From positions 36,464 to 100,463 of the forward strand of contig NZ_LPVV01000007.1 in NCBI RefSeq assembly GCF_002362255.1: a DNA stretch of 64,000 bases. The letters are read 5' to 3'. Below the pieces are notes generated by a model. That model saw only the letters and a program-made list of their open reading frames with translations, had not been told where the DNA came from and made no database searches. A program made the position numbers and the translations under genes. Source of the DNA: Microbacterium sp. SZ1 (GTDB lineage Bacteria > Actinomycetota > Actinomycetes > Actinomycetales > Microbacteriaceae). Within the stretch, counting starts at the first letter, position 1, and the number at the start of each line of letters is the position of its first letter. Shown here piece after piece: positions 1 through 64,000 of this stretch.

Positions 1-354
1 TCGGATGCTCTCGCCCAGGCGCTCGAGAAGCAGGACGTCGCGGCGGTCGCCCTCGCCCTGCGCCACGGCACCACCGTCGTGCCGCTGATCTCGCCCGGCG
101 CTCGTGACAACCCGCTCGACAGCGGCGAGGTATGGACGTACCGCGACCCGAACAGCGGTGATCTCGCACTGCTGCTGTTCAGCGACGCGAAGAACAAGCC
201 CGCGAATCTGCCGCCCGGCGTCGGCATCTACGGCGCCGACTGGCTGCGGAAGTTCCTCTCCGCGCACCCGATCACCACGGTGTTCCTCGACATCGCGGGA
301 CCGCATCCGATGCAGGCGTCGCCCGAGGAGATCCTCAAGGCCCTCGACGCCTGA
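1..354 (+). CDS. SseB-like protein, C-terminal part (5' end outside window)
   Basis: The frame is open from base 1, so the N-terminus lies upstream; about 117 residues are visible before TGA at 352. The visible part has alternating hydrophobic strands ('GEVWTYRDP', 'ALLLFSDA', 'GVGIYGADWLRKFL') and resembles the SseB N-terminal domain of actinobacterial proteins, whose biochemical role is not established. No catalytic motif is visible. It converges on radA with about 29 bases between the two stop codons. The family call is a resemblance only; the missing N-terminus could change it. Confidence 0.5.
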   Translation, partial: SDALAQALEKQDVAAVALALRHGTTVVPLISPGARDNPLDSGEVWTYRDPNSGDLALLLFSDAKNKPANLPPGVGIYGADWLRKFLSAHPITTVFLDIAGPHPMQASPEEILKALDA

Positions 355-383
355 GCTGCCGCGGGGAGTCCCGAGGCTCGGCG

Positions 384-1751
384 TCAGAAGGGCGGGATGT
401 CGCCCTCGTGACGGCGCGACGTGTTGCGGGCGCGCACGTCGCTCAGCGCCGCGCGCAGGGTCTTCGATCGGTCATCGACGACCTGCTCGTACCCGAGACG
501 CGATGCCTCGGACCGGCGCTGCGCCGACTGCGTGACCGGGCGGATCTCTCCCGCGAGGCTGAGCTCGCCGACCGCCGCCACGGTGCGCGGCACGCGGATC
601 TGCTGGATCGACCCGGCCACCGCGATGGCGATCGCGAGGTCGGCCGCCGGCTCCGTGAAGCGCACACCGCCGACGGTCGACACGTACACGTCGAGCGTGC
701 TCGTCTTGATCTGCGCGCGGCGTTCGAGGATCGCCAGCACCATCGCCACGCGCGACGCGTCGAGGCCGTGCACGACCCGCCGGGGGTTCGGCGCCGTCGT
801 GTTCACGGTGAGCGCCTGCACCTCGACCGGCAGCGCCCGGCGCCCCTCGAGCGAGATCGCGACACAGGTCCCCGGCTCGGTGTCTCCCTGCGACAGGAAC
901 AGCCCGGAGGGGTCGGGGACCTCGGCGATGCCGTCTCCGGTCATCTCGAAGCATCCGACCTCGTCGGTCGGGCCGAAGCGGTTCTTGAGCGCCCGGATGA
1001 AGCGCAGCGACGTCTGCCGGTCGCCCTCGAAGTGACACACGACGTCGACGAGGTGCTCGAGCACCCGGGGACCTGCGACCTGACCGTCCTTGGTCACATG
1101 ACCCACGATGATGATCGGCAGTCCGCGCTCCTTCGCGATGCGGATCAGCGTCGCCGCGACCTCGCGCACCTGGCTCGGCTGCCCGGCCGCTCCGTCGATG
1201 AGCGAGGACGACACCGTCTGCACCGAGTCGACGATGACGAGCTGCGGCGCGACCTCGTCGATGTGGCCGAGGATCGTTGCCAGGTCGGTCTCGCTCGCGA
1301 GGTAGAGCTCGTCGTGCAGCGCCCCGGTGCGCTCGGCGCGCAGACGCACCTGCGCCGGCGACTCCTCGGCGCTCGCATAGAGGACGCGGCGCCCCGCGTG
1401 CGCGGCGCGCGCCGCGACCTCCAGCAGCAGGGTCGACTTGCCGACCCCCGGCTCACCGCTCAGCAGGATCGCCGCCCCGGGCACGATGCCGCCGCCCAGC
1501 ACCCGATCGAACTCGGCGACCCCGCTCGTGCGTCGAGGCGCGTCGGTCGTCGTGATCTGCGTGATCGGCCGCGCCGCGCGATCCGCGCTCGGCGCGAGCG
1601 GCGTGACGCGGCTGAGGATGCCGGTCTGCGCGCCCTGCTCCTGCACCGTTCCCCACTGCTGGCATTCGGCGCAGCGGCCGACCCACTTCGCCGTCGTCCA
1701 CCCGCATTCCGTGCAGACGTACGCGGGGGGAGCGGGTTTACGGGCAGCCAT
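384..1751 (-). CDS. radA: DNA repair protein RadA (Sms)
   Basis: RadA is a RecA-like ATPase that processes recombination intermediates by promoting branch migration. The 455-residue protein has the complete family layout. A C4 zinc finger lies near the N-terminus (Cys13, Cys16, Cys27, Cys30, with the WVGRC element). A Walker A (GEPGVGKS) lies near residue 100, followed by the RadA-specific KNRFG motif near residue 255. A Lon-protease-like domain that lacks the Lon catalytic pair fills the C-terminus. Length is normal for the family. It is transcribed divergently from the regulator at 1852, with about 100 bases between them, so it probably has its own promoter. Confidence is high. Confidence 0.97.
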   Translation of the reverse strand: MAARKPAPPAYVCTECGWTTAKWVGRCAECQQWGTVQEQGAQTGILSRVTPLAPSADRAARPITQITTTDAPRRTSGVAEFDRVLGGGIVPGAAILLSGEPGVGKSTLLLEVAARAAHAGRRVLYASAEESPAQVRLRAERTGALHDELYLASETDLATILGHIDEVAPQLVIVDSVQTVSSSLIDGAAGQPSQVREVAATLIRIAKERGLPIIIVGHVTKDGQVAGPRVLEHLVDVVCHFEGDRQTSLRFIRALKNRFGPTDEVGCFEMTGDGIAEVPDPSGLFLSQGDTEPGTCVAISLEGRRALPVEVQALTVNTTAPNPRRVVHGLDASRVAMVLAILERRAQIKTSTLDVYVSTVGGVRFTEPAADLAIAIAVAGSIQQIRVPRTVAAVGELSLAGEIRPVTQSAQRRSEASRLGYEQVVDDRSKTLRAALSDVRARNTSRRHEGDIPPF

Positions 1752-1851
1752 GCAGCCAGGCTATCGCCGGTATCCGACATCCCTATCGCGGCGGGCATTA
1801 TTCACGGCCGGAAGCCTCCGGCGGCCGCGACCGCCGCGGGATACTGGATCC

Positions 1852-2478
1852 ATGGCCAACGGAGCGCCCGTCTGCGGGCCGATCTCGACGTTCTCCCGGG
1901 TGCGCATCCTGCACCTGGTGCAGAGCCGTGCCGAGCGCACGATCGGCGAGCTGTGCGAGGCCACAGGGCTGCATCCGAACACGGTGCGCGAGCACCTGCA
2001 GCGCCTCATCGAGGGCGGCTACGTCATCCAGGCCACCGAGCACCGCACCACCCGCGGTCGGCCGCGCACCCTGTACAGCGCGGCGACGGGCACGGGTGAC
2101 GCGTCGAGCCCCATCGCGCGCGACAAGGCGAAGGCCGCGGCCCAGCGGGGCGATCTGCTCCGCCGGATGCTGCCGGGCACGGCATCCGCGCTCGGTCGCG
2201 ACGCGACCTACCAGCTGGATGCCCTGATCGAACACCTGGAGGAGAGCGGCTTCGAGCCCGTCGTCGACGACGAGCAGCTCACGGTCGACCTCAGCCCCTG
2301 CCCGCATGCCGCGGGCCGTGCCGAAGACCGTCCGATGCTGTGCTCCGTGCACATCGGCCTCATGCAGGGGGTGCTCACCGAAGCCGGTGGGCCGCTCGCC
2401 GCCGAGGCCGTGCGCACCTCCGACCTGCCGGAGGACTGCACGGTGCAGCTGCGTCTCACGGAGATGACCGCCGCCTAG
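1852..2478 (+). CDS. ArsR/SufR-like helix-turn-helix regulator with C-terminal Cys/His cluster
   Basis: This 208-residue protein has a winged helix-turn-helix at about residues 12-75 (recognition helix near 'HPNTVREHLQRL'). The C-terminal region carries Cys150-Pro-His152 and Cys164-x2-His167 followed by a hydrophobic helix. That spacing recalls the iron-sulphur-binding tail of SufR-type regulators; cluster binding is inferred. The ATG at 1852 is chosen because upstream in-frame codons lie inside the radA leader. The gene sits directly ahead of cydA in the same direction, so it may be a redox- or metal-responsive regulator of the cytochrome bd operon. A simple zinc-structural role for the Cys/His residues is the alternative. 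Confidence 0.8.
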   Translation: MANGAPVCGPISTFSRVRILHLVQSRAERTIGELCEATGLHPNTVREHLQRLIEGGYVIQATEHRTTRGRPRTLYSAATGTGDASSPIARDKAKAAAQRGDLLRRMLPGTASALGRDATYQLDALIEHLEESGFEPVVDDEQLTVDLSPCPHAAGRAEDRPMLCSVHIGLMQGVLTEAGGPLAAEAVRTSDLPEDCTVQLRLTEMTAA

Positions 2479-2502
2479 CGCGCGTCACCTGATCGACGGT
2501 CA

Positions 2503-2521
2503 GCCGCCCGACGGGGGCGGC
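2503..2521. terminator. Short GC-rich hairpin between regulator and cydA
   Basis: A perfect 7-bp inverted repeat (GCCGCCC / GGGCGGC, 5-nt loop) sits 24 bases after the regulator stop and about 48 bases before cydA. There is no clear U-tract, so it may be a weak terminator or an attenuating structure in the cydA leader. Confidence 0.35.
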
Positions 2522-2568
2522 AGACCTCTCACCGGCGTACCCGCAGACAGAGAAGAAGGAGTGGTCCC

Positions 2569-3984
2569 ATGGAATGGCTCGACCCGCTCGCACTGTCCCG
2601 ATGGCAGTTCGGTCTGACGACCGTCTACCACTACCTCTTCGTGCCGCTCACGATCGGCATGGCGCTCGTCGCGGCGATCTTCCAGACCGCGTGGGTGCGG
2701 ACCGGCAAGGTGCAGTACCTGCACCTGACGCGCTTCTTCGGCAAGATCTTCCTCATCAACTTCGCCATGGGCGTCGTGACCGGCATCGTGCAAGAGTTCC
2801 AGTTCGGCATGAACTGGTCGGACTACTCCCGGTTCGTCGGCGACGTGTTCGGCGCCCCGCTGGCTTTCGAGGGTCTGCTCGCCTTCTTCTTCGAGGCCAC
2901 GTTCATCGGGCTCTGGATCTTCGGGTGGGACAAACTCCCGCAGAAGCTGCACCTCGCCACGATCTGGTGCGTCTCGATCGGCAGCATCCTGTCGGCGTAC
3001 TTCATCATCGCCGCGAACGCCTTCATGCAGAACCCGGTCGGCTACGTCTTCAACCCCGAGACCAACCGCGCGGAGCTCACCGATTTCTGGGCGCTGCTGA
3101 CCAACCCGGTCGCGCTCGCCGCCTTCCCGCACACGATCTTCGGCGCGCTCATGTTCGCCGCGGGCGTCGTGATCTCGGTGTCGGCCTGGCACCTGGCCCG
3201 TGGGCAGCACTTCGACACCATGCGCATCTCGCTGAAGTTCGGCCTGTGGGCGATGATCGTCTCGACCGCCGGCGTCGTGCTCACGGGCGACCAGCTGGGT
3301 CTCGCGATGTACGCGGCGCAGCCCATGAAGATGGCTGCGGCCGAGGCGACGTTCAACACGGTCTGCGGACCGGACGCCTCGTTCAGCCTCTTCACGCTCG
3401 GCACCCCCGACGGCAGCTCGGAGCTGTTCAGCATCCGCGTGCCGTACCTGCTGTCGCTGCTGTCGACGCACACCTTCGACGCCTGCGTGCACGGCATCAA
3501 CGACCTCAACGCCGAGTACGCGACGACGTACGCCGACACCGGCCTCACCGAGTTCGCGCCCATCCTCTGGGTCACGTACTGGGCGTTCCGCTGGATGATC
3601 GGCCTCGGCATGGCGGCCGGCCTCGTCGCCGTCGTCGGCCTGTGGCTGACCCGCAAGGGTGCCTCGAAGCCCCCGGCACAGTGGATGTGGAAGCTCGCGA
3701 TCTGGTCGTTCCCGCTCGCGCTCGCCGCCAACATCATGGGCTGGGTCTTCACCGAGATGGGCCGCCAGCCGTGGATCGTCTTCGGGCTCATGACCACCCG
3801 TGACGGCGTCTCGCCGGGCGTCACCGGCGTCGACGTGCTGATCTCTCTCGTCGCGTTCACCGCGATCTACGCCGCTCTCGCGATCGTCGAGGTGCGCCTG
3901 ATCGTCAAGGCCGCGCAGAAGGGTCCGGACACCGACGAGCAACCCCACGAGGAGACGGCACAGCTGCCGTCGGTCGTGTACTGA
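2569..3984 (+). CDS. cydA: Cytochrome bd ubiquinol/menaquinol oxidase subunit I
   Basis: CydA is the haem-bearing, quinol-oxidising subunit of the high-affinity bd terminal oxidase in the cytoplasmic membrane. The 471-residue protein shows His21 near the N-terminus and His188 ('FPHTIFG'), matching haem-ligand histidines. The family signature GRQPW is at residues 398-402. The quinol loop is short, as usual in Gram-positive enzymes. Several long hydrophobic helices are visible. An AGAAGAAGGAG ribosome-binding site precedes the ATG. cydB follows after 14 bases and cydDC overlap after it, which indicates one operon. Expression probably rises at low oxygen (family knowledge), perhaps through the regulator just upstream. 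Confidence 0.97.
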   Translation: MEWLDPLALSRWQFGLTTVYHYLFVPLTIGMALVAAIFQTAWVRTGKVQYLHLTRFFGKIFLINFAMGVVTGIVQEFQFGMNWSDYSRFVGDVFGAPLAFEGLLAFFFEATFIGLWIFGWDKLPQKLHLATIWCVSIGSILSAYFIIAANAFMQNPVGYVFNPETNRAELTDFWALLTNPVALAAFPHTIFGALMFAAGVVISVSAWHLARGQHFDTMRISLKFGLWAMIVSTAGVVLTGDQLGLAMYAAQPMKMAAAEATFNTVCGPDASFSLFTLGTPDGSSELFSIRVPYLLSLLSTHTFDACVHGINDLNAEYATTYADTGLTEFAPILWVTYWAFRWMIGLGMAAGLVAVVGLWLTRKGASKPPAQWMWKLAIWSFPLALAANIMGWVFTEMGRQPWIVFGLMTTRDGVSPGVTGVDVLISLVAFTAIYAALAIVEVRLIVKAAQKGPDTDEQPHEETAQLPSVVY

Positions 3985-3998
3985 GAGAAGGAGACGTC

Positions 3999-5027
3999 AT
4001 GGATCTCGCAACGCTCTGGTTCTTCATCGTCGCCTTCTTCTTCGTCGGCTACTTCGTGCTCGACGGGTTCGACTTCGGCGTCGGCATGTCGCTGCCGTTC
4101 CTCGGCAGAGACGACGTCTCGCGCCGCCAGGTCATCAACACGATCGGCCCGGTGTGGGATCTCAACGAGACCTGGGTCATCGTGGCCGGTGCGATCCTGT
4201 TCGCGTCGTTCCCCGAGTGGTACGCCACGCTGTTCAGCGGGTTCTACCTGCCCTTGCTGCTGATCCTGCTCGCGCTCATTCTGCGCGGGGTGTCGTTCGA
4301 GTACCGCCATCAGCGCGACGACATCGCCTGGAAGCGCCGCTTCGACCGCATGATCGTGATCGGCTCGACCGTGCCCGCCCTGCTGTGGGGCGTCGCGTTC
4401 GGCAACATCGTGCAGGGTGTCGCGCTGAACGCCGACCACGTCTACGTCGGCGGGTTCTTCGCGCTGCTCAATCCGTACGCGCTGCTGGTCGGGGTCACGA
4501 CGCTGCTGCTGTTCTTCCTGCACGGCGTGCTGTTCGTGGCGCTCAAGACCGACGGGCAGGTGCACGAGGACGCCCACCGTCTGGCCAAGCTCGCGGCAGG
4601 TCCGACGGTGCTCGCCGCCGCCGGCACCGTCGTCTGGACGGCCGTCATCGCGATGAACCGCGAGGCGCCGCTGCTGTGGCTCGTGCTCGGGGCGGGCGCT
4701 CTCGCCGCCGTCGCGCTGGTCGCGGCGGTCGGGTTCTCGCTGGTGCGGCGGGACGGCTGGGCGTTCGTCTCGGGCATGGTGACCGTGATGCTGGCGGTCG
4801 TGATGCTGTTCGCCGCGCTCTTCCCGTACGTGATGCCCTCGACGATCGACCCGGCCTACAGTCTGACGATCGCGAACGCCTCGAGCACGCGCTATACCCT
4901 GGAGATCATGAGCTGGACGGCGCTGATCGCGACTCCGCTCGTGCTCGCCTACCAGGCGTGGACCTACTGGGTGTTCCGCAAGCGTGTCACCCGCCGTTCG
5001 ATCGAGGGGGCTCCGGCGCACGCGTGA
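3999..5027 (+). CDS. cydB: Cytochrome bd oxidase subunit II
   Basis: CydB is the second integral membrane subunit of the bd oxidase and stabilises the haem-containing subunit. The 342-residue protein begins with the family hallmark 'YFVLDGFDFGVGM' in the first transmembrane helix and has about eight further hydrophobic segments. Length is typical. A GAGAAGGAG ribosome-binding site lies 6-7 bases before the ATG. The TGA stop overlaps the GTG start of cydD (GTGA), so cydB and cydD are probably translationally coupled. Confidence 0.97.
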   Translation: MDLATLWFFIVAFFFVGYFVLDGFDFGVGMSLPFLGRDDVSRRQVINTIGPVWDLNETWVIVAGAILFASFPEWYATLFSGFYLPLLLILLALILRGVSFEYRHQRDDIAWKRRFDRMIVIGSTVPALLWGVAFGNIVQGVALNADHVYVGGFFALLNPYALLVGVTTLLLFFLHGVLFVALKTDGQVHEDAHRLAKLAAGPTVLAAAGTVVWTAVIAMNREAPLLWLVLGAGALAAVALVAAVGFSLVRRDGWAFVSGMVTVMLAVVMLFAALFPYVMPSTIDPAYSLTIANASSTRYTLEIMSWTALIATPLVLAYQAWTYWVFRKRVTRRSIEGAPAHA

Positions 5028-6640
5028 AACCCGTCGACATCCGGCTCATCCGGTACGCGAGCGCCGCGCGGGGGTTCCTGCTCCTGTCGGGCGTGATCGG
5101 CGTCGTGCAGACGGCGGTCACGATCGCTTTCGCCTGGATGCTGACGGATGCCGTGACCGGCGCCCTCGCGGGACGCGACGTGACGGCATCCCTGCTGTCG
5201 CTCCTGGGTCTCGCGCTGCTGCGCGGCGCGCTCATCGCGGCGTCTGACGCTGCGGGCACCAGGGCGGCGGCGAGGACCGGGCTGCAGTTGCGCTCGGCGC
5301 TCATCGCCGCGATCGGGCGCCTCGGGCCGGGCTGGCTCGCGCAGCGGAACCGCACCGAACTCGCCGTCACCGCCGGGCACGGGCTCGAAGCGCTCGACGC
5401 GTACTTCGCCCGGTACATCCCGCAGCTCGTGCTCACCGTCGTCGCGACCCCGGTGATCCTCGCCGTGATGTGGTGGCAGGACTGGCCGAGCGGACTCACG
5501 GCCGCGATCACCCTGCCGCTCATCCCGCTCTTCCTCATCCTCATCGGCATCGCGACCCGCACGGTGCAGCGCCGACAGTGGCAGACGCTGCAGCGACTCG
5601 CCGCCCGATTCGCCGACACGGTCCAGGGACTCGCGACGCTGCGGCTGTTCGGGCGTGAGCGCCGCGCCGCCGCGCAGATCGAGCAGACGGCCGACGACTA
5701 CCGTCGCGAGACCATGAAGGTGCTGCGGTTCTCGTTCCTGTCGGGGTTCGCGATGGAGCTGCTGTCGTCGCTCGCCGTGGCGCTGATCGCGGTCGCGGTC
5801 GGGTTCCGCCTGCTGTCGGGCGACCTGTCTCTCGAGGTGGGGCTGTTCGTGCTGCTCCTCGCGCCGGAGGCGTTCCTGCCGATCCGTCAGGTAGGGGTGC
5901 AGTTCCACGCCGCGGCCGAGGGCGTGGCGGCGACCGAGGACGTATTCGCGGTGCTCGACGAGGCGGGACATTCTCCCCGCGTTTCGTCTCGCTCCGCTCG
6001 CTCGACGACCGGGGGAACACCCATCCATGGTCCCCTCGTCGTCGCCGACCTCCGGGTGCGCGATCTCCCGCCCGTCTCCTTCACCGCCGCCCCCGGCACG
6101 GTCACGCTCATCGAGGGTCCGAGCGGAGCCGGCAAGTCGAGTCTGCTCGCCGCCCTCCGCGGCGCGGTCGCGTTCGAGGGGACGGCCGCCGTCGGCGGCG
6201 CCGACGTGCGCGACCTGTCGCCCGCCGACTGGCTGGCGTGGGCGGGACAGCGTCCGCAGCTGAGTCGCGGAACCATCGCCGCGAACGTGGCGCTCGGGGA
6301 CGCGGAACCGGATGCCGACGGCATCCGTCGCGCACTGGCGTCCGCGTGCGCCGACGATCTCGACCCCGCGCTGGAGCTCGGCGTGCAGGGGAGCGGGCTG
6401 TCGGGCGGGCAGGCGCAGCGCGTCGCCGTCGCGCGGGCGCTGTACCGGCAGTCGCGCCGACCCGAGGCGGTGCTCGCCCTCGACGAGCCATCGAGCGCGC
6501 TCGACGCCGCGACCGAGCAGCGGCTCTGGGACTCGCTGCGCGAGCGGGCGGATGCCGGAGCCACCGTGCTCGTCGTCTCGCACCGCCGCTCGGCCCGCCG
6601 CATCGCCGACCAGGTCGTCGAGCTGGGGGTGCGGGTGTGA
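5024..6640 (+). CDS. cydD: Thiol reductant ABC exporter subunit CydD
   Basis: CydD pairs with CydC to export cysteine/glutathione-type thiols needed for cytochrome bd assembly. The 538-residue half-transporter has six predicted membrane helices in residues 1-300. The nucleotide-binding domain follows, with Walker A GPSGAGKSS near residue 368, the ABC signature LSGGQAQR near 460 and Walker B 'LALDEPSSALD'. The GTG start is chosen because it overlaps the cydB stop by 4 nt. Unusually, the linker between membrane and ATPase domains (about residues 319-331) is encoded by a copy of a palindromic repeat that also occurs after cydC. The frame stays open through it, so the gene looks functional. Confidence 0.93.
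   Translation: MKPVDIRLIRYASAARGFLLLSGVIGVVQTAVTIAFAWMLTDAVTGALAGRDVTASLLSLLGLALLRGALIAASDAAGTRAAARTGLQLRSALIAAIGRLGPGWLAQRNRTELAVTAGHGLEALDAYFARYIPQLVLTVVATPVILAVMWWQDWPSGLTAAITLPLIPLFLILIGIATRTVQRRQWQTLQRLAARFADTVQGLATLRLFGRERRAAAQIEQTADDYRRETMKVLRFSFLSGFAMELLSSLAVALIAVAVGFRLLSGDLSLEVGLFVLLLAPEAFLPIRQVGVQFHAAAEGVAATEDVFAVLDEAGHSPRVSSRSARSTTGGTPIHGPLVVADLRVRDLPPVSFTAAPGTVTLIEGPSGAGKSSLLAALRGAVAFEGTAAVGGADVRDLSPADWLAWAGQRPQLSRGTIAANVALGDAEPDADGIRRALASACADDLDPALELGVQGSGLSGGQAQRVAVARALYRQSRRPEAVLALDEPSSALDAATEQRLWDSLRERADAGATVLVVSHRRSARRIADQVVELGVRV
5979..6015 (+). repeat. Intragenic copy of a palindromic-repeat arm
   Basis: This 37-base stretch inside cydD matches bases 8341-8377 at 35 of 37 positions, by direct reading. 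It begins GCGTTTCGTCTCGCT and ends ACGACCGGGGG. Here only one arm is present. It is read in frame as a Ser/Arg/Thr-rich linker between the two CydD domains. Confidence 0.8.
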
Positions 6641-8313
6641 GCGGCATCCGATCCGAATCGCGCGCGCTGCGCATCCGCGAGGTGCTGCGGCTCGCACAGC
6701 CGCCGCTCCTGCGTTTCCTCCCCGGGCTGATCTGGGGTGTGCTCTCCGCCGGTGCCGCGGTGAGCCTGCTCGCGGTGAGCGGCTGGCTGATCGTGAGCGC
6801 GTCGATCGTCGACTCGCTCGTTCCGCTGTCGATCGCAGTCGTCGGGGTGCGGTTCTTCGCGGTGACGCGCGCCGTGACGCGGTATCTGGAACGTCTCAGC
6901 GGGCACGACGCCGCGCTGCGGCAGCTCGCCGACACCCGCGCCGACATGGTGCGGCGACTCACTCCGCTGTCGCCCGCCGGACTCGGACGCACCGACCACG
7001 GGCGGGTGCTGTCGGCTCTCGTCGACGACGTCGAGAACCTGCAGAATCTGCCGCTGCGGGTCGTGCAGCCCTTGGCCGTGTCGGGCGTCGTCGCACTCGG
7101 CGCCGTCGGTTTCCTGTTGTTCGTGTCGGTACCTGCGGCCCTCACGCTCGCGGTGTGCCTCGTCGTCGCCGCGCTGGCCGCCATCGGGCTCGGCTGGCTG
7201 TTCGGCTCGCGGGCCGAGGCGGTCGTGTCGACCCGCCGCGGCGACCTGACCGCCGCGCTGACCGACTACATCGGCGGGCTCGACGTGCTGCTCGCCTACG
7301 GCGCAGAGCCCCAGGCGCGGGAGCGAGTGCGCGAGGCGGACGCCGCGCTGCGTCGGGCCGTGGGCCGGGCGTCGCTCGCTCAGGCCGTCGCCGCGGGAGT
7401 CGTGTCGGCCGTGGCCGGCGCGGCATCCGTCTGGGCGCTCGCGGTCGCGGCCCCCGGCCTGGCCACCGGGGCGATCGACGGTCCGTGGCTCGCTGTGGCC
7501 GTGCTCGTGCCCATGGTGGCGTTCGAGGTGTTCGGGGCGGTGCCGATCGCCGCGGCATCCTGGCGCAGCGTGCGCGCGAGCGCCGAGCGCATCGTCGACG
7601 TGCTCCCCGACCGGATGCCGGAGCAGCTGCGGTCCGACGACGGAGCCGACACGGAGATCGACGGAACGCCCGCTCTGCGATTGCACGATGTGCGCGCGCA
7701 GTGGCCCGGCGGGGCGCCCGCACTGCGCGGCGTCGACCTGGAGCTGCGGCCGGGGGAGCGTGTGCTGATCTCGGGGCCGAGCGGGGCTGGCAAGAGCTCA
7801 CTCGCCGCAGTGCTCGTCGGTTTCCTGCGCGCGGAGGGGACGTACACGGTCGGTGGGATCTCGGCTGACGAGCTCTCGGGCCCCGCGCTGCGGCGCACGA
7901 TCGGGCTGTGCGAGCAGAGTCCCCAGCTGTTCGACGAGGACGTCCGGCAGAACCTGCTGTTCGCGAGGGACACCGCGACCGACGAGGAGCTCCTCGCCGT
8001 GCTCGACCGGGTCGGGCTCGGGGAGTGGGTGCGAGAGCGCGGCGGTCTGGATGCCCGGGTGGGCGACCGCGGCGGGCTGGTGTCGGGCGGACAGGCGCAG
8101 CGCATCGCACTCGCCCGGGCGCTGCTGCGCGGATTCCCCGTCCTCGTGCTCGACGAGCCGACCGCGGGGGTGGACCCTGACGCATCGGACGCCCTGCTCG
8201 CGGACCTGCTCGGAGCGGCGGGGGAGCAGTCGGTGCTGCTCATCTCGCACGTCGCGCCGCCCGAGGGCAGCGTCGACCGCGTCGTGCGGCTGGAGGACGG
8301 TCGCACGGTCTGA
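6637..8313 (+). CDS. cydC: Thiol reductant ABC exporter subunit CydC
   Basis: CydC is the heterodimer partner of CydD. The 558-residue protein has an N-terminal six-helix membrane domain with a charged cytoplasmic loop around 'TRYLERLSGHDAALR'. The ATPase domain has Walker A GPSGAGKSS near residue 387, signature VSGGQAQR near 487 and Walker B 'VLVLDEPTAGVD'. The GTG start at 6637 overlaps the cydD stop (GTGA). The next gene lies on the opposite strand beyond an inverted-repeat element, so cydC is the last gene of the cydABDC operon. Confidence 0.93.
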   Translation: MSGIRSESRALRIREVLRLAQPPLLRFLPGLIWGVLSAGAAVSLLAVSGWLIVSASIVDSLVPLSIAVVGVRFFAVTRAVTRYLERLSGHDAALRQLADTRADMVRRLTPLSPAGLGRTDHGRVLSALVDDVENLQNLPLRVVQPLAVSGVVALGAVGFLLFVSVPAALTLAVCLVVAALAAIGLGWLFGSRAEAVVSTRRGDLTAALTDYIGGLDVLLAYGAEPQARERVREADAALRRAVGRASLAQAVAAGVVSAVAGAASVWALAVAAPGLATGAIDGPWLAVAVLVPMVAFEVFGAVPIAAASWRSVRASAERIVDVLPDRMPEQLRSDDGADTEIDGTPALRLHDVRAQWPGGAPALRGVDLELRPGERVLISGPSGAGKSSLAAVLVGFLRAEGTYTVGGISADELSGPALRRTIGLCEQSPQLFDEDVRQNLLFARDTATDEELLAVLDRVGLGEWVRERGGLDARVGDRGGLVSGGQAQRIALARALLRGFPVLVLDEPTAGVDPDASDALLADLLGAAGEQSVLLISHVAPPEGSVDRVVRLEDGRTV

Positions 8314-8340
8314 CGGCGTCGTCACCCCGCAGGTCGTGGC

Positions 8341-8424
8341 GCGTTTCGTCTCGCTTCGCTCGCTCAACGACCGGGGGTACCCCACAGGCCGCCCTGCGAG
8401 GAGCGAAGCGACGAGACGAAACGC
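8341..8424. repeat. REP-like palindromic repeat after cydC
   Basis: Two arms, GCGTTTCGTCTCGCTTCGCT (8341-8360) and its near reverse complement ending GACGAGACGAAACGC (8410-8424), flank an internal segment containing GACCGGGGGTACCCC. The element begins 27 bases after the cydC stop, between convergent genes, so it could fold into a large hairpin and act as a terminator. The left arm is nearly identical to the copy inside cydD. Confidence 0.75.
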
Positions 8425-8431
8425 GGTGAAT

Positions 8432-8450
8432 GACCTCAGACGCTGAGGTC
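8432..8450. terminator. Small hairpin overlapping a stop codon
   Basis: A perfect 7-bp inverted repeat (GACCTCA / TGAGGTC, 5-nt loop) contains the stop codon of the minus-strand gene ending at 8436. It has no T-run and is a weak terminator candidate. Confidence 0.3.
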
Positions 8451-9212
8451 GGCGCGGGGTTCCATGACGATGCCCTGCGCCTCGAACGCGCGGCGGCGCT
8501 CCTCGATGCGGCGGTGCAGCTCCACCTGCGCCTCCTCGATGAGCGTGGGGTCGAGGTCCACCATCGCCGGGTGCGCATCCCCATGGTTCGACGCGATGTA
8601 CGCGTCGAGCTCAGGCCCCGACGTCCATGACGTGATGAGCGCGAAGCGCGGAGCTGTGCCCCGATGCCAGACGGCGTGCCAGAAGCGCTGCGTGTCGACG
8701 ATGATCCGCGAGCCCGCGGGTAGCGGCAGCCGGATCTCGGTTGCCGGGTCGAAGCGGTCGGAGCGGAGCAGCAGCAGCGAGTCGGGGTCGTCGGTGAGGT
8801 TGTAGTACCCCCGCACGACCCATCCGGTGCCGTCCTCGTTGAGGCGGTTGTTGTCGTCCTGGTGCAGGTTGTACACGGCATCCGCGTACGTGTTGGGCTG
8901 CAGCTCGATGACGCGGCAGCGTCCGACCCCGGCGCCCGGCTCGAGCGCGCGTGCCTGCAGGGTCGGCGCGATCGCCACCTGTGACGGCACCCACACGCCG
9001 TCCTTGTCGGTGCGGGGAGGGGTGTGGTTCCAGAACCCGTTGCACTCGATGTCGCCGGCGTAGCTCGCGAGCGGGGCGAACCGCGTGATGCCCGACGAGC
9101 GCCAGCCGATGTACTGCAGGTCGAGCCATTCGGCGGGGTCGGACGCCTGGTCGTGATCGTCGAGGACCACGTATCCGGTCTCGGCGAGAGCCTCCGACGT
9201 GATGAAAGCCAT
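8436..9212 (-). CDS. Putative Fe(II)/2-oxoglutarate-type oxygenase fold protein
   Basis: The product is not firmly recognised. The 258-residue soluble protein carries the residue pattern of a double-stranded beta-helix iron enzyme. His117-x-Asp119 is in 'YNLHQDDNN', a distal His (179 or 183) is in 'RFWHAVWH', and Arg189 follows. Many short beta-type segments lie around them. The ATG at 9212 is preferred over the in-frame GTG nine bases upstream, because the GGGAGG ribosome-binding site is correctly spaced only for the ATG. A DtxR/IdeR-like box lies just upstream at 9230, suggesting iron-dependent expression. It stands alone, convergent with cydC. A cupin without 2OG activity is a possible alternative. 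Confidence 0.55.
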   Translation of the reverse strand: MAFITSEALAETGYVVLDDHDQASDPAEWLDLQYIGWRSSGITRFAPLASYAGDIECNGFWNHTPPRTDKDGVWVPSQVAIAPTLQARALEPGAGVGRCRVIELQPNTYADAVYNLHQDDNNRLNEDGTGWVVRGYYNLTDDPDSLLLLRSDRFDPATEIRLPLPAGSRIIVDTQRFWHAVWHRGTAPRFALITSWTSGPELDAYIASNHGDAHPAMVDLDPTLIEEAQVELHRRIEERRRAFEAQGIVMEPRADLSV

Positions 9213-9229
9213 GGTGCGCACCCTCCCGT

Positions 9230-9248
9230 TTAGGCAATCCTAACCAGG
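9230..9248 (-). promoter_or_regulatory. DtxR/IdeR-like iron box
   Basis: TTAGGCAATCCTAACC has inverted TTAGG/CCTAA arms around a 4-bp centre. It matches the 19-bp actinobacterial IdeR/DtxR consensus at 13 of 19 positions by eye. It lies about 18 bases upstream of the ATG at 9212, where bound repressor would block transcription. Confidence 0.5.
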
Positions 9249-9317
9249 ATGCCGCGGCGATGCCGGGACCCCCGGACCGGACAAAACCGCCCGGGGCCCG
9301 TCGTCGTCTCCTCCCCG

Positions 9318-9370
9318 AGTTGGCACCTCCCGCGGGAATTCCGCGGGAATTGCGGCATCGGGTGCCAACT
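9318..9370. repeat. Inverted repeat enclosing a tandem 11-mer
   Basis: Perfect 10-bp arms AGTTGGCACC (9318-9327) and GGTGCCAACT (9361-9370) enclose a 33-nt loop. Inside the loop CCGCGGGAATT occurs twice in tandem (9330-9340 and 9341-9351). The element lies in the intergenic region 68 bases upstream of tRNA-Ser. Its function is unknown. Confidence 0.7.
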
Positions 9371-9438
9371 GAGCGGAGGAAGGATGCCGCGACCTCGCCG
9401 ATTCGCGCCACGGCGCGCGGTGTCGTAAGCTAGTCGGC

Positions 9439-9529
9439 GGTGACGTGTCCGAGCGGCCGAAGGTGCAACTCTCGAAAAGTTGTGTAGGGTAACCCCCTAC
9501 CGTGGGTTCAAATCCCACCGTCACCGCCA
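9439..9529 (+). tRNA. tRNA-Ser(CGA)
   Basis: The 7-bp acceptor stem GGTGACG/CGTCACC, a CAACT/AGTTG anticodon stem with loop CTCGAAA (anticodon CGA, reads UCG), a long variable arm typical of serine tRNAs, the T-loop GTTCAAATC and an encoded CCA end are all visible. A TAAGCT -10-like box lies 7 bases upstream. Confidence 0.97.
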
Positions 9530-9532
9530 TGG

Positions 9533-9557
9533 AAACCCCCGAGAAATCGGGGGTTTT
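9533..9557 (+). terminator. Rho-independent terminator of tRNA-Ser
   Basis: A stem of AACCCCCGA / TCGGGGGTT followed by a T-run begins four bases after the tRNA CCA end. Confidence 0.9.
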
Positions 9558-9894
9558 TCCGTTTCTCGGGTGAGGAGCGGTGCATTCGTGGTGCAGATTT
9601 TGACTGTGGACCCGCCAGCGCGCTGCCATCGTGGTGAAGTAGCTCGCAGCTCAACCAACCAGCGCCCACCTGTTGCCAGCGGGCGACCGGGAGCAAAGGA
9701 CTCGCTGGTCCGCCTCGACCGCCAGCAGCACCCTGGCGGTGACGACGTCGTTGGGGACTGTTATGGGCAACATCCGATGAGCGGATCGCGCCAGCCGATT
9801 TATAACCGTATCTGGTGCCGCATCAGGAGTGCATCGCCCTGCATCGCGTGATGGGGCGGGGTTGAATAACGCGTGAGTTCGATGCGTGGTGGGG
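9558..9894. other. Intergenic region between tRNA-Ser and lacI-type gene
   Basis: No gene, integrase remnant or duplicated tRNA 3' end could be found here. Short frames on both strands lack ribosome-binding sites and recognisable motifs. The base composition looks lower in GC than its surroundings, which fits an old junction between the tRNA and the adjacent accessory locus. Confidence 0.5.
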
Positions 9895-10899
9895 TCAGAC
9901 TGTATTGCGTACAACGACGTGATGGTCCGCGATCTCGGCCGTCGGCCCCTCCTGCTCGCCGGCGATCCTGGCGAGCAGGAGCTCCACCGAGCGGGCGGCG
10001 ACCCAGCCGAGGCCGGAGTCCACGGTCGTAAGGGCCGGGGTCGAGAAGGTCGCCTCCTCGACGTTGTCGAAGCCGATGACCGCCACGTCGCCGGGAACGG
10101 CGATGCCCTGAGCCTGGAGGGCGCTGAGCGCGCCCAGCGCCAGGGCGTCGTTCAGCCCGAAAACGGCATCAAACTCGACACCGGCGGCGATGAGATTCTC
10201 GATCGTGGAGGCCCCGGAGGCTCGAGTCCAGGGGATGGGCCCCGAGAGCAGATCGGGGTCGACCGCGAGCCCGTGTTCCCGGAGCGCAGCGCGAAAGCCG
10301 CGTGATCGCAGCGAAGCGGCGGCCGGCGCCTCGGTGTTCTCGGCGCCGAGTCCGACGATCCGTCGTCTGCCGGATGCGATCAGATACGCGGTCGCGTCAT
10401 ACGCGCCGCGTTCGTTGTCGACCGTGACGAAGTCGAAGCGGCGTGAATCGGCGCGGTCGCCGACCAGGACGATGGGGACGTCTGCGGTCGCCGCGGCGAT
10501 GTCGTCGGCCCCGAGCGCGAGGGGGCCGAAGATGAAGCCGTCCACGGATCGGCCCTTCCCTCCGCTGAGGACGTCGAGCTCCTGAGCGCGGTCGCCGCCG
10601 GTGACCTCGACGAGCACGTTCACGCCTCGCAGCTGAGCGGCCGCGACGACCGCCTGTGCGAACTCGGAGAAGTACGGATGCGCGAGCTCGGGGATCGCCA
10701 GCCCGATCGCTCCGGTGCGCCCTGAGCTGAGGTTGCGGGCCGAGATGTTCATCTTGTAGTTGAGCTGGTGCACGGCATCCGCGATCCGCGCCTTCGTCTC
10801 CTCGCGCAGATAGCGGTACCCGTTGAAGTAGTTGGAGACGGTCTTTTTCGACACGCCGGCGAGGCGGGCGACATCTGCCATCGTCGGCGAGCTGTTCAT
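9895..10899 (-). CDS. LacI-family transcriptional repressor
   Basis: This 334-residue protein has a LacI helix-turn-helix at residues 6-27 ('MADVARLAGVSKKTVSNYFNG'-type start). A hinge and a periplasmic-binding-protein-like effector domain follow, with the family strings 'IGFDNVEEATFSTPALTTVD' near the C-terminus. It is divergent from the GH127 gene, and two 18-bp palindromes lie between the starts. It therefore most likely represses the glycan-utilisation operon 11015-19760 and itself, and releases DNA on binding a sugar. The effector is unknown; an arabinose- or mannose-containing saccharide is inferred from the neighbours. Confidence 0.92.
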   Translation of the reverse strand: MNSSPTMADVARLAGVSKKTVSNYFNGYRYLREETKARIADAVHQLNYKMNISARNLSSGRTGAIGLAIPELAHPYFSEFAQAVVAAAQLRGVNVLVEVTGGDRAQELDVLSGGKGRSVDGFIFGPLALGADDIAAATADVPIVLVGDRADSRRFDFVTVDNERGAYDATAYLIASGRRRIVGLGAENTEAPAAASLRSRGFRAALREHGLAVDPDLLSGPIPWTRASGASTIENLIAAGVEFDAVFGLNDALALGALSALQAQGIAVPGDVAVIGFDNVEEATFSTPALTTVDSGLGWVAARSVELLLARIAGEQEGPTAEIADHHVVVRNTV

Positions 10900-10933
10900 G
10901 GATTCAACTTTCTGCGGAAGCCTGTTGCGAGTC

Positions 10934-10951
10934 TAGTACATCGGTGTACTA
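10934..10951. promoter_or_regulatory. LacI-type operator 1
   Basis: TAGTACATCGGTGTACTA has perfect 7-bp arms around a 4-bp centre. It overlaps a TTGCGA-N16-TACTAT promoter-like pair (10925-10952) reading toward the GH127 gene. Confidence 0.8.
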
Positions 10952-10958
10952 TCCCTTT

Positions 10959-10976
10959 TAGTGCACCGGTGTACTA
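10959..10976. promoter_or_regulatory. LacI-type operator 2
   Basis: TAGTGCACCGGTGTACTA is a second copy of the palindrome, with one arm mismatch. The two centres are 25 bp apart, about two and a half helical turns. Confidence 0.8.
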
Positions 10977-11014
10977 CCGGGATCGCGACTTCCATCAGCT
11001 CAACGAGGAGAACC

Positions 11015-12886
11015 ATGGTCAGCGTCTCTGACTCGCTCGTCACCCCTGCGGCACCGGCACGTGCCACTGCCCTTCGCCCCGTGGATCTTCGTCGGGTGCG
11101 GCTCGACGGAGGCTTCCTCGGCGACTGGCAGCGCGTCAATCGCGAGGGCACGATCCCTCACGTGATCGAGCGTCTCGAGTCGTCTGGTGTGATCGACAAC
11201 CTCCGCCGCCTCGTGGGGGAGAGCGACGCGGAGTTCCGCGGTCCGCTGTTCGCCGATTCCGACCTCTACAAGACGCTCGAGGCCATCGGCTGGGAAGCGA
11301 CGCGCGGCGACGTCAGCGCGTTCCTTCCCTTCGTGGACGACGCTGTACGCCTGCTCGCGGCCGTGCAGGAGGAGGACGGCTATCTCGACAGCTACTACCA
11401 GGGCCCGCACGCAGGAAAGCGTTTCACGGATCTGGCCCAGGGGCATGAGATGTACAAGCTCGGCCACCTCATCCAGGCGGCAGTCGCCTGGGCGCACGCC
11501 GGGCGCACGGATCTTCTGGAGATCTCCCTCCGCTATGTCGAGCTCGTGCACTCGACCTTCGGCGCCGGAGGGCGGGACGACATCGACGGCCACCCGGAGA
11601 TCGAGACGGCGCTCGTGGAGCTCTCCCGCCTGACCGGCGACGACAGGCATCGTCAGCTGGCCAAGCGGATGCTGGATCTCCGCGGCTATCGCACGATCGG
11701 CGAGGGGCAGTTCGGCGGCGCGTATTACCAGGACTACACGCCGGTGAAGGAATCCCGCGAGGCCACCGGTCACGCCGTCCGCCAGCTCTACCTGCTGGCC
11801 GGAGCGGCGGACGTCGAACTCGATGAGGCGGATGCCGGATACCGGGAGTCGCTGGACGCCCTGTGGACGAGCGTGCATGAGCACAAGATGTACGTCACGG
11901 GCGGGCTCGGTTCCCGTCACCGCGGGGAATCATTCGGCGATCCGTACGAGCTGCCCGCCGACCGCGCCTATTCCGAGACCTGCGCGGCGATCGCCAACCT
12001 GCACTGGAATTGGCGGATGCTGCTGCTCGACGGGGGCGCGCGATACGCCGACGAGATCGAGCGCGGCCTCTATAACGCGATCGCCGTCTCGACATCGGTG
12101 GACGGGAAGTCGTATTTCTACTCCAACCCGCTGCAGCTGCGATCGGGCCACACCCACGAGGAGGACGCACCGTCGACCCGACTCGACTGGTACTTCTGCG
12201 CGTGCTGCCCGCCCAACCTCGCCCGGCTGCTGTCCTCGATCACCGGCTACCTGCTCACGGAGACGGACGAGGCAGTGCAGTTCCATGTGTATGCGCCCGG
12301 AAGGTATGAAATCGAAGACGGGATCACCGCGACGGTCGCCACGACCTATCCTTGGGATGAGATCATCGAGATCGCCTTCGATGAGCCGACTGTGCGCGAG
12401 ACGCACCTCCATGTACCCGCCTGGGCGAAGGGCGCGACCCTCGCGGTAGACGGCGCCGAGCCGCATCCGGTCGAGAGCGGCTATGTTCGCGTCCCCGCCG
12501 GCGTGCGCTCGCTGACGCTGACGATCCCGGTCGAGCCCGTGTTCGAGAAAGCACACCCCTGGGTCGATGGGGTGCGCGGAACGCTCGCGCTGCGCCGAGG
12601 CCCCGTCTACTACTGCATCGAGGAAGCCGATCTCGCTGACGGCATCCGACTCGAAGACGTCGTCATCCCGGCTGCGCCTGTCGCGCGAGAGGCCGGTCGC
12701 GACGAGGCTCTAGGAGCCCCCGTCCTGACGATCGAGGACGGCCGACGACGGGCGGCAGCGGGCGACCTGTACGCATCCGCTTCCGCGGGCGACACCACTG
12801 AGCTCGGCGACGTCCGAGCGATCCCCTACTTCCGGTGGGCGAACCGTGCCCCCGGGGCCATGCGTGTGTGGGTGCCGACGGTCTGA
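11015..12886 (+). CDS. GH127 beta-L-arabinofuranosidase-like glycosidase
   Basis: GH127 enzymes release terminal beta-L-arabinofuranose using a cysteine nucleophile held in a zinc site. This 623-residue protein has the expected (alpha/alpha)6 plus beta layout. The metal/catalytic residues are visible: Glu321 and Cys323 in 'SETCAAI', and Cys397-Cys398 in 'CACCPPN'. No signal peptide is seen, so it acts in the cytoplasm on imported oligosaccharides. The ATG at 11015 is chosen for its GAGGAG ribosome-binding site; codons further upstream fall inside the operators. It is the first gene of the operon. Other GH127 specificities exist, so the exact sugar is inferred. Confidence 0.88.
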   Translation: MVSVSDSLVTPAAPARATALRPVDLRRVRLDGGFLGDWQRVNREGTIPHVIERLESSGVIDNLRRLVGESDAEFRGPLFADSDLYKTLEAIGWEATRGDVSAFLPFVDDAVRLLAAVQEEDGYLDSYYQGPHAGKRFTDLAQGHEMYKLGHLIQAAVAWAHAGRTDLLEISLRYVELVHSTFGAGGRDDIDGHPEIETALVELSRLTGDDRHRQLAKRMLDLRGYRTIGEGQFGGAYYQDYTPVKESREATGHAVRQLYLLAGAADVELDEADAGYRESLDALWTSVHEHKMYVTGGLGSRHRGESFGDPYELPADRAYSETCAAIANLHWNWRMLLLDGGARYADEIERGLYNAIAVSTSVDGKSYFYSNPLQLRSGHTHEEDAPSTRLDWYFCACCPPNLARLLSSITGYLLTETDEAVQFHVYAPGRYEIEDGITATVATTYPWDEIIEIAFDEPTVRETHLHVPAWAKGATLAVDGAEPHPVESGYVRVPAGVRSLTLTIPVEPVFEKAHPWVDGVRGTLALRRGPVYYCIEEADLADGIRLEDVVIPAAPVAREAGRDEALGAPVLTIEDGRRRAAAGDLYASASAGDTTELGDVRAIPYFRWANRAPGAMRVWVPTV

Positions 12887-12943
12887 CACTTCCCACGCGG
12901 CCGGTCATCGGCCACCCTTCACCATAGAGAGAGGAACCACGCA

Positions 12944-14227
12944 ATGAGGCGTCACATCAAGCCTTTCATCGCCCTGGCCGCAGTGTCGGCCTTGGGCATC
13001 AGCCTGGCCGGCTGCTCGACTACCGGATCGGGCGGCTCCGACGACGGAGGCGGCACCGTCACCATGTGGGTGCGCGACTCGCAGTCGCGGTTCATGCAAC
13101 AGCTCGCCGACGCGTTCAACGAGAGCCACGACACGCAGGTCGAGATCACCCTGATCACCTCGGGTGACTACGTCCAGAAGTTCGGAACCGCCGCAGCAGG
13201 CGGGGATGCTCCCGACATCGCTTCGCTCGACCTCGTCTACGTGCCGTATTTCGCCTCGGTCGGGGCGCTCAGTGACATCAGCGATCAGTGGAACAGCCTC
13301 GACTACAAGGACGACATGAGTCCGGGGCATGTCGCTCAGGGCGTCTACGAGGGCGGCGTGTACTCGGTGCCGTTCACGGCAGACGTGTCGGCGATGTTCT
13401 ACAACAAGGACCTCTTCCGTGCGGCGGGTCTCGACCCCGAGGCGCCGCCGACCACGATGGAGGAAGTCAAGGCCGCCGCGACCGCGATCACCGCGACCGG
13501 TGACGGCAACTACGGCTTCGCCTTCTCCGGTGCCTGCGGCGGGTGCAACATCTTCTCGATGGGCCCGTACGTGTGGGCGCAAGACGGCGACGTGCTCTCG
13601 GAGGACGGCATCGACGCGAAGTTCGACAGCCCGGAGGTCACCTCGACCCTGGAGCTGTACCGCGACATGTGGGATTCCGGCGCGATGCCTGCCCTCGTGC
13701 AGTCGGACGGCGGGTCGAACGCCGGTGACGCCTTCAACCAGGGCAAGGTCGGTATCTATAACTGGGGCACCTTCTTCCTCAGCTCGCTCGAAGAGGAGGC
13801 GACGTTCGACTGGGGCGTCGCTCCGATCCCGGGCGCCGAGGACGGGAAGATCGGGTCTTTCGCGGGCGGTGACAACCTCACCATCCCGTCAGGCGCCAAG
13901 AACCCAGACGGCGCCTGGGAGTTCCTGGAGTGGGCGACCGGCGAGGACGCACAGGCCGTGATCGCCGAGAACGGCGTCATGCCGACGCGACTCGACCTGC
14001 TGGAGGACCTCTACATCTCGCAGGACCCGCGGTTCCAGGTGTTCGCGGACGCTCTCGAGGTCGGGCGAGTGCCCTACAGCGTGATCGAGAACGAGATCAT
14101 CAACGACCCGAACGGCGTCTGGTCGACCATGATCCAGGAATCCGTCTTCGGTCCGGGCTCAGTCTCCGACGCCCAGAAGAAGGCACAGGAGGCCGCGCAG
14201 GCGCTCCTCGACGACGCCAACAGCTGA
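12944..14227 (+). CDS. Sugar ABC transporter substrate-binding lipoprotein
   Basis: The 427-residue protein starts with a lipoprotein signal (lipobox LAGC, Cys24). A cluster-B extracellular solute-binding fold follows, with 'YNKDLFRAAGLDPEAPPTTMEE' typical of oligosaccharide-binding proteins. It should capture the oligosaccharide outside the membrane and pass it to the two permeases downstream. The 55-base gap to the first permease contains a very stable hairpin, probably allowing higher expression of this component. A GAGAGAGG ribosome-binding site precedes the ATG. Confidence 0.93.
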   Translation: MRRHIKPFIALAAVSALGISLAGCSTTGSGGSDDGGGTVTMWVRDSQSRFMQQLADAFNESHDTQVEITLITSGDYVQKFGTAAAGGDAPDIASLDLVYVPYFASVGALSDISDQWNSLDYKDDMSPGHVAQGVYEGGVYSVPFTADVSAMFYNKDLFRAAGLDPEAPPTTMEEVKAAATAITATGDGNYGFAFSGACGGCNIFSMGPYVWAQDGDVLSEDGIDAKFDSPEVTSTLELYRDMWDSGAMPALVQSDGGSNAGDAFNQGKVGIYNWGTFFLSSLEEEATFDWGVAPIPGAEDGKIGSFAGGDNLTIPSGAKNPDGAWEFLEWATGEDAQAVIAENGVMPTRLDLLEDLYISQDPRFQVFADALEVGRVPYSVIENEIINDPNGVWSTMIQESVFGPGSVSDAQKKAQEAAQALLDDANS

Positions 14228-14235
14228 CACCTCAC

Positions 14236-14265
14236 GCCGGGGCGGCCGATGTCGGCCGCCCCGGC
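14236..14265. promoter_or_regulatory. Intercistronic stem-loop after binding-protein gene
   Basis: A perfect 14-bp inverted repeat (GCCGGGGCGGCCGA / TCGGCCGCCCCGGC, 2-nt centre) lies 9 bases after the stop and before the permease. There is no T-run. By analogy with malE-malF it may protect the upstream mRNA or partly terminate transcription. Confidence 0.7.
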
Positions 14266-14282
14266 TCATCCGGAGAGAGATC

Positions 14283-15206
14283 ATGACCGCACTTCAGCAA
14301 GCCACCCCTCCGACGCGGACACGCACGGATCGGATCGCCCGCCGGCGTGGGCGCCTCGGCCTCGTACTCAGCCTTCCGGCGTTCGTCCTGCTCGCGCTGT
14401 TCTTCGTGTGGCCGCTCATCCGCACGGTCGTCATGTCGTTGCATGACTGGCCCCTCCTCGGGGAGCCGGAGTTCACTGGCCTTGACAACTACTTCACGGC
14501 ATTCCAGGACGCGAACTTCCTCAGGGCCGCCGGGTTCACACTGCTGTACACGGTCGTGACGACGCCGATCCTCATCATCCTCGCGTTCCTGCTCGCCTTC
14601 CTGGTACGCGGCGGAACACGCGCCCACCGCTTCTTCCAGACCATCTACTTCCTCCCCGTGGTGATCGGGCTCGCCTCGGGCAGCTACATCTGGCTGTTCA
14701 TGTGGCAGTCGGACATCGGGCCGACGACGATCCTGCTCGGCAACCTCGGGCTAGTCGACCCGACGCGCAACTTCTTCGCGGAGTTCGGTTCCGCATTCGC
14801 GATCGTGGTCGCCATGGTCACGTGGAAGGTCGTCGGGCTGCAGATGCTCCTCGTGCTCGCCGGCATCCAGGGCGTCCCGGAAGAGGTCAACGAGGCGGCC
14901 CGCATCGACGGCGCCAGCCCGTGGCAGAGCTTCTGGCACATCACCGTGCCGCTGCTGCGTCCGACGCTCGCGCTGGTGCTCGTCTTCTCGGTCGCCGGCT
15001 CTCTGCTCGCGTTCGACCAGTTCTACATCATGACCACCGGCGGACCCGCGGGGTCGACCATCACCGCGGTGTTCGAGATCTACCGCTCGGGCTTCGTCAA
15101 GTTCGACGTCGGCTACGCCTCGGCCCTCTCCATCCTCCTCATGCTCGCGCTCGGCGTCGTCAGCGCGGTGCAGATGCTGCTCCTCAGGAACTCGGACAAC
15201 TCATGA
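14283..15206 (+). CDS. Sugar ABC transporter permease (MalF type)
   Basis: The 307-residue inner-membrane protein has about six transmembrane helices. Its EAA loop, near residue 205 ('EEVNEAARIDGASPWQSFW'), docks with the ATPase. It forms the importer channel with the next gene. Its TGA overlaps the ATG of the second permease by 4 nt. No ATPase gene lies in the cluster, so a shared MsiK-type ATPase encoded elsewhere is probably used. Confidence 0.93.
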   Translation: MTALQQATPPTRTRTDRIARRRGRLGLVLSLPAFVLLALFFVWPLIRTVVMSLHDWPLLGEPEFTGLDNYFTAFQDANFLRAAGFTLLYTVVTTPILIILAFLLAFLVRGGTRAHRFFQTIYFLPVVIGLASGSYIWLFMWQSDIGPTTILLGNLGLVDPTRNFFAEFGSAFAIVVAMVTWKVVGLQMLLVLAGIQGVPEEVNEAARIDGASPWQSFWHITVPLLRPTLALVLVFSVAGSLLAFDQFYIMTTGGPAGSTITAVFEIYRSGFVKFDVGYASALSILLMLALGVVSAVQMLLLRNSDNS

Positions 15207-16051
15207 CCGCCACACTCTCCTCCACGACCCTCGTCGTCCTGCCCAAAGCCACCCAGGCTCCGCGCCCGAAACAGCGCATCCTGCCCCGGTTCGCCTGGTG
15301 GGTCGTCAGCATCTGCCTCGCGGTGCTGTTCCTGTACCCCATCGGGGTCATGCTCTCCCAAGTGGGCACGGACGACCTCGCGCAGATCTTCGACTCGAGT
15401 CGAGGTCTGAGTGTCTGGACGAGCGCCGGCAACTCGGCGTTCGTCGCGCTGCTCGCGACCGCCGTGGCCGTCGTCATCAGCACCTGTGCCGGGTACGCGT
15501 TCGCGAAGCTGCCGTACCGGGGCAGCAAGATCGCGTTCTTCGTCACGCTCGTGACGTTGATGATCCCCTTCCAGGCGATCATCACGCCGCTCTACCTGGT
15601 GCTCCGCGATATCGGCTTGCAGAACAACCTGGTCGGCGTCGCCCTGGTCATCGCGACCTTCAACCTGCCGCTCGGGATCTTCCTCATGCGCAACTCCTTC
15701 GCGGCCATCCCCTCGTCGCTCGAGGAGGCCGCGCAGATCGACGGCGCCACGGCGTTCAGTGCGATGTGGCGGGTCATGCTGCCGGTCGCGCTCCCCGGTG
15801 TCGTCTCGACCGCGCTGCTGTCGTTCTTCGCGGCGTGGAACGAATTCTTCGCCGCTCTCATCCTCATCACCGACCAGAAGCTGTACACACTGCCCGTCAG
15901 CATCGGCATCCTGTCGGCCGACGCGAACTTCCAACTCGACTTCGGACTCATGCAGACCGGCGTGGCCATCACCGTCATCCCCTGCGTGGTCGTCTACCTG
16001 GTGCTCCAGAAGTACTACGTCGCCGGACTGCTGAACGGCGCGCTCAAGTGA
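15203..16051 (+). CDS. Sugar ABC transporter permease (MalG type)
   Basis: The 282-residue protein has six hydrophobic helices and the EAA motif 'LEEAAQIDGATAFSAMW', with the 'WNEFFAALIL' segment typical of MalG-type permeases. The start is the ATG in the ATGA overlap with the preceding permease. It is the partner channel subunit of the importer. Confidence 0.93.
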   Translation: MTATLSSTTLVVLPKATQAPRPKQRILPRFAWWVVSICLAVLFLYPIGVMLSQVGTDDLAQIFDSSRGLSVWTSAGNSAFVALLATAVAVVISTCAGYAFAKLPYRGSKIAFFVTLVTLMIPFQAIITPLYLVLRDIGLQNNLVGVALVIATFNLPLGIFLMRNSFAAIPSSLEEAAQIDGATAFSAMWRVMLPVALPGVVSTALLSFFAAWNEFFAALILITDQKLYTLPVSIGILSADANFQLDFGLMQTGVAITVIPCVVVYLVLQKYYVAGLLNGALK

Positions 16052-16080
16052 CACTGGACACGACGATCGAAAGGCACTCT

Positions 16081-18519
16081 GTGACCGTCACCCGACGATT
16101 CCTCCACGACGGATGGACCGCGCACGCCGAGCACGGTCCGGTTCCGGACGACATCCTGGACGCCGGCGCTGTGCGCGCCGAGGTGCCGGGGAGCATCCAC
16201 ACCGACCTCCTCCGGGCGGGGCTCATCCCCGACCCGTATCTCGATGAGAACGAGAAGACGCAGTCATGGATCGGGCTCACAGACTGGACGTACCGCATGT
16301 CGTTCGAATGGTCGCCGTCGTCTGACGACCGTCATGAACTCGTCTTCGCAGGCCTCGACACAGTCGCCTCGATCCGCCTCAACGGTGAGGAGATCGCGAC
16401 CGTCCAGAACATGCACCGCACCCATCGCATCGACGTGATGTCGACCCTGCGCGACGGCGAGAACGAACTCGAGATCGCGTTCCGGTCGCCGATCCGCGCT
16501 GCGGACGCGGCGAGCCTTGAACTCGGCGCCCGCCCGCACGCCAACCACCATCCCTACAACGCGATCAGGAAGATGGCCTGCAGCTTCGGCTGGGACTGGG
16601 GCATCGACACCACGACGTCCGGGATCTGGCGCCCCGTCGCGCTGGAGAGCTGGTCGGGCCCCAGATTGCGCGACGCCGTGATTTTCGGGGACCTCATCGG
16701 GGGATCTCCGCGCGTTCGCGCCAGCGCGTCCGTCGACGGTGCGGCCGATGGCACCCCTGCGCGTCTGTCCGTCGCCGGAACAGTCCTGGACGGAGAGGTG
16801 CGCGACGGTGTCCTCTGTCTCGACGGCGACGTCCCCGCGGCGCGACTCTGGTGGCCGCGCGGACACGGCGACCAGCCGCTCTACGATGCGACGCTCGAGC
16901 TCCTCGGCCCGGACGGCGCCGTGGACCGACACGATCGCCGGATCGGATTCCGTTCGGTCGAGACGCGACTGGGAGCGGATGCGGCAGGTGTCGGGTTCAC
17001 GGTCTTCGTCAACGACAAGCCCGTCGAGATCCGGGGCGCGAACTGGATCCCCGATGACGCGTTCCCCCACCGGGTCGACCGCCAGCGCTACGCGGCACGC
17101 CTCGAACAGGCGGAGTTCGCCGGACTCAACCTCATCCGCGTCTGGGGTGGTGGCATCTACGAATCCGACGACTTCTTCGCCGAGTGCGACGAGCGCGGCC
17201 TCCTGACATGGCAGGACTTCCTCTTCGCCTGCGCCGCGTACGCCGAGGAGGACCCGCTGCGCTCCGAGATCGAGCTCGAGGCGAAGGATGCCGTGACGCG
17301 GCTCGCATCTCACCCCTCGCTCATCATCCTCAACGGCAACAACGAGAACATCTGGGGCCGTCAGGATTGGAACTGGGAAGGGCGCCTCGACGGACGGACC
17401 TGGGGTGCGGGCTACTATTACGATCTGCTGCCGGCCCTCGTCGGGGAGATCGCGCCGCACATCGCCTACACGCCCGGGAGCCCGTTCAGCCCAGACCCGG
17501 AAGAGCGGCAGAACGCGGCGGACCGCGGCACCATGCACGTGTGGGACGTCTGGAACGAGAAGGACTGGACGCACTACCGAGCCCACCGCCCGCGTTTCGT
17601 CTCGGAGTTCGGCTGGCAGGGGCCGCCGACCTGGAGCACGCTCACTCGCGCGGTCGGAGACGATCCGCTGACTCCGGAGTCGCCCGGCATGGTCGTGCAC
17701 CAGAAGGCCATCAAGGGCAACGACAAACTCACGGACGGACTCGTCGCGCACCTCCCGTTGCCGAACGACATGAACGACTGGCACTGGGCGATGTCGCTGA
17801 ACCAGGCTGTCGCCGTGCGGACGGCCATCGAATGGTGGCGTTCGCTCGCCCCGCACTGCACCGGCACGATCACCTGGCAGCTCAACGACTGCTGGCCGGT
17901 CACGTCATGGGCGGCCGTGGACGGGGACGGCCGGCGGAAGCCGCTGCTCTACGCGCTCCGCGCTGCCAACGCCGAGCGCCTCGTCACGATCCAGCCCTCG
18001 GACGACGGACTCGCTGTCGTCGTCCTGAATGACACGGACGAAGACTGGAGTGCGCACTTCACGATCGCGCGACGCGGATTCGACGGCGCGATGCTGGCGC
18101 AGGAGCCATGGAGCGTCGTCGTGCCGGCGCGCGGCGTCGAGCGCCGCGGCATCGGTGCGCAGGTGGTCACTCCTACCGACCCGGCGAGGGAGCTCATCCG
18201 CGTCACCTCCGCGACAGCCAGAAGCGACTGGTTCTTCGTGGAGCCTCGCGACTCCGCGCTGCCGGTCGCATCGGCGGGCGTCGTCGCCCGGCCGAGCGCG
18301 ACAGGATGGGCCGTGGAGATCACCGCGGAGACGATCATCCGCGACCTGACCCTGCTGGTCGACCGCATCCACCTTGAGGCGGAGACCGACGAGGCCCTCG
18401 TAACGCTTCTGCCCGGCGAGACCGCGGTCTTCACGGTCCGTGGTGCCGCGGAGGCGGAGCCCGCATCGTTCGCGGATCCGCTGGTGCTGCGCTCGACCAA
18501 CGATCTGCTCGCACGCTGA
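16081..18519 (+). CDS. GH2 beta-mannosidase
   Basis: This 812-residue cytoplasmic enzyme should hydrolyse terminal beta-D-mannose residues from imported oligosaccharides. It has the GH2 order of sugar-binding beta domain, immunoglobulin-like domain, TIM barrel and C-terminal beta domains. The 'FGWDWG' string is characteristic of beta-mannosidases. The acid/base is Glu422 in 'LNGNNEN' and the nucleophile is Glu509 in 'FVSEFGW'. GTG at 16081 is preferred because GAAAGG lies 6 bases upstream; an in-frame GTG at 16048 overlapping the permease stop is an alternative. The stop lies 2 bases before the next gene. No signal peptide is seen. Confidence 0.93.
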
Positions 18520-18521
18520 CG

Positions 18522-19760
18522 ATGGCGATCGACAAGGCTGAGGTCATCGTCACGAGCCCTGACCGGAACTTCGTGACGCTGAAGATCACGACGGCGGACG
18601 GGGTGACCGGGCTGGGAGATGCGACGCTGAACGGGCGTGAGCTCGCGGTCGTGGCGTATCTGACGGAGCATGTGTTGCCGCTGCTGATCGGTGCGGACGA
18701 GTCCCGCATCGAGGACACGTGGCAATTCCTGTATCGGGGGGCGTATTGGCGGCGTGGCCCGGTGACGATGGCGGCCATCGCCGCGGTCGACATGGCGCTG
18801 TGGGACATCAAGGGCAAGATCGCCGGGCTCCCGGTGTACCAGTTGCTCGGTGGCGCGTCGCGGAACGGGCTGATGGCGTACGGGCACGCGTCCGGGAAAG
18901 AGCTGCCAGAGCTGTTCGACTCGATCCGCGCGCACCAGGAACAGGGATACAAGGCGATCCGAGTGCAGACTGGCGTGCCGACGCTCAAGGCCATCTATGG
19001 CATCGCCGCTCAAGGTGCCGACGTGGGGGATGCCTCCGTGCGATACGACCACGAGCCGGCACGTCGGGGTGCGAAGCCGGTGGAGGAGGACTGGGACACC
19101 CGGGCGTATCTGAATCACCTGCCCGGGGTGTTCGAGGCGGTACGCAACGAGTTCGGGCCAGACATCCCGCTGCTGCATGACGGGCATCATCGGATGACGC
19201 CGATCCAGGCAGCGCGCCTGGGCAAGGACCTCGAGCCGTATGACCTGTTCTGGCTGGAGGACTGCACGCCGGCGGAGAACCAGGAGGCGCTGCGCCTGGT
19301 GCGTCAGCACACCACGACCCCGCTGGCGGTCGGGGAGATCTTCAACACGGTCTGGGACTTCAAGGACATCATCCGCGATCAGCTGATCGACTATGTTCGC
19401 GGCGCGGTCACCCACATGGGTGGGATCAGCGCGCTGAAGAAGACGCTCGACTATGCGGCGATGTATCAGATCAAGTCGGGCATGCACGGGCCGACCGACA
19501 TCTCCCCGGTGGGGATGGCGGCGGCGATGCACCTGGGCCTGTCGATCCACAACTTCGGCATCCAGGAGTACATGAAGCACGGCGCGAAGACGGATGAGGT
19601 GTTCCAGCAGTCGTTCACCTGGACCGACGGATACCTGCACCCCGGCGACAAACCGGGCCTGGGTGTCGACCTCGACGTAGACGAGGCGGGTAAGTACCCG
19701 TACGAGCAGGCCTACCTGCCGTACAACCGCCTGCTCGACGGCACGATCCACGACTGGTGA
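18522..19760 (+). CDS. ManD-type mannonate dehydratase (enolase superfamily)
   Basis: ManD enzymes dehydrate D-mannonate (some D-gluconate) to 2-keto-3-deoxygluconate with Mg2+. The 412-residue protein matches the ManD/RspA branch over its full length, with the capping domain '[12 protein letters not shown]' and '[13 protein letters not shown]'. The metal ligand and base pair are Asp220 and His222 ('HDGHHR'), and the barrel ends with 'HGPTDISPV'. Several family members have little activity, so turnover is inferred. It starts 2 bases after the mannosidase stop. Its codon use looks less GC-biased at third positions than its neighbours, hinting at a different history. It is the last gene of the operon. 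Confidence 0.88.
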
Positions 19761-20025
19761 GATCGCCGAGCCGTTCCTGACTCGAGCTCGCTAAGACAGA
19801 TAAGGTCGGACTTTCCGTCTTGGCGCAGACAAGCGGTTTCAGCACACCGACGGTTCCGTCTCGTCCACTCGGCGAGGTCGAGCGAAGTATGCGACTTGCT
19901 TCATATTCGCGAAGCCGCTGAGGTTGGCTCTCGGCGTGGCCTGCTGCGCCTTCGCGGATTCTGATCGACGATGAGCCCGAACCTAGCCCGCTTCTAGTCA
20001 AGTCGCGCAGCTAAGCCGTGACCGA
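19761..20025. other. Intergenic region at the distal edge of the glycan locus
   Basis: No gene, terminator with T-run, or repeat of the tRNA-Ser 3' end was found. Composition is lower in GC than the flanks. The stretch ends where a truncated MerR-type sequence begins, so it looks like degraded junction DNA. Confidence 0.5.
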
Positions 20026-20307
20026 TTCAGGCGCGGCACCGCCGTTGTCCGCTCCTACGGCACCGCGGCGATCACCGAGGCACGGATCGTCGCCGCTCTG
20101 AGGTCGGGCGGGTACGGCATCCCGCTCGTGGCAGAGATTCTGGATCAGGTGCGCGTACACGGGCTCACCGCCGACGCACAGCGCGTGCTGACCGAGCGGC
20201 TGGCCGCGATCACACGTCGGAGTGTGGCTCTGCTCTCCGCCGCTTCAGCCCTGCACGCTCTGGTCGTCGCCGAGAATCGGAACGCCCCAGATCCGCGAGG
20301 CATCTGA
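20026..20307 (+). pseudogene. MerR-family regulator remnant, N-terminus lost
   Basis: An open frame without any start codon reads 'VVRSYGTAAITEARIVAALR' and later 'ERLAAITRRSVALLSAA', ending at TGA 20305. This matches the middle and C-terminal helices of a MerR-like regulator, from the second half of the DNA-binding domain through the dimerisation helix. The helix-turn-helix start is missing, and the upstream sequence shows no homologous segment in any frame. The last 63 bases overlap the end of the minus-strand gene at 20245. It is best read as a decaying gene truncated at the edge of the inserted locus. Confidence 0.65.
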
Positions 20308-20904
20308 GATGAGGCGGTCGATGCCGTCAGGAGTCTCGCGACGAAGGGGTGCGCCATCGCGCGTGACGGGTACCGGAATCGTGACCTGTTCCGCGCCATG
20401 CGACACGACGATGACGAGGGTCGGGTAGAGGAAGGCGCCCTCCTGGATACCGCCTCTCGTGACCCCCATGATCCGATCGCGGGGGACGCTGTAGGCGGTG
20501 AGCAGCCGTCCGCCGCCGCGAAACAGGCGGAACCCCGAGGGGTCGATCACGCCCGTGGGGCTCGACGTCAGCAGCCCTCGCGGCGCGGTGCCGAGCCCGA
20601 GCAGAGGGATCGCGCGTGAAAGGAACGCCGCGACGCCGTTGAGCGCGTACGAACCGAACACGCGCGCGTGCGGCTCACGCTCGTGAAGCGCCTTCCTCTG
20701 TCTGCGTTGCAGCCGCTGGATCCGACCGAGCACGATCCAGACGATGAGGCCGGCGAACACCACCCCCGCGCCGAACACGAGCGCGGTCGCGACGGGGGAC
20801 TCTCCGTTGATCAGTGGGCGCACAAGCGCAGCCCACACGAAGAAGGCAGCCAGCGCGGCGGCGATCACGACGACCAGCGGGTGTGCGGGCGGGTTCTTGC
20901 GCAC
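20245..20904 (-). CDS. Membrane protein of unknown function with PH-like domain
   Basis: Function is not recognised. The 219-residue protein has two hydrophobic helices at about residues 8-55, then a basic stretch and a beta-rich domain ('GFRLFRGGGRLLTAYSVPRDRIMGVTRGG') resembling bacterial PH-like membrane domains. The GTG at 20904 is chosen for the GGAG ribosome-binding site about 9 bases upstream; longer N-termini lack one. It is followed on the same strand by no other gene, and its 3' end overlaps the MerR remnant. Confidence 0.65.
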   Translation of the reverse strand: MRKNPPAHPLVVVIAAALAAFFVWAALVRPLINGESPVATALVFGAGVVFAGLIVWIVLGRIQRLQRRQRKALHEREPHARVFGSYALNGVAAFLSRAIPLLGLGTAPRGLLTSSPTGVIDPSGFRLFRGGGRLLTAYSVPRDRIMGVTRGGIQEGAFLYPTLVIVVSHGAEQVTIPVPVTRDGAPLRRETPDGIDRLISDASRIWGVPILGDDQSVQG

Positions 20905-20981
20905 GGGAAGTCTCTCCTTCAGGCAGGGGTCGGGGAGGGCGTCGTTCGAACACGGTTCGTCCGTGCCTCGGATGCGACACG

Positions 20982-21290
20982 TCAGCCCAGGAAGGCGGCC
21001 GCAGGCAACAGCTGCACCACGCCGAGCACGACTCCGACGATCGGCCACGCATACCCGCCGCGATCCGCCCGAGCGAGCACGATACCGATGATGCCGAGGA
21101 CGAGGGCGACAGCTCCGAAGAACACCGCGATCGGCAGCGTGACGAACAGCAGCCAGCCGTAGTTCGGATCGATCGTGGAGGCGAGAACGAAAACGATCGC
21201 CGTCGGCACGATCCCGACGAGGGCCACGACCGTGGCCGCGATACCGCAGCCGAGAGCCCGGCGCCGGCGCGGTGGGGGAAGACCTGTCAC
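20982..21290 (-). CDS. Small DUF4190-like membrane protein
   Basis: The 102-residue protein has three hydrophobic helices and little else; the pattern 'GAVALVLGIIGIVLARADRGG' then 'AWPIVGVVLGVVQL' resembles DUF4190-type actinobacterial proteins. Function is unknown. It starts with GTG at 21290 with a weak ribosome-binding site. It lies 77 bases upstream of the PH-like membrane gene on the same strand, and the two may be co-transcribed. Confidence 0.6.
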   Translation of the reverse strand: MTGLPPPRRRRALGCGIAATVVALVGIVPTAIVFVLASTIDPNYGWLLFVTLPIAVFFGAVALVLGIIGIVLARADRGGYAWPIVGVVLGVVQLLPAAAFLG

Positions 21291-21421
21291 GCGGACGAGT
21301 TTATCGATCGGCGTCGGAGGGGCGTCGAGCGCGGCCTGACGCGCCCATCGCTCGCCGAGTTTGCGTCGTCCGCGCGACAGCGAGAGGATGCCCCGGGACC
21401 CACACGGAGATGAGGCACATC

Positions 21422-21724
21422 ATGCACGCGATCCTCGAGTACACCTACGTCGACGACTACCTCGACCGCCGCGACGCCCTGCGCGCGGCACACCTGGAGA
21501 AGGCGTGGGCGGCCGTCGACAACGGGGACCTGCTGCTCGGCGGAGCGGTCGGAGACGGCCCGTACACCGCGCTGCTGATCTTCACGGGGGAGGACCCGCT
21601 GCGCGCTGCCCGCGCATTCGCCGAGGCCGACCCCTATGTCACCGGCGGCCTCGTCCTGGCGTGGGAGGCGCGACCCTGGACGACGGTCGTCGGGAACGGC
21701 GCGGCGACGCCCGTGCGCCCCTGA
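21422..21724 (+). CDS. YciI-family protein
   Basis: The 100-residue protein starts 'MHAILEYTYVDDYLDRRDALR'. It has the ferredoxin-like YciI fold pattern with the conserved 'RAAHLEKAW' and 'GGAVGDGP' segments and 'FAEADPYVTGGLV' near the end. YciI proteins are small, probably catalytic or binding, with no general assigned substrate. The ATG at 21422 is preferred for the GAGG 6 bases upstream; an in-frame ATG at 21410 is possible. It appears monocistronic. Confidence 0.85.
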   Translation: MHAILEYTYVDDYLDRRDALRAAHLEKAWAAVDNGDLLLGGAVGDGPYTALLIFTGEDPLRAARAFAEADPYVTGGLVLAWEARPWTTVVGNGAATPVRP

Positions 21725-21784
21725 GGTGCGGCCGCTGCACCCTCGTGCGGCACAGCGCGCCCGCTCCGGTGAGCGTGCGACGAA

Positions 21785-22138
21785 TCACTCGTCCGTCGAG
21801 TCGATGAGCTCGAGCAGCTTGCGCAGCTCGTCTCTGATCTCGGTGTGGTCGTACTGCCCGGCGCGGCTCTCGCCCGAGATCACCCCCGAGCGATGCACGG
21901 AGCGGAAATCGCCGAACGGGAAGGTGTATGCCTTCTTCGTCTCGGAGTCCTCGCCTCTGTCTACCCCGAGATGCCAGTGCGAGAACTCCGTCCACCCGTG
22001 TTCTTCGATGAATCGGTTCTCGTCGTCGGCGCCGGGCGCCGCCTCCGACCAATCGTCGCGTTCGTCTCTGACGACCTTTCCTGCTCGTACGAGGGAGCGC
22101 GCGTGCTTCAGGGCTGGGCGATTCAGTTCGATGACCAT
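21785..22138 (-). CDS. Conserved hypothetical protein (117 aa)
   Basis: Function is not recognised. The acidic, soluble protein begins 'MVIELNRPALKHARSLVRAG' and contains Trp-rich central strings ('DDWSE', 'HGWTEFSHWHLGVD'), then 'YTFPFGDFRSVHRSGVI' and 'ESRAGQYDH'. I recall similar proteins being widespread in Actinobacteria and Proteobacteria without an assigned role. No signal peptide or membrane segment is visible. It is convergent with the YciI gene and divergent from the dehydrogenase gene at 22253. Confidence 0.7.
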   Translation of the reverse strand: MVIELNRPALKHARSLVRAGKVVRDERDDWSEAAPGADDENRFIEEHGWTEFSHWHLGVDRGEDSETKKAYTFPFGDFRSVHRSGVISGESRAGQYDHTEIRDELRKLLELIDSTDE

Positions 22139-22252
22139 GCCGGAACGGTAGATCCTCGGGGGCCGGGCGTCGGAGCCCCTTGACGAGCCTGCATCGACCT
22201 CTCGCATCTCGGCGGCCTGGGCCGACGGCGGATGGTGTGAGACCCTGCGGGG

Positions 22253-23167
22253 ATGGATGAAGCACCACCCACCGGATCCCCGCTCATCATCGGCGTCATC
22301 GGGCTCGGACGCATGGGCGCGCCGGTCGCGCGGGCGTTGGCGGCGGAATTCGCGGTCGGCGGGTTCGATATCGATCACGCGCGCGGCGCGTCCGTTCCCG
22401 GTATACGGAGCTTCGGCACCGCCAGGGACCTGGCCGCGGCGAGTGAGGTGCTCGTGACCGTTCTGCCGGGTCCGGCCGAGCTGCGGGAGGTCATGTCCGA
22501 GGCTCTTCCCGCGCTTCCGGCCGGCGCGCTCTGGCTGGATCTCACCTCGGGTGATCCACTCGTCACTCGGGCTCTCGCGGCACAGGCGCACGACGGCTCG
22601 ATCGATGTCGTGTCGGCTCCGATGGGCGGCTCCGTCGCCGAGGCCGAACGAGCCGCGCTCATCTTCTACCTCAGCGGCGCGGAATCCGCCGTGGAGCGTG
22701 CGGTGTCCGTCCTGCGACCGCTGTCCCGTCCGGACGGACTGCGGCGGGCGGGGTCGCGCCCCGAGGACGCGCAGATCGCGAAGCTGCTCGCGAACGGGCT
22801 CTGGTTCGCCCACGCCCTGGCTGCGGCGGAGGCGTTGCTCATCGGCCAGGGGCTGGGGATGCAGCCGTCGGACCTCCATCGACTCCTGCGCGACAGCGCC
22901 GGCGGCAGCCGATTCCTCGACGACCATGCGGAGCGGCTCCTGGAGGGCGACTACCTCACGACGTTCGGACTCGACCGAGTCGTCGACGAGCTCGACACCG
23001 TCGCCGCCATGGGTCGCGCCGCCGGTACGCCGACCCCGGTGCTCGATGCATCGGGCGCCGCGCACCGCGCCGCGCTGGAGCGGTACGGCCCGGAACTCGG
23101 AGAACTGCTCGCGGCGAGGATGCTGGAGGAGGATGCCGGACGCACGCTGCGGCGTGAGCAGGGTTGA
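22253..23167 (+). CDS. NAD(P)-dependent beta-hydroxyacid dehydrogenase family protein
   Basis: The 304-residue protein belongs to the 6-phosphogluconate/3-hydroxyisobutyrate dehydrogenase family. It has an N-terminal Rossmann motif 'IGVIGLGRMGAPVARAL' with Asp at the end of strand 2 ('GGFDID'), which suggests NAD preference. The substrate-binding 'GGSVAEAERA' loop is present, and the conserved catalytic Lys lies in 'AKLLANGLWF'. The C-terminal all-helical domain follows. The substrate is not identifiable; imine reductases of the same fold are an alternative. It appears to be a single gene. Confidence 0.85.
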   Translation: MDEAPPTGSPLIIGVIGLGRMGAPVARALAAEFAVGGFDIDHARGASVPGIRSFGTARDLAAASEVLVTVLPGPAELREVMSEALPALPAGALWLDLTSGDPLVTRALAAQAHDGSIDVVSAPMGGSVAEAERAALIFYLSGAESAVERAVSVLRPLSRPDGLRRAGSRPEDAQIAKLLANGLWFAHALAAAEALLIGQGLGMQPSDLHRLLRDSAGGSRFLDDHAERLLEGDYLTTFGLDRVVDELDTVAAMGRAAGTPTPVLDASGAAHRAALERYGPELGELLAARMLEEDAGRTLRREQG

Positions 23168-23206
23168 CCGACCCCGCTCGCGGTCGGGCTGGGCGTGCAC
23201 GATCCG

Positions 23207-23235
23207 GGCGGGGCCGGTGGCTGCCGGCCCCCGCC
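23207..23235 (+). terminator. GC-rich hairpin after the dehydrogenase gene
   Basis: GGCGGGGCCGG pairs with CCGGCCCCCGCC (one bulged C) around a 6-nt loop, 40 bases after the stop at 23167 and before the TACAAT -10-like box (23247-23252) of nhaA. There is no T-run. Confidence 0.4.
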
Positions 23236-23332
23236 GACCCGGCAGGTACAATGGGAAGCGGAGTGTCGGGAAGCCTGGTCGACGGATCCGTCGCCGACCC
23301 TGGACGACGGAGATCGACCAGAGGAGACCTTC

Positions 23333-24592
23333 TTGCGTATACCGACCCGCATCACGAACGCCCGAGCGCGGACCCGGCGGTGGGTCACAGCCGAGACGAC
23401 GAGCGGCGTCATCCTGATGGTCGCCGCGGCCGTCGCCCTGCTGTGGGCGAACTCGCCGTGGCGGGAGGGCTACCAGGCGCTCTCCGAGATCACGATCGGT
23501 CCGGCCGCGCTGCACCTCGACCTGAGCCTGGCGACCTGGGCGGCCGACGGCCTGCTCGCTGTCTTCTTCTTCGTGGTCGGCGTCGAGCTCAAGCACGAGA
23601 TCGTCGCGGGAAGCCTCCGCAACATCAAGACCGCCGCTGTGCCCGTGCTGGCGGCGGTGGGTGGCATGGTGATGCCGGCCCTCATCTTCATCGCGATCGT
23701 GTCGTTCGCCGGCGACCGGACCGCCGCGCACGGCTGGGCGATCCCCACCGCGACCGACATCGCGTTCGCCCTCGCCGTGCTGGCGATCTTCGGCCGCGGC
23801 CTGCCCCGCGCGCTGCGGACCTTCCTGCTCACGCTCGCCGTGGTCGATGACCTGCTCGCGATCGTCGTGATCGCGGTGTTCTACACCGGGGACATCAACC
23901 TGGTCTCGCTGCTGATCTCGCTCGCCTGCGTCGCGGTGTTCGCGCTGCTGACGCGGATGCGCAGGACCCGGTGGTGGCTGCTCGCTCCGGTCGCTCTCGC
24001 GGCGTGGGTGTTCATGCACGAGTCCGGCGTGCATGCCACCATCGCGGGCGTGCTGCTCGGCCTCACGGTGCCGGCGCTCCGCATGCACGGCGAGACCGAA
24101 TCGCGGACCCATCGCTTCGACGATGCGATCCGCCCGTTCTCGTCGGGTGTCGCGCTGCCGATCTTCGCGTTCTTCGCCGCGGGGGTCACGCTCGTGGGCG
24201 GTGACGCGGCATCCGTGTTCCTGCAGCCGGTCGTCTTCGCGATCGTCGCCGGTCTCGTGATCGGCAAGGTGGTCGGCGTGCTCGGGGTCACGGCCCTCGT
24301 CACCCGGTTCACGCCCCTGCGGCTGCCCGATGCGATCGGCATCCGCGACCTGCTGCCGGTCGGTCTGCTCACCGGCATCGGCTTCACCGTCTCGCTGCTG
24401 ATCGCCGAGCTGTCGTTCCCCGACACCGAGCACACCGACGGCGCGAAGATCGCCGTGCTCCTCGGCACCGTCATCGCCGCGGTGCTCGCCGCGGCGCTGC
24501 TGCGGTGGGATGCCAGGGCGGCGCGTCACACCGATATGAACGAGGACGGCGTGGTCGACGTCGACACCGCCCGCATCGGCGACGACGACTGA
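23333..24592 (+). CDS. nhaA: Na+/H+ antiporter NhaA
   Basis: NhaA exchanges Na+ (or Li+) for protons to control pH and sodium. The 419-residue protein has about twelve hydrophobic helices. The functional motifs are 'ATDIAFALAVLAIFG' and the two adjacent aspartates in 'VVDDLLAIVVIAVFYTGDI' that bind the ion. The TTG at 23333 is chosen because GAGGAG lies exactly 6 bases upstream and the family homology begins just after; upstream in-frame ATG codons lack a site. A TACAAT -10-like box at 23247 suggests a leader of about 75 nt. A bidirectional hairpin follows the stop. Confidence 0.95.
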   Translation: MRIPTRITNARARTRRWVTAETTSGVILMVAAAVALLWANSPWREGYQALSEITIGPAALHLDLSLATWAADGLLAVFFFVVGVELKHEIVAGSLRNIKTAAVPVLAAVGGMVMPALIFIAIVSFAGDRTAAHGWAIPTATDIAFALAVLAIFGRGLPRALRTFLLTLAVVDDLLAIVVIAVFYTGDINLVSLLISLACVAVFALLTRMRRTRWWLLAPVALAAWVFMHESGVHATIAGVLLGLTVPALRMHGETESRTHRFDDAIRPFSSGVALPIFAFFAAGVTLVGGDAASVFLQPVVFAIVAGLVIGKVVGVLGVTALVTRFTPLRLPDAIGIRDLLPVGLLTGIGFTVSLLIAELSFPDTEHTDGAKIAVLLGTVIAAVLAAALLRWDARAARHTDMNEDGVVDVDTARIGDDD

Positions 24593-24618
24593 GAGATCGG
24601 GCGTTCTGAGACGAAGAC

Positions 24619-24651
24619 GCGGGCAGGGCGCCCCGAGGATGCCCTGCCCGC
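24619..24651. terminator. Bidirectional terminator between nhaA and aztD
   Basis: An 11-bp perfect stem (GCGGGCAGGGC / GCCCTGCCCGC, 11-nt loop) lies between the convergent stops at 24592 and 24673. Confidence 0.7.
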
Positions 24652-24672
24652 TTGGTTCGCGGATGCCGTCGA

Positions 24673-25872
24673 TCAGCCGATCGCGACAGCCAGCTCGTTC
24701 GGCGTGTGGTCGAGCTCCACCGAGGCGATGACCTCGCCGGTGGTGAGATCCACCGCGTGCACGCTGTTCGCGGCGGGCTCGGTCACGTAGGCGATGTCGC
24801 CGTCGACCTTGATCGCGGGGTGCGCGTCCCGCCACTCGGCCGGGCCCTCCCACGGGTCGATGACCGGGTACGACTCGGTCAGCTCGCCGGTCTCGGGGTC
24901 GAGCACGTGGATCTGCCCGTCGGTCGAGAGGATGTACGCGAGGTCGCCGGGACCGCGGGCGATGTCACGGAACGTGTACCGCACCTCGGCCGGCAGCTCG
25001 ACGACCTCGAGGGTCTCGGCTGCGGTGTCGATCAGTGTCACGGCGCTCAGCAGGTAGCCCTCGGCATCCGGGTCGTTCTTGTAGTCGCCGACGACGATCG
25101 GGCTGGTCTCCGAGACGAAGGCGTTGCCCATGCGGCCGTACGCGTCGGGCGCGGTCAGCTTCGTGAACGTCTCGTCCTTGAACAGCAGCGCGCCGTTCTC
25201 GCAGCCGAAGATCACGGCCTCGTCCGCAGCGGTTCCCTCGCCGTGGATGCCGGGGCACTCGGCGCTTGCCGCGGCCTCGTCCCAGTGGTCGTCGTGGGCG
25301 TGCAGCGCCATCGCGCCGGAGCGAGAGGTCTCGTCGCCGACGGTCGTGACGAGCGTGCCGTCCTCCAGCACGATCGAGACGCCGTGGTGCGCGGCATCCG
25401 CCGTGTAGGTCGTCGATTCGGGCAGCGCGTCGTAGCCCTCGGCGAATCCATCGGTCGGCACGATCGTGGTGGTGCCGGTGCCGTCGTCGAACAGCACGGT
25501 GTTCTCGCCGTGAATGACGACGTGCCCCGCCGTGGTCGCCTCGAACAGCGCATCCGTGAGGGCGGGCTCGGCGGTGTCGAGCATCTGGAAGCCCTCGGAG
25601 GTGGTGACGGCGATCGTGCGGCCGTCGCCGAAGGGGTTGAGGCGCGTGAACTCCTCGGTCTCGAACTCGTCGACGACCTCGAGCGTCTCGGGGTCGAGCA
25701 CGGCGATCCCGCCGGGGTACGAGATCGCGACGCGCCCGGTCTCGGTCGCGGCGGCCGGCGATTCCTCGTCGGCGGGCGCGGTGCTGCCCGCGCCGCCTGC
25801 ACAGGCGGTGGCGAGCAGCGAGACGCCCGCCAGTGCCGCGACAGCGGCACTCATCCTCATGTGTCGCTTCAT
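24673..25872 (-). CDS. aztD: AztD-type zinc metallochaperone lipoprotein
   Basis: AztD is an extracytoplasmic beta-propeller that passes Zn2+ to the binding protein AztC. The 399-residue protein has a lipobox (LATAC, Cys24) and repeated propeller strands. The His/Cys-rich segment 'ALHAHDDHWDEAAASAECPG' followed by 'HGEG' resembles the AztD metal-binding region. It lies 37 bases downstream of aztC on the same strand, so it is probably the last gene of the Zur-controlled operon. In Proteobacteria AztD is periplasmic; here lipid anchoring replaces the periplasm (inferred). Confidence 0.88.
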   Translation of the reverse strand: MKRHMRMSAAVAALAGVSLLATACAGGAGSTAPADEESPAAATETGRVAISYPGGIAVLDPETLEVVDEFETEEFTRLNPFGDGRTIAVTTSEGFQMLDTAEPALTDALFEATTAGHVVIHGENTVLFDDGTGTTTIVPTDGFAEGYDALPESTTYTADAAHHGVSIVLEDGTLVTTVGDETSRSGAMALHAHDDHWDEAAASAECPGIHGEGTAADEAVIFGCENGALLFKDETFTKLTAPDAYGRMGNAFVSETSPIVVGDYKNDPDAEGYLLSAVTLIDTAAETLEVVELPAEVRYTFRDIARGPGDLAYILSTDGQIHVLDPETGELTESYPVIDPWEGPAEWRDAHPAIKVDGDIAYVTEPAANSVHAVDLTTGEVIASVELDHTPNELAVAIG

Positions 25873-25909
25873 TGTGTTTCCTCTCGTGTCGGGCCCCGTC
25901 GGGGTCCTG

Positions 25910-26830
25910 TCATGGGTTCAGTCCGTCGGCGATGCGCTCGGTGTTGGCGCGCATCATCGTCAGGTAGGTGTCGGCGCCCTCGCCCGGGCCGGTGAGGGAC
26001 TCGGTGAACAGCTCGACGACGTCGACCTGGATGCCGGCCTCGGAGGCCAGCACCTGGATCAGTCGGTCGGGCTGCGACGACTCGGCGAAGATCGTGCGCA
26101 CGCCCGCCTCATCGATCGCGTCGGTGAGGTCGCGCAGATCGGCCGCGCTCGGGGCGGCGAGCGTGGTGCCGCCGGGGATGACCGCGCCGACGAGCCGGAA
26201 GTCGAACCGGTCGGCGAGGTAGCCGAAGACATGGTGATTGGTCACGAGCGCCCGGCGATCCGCGGGGATCTCGGCGAAGGCCGCCGACATCTCCTCGTCG
26301 AGCTCGGCGAGCTCGGCGCGGTAGTCGTCGGCGTTGGTCCGGATCTGCTCGGCGTCGATCCCGTTCACGCTCAGCAGCGCGCTCTCCAGAGCGTCGACCA
26401 CGTCGACCACGCGCGCCGGGTCGGTCCAGAAGTGCGGGTCGTCGGCGCCGGCGGCATCCTCCGAGGTGTACGGGAGCACGTCGATCACATCGCCGGCGAC
26501 GAGAGTCGGCACGCCCGCGGATGCCGTGCGATCGATGTGCTGCTGCAGGCCCTCTTCGAGCCCGAGGCCGTTCGTGACGAGCAGATCGGCGGCGTCCATC
26601 CGCGCCGCCTCCTGCGCCGAGATCTCGAACGAGTGCGGATCGGCATTCGGCTTCATGAGGGTCATGATCTCTGCGGCATCGCCGACGACGTTCGCGACGA
26701 CGTCGCCGAGGATGTTCGTCGTCACGACGATCTGCGGTCGGTCCGAGCCCGCCGCCTCGGCGCAGCCGGTCATGCCGACACCGACCAGTGCGGCCGCGGC
26801 GAGCAGCGCGGAGGCGCGCAGCATCCTCAT
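25910..26830 (-). CDS. aztC: Zinc ABC transporter substrate-binding protein AztC
   Basis: The 306-residue lipoprotein (lipobox MTGC, Cys23) is a cluster A-I metal-binding protein. His66 in 'NADPHSFE', the histidine pair in 'NHHVFGYLADRF' and the acidic 'AESSQPD' segment supply the Zn2+ site. It lacks the long His-rich loop of ZnuA, as AztC does; such proteins depend on AztD for loading. The ATG at 26830 overlaps the stop of the upstream propeller gene by 4 nt, indicating coupling. Confidence 0.9.
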   Translation of the reverse strand: MRMLRASALLAAAALVGVGMTGCAEAAGSDRPQIVVTTNILGDVVANVVGDAAEIMTLMKPNADPHSFEISAQEAARMDAADLLVTNGLGLEEGLQQHIDRTASAGVPTLVAGDVIDVLPYTSEDAAGADDPHFWTDPARVVDVVDALESALLSVNGIDAEQIRTNADDYRAELAELDEEMSAAFAEIPADRRALVTNHHVFGYLADRFDFRLVGAVIPGGTTLAAPSAADLRDLTDAIDEAGVRTIFAESSQPDRLIQVLASEAGIQVDVVELFTESLTGPGEGADTYLTMMRANTERIADGLNP

Positions 26831-28026
26831 CGTCCGACCTCCGTGACGAACGTCGGAGCCGTCGGGGTCTCGAGTGACCGCGCGATGCGGGCGGCGTCTG
26901 CGTAGTCGATCTCGTGCACGACGCCCGCTGCGGGGTCGCCGACGTAGGCACGCTGCTCGTCCACGACGAGCGACGTGGCGGTTCCGCCGTCGGCGAGCAC
27001 CGGCTCGGTGGCACCGACGCGCGCGCCGCCCTCGGCGAGGTGGACGACGATCCGCCCGTCGGCGTCGATCGCGACGACGTGGCCCTCGGCGTCGTCCACG
27101 GCGACCACGCGGGTGAGCGGGCGCTCGGTCGGCACCAGCGTCCACGTGCGCTCGCGAGTGTCGAGCAGCCAGAATCCGGTGGTCCCGGCCACGGCGGCGA
27201 CGGTCGGGCGGCCCTTGCGGCCGTCGAACGTCAGGGCGCGGTCGGACGCCCCCGCCGGATACGGGATGCGCTCGGTGGCCAGCTCGCCGTCCTGCCAGAT
27301 CGCGAGCACGGCGCCGTCTGCGCATCCGACGACGAGTCCGACGCGGGTCGTGATCGCCCCCTCGGGCTCCACGCACTCGACGGGAGTACCGGCCGACTCG
27401 CCGTCGCGGCCGTGGAACACGAGCGCATCGCCGTCGGTCACGAGCGCGCCGTCGCCGATCGGGGCGACGAGTCCGGTATCCGCCCCGGTGTCGATGCGGA
27501 ACAGCGCGTCGATCCGTCCGTCGGAGAGCGCCTTGTTGTCGAGCAGCACGGCTTCTCCTGACCCGGCGAAGAACACCCCGGTGGTGCCGGCGGTCGACAG
27601 TGCGCCGAAGGTGACCGTCGCGGGGCCGTCGCCCGGCACGGTGCCGAGCAGGTCCGGGTCCGCGAGGTAGTAGTGGAAGTGGTCGCCGTGGTCCCAGCTC
27701 CACCGGCCCGAGTCGATGACCTCGAGGCCGTCGTCGGTGGTGACGAATCCGTAGCGGCCGTCGCTCGCAAGCGCCGTCGGTGCAGCGGTGGTGCCGAGGT
27801 CGATGGCCTCGTCGGTCAGGAGGTCGAGCACGGCGGCGGTCCCATCGGCGTCGATCGAGAGCAGTCCGAGCGGCGGCTCTGCGACCTCTTCCGCACCGGC
27901 GATCGCGCCGTGGCCGTCGCCGGTCGTCGGGGGCGTCGAGGGCGCGGCGCTCGGCGCTGGACTGCAGGCGGCGAGTGCGGCGACGGTCAGGACTGCGGGG
28001 AGCAGCAGGAGGGGACGGGAGGTCAT
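26827..28026 (-). CDS. Second AztD-like beta-propeller lipoprotein
   Basis: The 399-residue protein has a lipobox (LAAC, Cys21) and repeated propeller strands ('GTTGFWLLDTRERTW', 'RAYVGDPAAGVVHEIDYAD'). A histidine-rich segment 'WSWDHGDHFHYYLADPD' near residue 115 could bind Zn2+. It is about the same length as AztD but clearly diverged from it. It lies between the permease and AztC genes with 4-nt overlaps on both sides, so it is an integral member of the zinc-uptake operon. A second chaperone, or a protein that collects zinc from the wall, is inferred; no function is established. Confidence 0.8.
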   Translation of the reverse strand: MTSRPLLLLPAVLTVAALAACSPAPSAAPSTPPTTGDGHGAIAGAEEVAEPPLGLLSIDADGTAAVLDLLTDEAIDLGTTAAPTALASDGRYGFVTTDDGLEVIDSGRWSWDHGDHFHYYLADPDLLGTVPGDGPATVTFGALSTAGTTGVFFAGSGEAVLLDNKALSDGRIDALFRIDTGADTGLVAPIGDGALVTDGDALVFHGRDGESAGTPVECVEPEGAITTRVGLVVGCADGAVLAIWQDGELATERIPYPAGASDRALTFDGRKGRPTVAAVAGTTGFWLLDTRERTWTLVPTERPLTRVVAVDDAEGHVVAIDADGRIVVHLAEGGARVGATEPVLADGGTATSLVVDEQRAYVGDPAAGVVHEIDYADAARIARSLETPTAPTFVTEVGR

Positions 28027-28949
28027 CGGGTCCTTTCGGGGAGCGCGACGGGAACGAGCTCGGGCGACTCGGTCGGGCGGGATCCGGTGTCGCGGTGGTC
28101 GGTGGCGTGGTCGGCGGGGTGGCGTCTACGGGTGACGCGGGTCAGCACGGAGCGGGTGGTCGCCGAGACAGCCGCGAGCAGGACGGCGGTCATGGCGATC
28201 GACGGACCGGCCGCTGTGGCGACGTGCCACGACAGGAGCAGGCCGAGCAGTACGGCCGCGGCCCCGAAGGCGGTCGCCGCCACCATGGTCGTGGGGATGC
28301 GAGTCGTCCAGGCGCGGGCGGCGACCGCGGGGGCGAGGAGCAGACCCACGACGAGGAGCGTGCCGACCGCCTGGTACGACGCGACGACGGCCACCGTCAC
28401 GAGAGCGACGAGTACGACGTGCGCGAGCTGCGGGCGGAGTCCGAGGGTGCGGGCGATGCGCGCGTCGAAGGCGGTGGTCACGAACGACCGGTGGAACCCG
28501 ACCGAGACGCCGACCGTGACGACGACGGCGATCGCCAGCAGTGCGATGTCGTCGAGGCGGATGGCGAGGATGTCGCCGAACAGCAGAGCGGTGGCGTCGG
28601 TGGCGAAGCTGCGCGAGTGGGAGACGATGATCACGCCGAGCGACAGCATGGCGACGAAGAGCAGGCCGATGCTCGTGTCGTAGGAGAGCCGGCCGCGGCG
28701 CTGCAGCAGACCGATCGCCGCACTCATCGCGGCGGCGCTCAGTGCCGCGCCGAGCAGCACCGGTGCGCCGAGCACGGTGGCGAGCGCGACGCCGGGAAGC
28801 ATCCCGTGACCGATGGCCTCACCGAGGAAAGCCATGCCGCGGATCACGACCCACGTGCCCACGACGCCGCAGATCACGGCGACGAGCACTCCGCCGCACA
28901 GGGCGCGGACGAAGAACTCGACGGTGAACGGCTCGAGGAAGGAGGACAC
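28023..28949 (-). CDS. aztB: Zinc ABC transporter permease AztB
   Basis: The 308-residue ABC-3 family permease has eight or nine hydrophobic helices with the family strings 'GMAFLGEAIGHGMLPG' and 'VGTLLVVGLLLAPAVAAR'. A hydrophilic C-terminal tail of about 35 residues is rich in His, Arg and Thr. It forms the membrane channel served by AztA. GTG at 28949 lies 8 bases after a TAGGGT -10-like box, so the mRNA is nearly leaderless. The stop overlaps the next gene (ATGA). Confidence 0.92.
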   Translation of the reverse strand: MSSFLEPFTVEFFVRALCGGVLVAVICGVVGTWVVIRGMAFLGEAIGHGMLPGVALATVLGAPVLLGAALSAAAMSAAIGLLQRRGRLSYDTSIGLLFVAMLSLGVIIVSHSRSFATDATALLFGDILAIRLDDIALLAIAVVVTVGVSVGFHRSFVTTAFDARIARTLGLRPQLAHVVLVALVTVAVVASYQAVGTLLVVGLLLAPAVAARAWTTRIPTTMVAATAFGAAAVLLGLLLSWHVATAAGPSIAMTAVLLAAVSATTRSVLTRVTRRRHPADHATDHRDTGSRPTESPELVPVALPERTR

Positions 28950-28971
28950 GAGAAGCGACCCTACATGAAAG

Positions 28972-28986
28972 TGAGAATCATTCTCA
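28972..28986. promoter_or_regulatory. Zur box between aztA and aztB
   Basis: TGAGAATCATTCTCA is a perfect 15-bp palindrome close to the actinobacterial Zur consensus. It is flanked by outward-facing TAGGGT -10-like boxes (28993-28998 for aztA, 28963-28958 for aztB). Bound Zur would therefore block both promoters when zinc is sufficient. Confidence 0.9.
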
Positions 28987-29004
28987 AAATGGTAGGGTCG
29001 GCGT

Positions 29005-29628
29005 ATGAACGCCTCTCACGTCCTGTCCGCGCGCGGCGTCTGCTTCGGCTACGCCGACGACGACGTGCTGCATTCCGTCGACCTCGATGTGCGGGCGGGG
29101 GAGATCGTCGCGCTCGCCGGTCACAACGGCTCCGGCAAGTCGACGCTGATCGAGGTCCTGGCGGGAGTGCGACCGCCCCGTCGCGGCGCCGTGCGTCGCG
29201 ACGGCGATCTCGCACTCGTCGTGCAGCGGCCGGCGGTGCCGGATTCCCTGCCCGTCACGGCCGCCGACGTGGTGCGCATGGGCACGTGGAAGCGCGGCGC
29301 CCGGATATCTCGTGCCGCCGCCCGCCGCCTGGTCTCGCACGCGCTCGAGCGGGTCGGGATGAGTGAGCTGGCCGACCGTCCGCTGGCCGAGCTGTCGGGC
29401 GGGCAACGGCAGCGCGTCTTCCTCGCGCAGGGCATCGTGCGCGCGCCCGGCGTCCTGCTGCTGGACGAGGCGGCCGCCGGGCTCGATCGCGAGAGCGCGG
29501 CGCGCATGCAGGTCATCCTCCGCGAGGAAGCCGCGCGCGGCGCCGCGGTGTGCACCGTCACGCACCAGGACGACGCGGTCGCTGCCGCCGACCGCGTCGT
29601 CCGGTTGGAACGGGGCCGCGTGATCTAG
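29005..29628 (+). CDS. aztA: Zinc ABC transporter ATP-binding protein AztA
   Basis: The 207-residue ABC ATPase has Walker A GHNGSGKST near residue 41, signature LSGGQRQR near 130 and Walker B 'VLLLDEAAAGLD', with the switch His in 'TVTHQDD'. Length is short, as usual for AztA. The ATG follows a TAGGGT box by 6 bases, so the transcript is probably leaderless. It is divergent from aztB across the Zur box. Its TAG stop shares the CTAG tetranucleotide with the stop of the convergent gene. Confidence 0.92.
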   Translation: MNASHVLSARGVCFGYADDDVLHSVDLDVRAGEIVALAGHNGSGKSTLIEVLAGVRPPRRGAVRRDGDLALVVQRPAVPDSLPVTAADVVRMGTWKRGARISRAAARRLVSHALERVGMSELADRPLAELSGGQRQRVFLAQGIVRAPGVLLLDEAAAGLDRESAARMQVILREEAARGAAVCTVTHQDDAVAAADRVVRLERGRVI

Positions 29629-31223
29629 CTCGCGGCATCCTCCGCCACGCGCACCGCGCGGAGCACGACGTCGCGGACGTGATGACCGCTCGCGGCTCCC
29701 GCGGGCCGGGGACGCGTCTCGTGCAGCGCGACCCGCCACGCCCGGTTCCCCGCGAGCGTCGCCGCGATCTCGTCGACGCCGACGAAGGCCGCCGGGTCGT
29801 ACATGCGGGTCTGCTCGCCGACATCGATGGGCTCGCGGGTCCACGACGGCTCATGGCCGACCACCAGCAGCGTTCCGCCCACCGCGACGGCATCCAGCAG
29901 GCTGCGCAGCCCGCGCTGCTCAGGAGTCCGCGGGAACGAGCCGTACTGCAGCGATACGAGGTCGAACCGCTCGGCGCCGTACGGCGCGGGAGCGTTCGCG
30001 TCGCGCACCAGGGTGCGGACCTCGACGCCTCGTCGGTCGGCCTCCGTCCGCAGGCGGGCCAGCGCATTGGACGAGACGTCGACGGCGGTCACGGTCCATC
30101 CGCGCTCCGCGAGCCAGAGCGCATCGCCGCCCTCGCCGGCGCCCACGTCGAGGACTCGACCGGACGACATCCCCTCGACCTCGACCACGAGGGAGCCGTT
30201 CGGATCGCCGCTCCAGATCGGCTCGCGGTCTCCGTAGCGCGCATCCCACTCCGTCTGCACGCCCGATCGGCGGGTGCCGGCGGCGAGGTCCTCCCCGGCG
30301 AGGCTGAACGCGATCTGCGCACCGATCGTGCTGCCGTTCGCCGCGGCCGGGAGTACCTGGGCGCCGCCGTCGCTCACGTTGCCGGCGGCGAAGACGCCGT
30401 CGACGCTGGTGCGGCCGGTGGGGTCGACGACGAGCACCTCTCCGATACCGGCCGGATGGGGTGCCACCTCGAGATCGAGCGGCGCCAGCGCCTCCAGGCG
30501 CGGATGCACCCGGGTGCCCGTGAGAATGGCGTCGGCGGGCAGTGCGGAGCCGTCGGCGAGCTCGACGAGCAGCGCGCCGTCGTGATCTGTCACCCGTTCG
30601 ACGGAACCCTCGAGCACCGGCACGCCGGATTCGCGCAGAGCGCGGAGCGCCTCGGCATCCACCCCCGGCTCTCCGTGCAGGACGACCGTGAGCTCCGCGC
30701 ACAGGTGACGCATCAGCGGCGTCGGGTGCAGGCCCATGGCCGAGGTGACGATCTGCACGACCCGCTGATCCCGCACCTCCCAGCCGTGGCAGAACGGGCA
30801 GTGGATGACCTCGCGACCCCAGCGCTCGCGCAGGCCGTCGATGGGCGGGAGCTCGTCGACGAGTCCCGTGGCCACGAGCACCCGGCGGGCGACGAGTGCG
30901 TGGCCGCCGGTGAGCTCGACGCGGAATCCGTTCTCCTCCCGGTGCACGGCGGTGACGCGGCCGTCCAGCACCTCGCCGCCGTACGCGCGCACCTCTTCAC
31001 GGCCGACCGCTCGGAGCTCGGCGGGCGCCGCGCCCTCGCGGCCGAGGTAGCCGTGCATGTGCGCGGCCGGGCTGTTGCGGGGGCTGCCGTCGTCGACGAC
31101 GATCACCGATCGCCGCTGTCGGACGAGCTGCAGCGCACCGGCGAGTCCCGCGGCCGAACCGCCGATGACGGCGACATCGCAGTGGCGGGTCAGTGAGGAG
31201 GGGGTGGCGTGATCATGGCTCAT
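29625..31223 (-). CDS. Thioredoxin-reductase-like FAD oxidoreductase fused to SAM methyltransferase
   Basis: This 532-residue protein has two parts. Residues 14-315 form a thioredoxin-reductase-like FAD/NAD(P) domain with the FAD motif GGSAAGLAG, the redox pair Cys142-x2-Cys145 ('HCPFCHG') and the late 'GVFAAGNVSDGG' FAD motif. Residues 325-520 form a class I methyltransferase with motif I 'VLDVGAGEGG' at 357-366 and acidic 'VDVS' at strand 2. Similar fusions occur in Actinobacteria. The substrate is unknown; coupled thiol redox and methylation or detoxification is inferred. It is divergent from an XRE-cupin regulator 65 bases away that probably controls it. Confidence 0.88.
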   Translation of the reverse strand: MSHDHATPSSLTRHCDVAVIGGSAAGLAGALQLVRQRRSVIVVDDGSPRNSPAAHMHGYLGREGAAPAELRAVGREEVRAYGGEVLDGRVTAVHREENGFRVELTGGHALVARRVLVATGLVDELPPIDGLRERWGREVIHCPFCHGWEVRDQRVVQIVTSAMGLHPTPLMRHLCAELTVVLHGEPGVDAEALRALRESGVPVLEGSVERVTDHDGALLVELADGSALPADAILTGTRVHPRLEALAPLDLEVAPHPAGIGEVLVVDPTGRTSVDGVFAAGNVSDGGAQVLPAAANGSTIGAQIAFSLAGEDLAAGTRRSGVQTEWDARYGDREPIWSGDPNGSLVVEVEGMSSGRVLDVGAGEGGDALWLAERGWTVTAVDVSSNALARLRTEADRRGVEVRTLVRDANAPAPYGAERFDLVSLQYGSFPRTPEQRGLRSLLDAVAVGGTLLVVGHEPSWTREPIDVGEQTRMYDPAAFVGVDEIAATLAGNRAWRVALHETRPRPAGAASGHHVRDVVLRAVRVAEDAAS

Positions 31224-31288
31224 GGCTCGAGCGTAGATCTGACATGCTGATAGCGGCAGATTGTTTGCAGGATTCGCAAGGAGATGCC

Positions 31289-31861
31289 ATGCTGGAGATC
31301 ATGCAGACCGATGATGTCGAGCGCGCAGCGCGGAGCCGGCTCCGCAGCATCCGCACCACCCTGGGCTACTCGCTCGACGAGATCGCCGAGCTCACGCAGC
31401 TCAGCCCGTCGACGATCAGCCGTATCGAGACGGGCAAGCGCGCTCTCAGCATCGATGTGCTCGTGCCGCTCGCGAACGCCCTGCAGGTGAGTCTCGACGC
31501 CCTCTTCGCGGCCGACGACGACGGTGACGTCGTGATCCGGCCCGCGCAGCACCGCTCCGGCACCCGCACGACCTGGCCGCTGAGCCGCGGCGACGGCCGG
31601 ACGCTGGCCATGAAGATGCGACTCGAACCCGAGCCGGAGGCCGATCCGCCGACGCAGCGCGTGCACCCCGGCTTCGACTGGTTCCTCGTGCTCGAGGGAC
31701 GCGTGCTGCTCTTCCTGGGGGAGCGGCGCATCGAGGTCGCGCGGGGGGAGGCGGCGGAGTTCTCGACCATGACCCCGCACGCCATCCGTGCGGTCGACGG
31801 GCCGGCGGAGCTGATCATGATCTTCGATCGCGAGGGACAGCGAGCACACGTGCACCAGTGA
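31289..31861 (+). CDS. XRE-family regulator with cupin sensor domain
   Basis: The 190-residue protein has an N-terminal XRE helix-turn-helix (about residues 13-68; 'GYSLDEIAELTQLSPSTISR'). A single cupin domain follows ('FDWFLVLEGRVLLFLGERRIEVARGEAAEF') that should bind a small effector. The ATG at 31289 is preferred for AAGGAG 5 bases upstream; earlier in-frame ATG codons lack a site. The divergent arrangement with the oxidoreductase-methyltransferase gene suggests direct regulation. The effector is unknown. Confidence 0.9.
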   Translation: MLEIMQTDDVERAARSRLRSIRTTLGYSLDEIAELTQLSPSTISRIETGKRALSIDVLVPLANALQVSLDALFAADDDGDVVIRPAQHRSGTRTTWPLSRGDGRTLAMKMRLEPEPEADPPTQRVHPGFDWFLVLEGRVLLFLGERRIEVARGEAAEFSTMTPHAIRAVDGPAELIMIFDREGQRAHVHQ

Positions 31862-31879
31862 GCCCCGGGGCGCCACCGG

Positions 31880-32575
31880 TCACTCGGTCGTCAGACCCCG
31901 CAGGCGGTAGCCCATTCCCGGCTCGGTGATGATGTGCACCGGCGCCGCGGGCACCCGTTCCAGTTTCTTGCGCAGCTGCGAGATGTAGAGGCGGAGGTAG
32001 CCGGTGTCCTCCGCGTGCTCGGTGCCCCAGATCGTGGTGAGGAGCGTCTGGCGAGTGACGAGCTTGCCGGCGTTGCGGATGAGGATGTCGATCATCTGCC
32101 ACTCCGTCGGCGTGAGCCGGATCTGCCGGTGGCCCTCGGCGGTCTCCCTCGTCACGCTCCGCGCTGCCAGGTCGATCGTGACGTCGCCCAGGCGCACGAC
32201 GGGCAGCGCCTCCTCCTGCGGCACGCGGCGGGTCAGCGCCCGGATGCGCGCCAGCAGCTCCTCCACCGCGAAGGGCTTGGTGATGTAGTCGTCGGCTCCG
32301 GCATCCAGCGCCTCGACCTTGTCGGCGGCGCCCGCGCGGCCGGAGACGACGAGGATCGGGGCGGTCGACCAGCCTCGGATGCCGTGGATCACCTCGATCC
32401 CGTCGAGCTTCGGCATGCCGAGGTCGAGCAGGAAGAGGTCGGGGTGGTGATCGATCGCGGCGGCGATCGCTGCGGCGCCGTCGGCCGCGGTCACCACGTC
32501 GTACCCCTTCGCGGTGAGCGTGATGCGCAGCGCCCGGAGGATCTGGGGGTCGTCGTCGGCGATGAGGATCTTCAT
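31880..32575 (-). CDS. kdpE: KdpE response regulator
   Basis: The 231-residue OmpR-family regulator has a receiver domain with acidic pocket DDD (7-9), phosphoacceptor Asp51 and Lys in 'YITKPF'. A winged-helix DNA-binding domain ends 'PGMGYRLRG'. It activates kdp expression when phosphorylated by KdpD. The start overlaps the kdpD stop by 4 nt. Being downstream of the structural genes, it makes the operon self-reinforcing. Confidence 0.95.
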   Translation of the reverse strand: MKILIADDDPQILRALRITLTAKGYDVVTAADGAAAIAAAIDHHPDLFLLDLGMPKLDGIEVIHGIRGWSTAPILVVSGRAGAADKVEALDAGADDYITKPFAVEELLARIRALTRRVPQEEALPVVRLGDVTIDLAARSVTRETAEGHRQIRLTPTEWQMIDILIRNAGKLVTRQTLLTTIWGTEHAEDTGYLRLYISQLRKKLERVPAAPVHIITEPGMGYRLRGLTTE

Positions 32576-35085
32576 CGGTTCTCCTCGGTGAGGTCGGGTG
32601 CGGGTGCGGGTGCGGACACGGGCAGGGAGATGACCATCGTGAGACCGCCGCCCGGGGTGTCCTCGGGGGTGAGGGTGCCGTGCATGGCCTCGACGAAGCC
32701 GCGCGACAGGGCCAGACCGAGCCCGAGGCCCGACGAGTTGTCGGTGTCGCCCAGCCTCTGGAACGGCACGAAGATGTCGTCGCGACGGTCGACCGGAACT
32801 CCGGGGCCCCGGTCGATGATCCGGATCTCCAGGTGATCGCCGAACGTGCTCGTGCTCACGTGCACGGGGGAGCCCTCGGGGGAGTACCGGTGCGCGTTCG
32901 TGAGGAGGTTGACCACGACCCGCTGCAGCAGCACGGGGTCGACCTGCGCCACCGCGTCGTCGTGGTTGAGGGCGAGGGTGACCTCGGTGGGGCCCAGGTT
33001 CAGCTCGTCGAGCGCCGGGGCGATGACCTCCGCCGGATCCGTGGGGATCTCGGCGATCGTGAGCACGCCGGTCTGCAGCCGGCTCACGTCGAGCAGATCG
33101 GTCACGAGGGTGGCCAGTGCCGTCAGGCTCTCATCGGCGGTCTCCAGCAGCTCCTGCTTGTCGCGTCGATCGAGGTCCGGTCCGGCCGCGCGCAACCCGC
33201 CCACGGCCGCGGCCGCCGCGGCGAGCGGGCGCCGCAGGTCGTGGCTCAGCGCCGACAGCAGGGCACCGCGCACCCGGTCGGAGGCCGCGATGGGCTCGAT
33301 CTCCTTCGCCGTCAGCTCGAGGCGCTGATGCTCGAGGGCGGCCGCGAGCTGCGCGGTCACGACCGCGAGCAGTCGGCGCTCGGATGCCGCCACATCGCCG
33401 CCGTGGAGTTCGAGGACGGCGTCGTCGGTCACGCGGATGACGGTGTGGCGGTTGTCGCGGAGGGGCTCACCGGCCCGCGCGATGACGTCCTCGCCGCGCA
33501 TGAGGCGCACGCCGGGCAGCTGGAAGGCCTCTCGCGTGCGATCGATGAGCGCCTGGATCGCGTTCTCGCCGCGCAGCACGCTGCCGGCGATGGTCTGGAT
33601 CAGCTCGGACTCAGCTGCCGACCGACGCGCTGACCGCGTGTATCGCGCGGCGCGGTCGACGATGAAGCTCACCATGCTGGCGATGACGACGTAGAGGATG
33701 ATCGCGAGCAGGTGGTGGGGTTCGTGGATGTGGATCGTGTACAGCGGCTCGATGAAGAGGAAGTCGAGTGTGATGCCCGACAGCACCGCGGCGAACAGGG
33801 CGGGCCAGATGCCGCCGACGAGCGCGACGATCACGACGAGCAGCTGGTAGCTCAGCACATCGGTCGTGATCGACTCGGGGCTGCGAAAGAGCGAGAGGAA
33901 GATCGTGAGCGCGGGGCCGCCGAGCAGCGCGACGACGAACCCCAGCACGCGCCGCTTCACGGTAAGCGCTCCGGTCAGGGGCGGCAGCGCGGCACGACGA
34001 CCGGCCGCGGAGTGGTTCACCATGTGCACGTCGATGTCACCCGACTCGCGCACGACCGTCGCGCCGATCCCCGGACCCGTGAAGGCGGCGGCGAAGCGGC
34101 TTCGGCGGCTCGCGCCGAGCACCAGCTGCGTGGCGTTGACCGAGCGCGCGAACTCGACGAGCGCGGTCGGGACGTCCTCGCCGACGACCTGGTGATAGGT
34201 GCCGTTGAGCTTCTCGACCAGCGCACGCTGCTCGGTCAGCACGACCGGATTCGCGGCGCGTAGTCCGTCCTGACTCGTGACGTGGACGGCGATGAGCTCT
34301 CCGCCCGCAGAGCGCGAGGCGATGCGGGACCCGCGGCGGAGCAGCGTCTCGCCCTCCGGACCTCCGGTGAGGGCGACGACCACGCGCTCCCGCGCCTCCC
34401 ACGTGCTGTCGATCCCGTGCTCGGCGCGGTATCCCTTGAGCGCCTGATCGACCTCGTCGGCCAGCCAGATGAGGGCGAGTTCGCGGAGCGCGGTGAGGTT
34501 GCCGAGACGGAAGTAGTTCGACAGCGCGGCGTCGATGCGCTCGGCCGGGTAGACGAAGCCGCCGGACAGCCGGTCGCGCAGCGCCTGCGGGGCCAGGTCG
34601 ATCACCTCGATCTGGTCGGCGCTGCGCAGCACGTTGTCGGGCACGGTCTCGCGCTGCGGCACGCCGGTGATCTGCTCGACCACGTCGTTCAGGGACTCGA
34701 TGTGCTGGATGTTCAGCGTGGAGATGACGTCGATGCCCGCCGCGAGGAGCTCCTCGACGTCCTGCCAGCGCTTCTCGTGGCGCGAGCCGGGGGCGTTGGT
34801 GTGGGCGAGCTCGTCGACGAGGGCGACCGAGGGCGCGCGGCGCAGCAGAGCCGCGAGGTCCATCTCCTCGAGGTCGACGCCCCGGTGCCCGACGTTCGCC
34901 CGGGGGATCGACGGCAGCCCGTCGGTCATCGAGGCGGTCGCCGCGCGGCCGTGCGTCTCGACGATGCCGATCACGACGTCCTTGCCCTCTGCGAGGAGGC
35001 GTCGTCCCTCCTCGAGCATCGTGTAGGTCTTGCCGACGCCGGGGGCGGCGCCGAGCAGCACGCGAAGCCGCCCCCGGGTGGTCAT
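32572..35085 (-). CDS. kdpD: KdpD sensor histidine kinase
   Basis: The 837-residue protein senses K+ limitation. It has the N-terminal KdpD domain with Walker A-like GAAPGVGKT (12-20), a universal-stress-protein-like domain around residues 240-360 and four membrane helices around 385-490. A GAF-like region, phosphoacceptor His615 in 'SALSHDLRRPL' and a C-terminal HATPase domain ('GPGVP', 'SGLGLGLALS') follow. The start lies 2 bases after the kdpC stop. In family members the cytoplasmic regions bind signals such as K+ or c-di-AMP; that is not demonstrable here. Confidence 0.96.
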   Translation of the reverse strand: MTTRGRLRVLLGAAPGVGKTYTMLEEGRRLLAEGKDVVIGIVETHGRAATASMTDGLPSIPRANVGHRGVDLEEMDLAALLRRAPSVALVDELAHTNAPGSRHEKRWQDVEELLAAGIDVISTLNIQHIESLNDVVEQITGVPQRETVPDNVLRSADQIEVIDLAPQALRDRLSGGFVYPAERIDAALSNYFRLGNLTALRELALIWLADEVDQALKGYRAEHGIDSTWEARERVVVALTGGPEGETLLRRGSRIASRSAGGELIAVHVTSQDGLRAANPVVLTEQRALVEKLNGTYHQVVGEDVPTALVEFARSVNATQLVLGASRRSRFAAAFTGPGIGATVVRESGDIDVHMVNHSAAGRRAALPPLTGALTVKRRVLGFVVALLGGPALTIFLSLFRSPESITTDVLSYQLLVVIVALVGGIWPALFAAVLSGITLDFLFIEPLYTIHIHEPHHLLAIILYVVIASMVSFIVDRAARYTRSARRSAAESELIQTIAGSVLRGENAIQALIDRTREAFQLPGVRLMRGEDVIARAGEPLRDNRHTVIRVTDDAVLELHGGDVAASERRLLAVVTAQLAAALEHQRLELTAKEIEPIAASDRVRGALLSALSHDLRRPLAAAAAAVGGLRAAGPDLDRRDKQELLETADESLTALATLVTDLLDVSRLQTGVLTIAEIPTDPAEVIAPALDELNLGPTEVTLALNHDDAVAQVDPVLLQRVVVNLLTNAHRYSPEGSPVHVSTSTFGDHLEIRIIDRGPGVPVDRRDDIFVPFQRLGDTDNSSGLGLGLALSRGFVEAMHGTLTPEDTPGGGLTMVISLPVSAPAPAPDLTEENR

Positions 35086-35087
35086 GC

Positions 35088-35702
35088 TCAGCCCTCCCGC
35101 TCGTCGAGCGCGAGGTTCAGCTCGACCACGTTCACGACGCTCTCGCCGAGGTAGCCGAGGTCCGGCCCGCTCGTGGCGGCCGCGACGGCCGCGGCCACCA
35201 CTTCCTGCGACATGCCGCGGGCACCGGCCACGCGCGCGATCTGGATCCGTGCGTACTCCGGGCTGATGTGCGGGTCGAGGCCCGAGGCCGATGAGGTCAC
35301 GGCGTCGGCGGGCACAGCATCCTCGGAGACACCGTTGAACTCCGCGATCTGCGTCTTGCGCTCGGCGATCGCGGCGATCAGGTCCTCGCTCTCCGGGCCC
35401 TGGTTGGTGCCCGCCGAGGCGGTGCCGTCGTAGCCGTCGCCGGCCGCGGAGGGCCTGCTCTGGAAGTACTCCGGGAGCGGCTCGCCGTCGGCGTCGGTGA
35501 ACGACTGCCCGATGAGCGAGGACCCGACGACGTCTCCCTCTTCCGAGACGAGGGCCGACCCGTTGGCCTGGGCGGGCAGCGCCAGCTGGCCGATGCCGGT
35601 GATCAGCAGCGTGTAGCCGATGCCGAGGACGACGGTGAACATGAGCATCGTGCGGACCGCGACCCCGAGGGTGCGGCCGCCGCTGCGTGTTCCAGCGTTC
35701 AT
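35088..35702 (-). CDS. kdpC: K+-transporting ATPase subunit KdpC
   Basis: The 204-residue protein has one N-terminal membrane helix and the conserved KdpC strings 'GSSLIGQSF', 'FQSRPSA' and 'SASGLDPHISPEYA'. It stabilises the KdpFABC complex and links KdpA to KdpB. It lies 22 bases after kdpB and 2 bases before kdpD. Confidence 0.96.
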   Translation of the reverse strand: MNAGTRSGGRTLGVAVRTMLMFTVVLGIGYTLLITGIGQLALPAQANGSALVSEEGDVVGSSLIGQSFTDADGEPLPEYFQSRPSAAGDGYDGTASAGTNQGPESEDLIAAIAERKTQIAEFNGVSEDAVPADAVTSSASGLDPHISPEYARIQIARVAGARGMSQEVVAAAVAAATSGPDLGYLGESVVNVVELNLALDEREG

Positions 35703-35724
35703 GAGTGTGCGACTCCTTGAGAGA

Positions 35725-37866
35725 TCAGAAACCGGGGATCAGGCGCACGACCAGGTCGATGAGCCAGATGCCGACGAAGGGGGTGATGATGCCGCCGAGT
35801 CCGTACACGGCGAGGTTGCGCCCGAGGATCTTGGAGGCGTTGAGAGGGCGGTACTTCACGCCTCGGAGCGCGAGCGGCACGAGGAAGACGATGACGATCG
35901 CGTTGAAGATCACGGCCGACAGCACGGCGGATGCCGGGGAGTGCAGCCCCATGACGTTCAGCACCGCGAGCTGCTGGAAGACGCCCATGAAGATCGCCGG
36001 GATGATCGCGAAGTACTTCGCGATGTCGTTCGCGATCGAGAAGGTCGTCAACGCGCCGCGCGTGATGAGCAGCTGCTTGCCGATCGCCACGATGTCGATG
36101 AGCTTGGTCGGGTCGGAGTCGAGGTCGACCATGTTGCCGGCCTCCTTCGCCGCCGACGTCCCCGTGTTCATCGCCACGCCGACGTCGGCCTGAGCGAGCG
36201 CCGGGGCGTCGTTCGTGCCGTCTCCGGTCATGGCGACGAGGTTGCCGCCCTCCTGCTCGGTGCGGATGTAGGCGAGCTTCTGCTCGGGCGTGGCCTCGGC
36301 GAGGAAGTCGTCGACCCCCGCCTCCTTCGCGATCGCCGCGGCGGTGAGGGGGTTGTCGCCCGTCACCATGACCGTGCGGATGCCCATCGCCCGGAGCTCG
36401 GCGAACCGGTCGGTCAGCCCCTCCTTGACGATGTCCTTGAGGTGGACGACGCCGAGGATCCGGTCGCTCTCGGCCGCGGAGCGCACGGCGACGACCAGTG
36501 GGGTGCCGCCGCTCGACGCGACGCCGTCGGTGAGGGCGGCGAGCTCGGCATCCGGGTCGAGGCCGAGCCAGGCCGCGACGGCGGAGCCGGCACCCTTGCG
36601 GATCTGCGTGCCGTCGGCGAGGTCGAGTCCCGACATGCGGGTCTGAGCCGTGAACGGCACGACGACGGCATCCGCCGGCTGCTCGACGTGAATGCCGCGG
36701 CCGTCCGCCAGGTCGACGATCGATGCCCCCTCGGGCGTGGGGTCGGCGAGCGAGGAGAGGGCGGCGATGCGCAGCAGTTCGTCGGCGTCGATCCCCGACA
36801 GGGGGAGCACCTCGCTCGCGCGGCGGTTGCCGTACGTGATCGTGCCGGTCTTGTCGAGCAGCAGCGTCGTGACGTCGCCGGCCGCCTCGACCGCCCGGCC
36901 CGACATCGCGAGCACATTGCGCTGCACGAGACGGTCCATTCCCGCGATGCCGATGGCCGACAGGAGCGCGCCGATCGTCGTCGGGATCAGGCAGACCAGC
37001 AGCGCGATGAGCACGGTGATGCTGGCGGGACTCGCCGGGTACGAGGCGATCGGGTTGAGCGTCAGCGCGACCATCACGAACACGATCGACAGGCTCGCGA
37101 GCAGGATGTTCAGGGCGATCTCGTTGGGGGTGCGCTGACGGGCCGCCCCCTCGACGAGGGCGATCATGCGGTCGACGAACGTCTCGCCGGGCTTCGACGT
37201 GATGCGCACGACGATGCGGTCGGAGAGCACCCGCGTGCCGCCGGTGACAGCCGACCGGTCGCCGCCGGACTCTCGCACGACGGGCGCCGACTCGCCGGTG
37301 ATGGCCGATTCGTCGACGCTCGCGATGCCCCAGACGATGTCGCCGTCGCCGGGGATCAGCTCGCCGGCCGACACGACGACCGTGTCGCCGAGGCGGAGAT
37401 CAGCCGAGGAGACGTCCTCGATGCGGGCGTCGTCCGCCTGTCCGTCGGTCGCCGGGTCATAGCCGTCGAGCCGGTGCGCCGTGGTGCTGGTGCGGGTCTT
37501 GCGCAGGGTGTCGGCCTGCGCCTTGCCCCGGCCCTCGGCGATCGACTCGGCGAGGTTCGCGAACACGACGGTGAGCCACAGCCACACGGCGATGATCCCG
37601 GTGAACGACCACGGGACGCTGCTGCCGCCCGAGGTCGCTGGACCGCCGAGGAACGGCTCAGCGACGGCGAGCAGCGTCGTCAGCGCAGCGCCGACCCACA
37701 CGAGGAACATGACGGGGTTGCGCCATTGATCGCGCGGATCGAGCTTGCGCAGCGCGCCGGGCAGCGCAGCCCGGACCTGGGTCCAGGTGAGCGTCTTGCG
37801 ACGGGCAGGGGTCGCGGTCTTCGCCGCGGCGGGCGAGGACGAGGGGGTGCGAGTGAGGGTGGACAT
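35725..37866 (-). CDS. kdpB: K+-transporting ATPase subunit KdpB
   Basis: KdpB is the P-type ATPase subunit that powers K+ uptake. The 713-residue protein has the TGES actuator motif, the phosphorylation site Asp338 in DKTGT and the hinge '[18 protein letters not shown]', with about seven membrane helices. The ATG at 37866 lies 2 bases after the kdpA stop codon. An in-frame GTG at 37872, overlapping that stop, is the alternative start and would add two residues. Its N-terminal 25 residues are Ser/Thr/Ala-rich and poorly conserved. Confidence 0.96.
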
Positions 37867-37868
37867 GG

Positions 37869-39539
37869 TCACAGAAGCCCTTCCGCCAGGGGACCCAGCG
37901 TGAGAACGGGGAAGAAGACGAGTGCGGTCACGAGGACCGCGGTGCCGGCGGTGAGACCGACGAACAGCGGACGATGCGTCGGCAGCGTGCCCGCGGTGGC
38001 GGGTACCTTGTCCTGCGCGGCCAGCGAACCGGCGAGGGCCAGGACGAGCGCGATCGGCAGGAACCGCCCGAGCAGCATCGCGACGCCGAGCGCGGCGGTC
38101 AGCCACGGCGTGCTGGCGGTGAGGCCGGCGAAGGCGGATCCGTTGTTGTTGGCAGCGGACGCGAACGCGTAGATCACCTCGGACAGACCGTGCGATCCGG
38201 TGTTCGCGAGCGATTCGTCGACGATGCTGCCGCGCAGAGCGGGGACGGCGAAGCTCAGGGCGACGCCGCCGAGCACGAGGATCGGCATCACGAGGATGTA
38301 CAGGCTCGCGAGCTTCATCTCCCGCGGACCGATCTTCTTGCCGAGGTACTCCGGGGTGCGGCCGACGAGGAGACCCGCGACGAACACCGCGATGACGGCG
38401 ATGATCAGCATCCCGTACAGCCCCGAGCCGACTCCACCGGGGGCGATCTCGCCGAGGAGCATGTTGACCATCGGCATCATGCCGCCGAGCGCGGTGTACG
38501 AGTCGTGCATCGAGTTCACCGACCCCGTCGAGGTCAGCGTGGTCGTCGACGCGTAGAGCACCGACTGCACGAGGCCGAACCGCGCCTCTTTGCCCTCCAT
38601 CGCGGCGCCGGCGAGTTCCGGTGCGCTGCCGCGCCCCGCGAACTCGAAGGCCGCGAGGGCGAAGGTCGAGGCGAGGAAGAGCGTGCCCATCACGGCGAGG
38701 ATCGCGAAACCCTGGCGGTTGTCGCCGACCATCCTGCCGAACGTGCGGGGGAGGGAGATCGGGATCAGCAGGATGAGGAAGCACTGCAGCAGGCTCGTCC
38801 AGGCCGTCGGGTTCTCGAACGGGTGCGCGGCGTTCGCGTTGTAGAAGCCGCCGCCGTTCGTGCCGATCTCCTTGATGGCCTCCTGCGAGGCGACAGGGCC
38901 GCCGGGGAGGGTCTGCGTGCCGCCGGTGACGGTGGTCACATCGACGTTGCCCGAGAAGTTCTGCACGACGCCGCCGGCGATGAGCACGACGGCCGCGACG
39001 ATCGAGAGCGGCAGCAGGATGCGGAACGTGCCGCGCACGAGATCGACCCAGAAGTTGCCGATCACGCCAGACCGCCGGGAGGCGAATCCGCGCACCAGCG
39101 CAATCGCGACGGCGATGCCGGTCGCAGCCGAGACGAAGTTCTGCACGGCCAGGCCGGCGAACTGCACGGTGTACGACAGCGCCTCGCCGGAGTACGCCTG
39201 CCAGTTCGTGTTGGTCACGAAGGAGATCGCGGTGTTGAAGGCGACGCCCGGCTCGACGTTCGCGTTGCCGAGGGAGTACGGAAGCCACTGCTGCGTGCGC
39301 TGCAGGACGAAGAGCAGCAGCACGCCGACGAGGGAGAAGTACAGCACCGAGCGCAGGTACGCCTGCCAGGACTGCTCGCGCGTAGGATCGACGCCGATGA
39401 CCTTGAAGACGCCGCGCTCGAGAGCCCAGTCCCTGCGGGTGGTGAACGTCCAGGCCATGTAGTCGCCGACCGGACGGTAGACGAGGGCGAGGGCGAGGGC
39501 GAGCGTGGCGACGCTCGCGATCAGCAGACCCCACTCCAT
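37869..39539 (-). CDS. kdpA: K+-transporting ATPase subunit KdpA
   Basis: KdpA forms the K+ channel and selectivity filter. The 556-residue protein has about ten membrane helices and the filter-type strings 'TNTNWQAY', '[19 protein letters not shown]' and '[14 protein letters not shown]'. Its ATG shares one base with the kdpF stop (TGATG), indicating translational coupling. Confidence 0.96.
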
Positions 39540-39628
39540 CAGAAACGCTCCGGTTTCACGAGGGCGAACACCAGGTAGACGACGGCCGCGACGCCGAGCA
39601 CGGTCGCGAGGAGCTCGAAGACGATCAC
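39539..39628 (-). CDS. kdpF: KdpF small subunit
   Basis: This 29-residue single-helix peptide reads [20 protein letters not shown] and then ends KPERF, which matches KdpF in size, the central 'VYLVFAL' and the C-terminal KPERF. It stabilises KdpFABC in the membrane. The GTG start has GGAG 5 bases upstream and overlaps the stop of an upstream small frame (GTGA); its TGA overlaps kdpA. Confidence 0.93.
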
Positions 39629-39720
39629 AGCTTCTCCACCGCCTTCCCGACGAGGCCGACGGTCACGAACAGGACGATCACGCCCAGCACGTAGACGAGG
39701 TCAAGCACGACAAGCTCCAT
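39625..39720 (-). CDS. 31-residue membrane peptide upstream of kdpF
   Basis: A short frame starting [20 protein letters not shown] and ending GKAVEKL encodes one hydrophobic helix with a charged C-terminus. It ends inside the kdpF start (GTGA overlap) and therefore heads the kdp operon. The kdpF ribosome-binding site GGAG lies inside its last codons, as in coupled genes. The product is not recognised. It could be an extra small Kdp subunit or a coupling leader peptide. Its own ribosome-binding site (GAAGCG) is weak. Confidence 0.6.
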
Positions 39721-39766
39721 TCACGCTTCGGCGATCACCGGGCGGGGACCGCGCGCCCCGAGGACG

Positions 39767-39787
39767 CAACACCCGATACAACACCCG
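39767..39787 (-). promoter_or_regulatory. Candidate KdpE site: direct repeats
   Basis: CAACACCCG occurs at 39767-39775 and again at 39779-39787, a 12-bp period, 47 bases upstream of the first kdp reading frame. OmpR-family regulators commonly bind direct repeats about one helical turn apart. Assignment to KdpE is inferred. Confidence 0.45.
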
Positions 39788-39890
39788 GCGGAGACCCTGT
39801 CCTGACCGCTCTAACGGAACCCATACGGCGATCGCCGAGACCCTCACGCGGTGCTCACGAAACGCCGGCGGAGCGACCTCCGCGGCCGAC

Positions 39891-40733
39891 TCAGCCGGCG
39901 CGTCGACGCGTGCGGCGGTCCTCGAGGATCACGCTGACGACGCTGATGGCGGCGAGGACGGCGAGGAGGACCTGCGCGGTCAGCGACACCGGATTGCCTG
40001 CGTCGACCGTGGTGTCCATCGCTTCAGCGGAGTTTCCCGCCCCCGATCCGACGTAGAGGACGAAGTCGGTGAACGCATGGAGGAGGACGCCCACCCACAG
40101 GCGGCCCGTCACACGTCGGACCCAGTAGTAGGTGACGCCGGACAGGGCCAGCGCTGCGACCTGGAAGGCGATGACGGCCGGCTGCAGACCGTGCCAAAGG
40201 CTCGAGTAGACGTGCGCGAGCGCGAAGAGCGCGGCGGTGCCGAGCATCGTGACGAGCTCGCCGTGTCGCTCGCGGAAGGAGAAGATGAGGATGCCGCGGC
40301 AGACGAGCTCTTCACCCAGTCCGACCAGCAGCGTGCCGAGCGCGACGACGAGGACGAATGTGACGGTGCGATCGGCCCACGGGACGCTGAAGGCCTCACC
40401 GAGCGGGACGAGGAGTGCGCACACCGGGATCGCGATCAGCCACCAGCGGTGTGGCCGGAGACGGAACGTCGGCGTCTCCCGCCAGACGGGGCCGCTCCAC
40501 CCCGCCCGGTGCACGAAGGCGAGCGCGAGAGCGATCGCGATGGGCAGCGGAATCAGGTGCGACAGCGCGAATTCGCCCAGGTCGTCGCCCTCGCCGGCGA
40601 GGCCGCCCAGGAGGTTCCCGAGGCCGGCCGCGAAGACGATGTACGCCACGAGTGCGAGGATGCCGATCCACACCTTCGCATCCACGCGGCGAGTGGCGGA
40701 CGTCGAACGCTGCAGCGTGCCGGGGTCTGTCAT
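39891..40733 (-). CDS. CPBP family intramembrane metalloprotease
   Basis: The 280-residue protein has about eight hydrophobic helices and the CAAX-protease/bacteriocin-processing (CPBP, Abi) motifs: 'GEELVCRG' (EExxxR), 'ALFALAHV' and 'LLHAFTDF'. These supply the Glu/His catalytic site in the membrane. Substrate is unknown; in bacteria such proteins act in peptide maturation, immunity or membrane-protein turnover. It is divergent from the DUF7882 gene at 40793 and has no obvious partner. Confidence 0.88.
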   Translation of the reverse strand: MTDPGTLQRSTSATRRVDAKVWIGILALVAYIVFAAGLGNLLGGLAGEGDDLGEFALSHLIPLPIAIALALAFVHRAGWSGPVWRETPTFRLRPHRWWLIAIPVCALLVPLGEAFSVPWADRTVTFVLVVALGTLLVGLGEELVCRGILIFSFRERHGELVTMLGTAALFALAHVYSSLWHGLQPAVIAFQVAALALSGVTYYWVRRVTGRLWVGVLLHAFTDFVLYVGSGAGNSAEAMDTTVDAGNPVSLTAQVLLAVLAAISVVSVILEDRRTRRRAG

Positions 40734-40792
40734 GTGACGAGTATGTCGGTTCGCGCACTTAGGTAAGGAGGTTAGTTAGTAGGATCGGCCCT

Positions 40793-41122
40793 ATGGCGAC
40801 ACTCATGTACGGTCCGAGCGATGTGCCGATCCACATCGAGGATCGCGCTCTTGCTCACCTGAAGATCGTCATCGCGACGAAGCTCCGCCGCAACGAGTCC
40901 TTCACGCTCTCGTGGAAGCATGCGGAGGGTGAGCCGGGTGGGCGGTCGACGATCTGGATCCACCCGTCCATTCCGCTGCGGTTCGTGTTCGACGAGCCCG
41001 AGGCGCCGCAGATCAGCATGAAGTGGATCGAGCAGCTCGTCCACTCGGCGAACACGAGCGGAGGCATCGCCCTCGTCGACGAGGTGCTGAGCCCCGCCGA
41101 GATCGAGTCCGCGGACGCCTAG
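40793..41122 (+). CDS. DUF7882-family small protein (paralogue 1)
   Basis: The 109-residue soluble protein contains 'LAHLKIVIATKLRRNESFTL' and 'IWIHPSIPLRF', shared almost word for word with the gene at 51366. The family is typical of Microbacteriaceae and has no known function. A TAGGAT -10-like box ends 7 bases before the ATG, so the transcript is probably leaderless. Its TAG stop shares a CTAG tetranucleotide with the convergent DJ-1/PfpI gene. Confidence 0.8.
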   Translation: MATLMYGPSDVPIHIEDRALAHLKIVIATKLRRNESFTLSWKHAEGEPGGRSTIWIHPSIPLRFVFDEPEAPQISMKWIEQLVHSANTSGGIALVDEVLSPAEIESADA

Positions 41123-41802
41123 AGCGCACTCGATCCGTCGGCGAGCGCGGCGATGAGCGCCCGAGCGGTGGATGCCGAGGACTGCGGGTTCTGACCGGTG
41201 ATGAGCGTGCCGTCGACGACCGTGTGCTCGCTCCAGGGCTCGGCGACGACGACATCGGCGCCGAGTTCCCGCAGCGACGACTCGAGCAGGAACGGGGCGC
41301 TGTCGGCGAGCCCGCCGATGCGCTCCTCCTCGTCGGTGAAGGCGGCGATGCGTCGTCCCGAGACCAGAGGGTCGGCCGTTGCGGTGGCGGCCGGGAGGAG
41401 GGCTGCGAGTCCGTGGCACACGGCGACGAGCGGGCGCCCGGCGGCCATCGTGTCGGCGATCACGGCCGCGGAGTCCGCATCCACGGCCAGGTCCTGCATC
41501 GGCCCGTGGCCGCCGGGGTAGTACACGGCGTCATACGCGGACGCGTCGACCTCGGCGAGCACGAGGGGCGCACGGAGAGCCGCGATGTCGGCGATCGCCT
41601 CGGCATCCCCCTCTCGCAGGCTGCCCGGGTCGGCGACCGGGGTGACGCCGGCGGGGGTCGCGAAGACGACCTGGTGACCGGCTTCGGTGAGCAGCGCGTA
41701 GGGCGTGAGCAGCTCCTCCGCCCAGTAGCCGGTGGGGTGCTCGGTGCCGTCGGCGAGGGTCCAGGTGCGCGCACCGGTGACGACGAAGAGGACAGTGGAC
41801 AT
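41119..41802 (-). CDS. DJ-1/PfpI family protein (class I glutamine amidotransferase-like)
   Basis: The 227-residue protein matches the Hsp31/HchA-like branch: 'TGYWAEELLTPY' carries the catalytic Glu, 'YYPGGHGPMQDL' precedes the nucleophile, and the Cys is in 'AVCHGLAALL'. Members are glyoxalase-III-type or chaperone-like proteins acting on reactive aldehydes. It is divergent from a LysR regulator 91 bases away that probably controls it. The ATG at 41802 has an AAGGAGA ribosome-binding site. Confidence 0.9.
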   Translation of the reverse strand: MSTVLFVVTGARTWTLADGTEHPTGYWAEELLTPYALLTEAGHQVVFATPAGVTPVADPGSLREGDAEAIADIAALRAPLVLAEVDASAYDAVYYPGGHGPMQDLAVDADSAAVIADTMAAGRPLVAVCHGLAALLPAATATADPLVSGRRIAAFTDEEERIGGLADSAPFLLESSLRELGADVVVAEPWSEHTVVDGTLITGQNPQSSASTARALIAALADGSSAL

Positions 41803-41893
41803 GATTCTCCTTGGGTCGAGTGGCCGACGCCAGCTGCGTCGAATGCTGTCTGCAACCTCGATCCGATCACCGGTCTTCCGATAGCTTCGAGAT

Positions 41894-42793
41894 ATGTCCG
41901 ATCGGAATTTCGATGGGTTGCGCGATGTCCAGCTCTGGCGCACCTTCCTCGCGGCGTACCGCCACGGATCCGTCTCCGCGGCCGCGCGAGCGCTGGGCGT
42001 CGCGCAGTCGTCGGTCACGACGCAGCTGCAGGCACTCGAGAAGATCGTCGGTTCGCCCCTGTTCGAACGGCACGCCCGCGGCATCCGTCCGACGGCCGGA
42101 GCCGACGAGCTCGCCGGCCGGATCGCCGGGCCGCTCGACGCGCTGGCCGAGGCGGTCGGCGCGAGACCGGACGCGCCAGCCGTGCCGGTCCGCGTCGGCG
42201 GAGCGTCGGAATTCCTCGCCGCAGTCGCCATCCCTGCGCTCGCCCCGCTCGTGGCCGACGGCATGCTGATGACGGCCATGGCGGGACTCGCCGACGAGCT
42301 GCTGGACCGGCTCCGCAACGGTGAGCTCGACGTCGTCGTCTCCGCGGTGCGGCCTCGCGGGCGGACGCTGCCGGCCATGCCGCTGTTCGACGAGGAGTTC
42401 GCCCTCGTCGCGTCGCCTCGCCGTGGCATCCACCCGTCCGCCGAGCTGCGCGCGAGCGACCTCGACGGGCATCCGCTCCTCGCCTACGCGCACGACCTGC
42501 CGATCCTGCGACGATTCTGGCGCCACTCGTTCGGCATCCGGCTGGAGCGGAAGGCCGCCCTCGTCGCCTCCGACCTGCGCGCGCTCGCCGCGGCGGCCGT
42601 CGCAGGCGCCGGAGTCACCGTACTGCCGACGTACCTGATCTCGCAGGAGCTGGCCGACGGCCGACTGGTCGATCTGCGTCCGAGCGAGGACCCGCCCATC
42701 AACACGGTCTTCCTCGTGCGGAGGCCCGGCCCCGTCACACCGGCTGTCGCGCTCATCGAGCGTGCGCTGCGCGAGGCGACCAAGGCGCTGTGA
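41894..42793 (+). CDS. LysR-family transcriptional regulator
   Basis: The 299-residue protein has a LysR helix-turn-helix ('GSVSAAARALGVAQSSVTTQL', about residues 26-46) and an effector domain ending with the 'GAGVTVLPTYL' string. It faces the DJ-1/PfpI gene; the short region between them contains ATAGCTTCGAGATAT, a possible T-N11-A-like LysR site close to its own start. It is likely to activate the DJ-1/PfpI gene in response to an unidentified, possibly electrophilic, inducer. Confidence 0.92.
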   Translation: MSDRNFDGLRDVQLWRTFLAAYRHGSVSAAARALGVAQSSVTTQLQALEKIVGSPLFERHARGIRPTAGADELAGRIAGPLDALAEAVGARPDAPAVPVRVGGASEFLAAVAIPALAPLVADGMLMTAMAGLADELLDRLRNGELDVVVSAVRPRGRTLPAMPLFDEEFALVASPRRGIHPSAELRASDLDGHPLLAYAHDLPILRRFWRHSFGIRLERKAALVASDLRALAAAAVAGAGVTVLPTYLISQELADGRLVDLRPSEDPPINTVFLVRRPGPVTPAVALIERALREATKAL

Positions 42794-42826
42794 CCGCACC
42801 GTTCGGCGCCGCGATCGGATGTGTTT

Positions 42827-42849
42827 GACCCTCACACTGTGTCATGGTC
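42827..42849 (+). promoter_or_regulatory. MerR-type promoter dyad
   Basis: A 23-bp dyad runs GACC...GGTC with inner ACAC/GTGT arms centred on 42838. A TTGACC -35 box (42825-42830) is followed by a 19-bp spacer, the hallmark of MerR-controlled promoters, and a GAGTGT -10-like box. The start of transcription would fall just before the ATG at 42866. Confidence 0.7.
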
Positions 42850-42865
42850 GAGTGTGGTCGACATC

Positions 42866-43681
42866 ATGTACACCATCGGAGAATTCGCCGCCCTGGGACG
42901 GGTGAGCGTGCGGATGCTGCGGCACTACGACGCGATAGGTCTTCTCACGCCCATGCGGGTCGACGCCCGCACCGGCTACCGCTCCTATTCGATCGACCAG
43001 CTGCCGCTGCTGCTGACGATCGTGGAGCTGCGGGAGCTCGGCGTGGGACTCGATCGCATCGCGGAGCTGACGACCGCCGAGGATCAGGATGCCGCCCTGC
43101 GCACCCTGCTCATCGAGCGTCGGCACGACCTCGAGGGGTCGATCGCCGCGGACCGCCTGCGCATCGCCCGGATCGAGCGACGGCTCCGACACCTCGAAGG
43201 AGACATCATGTCGCAGGTCGCTTACAAGCACGTCCCCGCCGTCACGGTCTACGCCGCGCACGGCACCGCTCCAGGCATGGGGCCGCAGAACGTGAGCCCG
43301 CTCATCGGCCCGCTCATCGACGGGCTCGACCGGGCTCTCGACGCCGCGGGTCGCCCTCTGCTGGACCCGGGCATCTTCTGGTACGACGCGGAGGACGAGG
43401 AGAACTTCGGCGTGCACGTCTCGTACCCCGCCGAGGCCGAGCCGGTCGCGGGAGAGGGGTACGACGTCGTGGAGCTCCCCGACATGCCCATCGCTGCGAC
43501 CCTGCAGCACCGAGGCGACATGACCGGCATCGAGGAGTCGTGGTCGACGCTCATGCAGCAGATCGTCGCCGACGGCTACCGCGTCGTCGGACCCACCCGC
43601 GAGGTCTATCTGGAGGCCGACGGGCACGAACCCGGCCCCGACTGGCTCACGGAGCTCCAGGCACCGGTCGAGCGGATCTGA
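42866..43681 (+). CDS. MerR-family regulator with GyrI-like effector domain
   Basis: The 271-residue protein starts 'MYTIGEFAALGRVSVRMLRH', the MerR DNA-binding domain. A coiled-coil dimerisation helix follows to about residue 115. A GyrI/BmrR-type effector domain ('GPLIDGLDRAL', 'YDVVELPDMPIAATLQHRGD') should bind hydrophobic cations or drugs. The ATG at 42866 fits the family start and the dyad upstream; GTG at 42854 is less likely. No efflux gene is adjacent, so its target is unknown beyond probable autoregulation. Confidence 0.9.
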   Translation: MYTIGEFAALGRVSVRMLRHYDAIGLLTPMRVDARTGYRSYSIDQLPLLLTIVELRELGVGLDRIAELTTAEDQDAALRTLLIERRHDLEGSIAADRLRIARIERRLRHLEGDIMSQVAYKHVPAVTVYAAHGTAPGMGPQNVSPLIGPLIDGLDRALDAAGRPLLDPGIFWYDAEDEENFGVHVSYPAEAEPVAGEGYDVVELPDMPIAATLQHRGDMTGIEESWSTLMQQIVADGYRVVGPTREVYLEADGHEPGPDWLTELQAPVERI

Positions 43682-43726
43682 GGGCAGCGGCGGCGGGCCC
43701 GGCCGCTGGTCGGACCTGCCGCCCGC

Positions 43727-44518
43727 TCACGGCTGGACGGGGGGAAGCATCCGGTGCGACAGTGCGCGCACCGAGCGCAGGCGCTGACCGTGGCGGAGGA
43801 AGAGCGCCATCCCGGCCAGCCGACGACGCAGACCCCACCAGGTGACGAGACTGAGCGACTCGGTGACGATCGCGCCGCTCATCTTCGACTCGCCGTGCAC
43901 GCGCTCGACGAACGTGATCGGCACCTCGACGACGCGGAGTCCCCGCTCGAGCGCACGCCACAGCAGGTCGACCTGGAAGCAGTAGCCCTGGGATGCGACG
44001 TCGAAGAGGTCGATCCGGCGCAGGGCGGCCGCGCTGAACACGCGGTAGCCGCCCGTGGAGTCGCGGACGTCGATCCCCAGGGCGAGGCGCGCGTACAGGT
44101 TGCCACCGCGGCTGAGGATCTCACGGTGCCGCGACCAGTTGACGACCTTTCCGCCCGGCACCCAGCGCGACCCCAGCACCAGATCGTGGTCGATGAGCTG
44201 CTCCAGCAGTCGGGGCAGCTCCTCCGGGCGGTGCGAGCCGTCGGCATCCATCTCGACCAGCGCCCAGTAGTCGCGCTCCAATCCCCAGGCGAACCCCGCG
44301 AGGTAGGCGCCGCCCAGCCCGTCCTTCTCGGTGCGGTGCAGCACGGAGACCGCGGGGTGCCGCTCGGCCAGGGCGTCGGCGAGCTCGCCGGTCCCGTCGG
44401 GCGACGCGTCGTCGACGATCAGAATGTCGGCGTCGGCCGCTGCGAGCACCCGGTCGACGATCGACTCGATGTTCTCGATCTCGTTGTAGGTGGGGATGAT
44501 GACGAGCGTCTCGTTCAT
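43727..44518 (-). CDS. Polyprenol-phosphate mannose synthase-like glycosyltransferase
   Basis: The 263-residue GT2 enzyme matches Ppm1/DPM1: 'VIIPTYNEIENI' at the N-terminus, 'DILIVDDASPDGTGELAD', the DxD-type 'VEMDADGSHRPEEL' and 'STGGYRVFSA'. It would transfer mannose from GDP-mannose to polyprenyl phosphate at the inner membrane face. The lipid-linked mannose would serve GT39-type transferases such as the one at 47241. It lacks C-terminal membrane helices. It is the last gene of the surface-glycan operon, 18 bases after the sortase gene. Confidence 0.9.
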   Translation of the reverse strand: MNETLVIIPTYNEIENIESIVDRVLAAADADILIVDDASPDGTGELADALAERHPAVSVLHRTEKDGLGGAYLAGFAWGLERDYWALVEMDADGSHRPEELPRLLEQLIDHDLVLGSRWVPGGKVVNWSRHREILSRGGNLYARLALGIDVRDSTGGYRVFSAAALRRIDLFDVASQGYCFQVDLLWRALERGLRVVEVPITFVERVHGESKMSGAIVTESLSLVTWWGLRRRLAGMALFLRHGQRLRSVRALSHRMLPPVQP

Positions 44519-44536
44519 GGCGGTCCTTTCGAAGGG

Positions 44537-45157
44537 TCAGCTCTGCAGTTCGGCGAAGACGATGAGGTTGTCGAGATAGTGCCCCGTCGAGGGGTCGAAG
44601 ACGCCCCCGCAGGTGATGAGCCGCAGTTCCGGGGTCGGCACGTTGCTGTACACGGAGGAGGTCGGGAATTCGGCCTTGGCGGACTGGATGCTGTCGCTCA
44701 CCGCGAACACGCGCTCCGATCCGTCCGACAGGGTGACGACGATCTCGTCGCCGACGGCGAGCGAGCCGAGACCCGCGAAGACGGCAGGCGCCGACGGAGA
44801 GTCGACATGACCGGCGATGATCGCCGGTCCCACCGCACCGGGGACGACGCCGCCCGAGTACCACCCGGCGAGGTCGTAGTCGACGGGGGCGGTGAGGCGA
44901 CCGGTGCCGTCGAGCGTCAGGTCCTCCAGCGTCGAATCCACGCCGAGCGCGGGGATCGAGACGCGCGTCGGCACGGCGTCCCGTGCCGGGGGCGTGGGCT
45001 CGGCAGGATCCTGCATCCCGCCGGCGGAGAACCCGCTCTGGGCGGTGGCCGGCGGGGCGGGGGATGCCGGGCCGGTAGCGCCGCACGCCGCGAGGCCCAG
45101 CGATACGGCGAGCACGCCGATCGCCGCGAGGGTGCGCATCCCACCGGCCCCGCGCAT
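44537..45157 (-). CDS. Class F sortase with lipoprotein-type N-terminus
   Basis: Sortases are surface transpeptidases. The 206-residue protein has the class F core with catalytic His117 ('IIAGHVDS') and Cys183 ('LITCGG'). Two features are unusual. The N-terminus is a lipobox (GLAAC, Cys25) rather than a plain membrane anchor. The segment after the Cys ('FDPSTGHYLDNLIVFAEL') contains no arginine, although an arginine normally completes the triad. The ATG at 45157 shares a base with the GH8 stop (TGATG); an internal ATG six codons later is possible. Substrate is unknown; the DUF4397 protein or the glycan pathway next to it are candidates. Confidence 0.88.
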   Translation of the reverse strand: MRGAGGMRTLAAIGVLAVSLGLAACGATGPASPAPPATAQSGFSAGGMQDPAEPTPPARDAVPTRVSIPALGVDSTLEDLTLDGTGRLTAPVDYDLAGWYSGGVVPGAVGPAIIAGHVDSPSAPAVFAGLGSLAVGDEIVVTLSDGSERVFAVSDSIQSAKAEFPTSSVYSNVPTPELRLITCGGVFDPSTGHYLDNLIVFAELQS

Positions 45158-46314
45158 CAGACCTCTCCCGTCCCGCAGCCGCCGAGGGCCTCGTCGGTGA
45201 GCATCGCGGTCGACAGCATGACCCAGGACGCTCCGTAGTAGGTCGGATACCGCACGCTGAACTGCGCGGCGCGCTCGAGGTCGGAGGAGGCCGCCTCGGC
45301 GTCGCCGCTCGCGGAGGCGGATGCTGCGCGCGCGGTGTAGGCGAAGGCCGACTCATCGGACGACAGGGAGCCGCCCCCGAGATCCAGGCGCGACGCCAGC
45401 TCGTCCTCCCGATCGAGGGTGGCGAGGGGACGAGCGGCGAGAGCCACGTCAGCGGGATCGCAGGATTCCGCGTACCGCAGCAGGAGCCGCGGCGCGTCGA
45501 ACCCGTACTGCACGGGATCGCCTCCGCCGCGCGGCCCCGGCATGGGCTCGACGAGTCCGTCGGCGTGCACCTGGGCCCAATCGGGCGGCAGATCAGTGGC
45601 ATCGAGGATCGTGCCGGTGACCTGAGCGCTGCCCGCCTGCAGTTCGGCCCAGCGCGGATCGCCCGTCGCCGCACCGAGGACCTGGAACGCCACGGGCGAC
45701 GCATAGCTGGGGTTGTAGGCGTACGGCTCGCGGTCGGCCGCCCACAACCCGGGCAGCAGGATGCGTCCCTGCGCGGTCTGCACCGTGAGACGGTCGGCGA
45801 TCACGGTCGCGAGCTCCACGCCCTCCGCGCGCAGGTCCTCGCGCCCGAAGCGGTCCCCCGCCAGCACGAGAGCGCGGGCGGCGTCGAGGTCGGCATCGGT
45901 CGCCGGTTCGTCGTCGACGACCTTCCCGTCGTCCCACCGCCAGGCCATGAGCCCGTCGGGGCGCAGCAGCTCGGCGCGCGTCCAGTCCCAGACCTCGTCG
46001 AAGCGCTGCTCGTCGTCGGCGATCAGGGCCGCGAAGAGTCCGTACGCCTGGCCTTCGCTGACGGTGTCGCCGCCTTCGTCGCGCCGGACGACGCGTCCGT
46101 CCTCGACCCACTCGTCGAGGAACGAGGTCGCGAGGTCGGCGGCGACGAGATCAGGTGCCCGCGTCTCCTCCGGAGGCAGGGGCGACGAGGTGGCGGCGGG
46201 CGACGCGTCGGGCGGGCCGGTGTCGGCGGTGTTCAGGCCGACGGCGACCGCCGCGGTCCCCGCCGTCACCACCACGGCGCCCGCGGCGATCGCGATCAGA
46301 GCGGGGCGGCGCAT
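45157..46314 (-). CDS. GH8 family glycoside hydrolase, membrane-anchored or secreted
   Basis: The 385-residue protein has an N-terminal hydrophobic helix (about 5-27), a Pro/Ser linker and a GH8 (alpha/alpha)6 domain. The general acid is Glu87 ('SEGQAYGL'), the substrate-binding aspartates are in 'ATDADLDAA' (140-142), and 'NPSYASP' and 'QYGFDAPRLLLR' are diagnostic. GH8 enzymes cut beta-1,4-glucans, chitosan or xylans; BcsZ in cellulose synthase operons is a member. Next to a processive GT2 it probably trims the polymer made by this locus. It is coupled to the genes on both sides by 1-nt overlaps. Confidence 0.88.
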   Translation of the reverse strand: MRRPALIAIAAGAVVVTAGTAAVAVGLNTADTGPPDASPAATSSPLPPEETRAPDLVAADLATSFLDEWVEDGRVVRRDEGGDTVSEGQAYGLFAALIADDEQRFDEVWDWTRAELLRPDGLMAWRWDDGKVVDDEPATDADLDAARALVLAGDRFGREDLRAEGVELATVIADRLTVQTAQGRILLPGLWAADREPYAYNPSYASPVAFQVLGAATGDPRWAELQAGSAQVTGTILDATDLPPDWAQVHADGLVEPMPGPRGGGDPVQYGFDAPRLLLRYAESCDPADVALAARPLATLDREDELASRLDLGGGSLSSDESAFAYTARAASASASGDAEAASSDLERAAQFSVRYPTYYGASWVMLSTAMLTDEALGGCGTGEV

Positions 46315-47162
46315 CAGAGCGCCTCCCGCACCTGCTTCGCCGGAGCCGTTCCGTCGGCCTCGGCGTGGGCGAGGTAGCCGCCGCCCGTGTCGACCCCGCC
46401 GTCCGGCACGTCTCCCACGGAGGCGCTGTCGAGGATCGGCAGGATCGTGAGTCCGCCGCTGGATGTGTCGAGCACGAACAGCGTCGTGACGCTGCCCGCG
46501 GCGACCGACACGTCCGCGGTGTCCTGCACGCCCTCGCCGGTGAGGTCGAGGGTCCAGTCCCCGGCGGGGATCTCGGCGTACCCGGTGGCCGATCCGGCCT
46601 TCGCATCCTTCGCGATCGGGTCGCCCTGCGCGGTCGTCACGTCGACCTCCGGCGTGATCGTGGACGCCTGGATGAGTCGGATGCGGGCGGAGCCGGCCGC
46701 GGGCTGCGACAGGTCGTCGTCGAACGCCCGCACCTGCAGGTCATCGGTCGGTCCGTAGGCTGCGACCGTCGTCGCGGTGCCGGCGTCGACGGTGACCGTC
46801 TCCGAGATCACGGGGACGTCCGACCCCGACGAACCGGCCGGCACCATGCTGACCGTGTACGACCCGGCCGGGAGCTCCTGGTACGTGGAGACGTCGCCGT
46901 AGCCGACGCCGTCGAGCTCGAAGAGCGTCGAACCGCCGCTCACGGCCGCGACACGCACGTCGACCGACTTGGTGTCTGGCGAGAGGTGGCCGAGGCGCAA
47001 CCACCCGGCCGAGGCGTCGACCGCCGCCGGAGCAGCCGCCGGACGCGGGTCGACGGAGGCGGTCTGCGCCGCGGCGGGCAGCGGGGCGGCGAGGCCGACG
47101 AGCAGGGTCGCCGCCCCCCAGGCCAGGCCGGTCTTCAAGCGCGGGAATCGTGAATTCGTCAT
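46314..47162 (-). CDS. Secreted DUF4397 domain protein
   Basis: The 282-residue protein has a cleavable signal peptide (to about residue 33, AAA-Q). Two DUF4397 beta-sandwich units follow: 'AGWLRLGHLSPDTKSVDVRV' starts the first and 'SARIRLIQASTITPEVDV' the second. The tail contains 'DGGVDTGGGYLAH', similar to the Gly/Thr-rich ends of DUF4397 proteins found next to class F sortases. It is a candidate surface scaffold or sortase partner; that role is inferred. A good AAGGAG ribosome-binding site precedes the ATG, and the stop overlaps the GH8 start. Confidence 0.85.
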   Translation of the reverse strand: MTNSRFPRLKTGLAWGAATLLVGLAAPLPAAAQTASVDPRPAAAPAAVDASAGWLRLGHLSPDTKSVDVRVAAVSGGSTLFELDGVGYGDVSTYQELPAGSYTVSMVPAGSSGSDVPVISETVTVDAGTATTVAAYGPTDDLQVRAFDDDLSQPAAGSARIRLIQASTITPEVDVTTAQGDPIAKDAKAGSATGYAEIPAGDWTLDLTGEGVQDTADVSVAAGSVTTLFVLDTSSGGLTILPILDSASVGDVPDGGVDTGGGYLAHAEADGTAPAKQVREAL

Positions 47163-47240
47163 GATGTGCTCCTTCTCGATGGGTCGTGCGTTCCGTGTGG
47201 CTGTCTGTCGGTCGGTCGGTCTGTCGGTTCGGGAGTGCTG

Positions 47241-49253
47241 TCAGGGCAGCAGGGGCCGCAGCGAGATCGGGTACCGGAGCACCACGGTGTCGCCCGAGAC
47301 GGCCACCTCGGCCGGTTCGTAGGCGCCGGTGAGCGAGTCGAGGAGCGCGCGCCCCTCCGGGGTGAGCCGGTCGCCGTCGGCGACGGGCGCTCCGCTGATC
47401 GATGAGATCGCGAGCTGACGGAACGACTCGTCGCCCTCGCCCGACACCACGGGGAATCCCGAGACGGTGACCGATCCCGAACCGGCGAGCGCGGCGAGCA
47501 CGGCGATGATGCGCTCATCGACCTGTCCGGCGATCAGCCGGTCGCGGTCCGCATCCTCCAGCGTGATCTCGGGGTTGGTCGCGAGCTCGGCACCCAGACG
47601 CGCGCGCTGCGAGACCGCATCATCGAGCGAGATCGCCGCCTGCTCCGCGCCGTCGATCGTCACGCGGCGCACCTCGACCGCCTGCGGTCCCGAGCCGAAC
47701 GAGGCCACGACGACGGAGTTGTCGATCGCCTGCTGCACCTGCGGGAACGCTCCGGGGAACGTGCGCATGGAATCCGTCGTGACGACGTAGTCGGCGTCGC
47801 GCCATCCGTTGGGCGAGTCCGCCTGGACGGCGGGATCGGTGTCGAGCTTGTAGTACCAGATGACGTTCTCGCGATCCCAGCCGGCGCGCACCAGGTCGAC
47901 CCACATGGCGTCGTCGACGATGATGCGCTGATCGGTGGTGGCGTTCTGCTCGAGCCACTGCTCGGCACCGCGGAGGGGTGCGTCGAGGTCGGCGAGCACG
48001 AAGCCGCGCAGCTGCGTCGCCCAGAGCGGCACCGCCACGATCGCCCCCACGGCGGCGACGGCCACGAAGCCGGTCGCGAGACCGCGGTGCGACGCCGACC
48101 GCCGACGGATGCGGGCCACCGCGCTGTCGGCTGCGCCGGCGATGAGGAGGGCGCCGAAGGGGATCAGCATGATGACGTACGGCACCGGGAGATACCCGCC
48201 GGGCCGGAACATGAAGGCGGTCATGGCCAGCACGAGCACCGCGTACGGGCGCAGGCGCGGCAGGAGCAGCGCGAACACCGCGGCGACGAGGCTCAGCACG
48301 ATGAACACCGGATCCAGCTGCCACCACATGCCGAGAGTGCGGTTGATGAGCGAGTCCGGGTCGGCTATCGATCCGCTGCCCTCGCGGGAGGCGAGCTGGA
48401 AGGTGATGCCCTCCATGAGGCTGACCCGATCCGTGCCACTGAAGAGCTCCCCCTTCACGGCGGCGAGCAGCAGATAGCTGCCGCCGATCAGGACCAGGAT
48501 GCTGGCGGCCACCGAGAGCGTGTACCGGCGGGTCTCGCGGCGGGCGCTGCGCAGCATCACCCAGGCGAGGAACGGCAGGGCGAGCAGGAACGTCTCCTTC
48601 GTCAGCACCGCGATGCCGAACGCGAAGGCGGATCCGGCGAACGCGGCGAGCTGGCCTCGTCGGTTCGTCGCCAGGAAGAAGGCGAGGAGCAGCCAGGGCA
48701 CGGCGACGTTGTCGAGGTAGACCGTGCGGTGGAACTGCAGTGCGAGGGGCGACAGGGCGAACACGAGGCCCGTGGCCGCTGCGGCGACCCGCGACATGCC
48801 GAGCCGGCGGGCGAGCGCCCACAGCAGCACGACCGAGACGAGTGCGGCCACCAGCACGGCCTCGCGCCCGGCGAGGACGGCGACGTCCCAGCGCTCGAAC
48901 GCGCCGGTGAGCTGCGTGTAGCCGGCGATCTGCAACCAGCCGAGCGGCGGGTGGTCGTACCAGTACGTGTAGTGCGCGAGCTCGCCGAGATGGGTCACGG
49001 CCCACGCCTGCGCGGTGTACGTGCCCTCGTCGTCGATGCGCTGGGGGGAGCCGCCGACGTTGAGGAAGTTGACCACGGCGCTGACGAGCAGCACCGGGAT
49101 GAGCCAGACGAGATCGCGTGCGTGCGTGCGGAGCCAGAGCGACACGCGTCCGGGGGTCCTCGGCGTCGTGTCGGAGGGGCGGATGCCGGCGCCCGGGGCG
49201 GAGCCGGTCGTGTCCCGCCCGAGATCGGCGGGCTTCTCGAGTGTCGTGCTCAT
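47241..49253 (-). CDS. GT39-family membrane glycosyltransferase
   Basis: The 670-residue protein has ten or more membrane helices, the acidic catalytic motif Asp74-Asp75-Glu76 ('RIDDEGTYTAQAW') in the first external loop and 'YDHPPLGWLQ', as in PMT/ArnT-type enzymes. A C-terminal extracytoplasmic domain of about 230 residues follows. Such enzymes transfer a sugar from a polyprenyl-phosphate donor to a protein or lipid outside the membrane; the Ppm1-like enzyme at the operon end could supply the donor. The start overlaps the GT2 stop by 4 nt. Confidence 0.88.
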   Translation of the reverse strand: MSTTLEKPADLGRDTTGSAPGAGIRPSDTTPRTPGRVSLWLRTHARDLVWLIPVLLVSAVVNFLNVGGSPQRIDDEGTYTAQAWAVTHLGELAHYTYWYDHPPLGWLQIAGYTQLTGAFERWDVAVLAGREAVLVAALVSVVLLWALARRLGMSRVAAAATGLVFALSPLALQFHRTVYLDNVAVPWLLLAFFLATNRRGQLAAFAGSAFAFGIAVLTKETFLLALPFLAWVMLRSARRETRRYTLSVAASILVLIGGSYLLLAAVKGELFSGTDRVSLMEGITFQLASREGSGSIADPDSLINRTLGMWWQLDPVFIVLSLVAAVFALLLPRLRPYAVLVLAMTAFMFRPGGYLPVPYVIMLIPFGALLIAGAADSAVARIRRRSASHRGLATGFVAVAAVGAIVAVPLWATQLRGFVLADLDAPLRGAEQWLEQNATTDQRIIVDDAMWVDLVRAGWDRENVIWYYKLDTDPAVQADSPNGWRDADYVVTTDSMRTFPGAFPQVQQAIDNSVVVASFGSGPQAVEVRRVTIDGAEQAAISLDDAVSQRARLGAELATNPEITLEDADRDRLIAGQVDERIIAVLAALAGSGSVTVSGFPVVSGEGDESFRQLAISSISGAPVADGDRLTPEGRALLDSLTGAYEPAEVAVSGDTVVLRYPISLRPLLP

Positions 49254-50707
49254 GCGGCGACCTCCTCACGGATCGGAGCGGACGCGACCGTGGCCGGCTC
49301 GCGATGCGCGCCGCTGTGCGCGGTCTTCTCCCACCCGCGCTCGCCGCGGAGTTCGCGGTAGACGGCGCGGATGGCTGCGCCCGCGAGCAGCACCTGGAAC
49401 GGGATCGTGCCCAGGACGAGGCGGACGTAGTCGCGGATGCGCACCTTCTCGCCGTACAGCCGGCCGAACTCGTTGAGGCCCGCGATCTCGACCGCGACCG
49501 TCACGAGCGTCGGGGCGAGGGGGATGAAGGTGAGCAGCGCGACGACGGTCGGGACCTTGACTACCAGGATCAGGAAGAGCGACAGCGGGATGAGCAGACC
49601 GGTCGCGGCCTGCAGGAACGGCATCGCGAGCATGTAGCGCGCGAAGAGCCGCTGCCCGCGCGTCGGGAGGGCCCGCCACTCGCCCTTGCGCAGCACCTGG
49701 AGGAAGCCCTGGTTCCATCGGGTGCGCTGCTTGTAGAACGACGGCAGCGTACCGGGCGTCTCCTCCCTGGTGACGTACTCGGGGCTGTACGCCACGACGA
49801 CCTTCTCGCCCTGGCTCGAGAGCCGCACGCCGAGCTCGCAGTCCTCGGCGAGGCACTCCGCATCCCACCCGCCGTTGCGCTCGAGCGCGTCGCGCTTCAC
49901 GAACACCGTGTTGCCGCCGAGTGGGATGAACTTCGCCCCGGCGTGGAAGTGCAGGCGGGAGCGGAACCAGAAGTAGTACTCGAGCACGTTGCGGAGCGAC
50001 CACCACGACGAGCGGAAGTTCATCAGCTGCACTCCGCCCTGCACGACGGTGGCGCCGGTCTCGGTGAACCGGGAGTCGATGTGGCGCAGCAGTTCCGGAT
50101 GCACCTCGTCCTCGGCGTCGAACACGCCGACGATCGAGCCGCCCGCGTACGACAGGGCGCGGTTCAGCGCCTTCGGCTTGTTCTTCGGCACGCTGTCATC
50201 CACCACGACCTCGATGAGGTCGGGGTGGCGCGCGGCCGCCGCGCGCACGACCGCCGTCGTGCCGGGGTCGTCGTCGCCGACGATCGCGATGATCTGCACG
50301 TCGGGGTGCGTCTGCGCGGCCAGGGCGTCGAGGGTCTGCCCCATCACCTCCTCCTCGTGCCTGCCCGGCACGAGAAGGGTGAAGGTGTGCTGCGCGGGGC
50401 GCGGTTCGCGCGAGAACGCCGTGCTGTCGTAGGTGCTCTTCGAGCGCCACGCGTACAGCATCCACCACAGCGTCGTCACCGCGACCGCGGTGAGGGCGAG
50501 AGCCACGGCGACCAGCCCGACGTGCCCGGCGAAGGCGACCCAGTCGACACCGGATGCGCTCTGCGCCGTCTCGACGAGCCCGGGGTCGAGCACCTCTCGA
50601 TTGGGTACGCCGGGTGCCGGAGCCTGCTCGGGTTCGGGGGTCAGCAGGGGGCCGGGAGCGGGATCGCTTTCGAAGGGTCGGGAGAGGGCGTGCGCGAGGA
50701 GTGTCAT
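49250..50707 (-). CDS. Processive GT2 glycosyltransferase (cellulose/hyaluronan synthase-like)
   Basis: The 485-residue inner-membrane enzyme has one helix near residues 60-85, a GT-A domain and about four C-terminal helices. The processive D,D,D,QxxRW signature is complete: Asp145-147 ('GDDDP'), Asp197/Asp200 ('FDAED'), Glu288-Asp289 ('AEDC') and Gln327-Trp331 ('QRTRW'). It should polymerise and extrude a beta-linked polysaccharide from a nucleotide sugar. No PilZ domain or BcsB partner is present. The ATG at 50707 overlaps the GtrA stop. The polymer is unknown. Confidence 0.88.
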   Translation of the reverse strand: MTLLAHALSRPFESDPAPGPLLTPEPEQAPAPGVPNREVLDPGLVETAQSASGVDWVAFAGHVGLVAVALALTAVAVTTLWWMLYAWRSKSTYDSTAFSREPRPAQHTFTLLVPGRHEEEVMGQTLDALAAQTHPDVQIIAIVGDDDPGTTAVVRAAAARHPDLIEVVVDDSVPKNKPKALNRALSYAGGSIVGVFDAEDEVHPELLRHIDSRFTETGATVVQGGVQLMNFRSSWWSLRNVLEYYFWFRSRLHFHAGAKFIPLGGNTVFVKRDALERNGGWDAECLAEDCELGVRLSSQGEKVVVAYSPEYVTREETPGTLPSFYKQRTRWNQGFLQVLRKGEWRALPTRGQRLFARYMLAMPFLQAATGLLIPLSLFLILVVKVPTVVALLTFIPLAPTLVTVAVEIAGLNEFGRLYGEKVRIRDYVRLVLGTIPFQVLLAGAAIRAVYRELRGERGWEKTAHSGAHREPATVASAPIREEVAA

Positions 50708-51180
50708 GATGTCGCCTCCTGAGGCGTCCGGAAGACCAGGAATCGGTAGGTGAGGTAGCGGAACACGGTGCCCAGGGCGAGACCCACCACGTTCCCGGCG
50801 ATGTTGTCGGCGAGGTGACTGGTGAACCCGAGGACGTAGTGCGAGACGAACAGGCATCCGGCGGCGATCAGCAGCCCTCCTCCGTTGGCGAGGAGGAAGA
50901 GCAGGAGCTCCTTCGCGACCGCAGGGCGCCGCGTGCTGCGGAAGGTCAGGTAGCGATGCCCGAGCCAGGCGACTCCCGTGGCGACCGAGACGGAGATGAC
51001 CTTGGCCCAGATCACCTGCTCCGACATCACGGTGGCGCGAAGCAGGTTGTACCCGCCGACATCTACGACGAAGGCGATGAGACCGACGCCCCCGAACGCG
51101 GCGAGCTGCGGCACGGCTCGCCTCACGGCGGAGGCGAGTCGGGACAGCCGAAGGAATGGCGCGGAGGGGGAGAGCGTCAT
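50704..51180 (-). CDS. GtrA-family membrane protein
   Basis: The 158-residue protein has four hydrophobic helices and the GtrA strings 'LAAFGGVGLIAFVVDVGGYN' and 'TGVAWLGHRYLTFRS'. GtrA-like proteins are thought to flip polyprenyl-linked sugars across the membrane. It is the first gene of the surface-glycan operon. The ATG at 51180 is preferred because the domain begins shortly after it. A longer GTG-started form from 51273 would add a low-quality 31-residue N-terminus. Confidence 0.85.
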   Translation of the reverse strand: MTLSPSAPFLRLSRLASAVRRAVPQLAAFGGVGLIAFVVDVGGYNLLRATVMSEQVIWAKVISVSVATGVAWLGHRYLTFRSTRRPAVAKELLLFLLANGGGLLIAAGCLFVSHYVLGFTSHLADNIAGNVVGLALGTVFRYLTYRFLVFRTPQEATS

Positions 51181-51365
51181 ACTGCGCGTTCGGAGGCTCT
51201 CGCGGTGCGGATTGGTGCGCGTCGGCGGCACCCCGGCGTGTCTGCACGGAAACGAGCAGGAAGTTTTTTTCACGCACCACGGGCCCGGGGAACGCGCCCG
51301 TTGCCCGTATATCAGCGCCGTCCCCGAGCGCGATCGGACGGGTGGTGGCGCGGTACTGTTCGATC

Positions 51366-51659
51366 ATGGGAAAGCTCGAGTACAACAGTTCGCGTCCGGC
51401 GATCGAGATCGACGACGATCTCCTCGTCCATGTGAAGATCGTCATCGCGACCAAGCTGCGGCGTCAGGAGAGCTTCATGATGACCTGGCCCGACGGGTCC
51501 CACGGGGTCGGCGCGATGTCGGCGTGGATCCACCCGAGCATCCCGATGGTGCTGGAGTTCGACGAGAGCCCCGCGCCCAAGGTCGACCCGCGCCGCGTCG
51601 AACGGATGATGGCGCGGCTCAATGCGCGCGGCGAGCTGGTCCTCGACGAGCTCGAGTGA
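51366..51659 (+). CDS. DUF7882-family small protein (paralogue 2)
   Basis: The 97-residue protein shares 'VHVKIVIATKLRRQESFMMT' and 'AWIHPSIPMVLEFDE' with the gene at 40793. Function is unknown. A TACTGT -10-like box ends 6 bases before the ATG, so this gene too looks leaderless. It lies between the surface-glycan operon and the second glycan-utilisation locus, convergent with the LacI gene. Confidence 0.8.
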   Translation: MGKLEYNSSRPAIEIDDDLLVHVKIVIATKLRRQESFMMTWPDGSHGVGAMSAWIHPSIPMVLEFDESPAPKVDPRRVERMMARLNARGELVLDELE

Positions 51660-51680
51660 AGGCCCGCACCGGCGTGTGGC

Positions 51681-52700
51681 TCAGGAGCGCGGGCCGACCG
51701 ACGACTCGCCCTCGATGAGGACGCCGTCGACGCGGTGGACTCCCGGCTCGTAGGCGCCGCCGCCGATCGCGTCGGCGAGGTACTCGGCCGCGCGCTCTCC
51801 CACGGTGCTGAGCAGCGGATCGATCGTGGTCAGCGTGCGATCGTGCTGGTCCATGAGGCCGGCGAGATTGTCGAACCCGACGATCGCGACGTCGGCCGGG
51901 ATGCGGAGCCCTGCCTGCCGGAAGACCTCGGATGCGGCCATGGCGATCGTGTCGTTGCCGCAGAACACGGCGTCGAACTCGAGCCCGGAGGCGAGCAGGT
52001 CCTCGGCGGCCCTGCGCCCCCATGAGCGGGACCAGTCACCGTGGAACCCGGCCCCGCCGACGAGCTCGAGACCCTCGGCGGCCAGCACCGAGGTCAGTCC
52101 TTCGGCGCGCTCCCGCGCGGAGTGGTCGTCGAGCGAGGCGCCGATGTGCGCGATCCGTCGTCGGCCGAGGTCGATCAGGTGGCGGCCGGCGAGCTCGCCC
52201 GCGACCTGGCCGTTGTGCACGAACGACACGTCGTCCGGCTCGTCCGAGAACCCGTAGGCGTACACGACGGGCACGGTGAACCCTGCCGTCACGGAGCGCA
52301 TCGCGGTGCCGCTGCCGTCTCCGACGACGAGCAGCCCGTCGACCTTTCGTGCACGGAACTTGCGCACCGTCGCGGCGACGACCGCGCGGTCGAGCCGGGA
52401 GTCCGACACGAGCACCGACAGGTCTCGTGCCCCGAGAGCCGTCGTCGCGGCCGTGAGCACCGGCATCGTGAACGCGCCAGGCGCGTTGAGGGTGAGCACG
52501 CCGATGGTGGCGCTGCGCCCCTGAGCGAGGAACTGGCCCAGCGCGTTGGGCTCGTAGTCCAGGCGCGCCGCGGCTTCGAGGATGCGCTCGCGAGTGGCGT
52601 CCGATGCCTTGCCCCCACCGCGCAGCACCTTGGATGCGGTCGAGACGGAGACCCCCGCGATGGCGGCCACGTCCTTGAGGGAAATCGCTTTGCTTGACAT
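51681..52700 (-). CDS. LacI-family transcriptional regulator
   Basis: The 339-residue protein has a LacI helix-turn-helix ('ISLKDVAAIAGVSVSTASKV', residues 6-25) and a sugar-binding effector domain ending 'HRVDGVLIEGESS'. It is the last gene on the minus strand of the second glycan locus and probably represses it. A TACAAT -10-like box (52715-52710) 9 bases before the ATG suggests an additional, nearly leaderless promoter of its own in the 35-base gap after the previous gene. Confidence 0.92.
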   Translation of the reverse strand: MSSKAISLKDVAAIAGVSVSTASKVLRGGGKASDATRERILEAAARLDYEPNALGQFLAQGRSATIGVLTLNAPGAFTMPVLTAATTALGARDLSVLVSDSRLDRAVVAATVRKFRARKVDGLLVVGDGSGTAMRSVTAGFTVPVVYAYGFSDEPDDVSFVHNGQVAGELAGRHLIDLGRRRIAHIGASLDDHSARERAEGLTSVLAAEGLELVGGAGFHGDWSRSWGRRAAEDLLASGLEFDAVFCGNDTIAMAASEVFRQAGLRIPADVAIVGFDNLAGLMDQHDRTLTTIDPLLSTVGERAAEYLADAIGGGAYEPGVHRVDGVLIEGESSVGPRS

Positions 52701-52735
52701 CGCAGAACGATTGTAGCGATCCGGTGCTGCGACGC

Positions 52736-53620
52736 TCACTCGCGCGGCCGGATCTCCCACGTCAGGCGGGTGCGGCGCTCGCCGTGGGCGGGCACCGTCA
52801 CCGAACCCGACCCGAGGGTCGCCGTGCCGTAGGGGTCGGATGCCGGTTCGAGCCCGACCGCGTCGACCGCGCCCCACCACGGGAATCCCTCCGACCCACG
52901 GCGCTCCTGCCAGACGTACAGGCGGGGGAGCAGCGCGGCATCCCACGTCATCGTCGCATCGATGCCGGCCGACCTCGACGCGACCAGGACGCGTCCGGAG
53001 GGGGCGTCGAAGTCGTCGAACCGCGACCCGGGCGCAGTCACGATCCCCACCGTGACACGCTCGGCCCGGTCGGCGCCATCGGCCCCGAGCGTGACCTCGG
53101 CGTCGTCGAAGAGCGCCCCCGCGAGGGCCGGGTGCTCGACCCAGACGACGTGCTGATCGCCGCCGCTGTCGTTGCGCAGCACGGTGTCGACGGTCACACA
53201 CCCCTCCGAGACGGTCACCGTGCGGGTCACCCGCAGCGGCGCGGTGCGCAGCAGCACCTCCGCGACGATCGCCGCGTCGCCCTCGGCGCGCACGCGCCAC
53301 GACCGCCAGGCCGCCTCGCCGTGGAACGGCTGCTCGACGGCGGCCTCGGGTGACGGGTCGCCCGCCGCCGGGGCCAGCAGGTGCCAGCCGCCGGGATAGC
53401 GTCGATGCCATTCGGCGCTGCTCGACGGCATCCGCCAGGCATCGCCCTCTCCGCCGAGCCCCTCGTCCGCCCAGGGGGTGCGCGCGAGCAGCTCGACGCC
53501 GTGCGCCTCGATCGACGAGATCGCCCCGCCGGCCCTCGACACCCCGACGCGGATGCCGTGCGCGGCGACGACCACGTCGTCCGACGTCACGGGGTCCGAC
53601 GTCGCGGGGTCCGACGTCAT
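52736..53620 (-). CDS. Aldose 1-epimerase-superfamily protein
   Basis: The 294-residue protein has the galactose-mutarotase-like beta-supersandwich pattern ('GGAISSIEAHGVELL', 'YPGGWHLLAPAAGD', 'VWVEHPALAG'). It may interconvert anomers of the imported sugar or bind it; catalytic His/Glu cannot be assigned with certainty. The N-terminus consists of repeated S-D-P-(A/V)-T units encoded by a 15-bp tandem repeat. The ATG at 53620 overlaps the stop of the upstream gene by 4 nt. Confidence 0.75.
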   Translation of the reverse strand: MTSDPATSDPVTSDDVVVAAHGIRVGVSRAGGAISSIEAHGVELLARTPWADEGLGGEGDAWRMPSSSAEWHRRYPGGWHLLAPAAGDPSPEAAVEQPFHGEAAWRSWRVRAEGDAAIVAEVLLRTAPLRVTRTVTVSEGCVTVDTVLRNDSGGDQHVVWVEHPALAGALFDDAEVTLGADGADRAERVTVGIVTAPGSRFDDFDAPSGRVLVASRSAGIDATMTWDAALLPRLYVWQERRGSEGFPWWGAVDAVGLEPASDPYGTATLGSGSVTVPAHGERRTRLTWEIRPRE

Positions 53621-53622
53621 GG
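53580..53622. repeat. 15-bp tandem repeat at a gene start
   Basis: Nearly three copies of TCCGACGTC(A/G)CGGGG cover the start of the aldose-epimerase-like gene. The 15-bp period keeps the frame, so copy-number changes would alter only the N-terminal pentapeptide repeat. Confidence 0.85.
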
Positions 53623-54906
53623 AGTCTCCGCGCCGAGGTCGATCACGAACAGCGCGTCGCCGGCGAACTCGGTCTGCTCGAGACGGATGCCGGGGGCGCC
53701 GTCGTGCTCGACCGGCGACCACTGCGCCGCGTCGATCCGCCGGGCGTCGAGGTCGTAGACGCGCACATCGACGATGTCGGCGGGGTCGAGGCGCAGCGTG
53801 AGAGCGAACGCCTCGGGCGCGTAGACCGCGACCCGGTCACCGGTCCGCCCGACGACCGCGCCCGACGGCTCCGCCATGAGCAGATCAGCAGCTTCGTCGA
53901 GGTCGAACAGGACCTCGCCCTCGACCACCCGGCGGAGGAAACCGACGTCGTCAGCGCCGGGGAACTCCATCGCCACCGAGAACGGGAACGGCATGCCGTG
54001 CACGTTCTCGGCTGTGAACCCGGTGCCGCGACGGTGCCAGCTCCACACACCGTGCGCGCCGTACCCGAGTCCTGCGGCCGCCCCGGCCACGACACCGGTC
54101 CAGCTGGCCCGTCGCACGTCGGCCCGCGAGTGCCGCGCGCGGCCGGCGAAGCGGCCGAGTCCCTCGTAGCAGGGCTCGAGGTTCACTATCGGCCGCGGCA
54201 CCGAGAACGCCGCGTAGTGGCGGACGAGGTCGCGGGGCAGCGTGTCCCAGTCCTGGTTGTGCCCCGGCTGGAGACCGTGCAGGTCGAGCAGCTCGCCGTC
54301 GGCGATGGCCTCCGGCATCCGCGCGGTGGGGGTGCTGTGCCAGGTGACGAGTGCGTCGCGAGCGAGTCGGCGCACCTCGGCGGCGGCCAGCGAGTAGCGG
54401 GCGAGCGCGACCTCGGAGTCGAGGTCGTCGTCACCGGAGACGATCCAGATCGGGTCGAATCGGGCGAACCGCTCGACGGTCGCGCGCACGTGGGAGAGGG
54501 TCTGCTGCTCGTCGAGCACGAGCTCAGGGGTGAGTCCCGCGCCCCACGTCGCCGGCACGAAGTTGTTCCACAGCAGCACGAGCATCGGTGTGAAGCCGTG
54601 CTCCACCGCCTCCTCCAGCATCCGCTCGGCCCGCGGCCAGTACTCCGCGTCGCCGCCGTCGAGGTCGAGGCGTCCGTCGCGCACGACGTACGGCGACAGC
54701 CCGCCCTCGGAGCGGTCGTGCTCGATCGGAAGCACGCTGATGAGCAGGCCCGTGAAGCCCTGACGGCGGCGCCGCACGAGGTAGTCGGTCCACTCCTCGT
54801 CGGTCGGTCCGCTGAACGCGGCCCAGGTGGTGTCGGCGAGCAGGAAGGCAGGTGCTCCGTCGCGGAGCAGGGAGCGCCGGGAGGGCGCGAGGGACCACGT
54901 GGGCAT
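53617..54906 (-). CDS. DUF4038/GH140-like putative glycoside hydrolase
   Basis: The 429-residue protein starts with a segment resembling the DUF4038 family ('PAFLLADTTWAAFSGPTDEE'). A TIM-barrel-like core follows with acidic loops 'IWIVSGDDD' and 'VNLEPCYEG', then a C-terminal beta domain ('LFVIDLGAE'). GH140 members are endo-apiosidases acting on rhamnogalacturonan II; other DUF4038 proteins have unknown targets. No signal peptide is present, so it should act on imported oligosaccharides. It is coupled to the next gene by a 4-nt overlap. Confidence 0.75.
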   Translation of the reverse strand: MPTWSLAPSRRSLLRDGAPAFLLADTTWAAFSGPTDEEWTDYLVRRRRQGFTGLLISVLPIEHDRSEGGLSPYVVRDGRLDLDGGDAEYWPRAERMLEEAVEHGFTPMLVLLWNNFVPATWGAGLTPELVLDEQQTLSHVRATVERFARFDPIWIVSGDDDLDSEVALARYSLAAAEVRRLARDALVTWHSTPTARMPEAIADGELLDLHGLQPGHNQDWDTLPRDLVRHYAAFSVPRPIVNLEPCYEGLGRFAGRARHSRADVRRASWTGVVAGAAAGLGYGAHGVWSWHRRGTGFTAENVHGMPFPFSVAMEFPGADDVGFLRRVVEGEVLFDLDEAADLLMAEPSGAVVGRTGDRVAVYAPEAFALTLRLDPADIVDVRVYDLDARRIDAAQWSPVEHDGAPGIRLEQTEFAGDALFVIDLGAETP

Positions 54907-54945
54907 GCGAGTGCTTTCGGAGTTCGGAGGGGTGAACGGGGGCGG

Positions 54946-56214
54946 TCAGGGGGCGATCAGTGCGCCGTCGGTCGAGCGGACCCCGGCCGCCCAGCCGTCG
55001 TGGCCGGAGAGGCCGGCGGGGAAGCGGGCGGCGGCGCGCTCGTCGAGGTCGACGCCCCAGCCCGGCGCATCGCTCGGGGTGAGCCAGCCGTGCTCGATGT
55101 CGAGCATGCCGGGGAAGACCTCGTGGCTCGCCTCGTTGTAGACGTGGCCCTCCTGAACGCCGAACGCGGGGGAGGAGACGTCGAGCGCGACCGCCGCCGC
55201 GACGGCGAACGGCGAGGCGTCACCGGGCGAGTGCCAGGCCGTGCGGACGCCGTCGATGTCGGCGAGCACGGCCAGCCGCCGGGCCGCGCTGAGTCCGCCG
55301 ACGTCGGAGATGTGCGCGCGCAGGTAGTCGACGGAGTGGGTGCGCACGAGGCGGGCGGCCTCGGTGAACGAGGTCGCCAGCTCGCCGACGGCCAGGGGCA
55401 CCGACGAGACGGCCGCGACCTCGGGCAGGCGGTCCCAGTGCTCGGGGGCGAGCACATCCTCGATGAAGAACGGGCGGTGCGGCTCGAGGTCGCGCAGCAG
55501 CGCGATGGCCTGCCGCGGCGAGAGGCGGGAGTGCACGTCGTGCAGCAGTTCGACGTCGTCGCCGAGCAGCTCGCGCATCCGGGCGAAGAGCTCGGGCGTA
55601 CGGCGCAGGTACTCCGAGACCCGCCAGCCCTCCGGATTGCGGGCCCAGTCGTACAGGCCCGGGGCGGGCGGCGCCCCGTAGTGGCCGATGCCCTGCTGTC
55701 CGGTCTGGATGCGGATGTGACGGAGCCCCGCCGCGCGCAGCTCCTCCGCGTGCGCGGCCGTGGCCTCGGCATCCGGTCCCTCGGCGTGCAGGTACACCTC
55801 GGCCGCCGCGCGGACCCGGCCGCCGAGCAGTTCATAGACGGGCATGCCCGCGCGCTTGCCCGCGATGTCCCACAGCGCCATGTCGACACCCGAGAGCGCG
55901 TTGTTGCCCACCGGGCCCTCGCGCCAGTACGCGGAGAAGCGGACGAGCCGCGTCAGATCCTCGATGTCGCCGGGGTAGCGGCCAACCAGCAGCGGGCGGA
56001 TGTGGTCGAGGTACGCGACCACCGCCTGCCAGCGCTGCGTGAAGGTGGCACAGCCGAGTCCGTACAGACCGTCGTCGCTCGTGAGCACCTTCACGACGAC
56101 GAGCGGGATGCCCTCGGGCGCCGTGACCACCGCGCGGACGTCGGTGATGCGCACGTCGTCGCGCGCCGTCCAGGGCTGGGCGAACGTGAGCGGTGGAGGG
56201 GTGTGGTCGGTCAC
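54946..56214 (-). CDS. ManD-like sugar-acid dehydratase (enolase superfamily)
   Basis: The 422-residue protein is a second member of the ManD branch in this window, with '[20 protein letters not shown]' and the metal/base pair Asp226 and His228 ('HDVHSRLSP'). The barrel ends 'HSPGDASPF'. It should dehydrate an aldonic acid to a 2-keto-3-deoxy acid; mannonate or gluconate is inferred from the family. GTG at 56214 overlaps the epimerase-like gene's stop (GTGA). It differs from the copy at 18522 over most of its length. Confidence 0.85.
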   Translation of the reverse strand: MTDHTPPPLTFAQPWTARDDVRITDVRAVVTAPEGIPLVVVKVLTSDDGLYGLGCATFTQRWQAVVAYLDHIRPLLVGRYPGDIEDLTRLVRFSAYWREGPVGNNALSGVDMALWDIAGKRAGMPVYELLGGRVRAAAEVYLHAEGPDAEATAAHAEELRAAGLRHIRIQTGQQGIGHYGAPPAPGLYDWARNPEGWRVSEYLRRTPELFARMRELLGDDVELLHDVHSRLSPRQAIALLRDLEPHRPFFIEDVLAPEHWDRLPEVAAVSSVPLAVGELATSFTEAARLVRTHSVDYLRAHISDVGGLSAARRLAVLADIDGVRTAWHSPGDASPFAVAAAVALDVSSPAFGVQEGHVYNEASHEVFPGMLDIEHGWLTPSDAPGWGVDLDERAAARFPAGLSGHDGWAAGVRSTDGALIAP

Positions 56215-57107
56215 GGGATGTTCCTCGTCGGGGTGAGAGACGGTGGGGCGAGCGGGGCCGTCGCCGTGCCGTCGTGGATCGACTCCGCCGGCCGGAAACC
56301 GAGCACGGTCGCGGCGACGCTCGCATCGACGAGTGGCGAGGAGGCGTCCACGGGGGAGTCGGCGGGGATGCCGGGGGCGTACCGGGCGAGCAGCACGGTC
56401 GTCGGCTCGTCGAGCAGTGTGTCGTCGGCGCTGAGTCCCGCCACGAGGACGCCGGTGGTCGTCGCCTCGATCGCGACGCGCACGGCCCTGGCGGCATCCG
56501 CCATCGTCAGGTACGCCCAGCCCTCGCGGGCCATCGACGCGGGGTCCTCGGCGACCTCGGCCGCCGCCCGGAGCAGCACCTCGGGCCACTTGACGAGCGG
56601 GAACCGCAGCGCGACCACGTCGATGCCGTGGCGGCGGTGCGCGTAGCGGGCGGTCTGCTCGTCGACGCCCTTCGACAGCGAGTACGCGTCGGCGACGTCG
56701 GACGGGGTGTCCTCCCGCAGGGGGAAGGACGGCGGGAAGGCGCGGTGCGGGTTGTTCGGGTAGCCGAGCGCGTTGATGCTGCTCGCGATCACCGCACGAC
56801 GGATGCCGCGGCTGCCCGCCTGCTCGAGCACGTTGAAGGTGGAGTCGGTGTTGACCCGGAACACCTCGTACGGGGTGCCGAGGGTCGGGTGCGGGATCGC
56901 GGCGAAGTGCGCCACGGCGTCCGCTCCGTCGAGCGCGGCGGCCACGTCGTCGACCGAGGACGTGTCGCCCACGAGCACGCGGTCGGCCGGGTGCTCGGAG
57001 GCGTACGAGAGGGAGAGGGCGGTGACGTCGTAGCCGGCGCGGAGGAGCTCCGCGCTCGCGGCGCGACCGATCTCGCCGTCGGCGCCCGTGACGAGGACGC
57101 GGGTCAT
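56211..57107 (-). CDS. NAD-dependent epimerase/dehydratase (extended SDR)
   Basis: The 298-residue protein has the Rossmann motif 'VLVTGADGEIGRAASAELL' and the catalytic Tyr-x3-Lys in 'DAYSLSKGVDE', with 'SSINALGYPNNPHRAFPP' before it. Uronate dehydrogenases and UDP-sugar epimerases share this layout. A uronate dehydrogenase would yield the aldonic/aldaric acid used by the adjacent dehydratase, but this is inferred. It overlaps genes on both sides by 4 nt. Confidence 0.82.
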   Translation of the reverse strand: MTRVLVTGADGEIGRAASAELLRAGYDVTALSLSYASEHPADRVLVGDTSSVDDVAAALDGADAVAHFAAIPHPTLGTPYEVFRVNTDSTFNVLEQAGSRGIRRAVIASSINALGYPNNPHRAFPPSFPLREDTPSDVADAYSLSKGVDEQTARYAHRRHGIDVVALRFPLVKWPEVLLRAAAEVAEDPASMAREGWAYLTMADAARAVRVAIEATTTGVLVAGLSADDTLLDEPTTVLLARYAPGIPADSPVDASSPLVDASVAATVLGFRPAESIHDGTATAPLAPPSLTPTRNIP

Positions 57108-58027
57108 CCCTTCACCCCTCCGGCCATGCTCGCGCCGCGCAGGAACTGCCGCTGGAACACCAGGAACAGCACCACGGGGATGATGAGCGACAGGAACAGC
57201 GCCGCCATCTGCACGCTGAGCTCCGTCTGCGCGGCGAGGCGCGGCAGCGCCACCGACACCGGCTGCCGATCGGGATCGGGGAGCACCAGCAGCGGCCAGA
57301 GGTAGTCCTTCCAGGAGGCCACGACCGAGAGCAGCGCCACCACGCCGAGGATCGGCTTCGACAGCGGCAGCACGATGCTCCACAGGATGCGGAGCGCGCC
57401 GGCGCCGTCGATGCGCGCGGCGTCGTACAGGTCGGCGGGGATCGACTCGAGGAACCGCGCGATGATGAGCACGTTGAACGCGGTGGCCGCCGCGGGGAGC
57501 CAGATCGCCCACGGGGTGTTCAGCAGCGAGATGCCGAGCACGGGGAGCTCCCGCACCGTGAGGTAGAGCGGGACGAGCGCGACGATGCCCGGCACGAAGA
57601 GGGTGGCCAGGATCGCGCCGGAGAGCAGCTTGCCCCACTTCGGTCGCAGCACCGTGATCACGAACGCGGCGGTGGTCGACACGACCAGGGTCGCGACGGT
57701 CGCGCCGAGTGCGAGCACGGCGGTGTTGAGCAGGTAGTGCCCGATACGACCGCGCTCCCACGCGATGCCGATGTTCTCCCACTGCACGACACCGCTGGTG
57801 AAGAACGCGAACGGCTCGCGGATGAGGTCCTGGGTGGGGGAGACCGCTGCCAGTGCGAGCCAGACGAGGGGGCCGAGCCCCGCGACGAGGAGGGCGACCA
57901 GCACGAGGGTCTGCACGATCGCGAGCGTCACGCGCACGACGGGGCGACGGCGGTCGGAGTCGGAGATGTTGGTGCGAGGAGCCGGTGCGGCGTCGGCGGA
58001 GCGACGAGGGCGGGCGAGGATGCTCAT
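57104..58027 (-). CDS. Sugar ABC transporter permease (MalG type)
   Basis: The 307-residue protein has six membrane helices and the EAA motif 'LYDAARIDGAGALRILW'. The 'WKDYLWPLLVL' string marks the MalG type. It pairs with the permease at 58027, whose stop shares a base with this ATG (TGATG). Confidence 0.92.
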   Translation of the reverse strand: MSILARPRRSADAAPAPRTNISDSDRRRPVVRVTLAIVQTLVLVALLVAGLGPLVWLALAAVSPTQDLIREPFAFFTSGVVQWENIGIAWERGRIGHYLLNTAVLALGATVATLVVSTTAAFVITVLRPKWGKLLSGAILATLFVPGIVALVPLYLTVRELPVLGISLLNTPWAIWLPAAATAFNVLIIARFLESIPADLYDAARIDGAGALRILWSIVLPLSKPILGVVALLSVVASWKDYLWPLLVLPDPDRQPVSVALPRLAAQTELSVQMAALFLSLIIPVVLFLVFQRQFLRGASMAGGVKG

Positions 58028-58956
58028 CAGGCGCTCCAGCGACGGGTCAGGCGGGCATACAGGAAGGCGAAGACGCAGAGCACGGCGGCGAGCAGGACGC
58101 TGAGCGCGGTCGCCGCGCCGTAGTCGACGCGGACGAAGGCGTAGTCGTAGATCGTCATGAGCAGCGTCTTGGTGGCGCCGAGAGGGCCGCCGCCGGTGAA
58201 GAGGAACGGCTCGGTGAAGATCTGCATGGTGCCGATGACCTGCAGCAGCAGCATGGTGCCGATGATGCCGCGCATCTGCGGCAGGGCGACGTGCCAGACG
58301 CGGCTCCAGATGCCGGCGCCGTCGAGCTCGGCGGCCTCGTAGAGCTCGGTGGGGATGCTGGTGAGCGCCGCGATGTAGATGATGACGGCCGTTCCGGCTC
58401 CCGCCCACGTGGTCTCGAGCACGATCGACGGCATCGCGAACGCGGGGGAGGTGAGCCACGGGACAGGTCCGATGCCGATCGCGCCGAGGATCGTGTTGAA
58501 GACGCCGTCGGACGACGGGTCGTAGAAGAACTTCCACAGCAGGATGGCGACGACCGGCGGCACCATCACGGGAAGGTAGGCGAGGGCGCTGAAGTACCAG
58601 CGGTGCCCGCGGAGCTCGGCGATCAGCACCGCGAGGGCGAGGGGCACGGGGAAGCCGAACACGATCGCGAGGAGCGTGTAGTAGACGGTGTTCAGCGCGG
58701 CCTGGGGGAGCTGGGGGTCGGAGAGCACGTACGCGAAGTTCTCGATGCCGACCCACTGCGCGTCCTGACCGGGGGTGACGGTCTGCACGCTCATCACGAG
58801 CGACGAGACGATGGGTCCCCACGAGAAGTACAGGTAGACGAGGATCGCGGGGGCCGCGATGCCGAGGGCGACGAGTCCGGGGCGCAGGCGACGCCAGCGG
58901 CGGGTGGTCGCGGTCGGCGCGGAGCCGGCGCGACCATGGGAGCGGTTCTGGTACAT
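58027..58956 (-). CDS. Sugar ABC transporter permease (MalF type)
   Basis: The 309-residue protein has six membrane helices and the EAA loop 'LYEAAELDGAGIWSRVW', followed by 'FTGGGPLGATKTLLM' typical of MalF-type permeases. It lies 76 bases after the binding-protein gene, and that gap holds a strong hairpin. No ATPase is encoded nearby. Confidence 0.92.
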   Translation of the reverse strand: MYQNRSHGRAGSAPTATTRRWRRLRPGLVALGIAAPAILVYLYFSWGPIVSSLVMSVQTVTPGQDAQWVGIENFAYVLSDPQLPQAALNTVYYTLLAIVFGFPVPLALAVLIAELRGHRWYFSALAYLPVMVPPVVAILLWKFFYDPSSDGVFNTILGAIGIGPVPWLTSPAFAMPSIVLETTWAGAGTAVIIYIAALTSIPTELYEAAELDGAGIWSRVWHVALPQMRGIIGTMLLLQVIGTMQIFTEPFLFTGGGPLGATKTLLMTIYDYAFVRVDYGAATALSVLLAAVLCVFAFLYARLTRRWSA

Positions 58957-58975
58957 CTGTTCTCCGGACGGGAGG

Positions 58976-59007
58976 GATCGGGGCGGGAGCGGTGTCCCGC
59001 CCCGATC
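58976..59007. promoter_or_regulatory. Intercistronic stem-loop after binding-protein gene
   Basis: A perfect 12-bp inverted repeat (GATCGGGGCGGG / CCCGCCCCGATC, 8-nt loop) lies between the binding-protein stop and the first permease, without a T-run. It is placed exactly like the hairpin at 14236 in the first locus. Confidence 0.7.
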
Positions 59008-59032
59008 GCGGTGGGATGTGGCGACCTGAGGG

Positions 59033-60397
59033 TCAGCGGCCGAGGCGGCCCTGGACGTCGGTCTGCGCCTTCTCGAGCAGCGCCGGGATGTCGGCGTTCT
59101 CGTCGGTGAGCACGGCCTGGATGACGCCGTCGAGAGCGCCGTAGACCTCCTGGGCGTTGTTCACGGGCTCGGGGACGATCGGGATCTCGGTCGACGCCTC
59201 GAGGTAGGGCGTGAAGTTGTCGGACGGCACGTTGATGTAGTCGGCGATCCACTCGAAGTACGTGTCGTACGCGTCGGTGTTCACGACCGCGAGTCCGGGC
59301 AGGCCCGTCACGGAGCCGGCCTCGTTCGACGCCTTCGCATCGGCGACCGCGACGTCCTGGTCGAAGTAGCGCTCGAGGTAGAAGAACTTGATCCACTTCA
59401 CCGCGGCGGCCTTCTCCTCCTCCGAGGCGTCGGGCTTCACGATCTGCACGCTGCCGCCGGACAGGGTGCCGTTCACTCCGCCGTCCTGCGGCATCCCACC
59501 GATCCCGAAGTCCTCGGCCGGCAGCTTCAGGTTCTGCACGACACCGTAGTAGCGGTCGGTCGCGGCGATCATCATGCCGATCTTGCCCGCTGCGAAGTCC
59601 TGACCCTGGGTGTCCATGTCGTACAGGGTGTTCGCGGGCAGGGTGCCGTCTTCGAAGCGCATGGCGTGCAGCAGCTCGAGCGCCTCGGTCGACGGGGCGT
59701 CGTCGAAGGTCGCCTTGCTTCCGTCCTCGTTCTCGATGGTGCCGCCGAACGAGTACGTGATGCCGCTGAACTGCCATCCGCCGGTGTTCGCGGTGGTGAG
59801 GGCGGAGAAGCCGGCCGCGCCGGTCTTCTCGGTGATCTGCTTCGCGGCCGCGCGCACCTCGTCCCACGTCGTGGGCGGGGCGTCGGGGTCGAGTCCCGCC
59901 GCCGTGAACAGCGAGCGGTTGTAGACGAGTCCGAACGAGTAGGCGTTGGTCGGGACGGCGTAGACCTTGCCGTCGGCATCCGACGCGAGGTCGAGGATGG
60001 TGGGGTTCAGCGAGTCGAGGAGGTGCTCCGAGCGGAGGGCGTCGGTGATGTCGGCCGCCTGGCCCCGCTTGATGAGGCCCTGCGGCTCGGTGAGCGGCAC
60101 GCTGAGGACGTCGGGGAGCGAGCCGCCCGCGGCGAGGGCCTGGAACGTGCTGGCGTCGTAGCCGGTCTCGACGGCCTCGATGTCGATGTCGGGGTTGGCC
60201 TTCTCGAACGCGGCGACGCGCTCGTCGAAGTACTCGCGGTCCTCCGGCCGGTCCGCCGAGGGGCGGTCGCCGACCTCGATGGTGATCTGGCCGTCCGAGC
60301 CCGAGTCGGGCGACGGGTCGGATGAGCAGGCGGCGAGACCGGCGGCCAGGCCGCCGATGGCGACGAGGGCCGCGGCAGCGCGGATGCGCTTCGTCAT
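59033..60397 (-). CDS. Sugar ABC transporter substrate-binding lipoprotein
   Basis: The 454-residue protein has a lipobox (LAAC, Cys24) and a cluster-B solute-binding fold with 'YNRSLFTAAGLDPDAPPTTWDE'. It captures the oligosaccharide released outside the cell and heads the minus-strand operon that runs to the LacI gene. A good AAGGAG site precedes the ATG. The promoter and a candidate operator lie upstream. Confidence 0.93.
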   Translation of the reverse strand: MTKRIRAAAALVAIGGLAAGLAACSSDPSPDSGSDGQITIEVGDRPSADRPEDREYFDERVAAFEKANPDIDIEAVETGYDASTFQALAAGGSLPDVLSVPLTEPQGLIKRGQAADITDALRSEHLLDSLNPTILDLASDADGKVYAVPTNAYSFGLVYNRSLFTAAGLDPDAPPTTWDEVRAAAKQITEKTGAAGFSALTTANTGGWQFSGITYSFGGTIENEDGSKATFDDAPSTEALELLHAMRFEDGTLPANTLYDMDTQGQDFAAGKIGMMIAATDRYYGVVQNLKLPAEDFGIGGMPQDGGVNGTLSGGSVQIVKPDASEEEKAAAVKWIKFFYLERYFDQDVAVADAKASNEAGSVTGLPGLAVVNTDAYDTYFEWIADYINVPSDNFTPYLEASTEIPIVPEPVNNAQEVYGALDGVIQAVLTDENADIPALLEKAQTDVQGRLGR

Positions 60398-60436
60398 GGG
60401 AACTCCTTCGTTCGGGTGGTGCTGCTGTGCGGGAAA

Positions 60437-60446
60437 AGCGATTGCT
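60437..60446 (-). promoter_or_regulatory. Candidate LacI operator
   Basis: AGCGATTGCT, an imperfect palindrome, lies 7 bases downstream of the -10 box, where a repressor would block initiation. The 9-mer AATCGCTTT overlapping it also occurs at the start of the locus LacI gene. Confidence 0.35.
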
Positions 60447-60453
60447 CTACCGA

Positions 60454-60483
60454 TGTCTACCAGGTGGGATGCCGGTTCGTCAA
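60454..60483 (-). promoter_or_regulatory. Promoter of the binding-protein operon
   Basis: On the minus strand TTGACG (60483-60478), an 18-bp spacer and TAGACA (60459-60454) form a sigma-70-type promoter about 57 bases before the ATG at 60397. Confidence 0.6.
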
Positions 60484-60532
60484 AGCCAATCTTAACCGGC
60501 GTTCCAACGTGCCATCGCGGGCGAGTCGGTGC

Positions 60533-60562
60533 TTGACAAGACTCCGTCGGTGTCGCAAGGAT
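60533..60562 (+). promoter_or_regulatory. Promoter of the large secreted hydrolase
   Basis: TTGACA (60533-60538), an 18-bp spacer and AAGGAT (60557-60562) lie about 57 bases ahead of the GTG at 60619. Confidence 0.6.
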
Positions 60563-60618
60563 GCCGAAGGGCAACCGATTTCCCCATTTCATCGACCTTG
60601 GCTCGAAGAGGAGACAGA

Positions 60619-63600
60619 GTGAGATCACGCACACCCCGGTCGTCGCGCACCACGCGCCGCCGATCGCTGACCCTGGGCGGGGCGCTCATCGCGGTGGGCG
60701 CCCTCGCGCTTCCCGCGGCGGCCGTCGCCGCCGACACGACGATCGGCGTGGAGGACCTGGCCGGCTGGTCCGCCAGCGCCTTCGACGGCACGACCGTGTC
60801 GCCGAGCACCCCTCGCGCGGCGGACCGCGGGCACACCGGCTCGTCGTCGGTCGAGGTTCTGCTCGACACCGCGGTGCGCGGCACCGACAGCTGGGAGATG
60901 GCCGCCCGCTCGCTCGGCGGTGTCGACCTCGACTCCGCCTCGTTCTGGATCGACGCCGAGAACCTGAACACGATCGGTGTTCAGCTCGTCGACGCGACCG
61001 GGCAGACGCACCAGACCTTCCTGCCGGTGCCCGACGTGGACGGCTGGCAGGAGATCACGCTCGCCTCGCCCACCGACGACCCCAGCCACGGCGCCTGGGG
61101 CGGCGCGGCCGACGGCGAATGGCACGGGCCGGCGCAGCAGATCGGGTTCGTCGTGAACTCCTGGGCTCGCCCCGACACCACCTCGACCACCGCCCGCGCT
61201 CTCATCGACGACATCACGATCAGTGCCGCCGACGTCACCCCCGGGTTCACGCTGTCGGCCGGTGCCTTCGGCAACCTCTTCACCGCCGGGGATGCCGTCG
61301 CCCTGCCCTACGAGACGACGGCCGACACGGTCGCCTGGCGCACCACGGCGGCCGACGGCCGGGTGGTGGCCTCCGGGCAGGAGCCCGCCGATGGCTCCCT
61401 GGACCTCGGGACCCTCGCTCGCGGCTGGTACGGCCTCACGGTCGACGCCCTCGCCGACGGCATCCGCATCGGTGGCGCACAGACGACCATGGCCGTGCTC
61501 GCCGAGACCGACGTCGCCGAGACCGCCGAGGGGCGGTTCGGAGCGGTGACCCACTACGGGCAGCACCGCGACTTCGCCTCGATGCCCGCGCTCGCCGTCG
61601 GCGGGGTCGCGCAGTTCCGCGACGAGCCGTACTGGAGCGACGTCGAGAAGACCCCCGGCGTCTACGACTGGTCGGTCGCCCGCGCGGAGTTCCTCGATCA
61701 GGCCCGCGCCACCGGCACGCGGCCGCTGCTGCTCGCCGGCTACGGCAACCCGCTGTACGACGGCGGCAACGGACCCGTGAGCGCGGAAGCCGTCGCGGCG
61801 TACTCCGCCTACGCCGCCGAGATGGCGACGGAGTTCGGCGACATGGCCGCGGGTATCGAGATCTGGAACGAGTGGGACCTCGGTCTCGGCGGCAACACGA
61901 ACGTCGCCCCCGAGCACTACGTGAACCTGCTGAAGTCGGCGTCGCCGGCGGTCAAGGCGGTCGACCCCGACCTGCCCGTCATCGGACCGGCCATCGCGAA
62001 CCTCAACACCGACTGGCTCGAGAACACCTTCCGCCTCGGCGCGCTGGACTACCTCGACGGCATCGTGCTGCACCCCTACAGCTACCCGGTGGGAGCAGAG
62101 GCCCTCGACGAGACGCTGACCCGCATCGACGCGCTCGTGCGCGAGTACAACGACGGCGAGTCGATCCCGCTGTGGGTCACCGAGCACGGATGGCCGACAG
62201 GCACCAACGCCCGCGCTGTCGACGAGCAGACGCAGGCGGCGAACATCGCGAAGTCGGCGGTCATCACCGCGCTGCACGACGTCGAGCGCTACTACGTCTA
62301 CGACCTCGTGAACGACGGCGTGAACGCGGCGGAGACCGAGGAGAACTTCGGTCTGCTGCACGCGGCGAACGACCCGCTCGGCGCGTACACGCCGAAGCCC
62401 GCCTTCGTGAGCTACTCGACGGCGGCCGACGTGCTGGCCGGTGCGCACTCGGCGACTCGCGACACCTCCATCGCCGACCTGTGGAACATCGGATTCCAGA
62501 CCCCCGGCGGTCCGGTGCGGGCGCTGTGGTCGACGTCGCCGCGCGCGGTCACGGTGGCGCTCCAGGGCGATGTCACCATCACCGACATGTACGGCTCCTC
62601 GCGGGTCGTCCAGGCCGGCGCCGGTTCGGACCTCGTGATCGACCTGCGGCAGGGGCCCGTGTACCTGCAGGGCGCCGTCACGGGTGTGACCGCGTCGGCC
62701 ACCGTGCTCACGCTCGACCCCGCCTACCTCGGACAGCCGATCGCCGCGCACTGGAGCATCGACAACGCCGCGTCCAGCACCGAGGGCGCGTACCGCCTCG
62801 TGTTCCCCGATGGGCAGGAGGTCGCGCAGACCGTGGCCGCCGGCCAGGTCGGCGCGGTTGACTTCGCGCTGCCCGCCGCCACAGCGCTCGGACAGCACGT
62901 CGTCGTCGGCGACCTGTACCGCGGCAGCACGCTGCTCGGCTCGCTCACGGCGACCACGACGGTCAGCGAACCGGTCACCCTGACCGGCGCGCAGGCCATC
63001 GACGCCGCTGGCGAATCGGTGCTGCGCCTCACCCTGCGCAACGCCTCGGACGAGCCCGTGACGGTCGACCGCCTGACGTCGGTCCTCGGCGGATCCACCA
63101 CGACGCGGGCCGAGCAGGAGGAGGTGGCCGCGCACGAATCGCTCGTCGTCGACATCGCGCTCGACGGGATCACCGAGCGCACGACCTGGACGGCATCCGC
63201 TCTCGTCGGAGGGCGCGAGCTCACGGCATCGGGCGCTGTCGCCCCGCTCGCCGTGGACGAAGCGCTCGGCGCCGCGCACCGCGCGATCACGGTCGACGGC
63301 GTGCTGGACGACCTCAACGACCTCACCCCGGTGGTGCTCGAGGGTCAGACCGGCGGGCTGCTCGCGGCGTTCGCCGCGTCGACCGATCAGTCCGCCCGGT
63401 TCTGGTACACGTGGGACGAGGAGAATCTCTACGTGAGCATCGAGGTGCTCGACGACGTGCACGACCAGCCGGCCGCCGGATCCAACATCTGGCAGGGCGA
63501 TTCGGTGCAGTTCACGGTCGCGGCCGGTGCGCCGGGCGCGGCGACGACCTGGCACGAGCTCGGGATGGCGCTGACTGCCGAGGGGCCGCAGCTCTACCGC

Positions 63601-64000
63601 TGGCTCGCTGCGGGCGTTGCCGCAGGCACGGTCGCGGGCTCCCAGGTCGCGGTGGTCCGTGACGAGGCTGCGCAGACCACTGTCTATGAGGCGTCGGTGC
63701 CGTGGGTGCGGCTCACCGGGGTCGACCCGTCGTCGGCTCTGCTGAGCAGCGCGCTCATCGTCAACGAGGCCGACGGCGCAGGACGCGACGGGTACCTGTC
63801 GTGGGGCGGCGGCATCGCGGGCGAGAAGGACTCGGCCGAGTTCCTTCCCGTTCGCCTGCTCGCCGCCGACGTCGACCCCGGGACCGGCGGTCCCGGGACG
63901 GGCGGCCCCGGCACCGGCACCGGTAACGGCACCGGCAACGGCACCGGTTCGGGTGGCGCAGTGAGCGGTGCCGCGACCGGTGCGGCGACGGGCGATCCGC
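60619..64000 (+). CDS. Large secreted multidomain glycoside hydrolase (3' end outside window)
   Basis: A GTG start with GAGGAG 7 bases upstream opens a frame that stays open to the window end (1,127 codons). A Tat-like signal (TTRRRSLTLGG then AVAA) covers about residues 1-40. A carbohydrate-binding-like beta domain follows to about 205, then an Ig-like segment. A clan A TIM barrel has acid/base Glu418 ('IEIWNEWDLG') and nucleophile Glu522 ('LWVTEHGW'). Beta domains follow, then a CBM9-like module (about 889-1080). From residue 1087 a Gly/Thr/Pro-rich linker suggests a wall anchor beyond the window. GH39 or a related family is likeliest. It should cut the polymer outside the cell and feed the divergent importer. 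Confidence 0.82.
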   Translation, partial: MRSRTPRSSRTTRRRSLTLGGALIAVGALALPAAAVAADTTIGVEDLAGWSASAFDGTTVSPSTPRAADRGHTGSSSVEVLLDTAVRGTDSWEMAARSLGGVDLDSASFWIDAENLNTIGVQLVDATGQTHQTFLPVPDVDGWQEITLASPTDDPSHGAWGGAADGEWHGPAQQIGFVVNSWARPDTTSTTARALIDDITISAADVTPGFTLSAGAFGNLFTAGDAVALPYETTADTVAWRTTAADGRVVASGQEPADGSLDLGTLARGWYGLTVDALADGIRIGGAQTTMAVLAETDVAETAEGRFGAVTHYGQHRDFASMPALAVGGVAQFRDEPYWSDVEKTPGVYDWSVARAEFLDQARATGTRPLLLAGYGNPLYDGGNGPVSAEAVAAYSAYAAEMATEFGDMAAGIEIWNEWDLGLGGNTNVAPEHYVNLLKSASPAVKAVDPDLPVIGPAIANLNTDWLENTFRLGALDYLDGIVLHPYSYPVGAEALDETLTRIDALVREYNDGESIPLWVTEHGWPTGTNARAVDEQTQAANIAKSAVITALHDVERYYVYDLVNDGVNAAETEENFGLLHAANDPLGAYTPKPAFVSYSTAADVLAGAHSATRDTSIADLWNIGFQTPGGPVRALWSTSPRAVTVALQGDVTITDMYGSSRVVQAGAGSDLVIDLRQGPVYLQGAVTGVTASATVLTLDPAYLGQPIAAHWSIDNAASSTEGAYRLVFPDGQEVAQTVAAGQVGAVDFALPAATALGQHVVVGDLYRGSTLLGSLTATTTVSEPVTLTGAQAIDAAGESVLRLTLRNASDEPVTVDRLTSVLGGSTTTRAEQEEVAAHESLVVDIALDGITERTTWTASALVGGRELTASGAVAPLAVDEALGAAHRAITVDGVLDDLNDLTPVVLEGQTGGLLAAFAASTDQSARFWYTWDEENLYVSIEVLDDVHDQPAAGSNIWQGDSVQFTVAAGAPGAATTWHELGMALTAEGPQLYRWLAAGVAAGTVAGSQVAVVRDEAAQTTVYEASVPWVRLTGVDPSSALLSSALIVNEADGAGRDGYLSWGGGIAGEKDSAEFLPVRLLAADVDPGTGGPGTGGPGTGTGNGTGNGTGSGGAVSGAATGAATGDP

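What the first reader, a model, noticed from the sequence alone, without database searches (positions are those of the whole stretch)
43727..51180. Coupled seven-gene surface-glycan locus: GtrA, processive GT2, GT39, DUF4397, GH8, class F sortase, Ppm1-like
All seven genes lie on one strand, five of the six junctions overlapping by 1-4 nt or being 18 nt apart. Together they supply a lipid-mannose donor (Ppm1-like), a flippase (GtrA), a polymerising synthase with complete D,D,D,QxxRW, an extracytoplasmic GT39 transferase, a trimming hydrolase, a secreted DUF4397 protein and a sortase. Known bcs operons share GT2 plus GH8 but have BcsB and PilZ, which are absent here. The set reads as a system that makes a beta-linked polysaccharide and attaches it, or the DUF4397 protein, at the surface. 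That joint role is inferred.
Basis: partly seen in the sequence, partly recalled or inferred. Interest (0 to 1): 0.7.

Follow-up and report, generated by a model that had tools for sequence, protein, structure and literature searches.

The report
Sortase wired into sugar-polymer operon
Microbacterium and its relatives carry a conserved gene cluster (seven genes here) that joins a predicted surface sugar-polymer synthase and trimming enzyme to a sortase, an enzyme that likely fastens the neighbouring secreted protein at the cell surface; in some relatives the trimming enzyme and the sortase are encoded as one protein.

Summary
In detail: seven minus-strand genes, 43727-51180, junctions as described. 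The cluster is real: in all 74 of 80 named loci whose contigs reach far enough, GT2-GT39-DUF4397-GH8-class F sortase stay together, and 10 of 10 close GT2 orthologues in 120 family genomes lie in it. It merges two modules that also occur apart: a glycan module and a DUF4397-sortase pair. GH8 and sortase are one ORF in 20 of 80 loci. The DUF4397 protein ends in PDGGVDTGGG, the only GG[VI]xTGGG coded in its genome. That motif also ends unrelated tail-anchored proteins just upstream of class F sortases across Actinomycetota (38 of 54, against 0 of 90 non-adjacent tails), and NCBIfam already has a 'GVDTG sorting domain' for such tails. So DUF4397 is very likely the sortase's client. Caveat: in the window's clade the membrane segment after the motif is missing, and that model does not match. 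Product sugar, acceptor and all activities are inferred. New variant of a known kind.

The parts
50704..51180 (-). GtrA-like small membrane protein (158 aa); first gene, accessory
   Evidence: PF04138 74.5 bits; found in 52 of 80 loci by HMM; one GtrA-GT2 fusion protein, P0235
49250..50707 (-). GT2 membrane synthase (485 aa): D147, D197/D200, E288-D289, QRTRW 327-331; predicted processive-type architecture
47241..49253 (-). GT39/PMT_2 family transferase (670 aa), likely extracytoplasmic sugar transfer
   Evidence: PF13231 42.8 bits; beside GT2 in 80 of 80 loci; in one ORF with GH8 in L329
46314..47162 (-). Secreted DUF4397 protein (282 aa), two beta-sandwich domains, predicted sortase client
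   Evidence: PF14344 125.9 bits; AF2 model, mean pLDDT 79.9; 45 of 51 family DUF4397 genes (window included) have a class F sortase within 3 kb downstream on the same strand
46377..46406 (-). Codons of the tail motif P253-D-G-G-V-D-T-G-G-G262, predicted class F sortase recognition site
   Evidence: Column entropy 0-0.5 bits at P253, G255-V257 and T259-G262, against mostly about 3 bits at residues 266-282; only GG[VI]xTGGG coded in the genome
45157..46314 (-). GH8 hydrolase (385 aa) with N-terminal hydrophobic segment, BcsZ-like
   Evidence: PF01270 110.8 bits; BcsZ model 117.5 bits, below its cut-off of 299; E87 in 76 of 76 and D273 in 73 of 76 sequences
44537..45157 (-). Class F sortase (206 aa), H117, R179, C183; lipobox-like LAAC near the N-terminus
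   Evidence: NF033748 167.9 bits, cut-off 166; H, R and C in 75 of 75; alignment
43727..44518 (-). Ppm1-like GT2 (263 aa), predicted polyprenyl-phosphate sugar synthase; accessory
   Evidence: PF00535 104.6 bits; no TM-like segment; found in 55 of 80 loci, two of these (L022, L055) by weak hits

Best explanation
The cluster joins a predicted glycan synthase-and-trimming module (GT2, GT39, GH8, with GtrA and Ppm1 as accessories) to a class F sortase and its likely client, the DUF4397 protein, so that a membrane-made polymer and a sortase-processed protein would be delivered to the cell surface together. Shown by sequence: the genes, their conserved order, the separate existence of the two modules, the fusions of neighbours in relatives, and the shared tail motif. 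Inferred: Ppm1 makes a polyprenyl-phosphate sugar, GtrA helps it cross, GT39 spends it outside on the polymer (or on a protein); GT2 makes and extrudes the chain; GH8 cuts it at the membrane; the sortase cleaves DUF4397 after Thr259 in PDGGVDT-GGG and passes it to an amine of the envelope. The GH8-sortase fusion would put both steps at one place. In the window's clade the client has no membrane segment after the motif, so it would have to be held at the exit site by partners, perhaps by the lipoprotein-like sortase itself.
For: Order GT2-GT39-DUF4397-GH8-sortase in 74 of 80 GT2-selected loci; the 6 others stop at a contig end; L021, among the 74, has GH8 and sortase in broken frames. GT2 orthologues of 66% identity or more in 10 of 120 family genomes (window's included), all 10 with DUF4397 and class F sortase at the locus. 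GH8 and sortase in one ORF in 20 of 80 loci, both over Pfam cut-offs in the 4 checked. GT39 and GH8 in one ORF in L329, a 43% GT2 relative with GtrA and a Ppm1-like gene but no DUF4397 match. DUF4397 tails: 57 of 62 with a tail signal have the sortase adjacent, 4 of 24 without (86 of 90 rows kept, Fisher p 2.3e-11). Matrix from 25 operon DUF4397 motifs: 38 of 54 unrelated upstream tails pass, 0 of 90 non-adjacent tails. NF058571 'GVDTG sorting domain' matches 10 of 10 upstream proteins that I picked from 55, at E 0.01 or better, 4 over cut-off, and 7 of 8 membrane-tailed operon DUF4397 proteins at E below 0.05, 3 over cut-off. The genome has one such motif, one class F and one class E sortase. 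The motif sits in a low-confidence tail of the model.
Against: The window's DUF4397, like 48 of the 77 in the named loci, has no hydrophobic segment after the motif, and NF058571 does not match it, so a classical sorting signal is absent. 16 of 54 upstream tails fall below the matrix threshold and 25 of 80 class F loci showed no upstream tail gene. 21 of 41 phylum DUF4397 genes have no class F sortase nearby. About two dozen of the 80 test loci were those in which I first saw the pattern. No activity, substrate or acceptor was measured. GT2's best structural match is PcManGT, not a polymerase. GtrA and Ppm1 are dispensable to the cluster. The fusion is a single change on the GT2 tree, so it is one observation, not twenty.
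Confidence: 0.6

Rival explanations
1. Protein glycosylation and display: GT2 is not a polymerase; Ppm1, GtrA and GT39 put sugars on the DUF4397 protein (or another surface protein), and the sortase displays it, with GH8 a passenger.
For: GT39/PMT_2 is named after protein mannosyltransferases; PcManGT has the top Z for GT2, 28.4 over 337 residues.
Against: GH8 is kept in all 75 of 80 loci that reach that far and is in one ORF with the sortase (20 loci) or GT39 (one locus) in relatives; GT2 keeps QxxRW and matches BcsA and hyaluronan synthase over 372-378 residues. GtrA and Ppm1, useful for this reading, were both not found in 17 of 72 loci.
Confidence: 0.15
2. The tail motif is not a sortase site in the window's clade: DUF4397 is a freely secreted helper of the glycan machinery and the sortase is a relic or serves something else.
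For: No membrane segment after the motif in 48 of 77 operon DUF4397 proteins and in the window; no NF058571 match.
Against: Motif columns stay near-invariant in a low-confidence tail whose later columns vary freely; sortase H, R and C in 75 of 75; no other GG[VI]xTGGG is coded in the genome.
Confidence: 0.15
3. An ordinary bcs-like or PNAG-like exopolysaccharide operon in which the DUF4397-sortase pair is a neighbour without joint function.
For: GT2 plus GH8 recalls bcs; PgaC is among the closer curated families (78 bits). The DUF4397-sortase pair occurs without GT2 elsewhere.
Against: GH8 and sortase are one ORF in 20 of 80 loci; all 10 close GT2 orthologues in the 120 family genomes have the pair.
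Confidence: 0.1

Closest known systems
NCBIfam NF058571 GVDTG sorting domain beside class F sortases (NF033748)
   Same: Same tail motif next to the same sortase class; 7 of 8 membrane-tailed operon relatives match the model at E below 0.05, 3 over cut-off
   Different: The window protein lacks the hydrophobic part and is not matched; here the pair sits in a glycan operon and the sortase can be fused to GH8
Bacterial cellulose (bcs) operons, BcsA/BcsZ
   Same: GT2 of the membrane-synthase fold plus a GH8 close to BcsZ
   Different: GT2 scores 36 bits against the CelA cut-off of 699; no PilZ or BcsB match; GT39, DUF4397 and sortase added
PgaC/IcaA poly-beta-1,6-GlcNAc synthases
   Same: One of the nearer curated GT2 families (78 bits); some sources label relatives 'cellulose synthase/poly-beta-1,6-N-acetylglucosamine synthase-like'
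   Different: Far below the cut-off of 422; partner genes differ
Class F sortase neighbours AMIS_11010 and AMIS_36440 of Actinoplanes missouriensis (PMC13251363, passages read)
   Same: Signal peptide, TM and basic tail next to srtF1 and srtF4, without a known pentapeptide; the authors suggest they may be substrates
   Different: Whether they are DUF4397 or GVDTG proteins was not checked; no phenotypic change was seen in the quadruple srtF deletion there
AlgF of the alginate O-acetylation complex (role from recall)

Membership tests
Class F sortase | NF033748 over its curated cut-off | tested here: met
   167.9 bits, cut-off 166
Class F sortase | Catalytic His and Cys | tested here: met
   H117 and C183 in 75 of 75 operon sortases, window included
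Class F sortase | Catalytic Arg of the sortase triad | tested here: inconclusive
   Mostly no Arg at the usual place after Cys; Arg at Cys-4 is invariant in 105 of 105 class F sequences; its role is untested
GVDTG sorting-domain protein (NF058571) | GG[VI]xTG motif near the C-terminus | tested here: met
   PDGGVDTGGG, residues 253-262
GVDTG sorting-domain protein (NF058571) | Match to the model, including hydrophobic segment and basic tail | tested here: not met
   No match at E 1 for the window protein; no TM-like segment in the tail. So not filed as a member
LPXTG cell-wall protein | LPXTG or LAXTG pentapeptide | tested here: not met
   Absent from the DUF4397 sequence (read)
bcs cellulose operon | GT2 is a CelA/BcsA equivalog | tested here: not met
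   36.1 bits, cut-off 699.1
bcs cellulose operon | PilZ domain and BcsB subunit | tested here: not met
   No match among 7 cluster proteins and 11 flanking ORFs
bcs cellulose operon | GH8 endoglucanase | tested here: met
   PF01270 110.8 bits; below the BcsZ equivalog cut-off, 117.5 against 299
pga/ica PNAG operon | GT2 is a PgaC/IcaA equivalog | tested here: not met
   78.3 bits, cut-off 422.3
Processive GT2 polysaccharide synthase | D, DxD-type, ED and QxxRW motifs with membrane helices around the GT domain | tested here: met
   81 of 81; helices in the model
Processive GT2 polysaccharide synthase | Makes a polymer | not testable with these tools
   Needs an assay; the structure match does not separate it from PcManGT

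The most novel reading that the evidence does not exclude
The sortase joins the DUF4397 protein to the nascent or freshly cut polysaccharide (through an amine on the sugar or its lipid end) instead of to peptidoglycan, so that the locus builds a bacterial proteoglycan; GH8 makes the end, the sortase fused to it caps that end with protein, and this is why the client no longer needs a membrane anchor in the window's clade.
Probability: 0.12. Interest if true: 0.88.

Novelty: new variant of a known kind. Interest (0 to 1): 0.62.

Why it matters
Class F sortases are common in Actinomycetota (45 of 198 phylum genomes hold a listed match with E below 1e-20), yet a 2026 paper states that their physiological roles remain unknown (PMC13251363, passages). 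The cluster gives a concrete client, a concrete motif and a functional setting. A GH8-sortase fusion is a direct hint that a sortase works at the exit of a polysaccharide synthase; the literature searches listed under Tried and rejected showed no earlier report of one. It makes the class F question testable in soil bacteria with single-gene deletions.

Tried and rejected
A missing catalytic Arg as a special feature of this sortase: rejected, because class F sequences from other families also lack it and share an Arg at Cys-4. LPXTG-like tails: four DUF4397 proteins of a family without a clear class F sortase end in [ILM]PDTGG instead. DUF4397-sortase ORF in L220: one ORF holds both, with motif, TM and a second lipobox-like segment between them; it may be two genes run together in a fragmentary genome, so it is not counted as a fusion. 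Correlation of fusion and membrane tail: only one independent contrast on the tree, so no claim. Promoter and terminator scan: none found. L021 has GH8 and sortase in overlapping frames; described only. In the GH8 column count I picked neighbours of the ATDADL aspartates by mistake, so these are not cited; the aspartates align with solved GH8 enzymes. NF058571 gave no match in the window's genome nor in the control genomes, which by the tool's own warning shows no absence; the DNA pattern is used instead. GH8 genes across the family (PF01270) were asked twice and never answered. Families absent from the VIA-align lists are not taken as excluded. The background letter frequencies of the matrix were set by hand. 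Literature (listings only unless passages are named): DUF4397 with sortase 0 papers, DUF4397 with glycosyltransferase 1, on a chitinase, DUF4397 alone 3, sortase with cellulose synthase and Microbacteriaceae 0, sortase terms with GH8 11 papers, 10 listed, none on such a fusion by title, class F searches 12, 7 and 30 papers, 10 of the 30 listed, GVDTG 7, none on sortases by title, cellulose operons with GH8 in Actinobacteria 2, neither on this by title. The library is open-licence PMC only. Di Girolamo 2019 was not read; what is said of it comes from a passage of PMC13257024.
Full report
What is there. The seven genes lie on the minus strand at the stated coordinates, with junctions of -4, -4, +78, -1, -1 and +18 nt, and all seven family assignments pass Pfam cut-offs. 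The sortase passes the class F model narrowly (167.9 bits against 166). The DUF4397 protein has two copies of the domain, a hydrophobic signal-like start and no other TM-like segment; GH8 has one N-terminal segment; the sortase has a lipobox-like LAAC near its start. Lipobox-like starts were found in 18 of 54 unfused operon sortases by a simple pattern.

Conservation. The GT2 protein was used to fetch 80 named loci (best 80 of 472), from Microbacterium, Curtobacterium, Frigoribacterium, Plantibacter, Subtercola, Arthrobacter, Promicromonospora, Antribacter and others. GT39 is present in 80 of 80, DUF4397 in 77, GH8 in 75 and the sortase in 74; each of the six incomplete loci ends at a contig end at that point. 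One of the 74, L021, has GH8 and sortase in broken frames. GtrA was found in 52 and Ppm1 in 55. Where both flanks could be seen (72 loci), 45 have both, 17 neither, 9 Ppm1 only and 1 GtrA only. So the core is GT2-GT39-DUF4397-GH8-sortase, and the lipid-sugar genes are accessories. These loci were chosen by GT2 similarity. As a check without that choice, 120 genomes drawn from the same family were searched: GT2 at 66% identity or more occurs in 10 (the window's genome included), and all 10 have DUF4397 and a class F sortase at the locus.

Two modules. The DUF4397-sortase pair is wider than the operon. In the family sample 45 of 51 DUF4397 genes have a class F sortase within 3 kb downstream on the same strand; in 198 phylum genomes 20 of 41 do (the window's gene is in both counts); none has it upstream or on the other strand. 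Operon-type DUF4397-sortase pairs without GH8 in the fetched stretch, in genomes without a GT2 match at E 1e-60, include L188, L193, L194 and L196. Conversely, an eleventh family genome, with a 43% GT2 relative, has a Ppm1-like gene, GT2, GT39, GH8 and GtrA but no DUF4397 match and only a 22-bit class F match on another contig. The operon thus looks like a merger.

Fusions. GH8 and sortase are one ORF in 20 of 80 loci, in one Microbacterium clade and in Subtercola; four were checked and both domains pass Pfam cut-offs. E87 and D273 of GH8 and H, R and C of the sortase are kept in all 20. On the GT2 tree this is one change. In the 43% relative GT39 and GH8 are one ORF (its start is uncertain, and it is one genome). 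One database protein, P0235, fuses GtrA to GT2. So several neighbouring pairs are joined in some relative.

The tail motif. All 77 operon DUF4397 proteins of the named loci end in a variant of P-x-G-G-[VIT]-x-T-G (G-G is D-G in one and G-P in four). In an alignment of 49 relatives P253, T259, G260 and G262 are invariant and G255, G256, V257 and G261 nearly so, while columns 266-282 have 1.8 to 3.5 bits of entropy, mostly about 3. The AlphaFold2 model puts this stretch in a low-confidence tail after the last strand. This is what a linear recognition site looks like. A membrane segment follows the motif in 29 of 77 and is missing in 48 of 77 and in the window; the state changes at least three times on the tree while the motif stays.

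Is it a class F sortase signal? Test one: among 86 DUF4397 proteins of genomes not chosen by GT2 (90 rows; four dropped because the frame was wrong, held a stop or also held the sortase), 57 of 62 with a tail signal have the sortase adjacent and 4 of 24 without do (p 2.3e-11). The five exceptions are four [ILM]PDTGG tails in a family without a clear class F sortase and one Subtercola locus whose sortase is fused to GH8. The four opposite cases are two tandem genes of one locus, one GAVQTGGG tail and one borderline tail. Test two: 80 class F loci not next to DUF4397 were fetched (15 of 15 family, 65 of 97 listed phylum). In 55 of 80 a gene just upstream has a tail segment. A scoring matrix made only from 25 distinct operon DUF4397 motifs passes the 99% shuffle level in 38 of 54 distinct upstream tails and in 0 of 90 distinct tail-anchored ORFs that are not adjacent (p 2.3e-22). 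Most of the 16 that fail carry related but looser tails such as RVDAGSAGL or GSVKTGVGG; one looks spurious. Two cautions: about two dozen of these loci were those in which I first saw the pattern, and related genomes, several from one genus, are not independent, so the p-values are too small; the contrast itself is large. The clients are otherwise unrelated: CHRD, ice-binding, fasciclin and DUF11 domains. Test three: NCBIfam already holds NF058571, 'GVDTG sorting domain', which matches 10 of 10 upstream proteins that I picked from the 55, at E 0.01 or better, four over its cut-off, and 7 of 8 membrane-tailed operon DUF4397 proteins at E below 0.05, three over cut-off; it matches neither the eighth (L082), nor the tail-less L041, nor the window protein. 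The general motif is therefore not new; its use in this operon, without a membrane tail, appears to be. In the window's genome the coding pattern for GG[VI]xTGGG occurs once, in this gene, and the only other sortase found is class E.

How it most likely works. GT2 would make and export a polymer; GT39 would add a sugar from a lipid carrier (made by Ppm1 and moved by GtrA where present); GH8 would cut the polymer at the membrane; the sortase would process DUF4397 at Thr259 and attach it to an envelope amine at the same site. Only the gene content, order, fusions and motif are shown. The least explained point is the missing membrane segment in the window's clade.

Compared with the literature held here: class F roles are described as unknown, and two genes next to class F sortases in Actinoplanes were left aside because no known pentapeptide was found (PMC13251363, passages); class E uses LAXTG (PMC5148588, passages); the Cutibacterium class F enzyme is said to use LPXTG (PMC13257024, passage), so the class may use more than one motif. 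None of the searches listed in Tried and rejected turned up this operon or a GH8-sortase fusion.

Noticed in passing
L085-L114 and operon loci: Class F sortases share an invariant Arg four residues before the catalytic Cys (LRxxTC, 105 of 105) and an invariant Asn after it, while the usual Arg place after Cys varies; the catalytic Arg may sit elsewhere in this class.
   Followed up: partly
L254, L276, L286, L287, L296, L310: Class F sortase neighbours with the same tail include ice-binding, CHRD, DUF11 and fasciclin domain proteins: a broad client set.
   Followed up: partly
L205-L208: DUF4397 proteins of another actinobacterial family end in [ILM]PDTGG plus TM and basic tail, so DUF4397 seems to be a recurrent sortase client with lineage-specific motifs.
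   Followed up: partly
L010 and L011: The Lacisediminihabitans changchengi record carries two copies of the operon on two scaffolds with identical GT2.
   Followed up: no
L013: A record titled Planococcus sp. APC 4015 holds the operon with a Microbacterium-like GT2 (79%) and Ppm1 before the sortase; the name is probably wrong.
   Followed up: no
window 51156-51659 + and 40793-41122 +: Two DUF7882 genes lie in the window, one divergent from the operon start and one about 2.6 kb beyond its end.
   Followed up: no
L220: One ORF holds DUF4397 with the motif and TM, then a lipobox-like segment and a class F sortase.
   Followed up: partly
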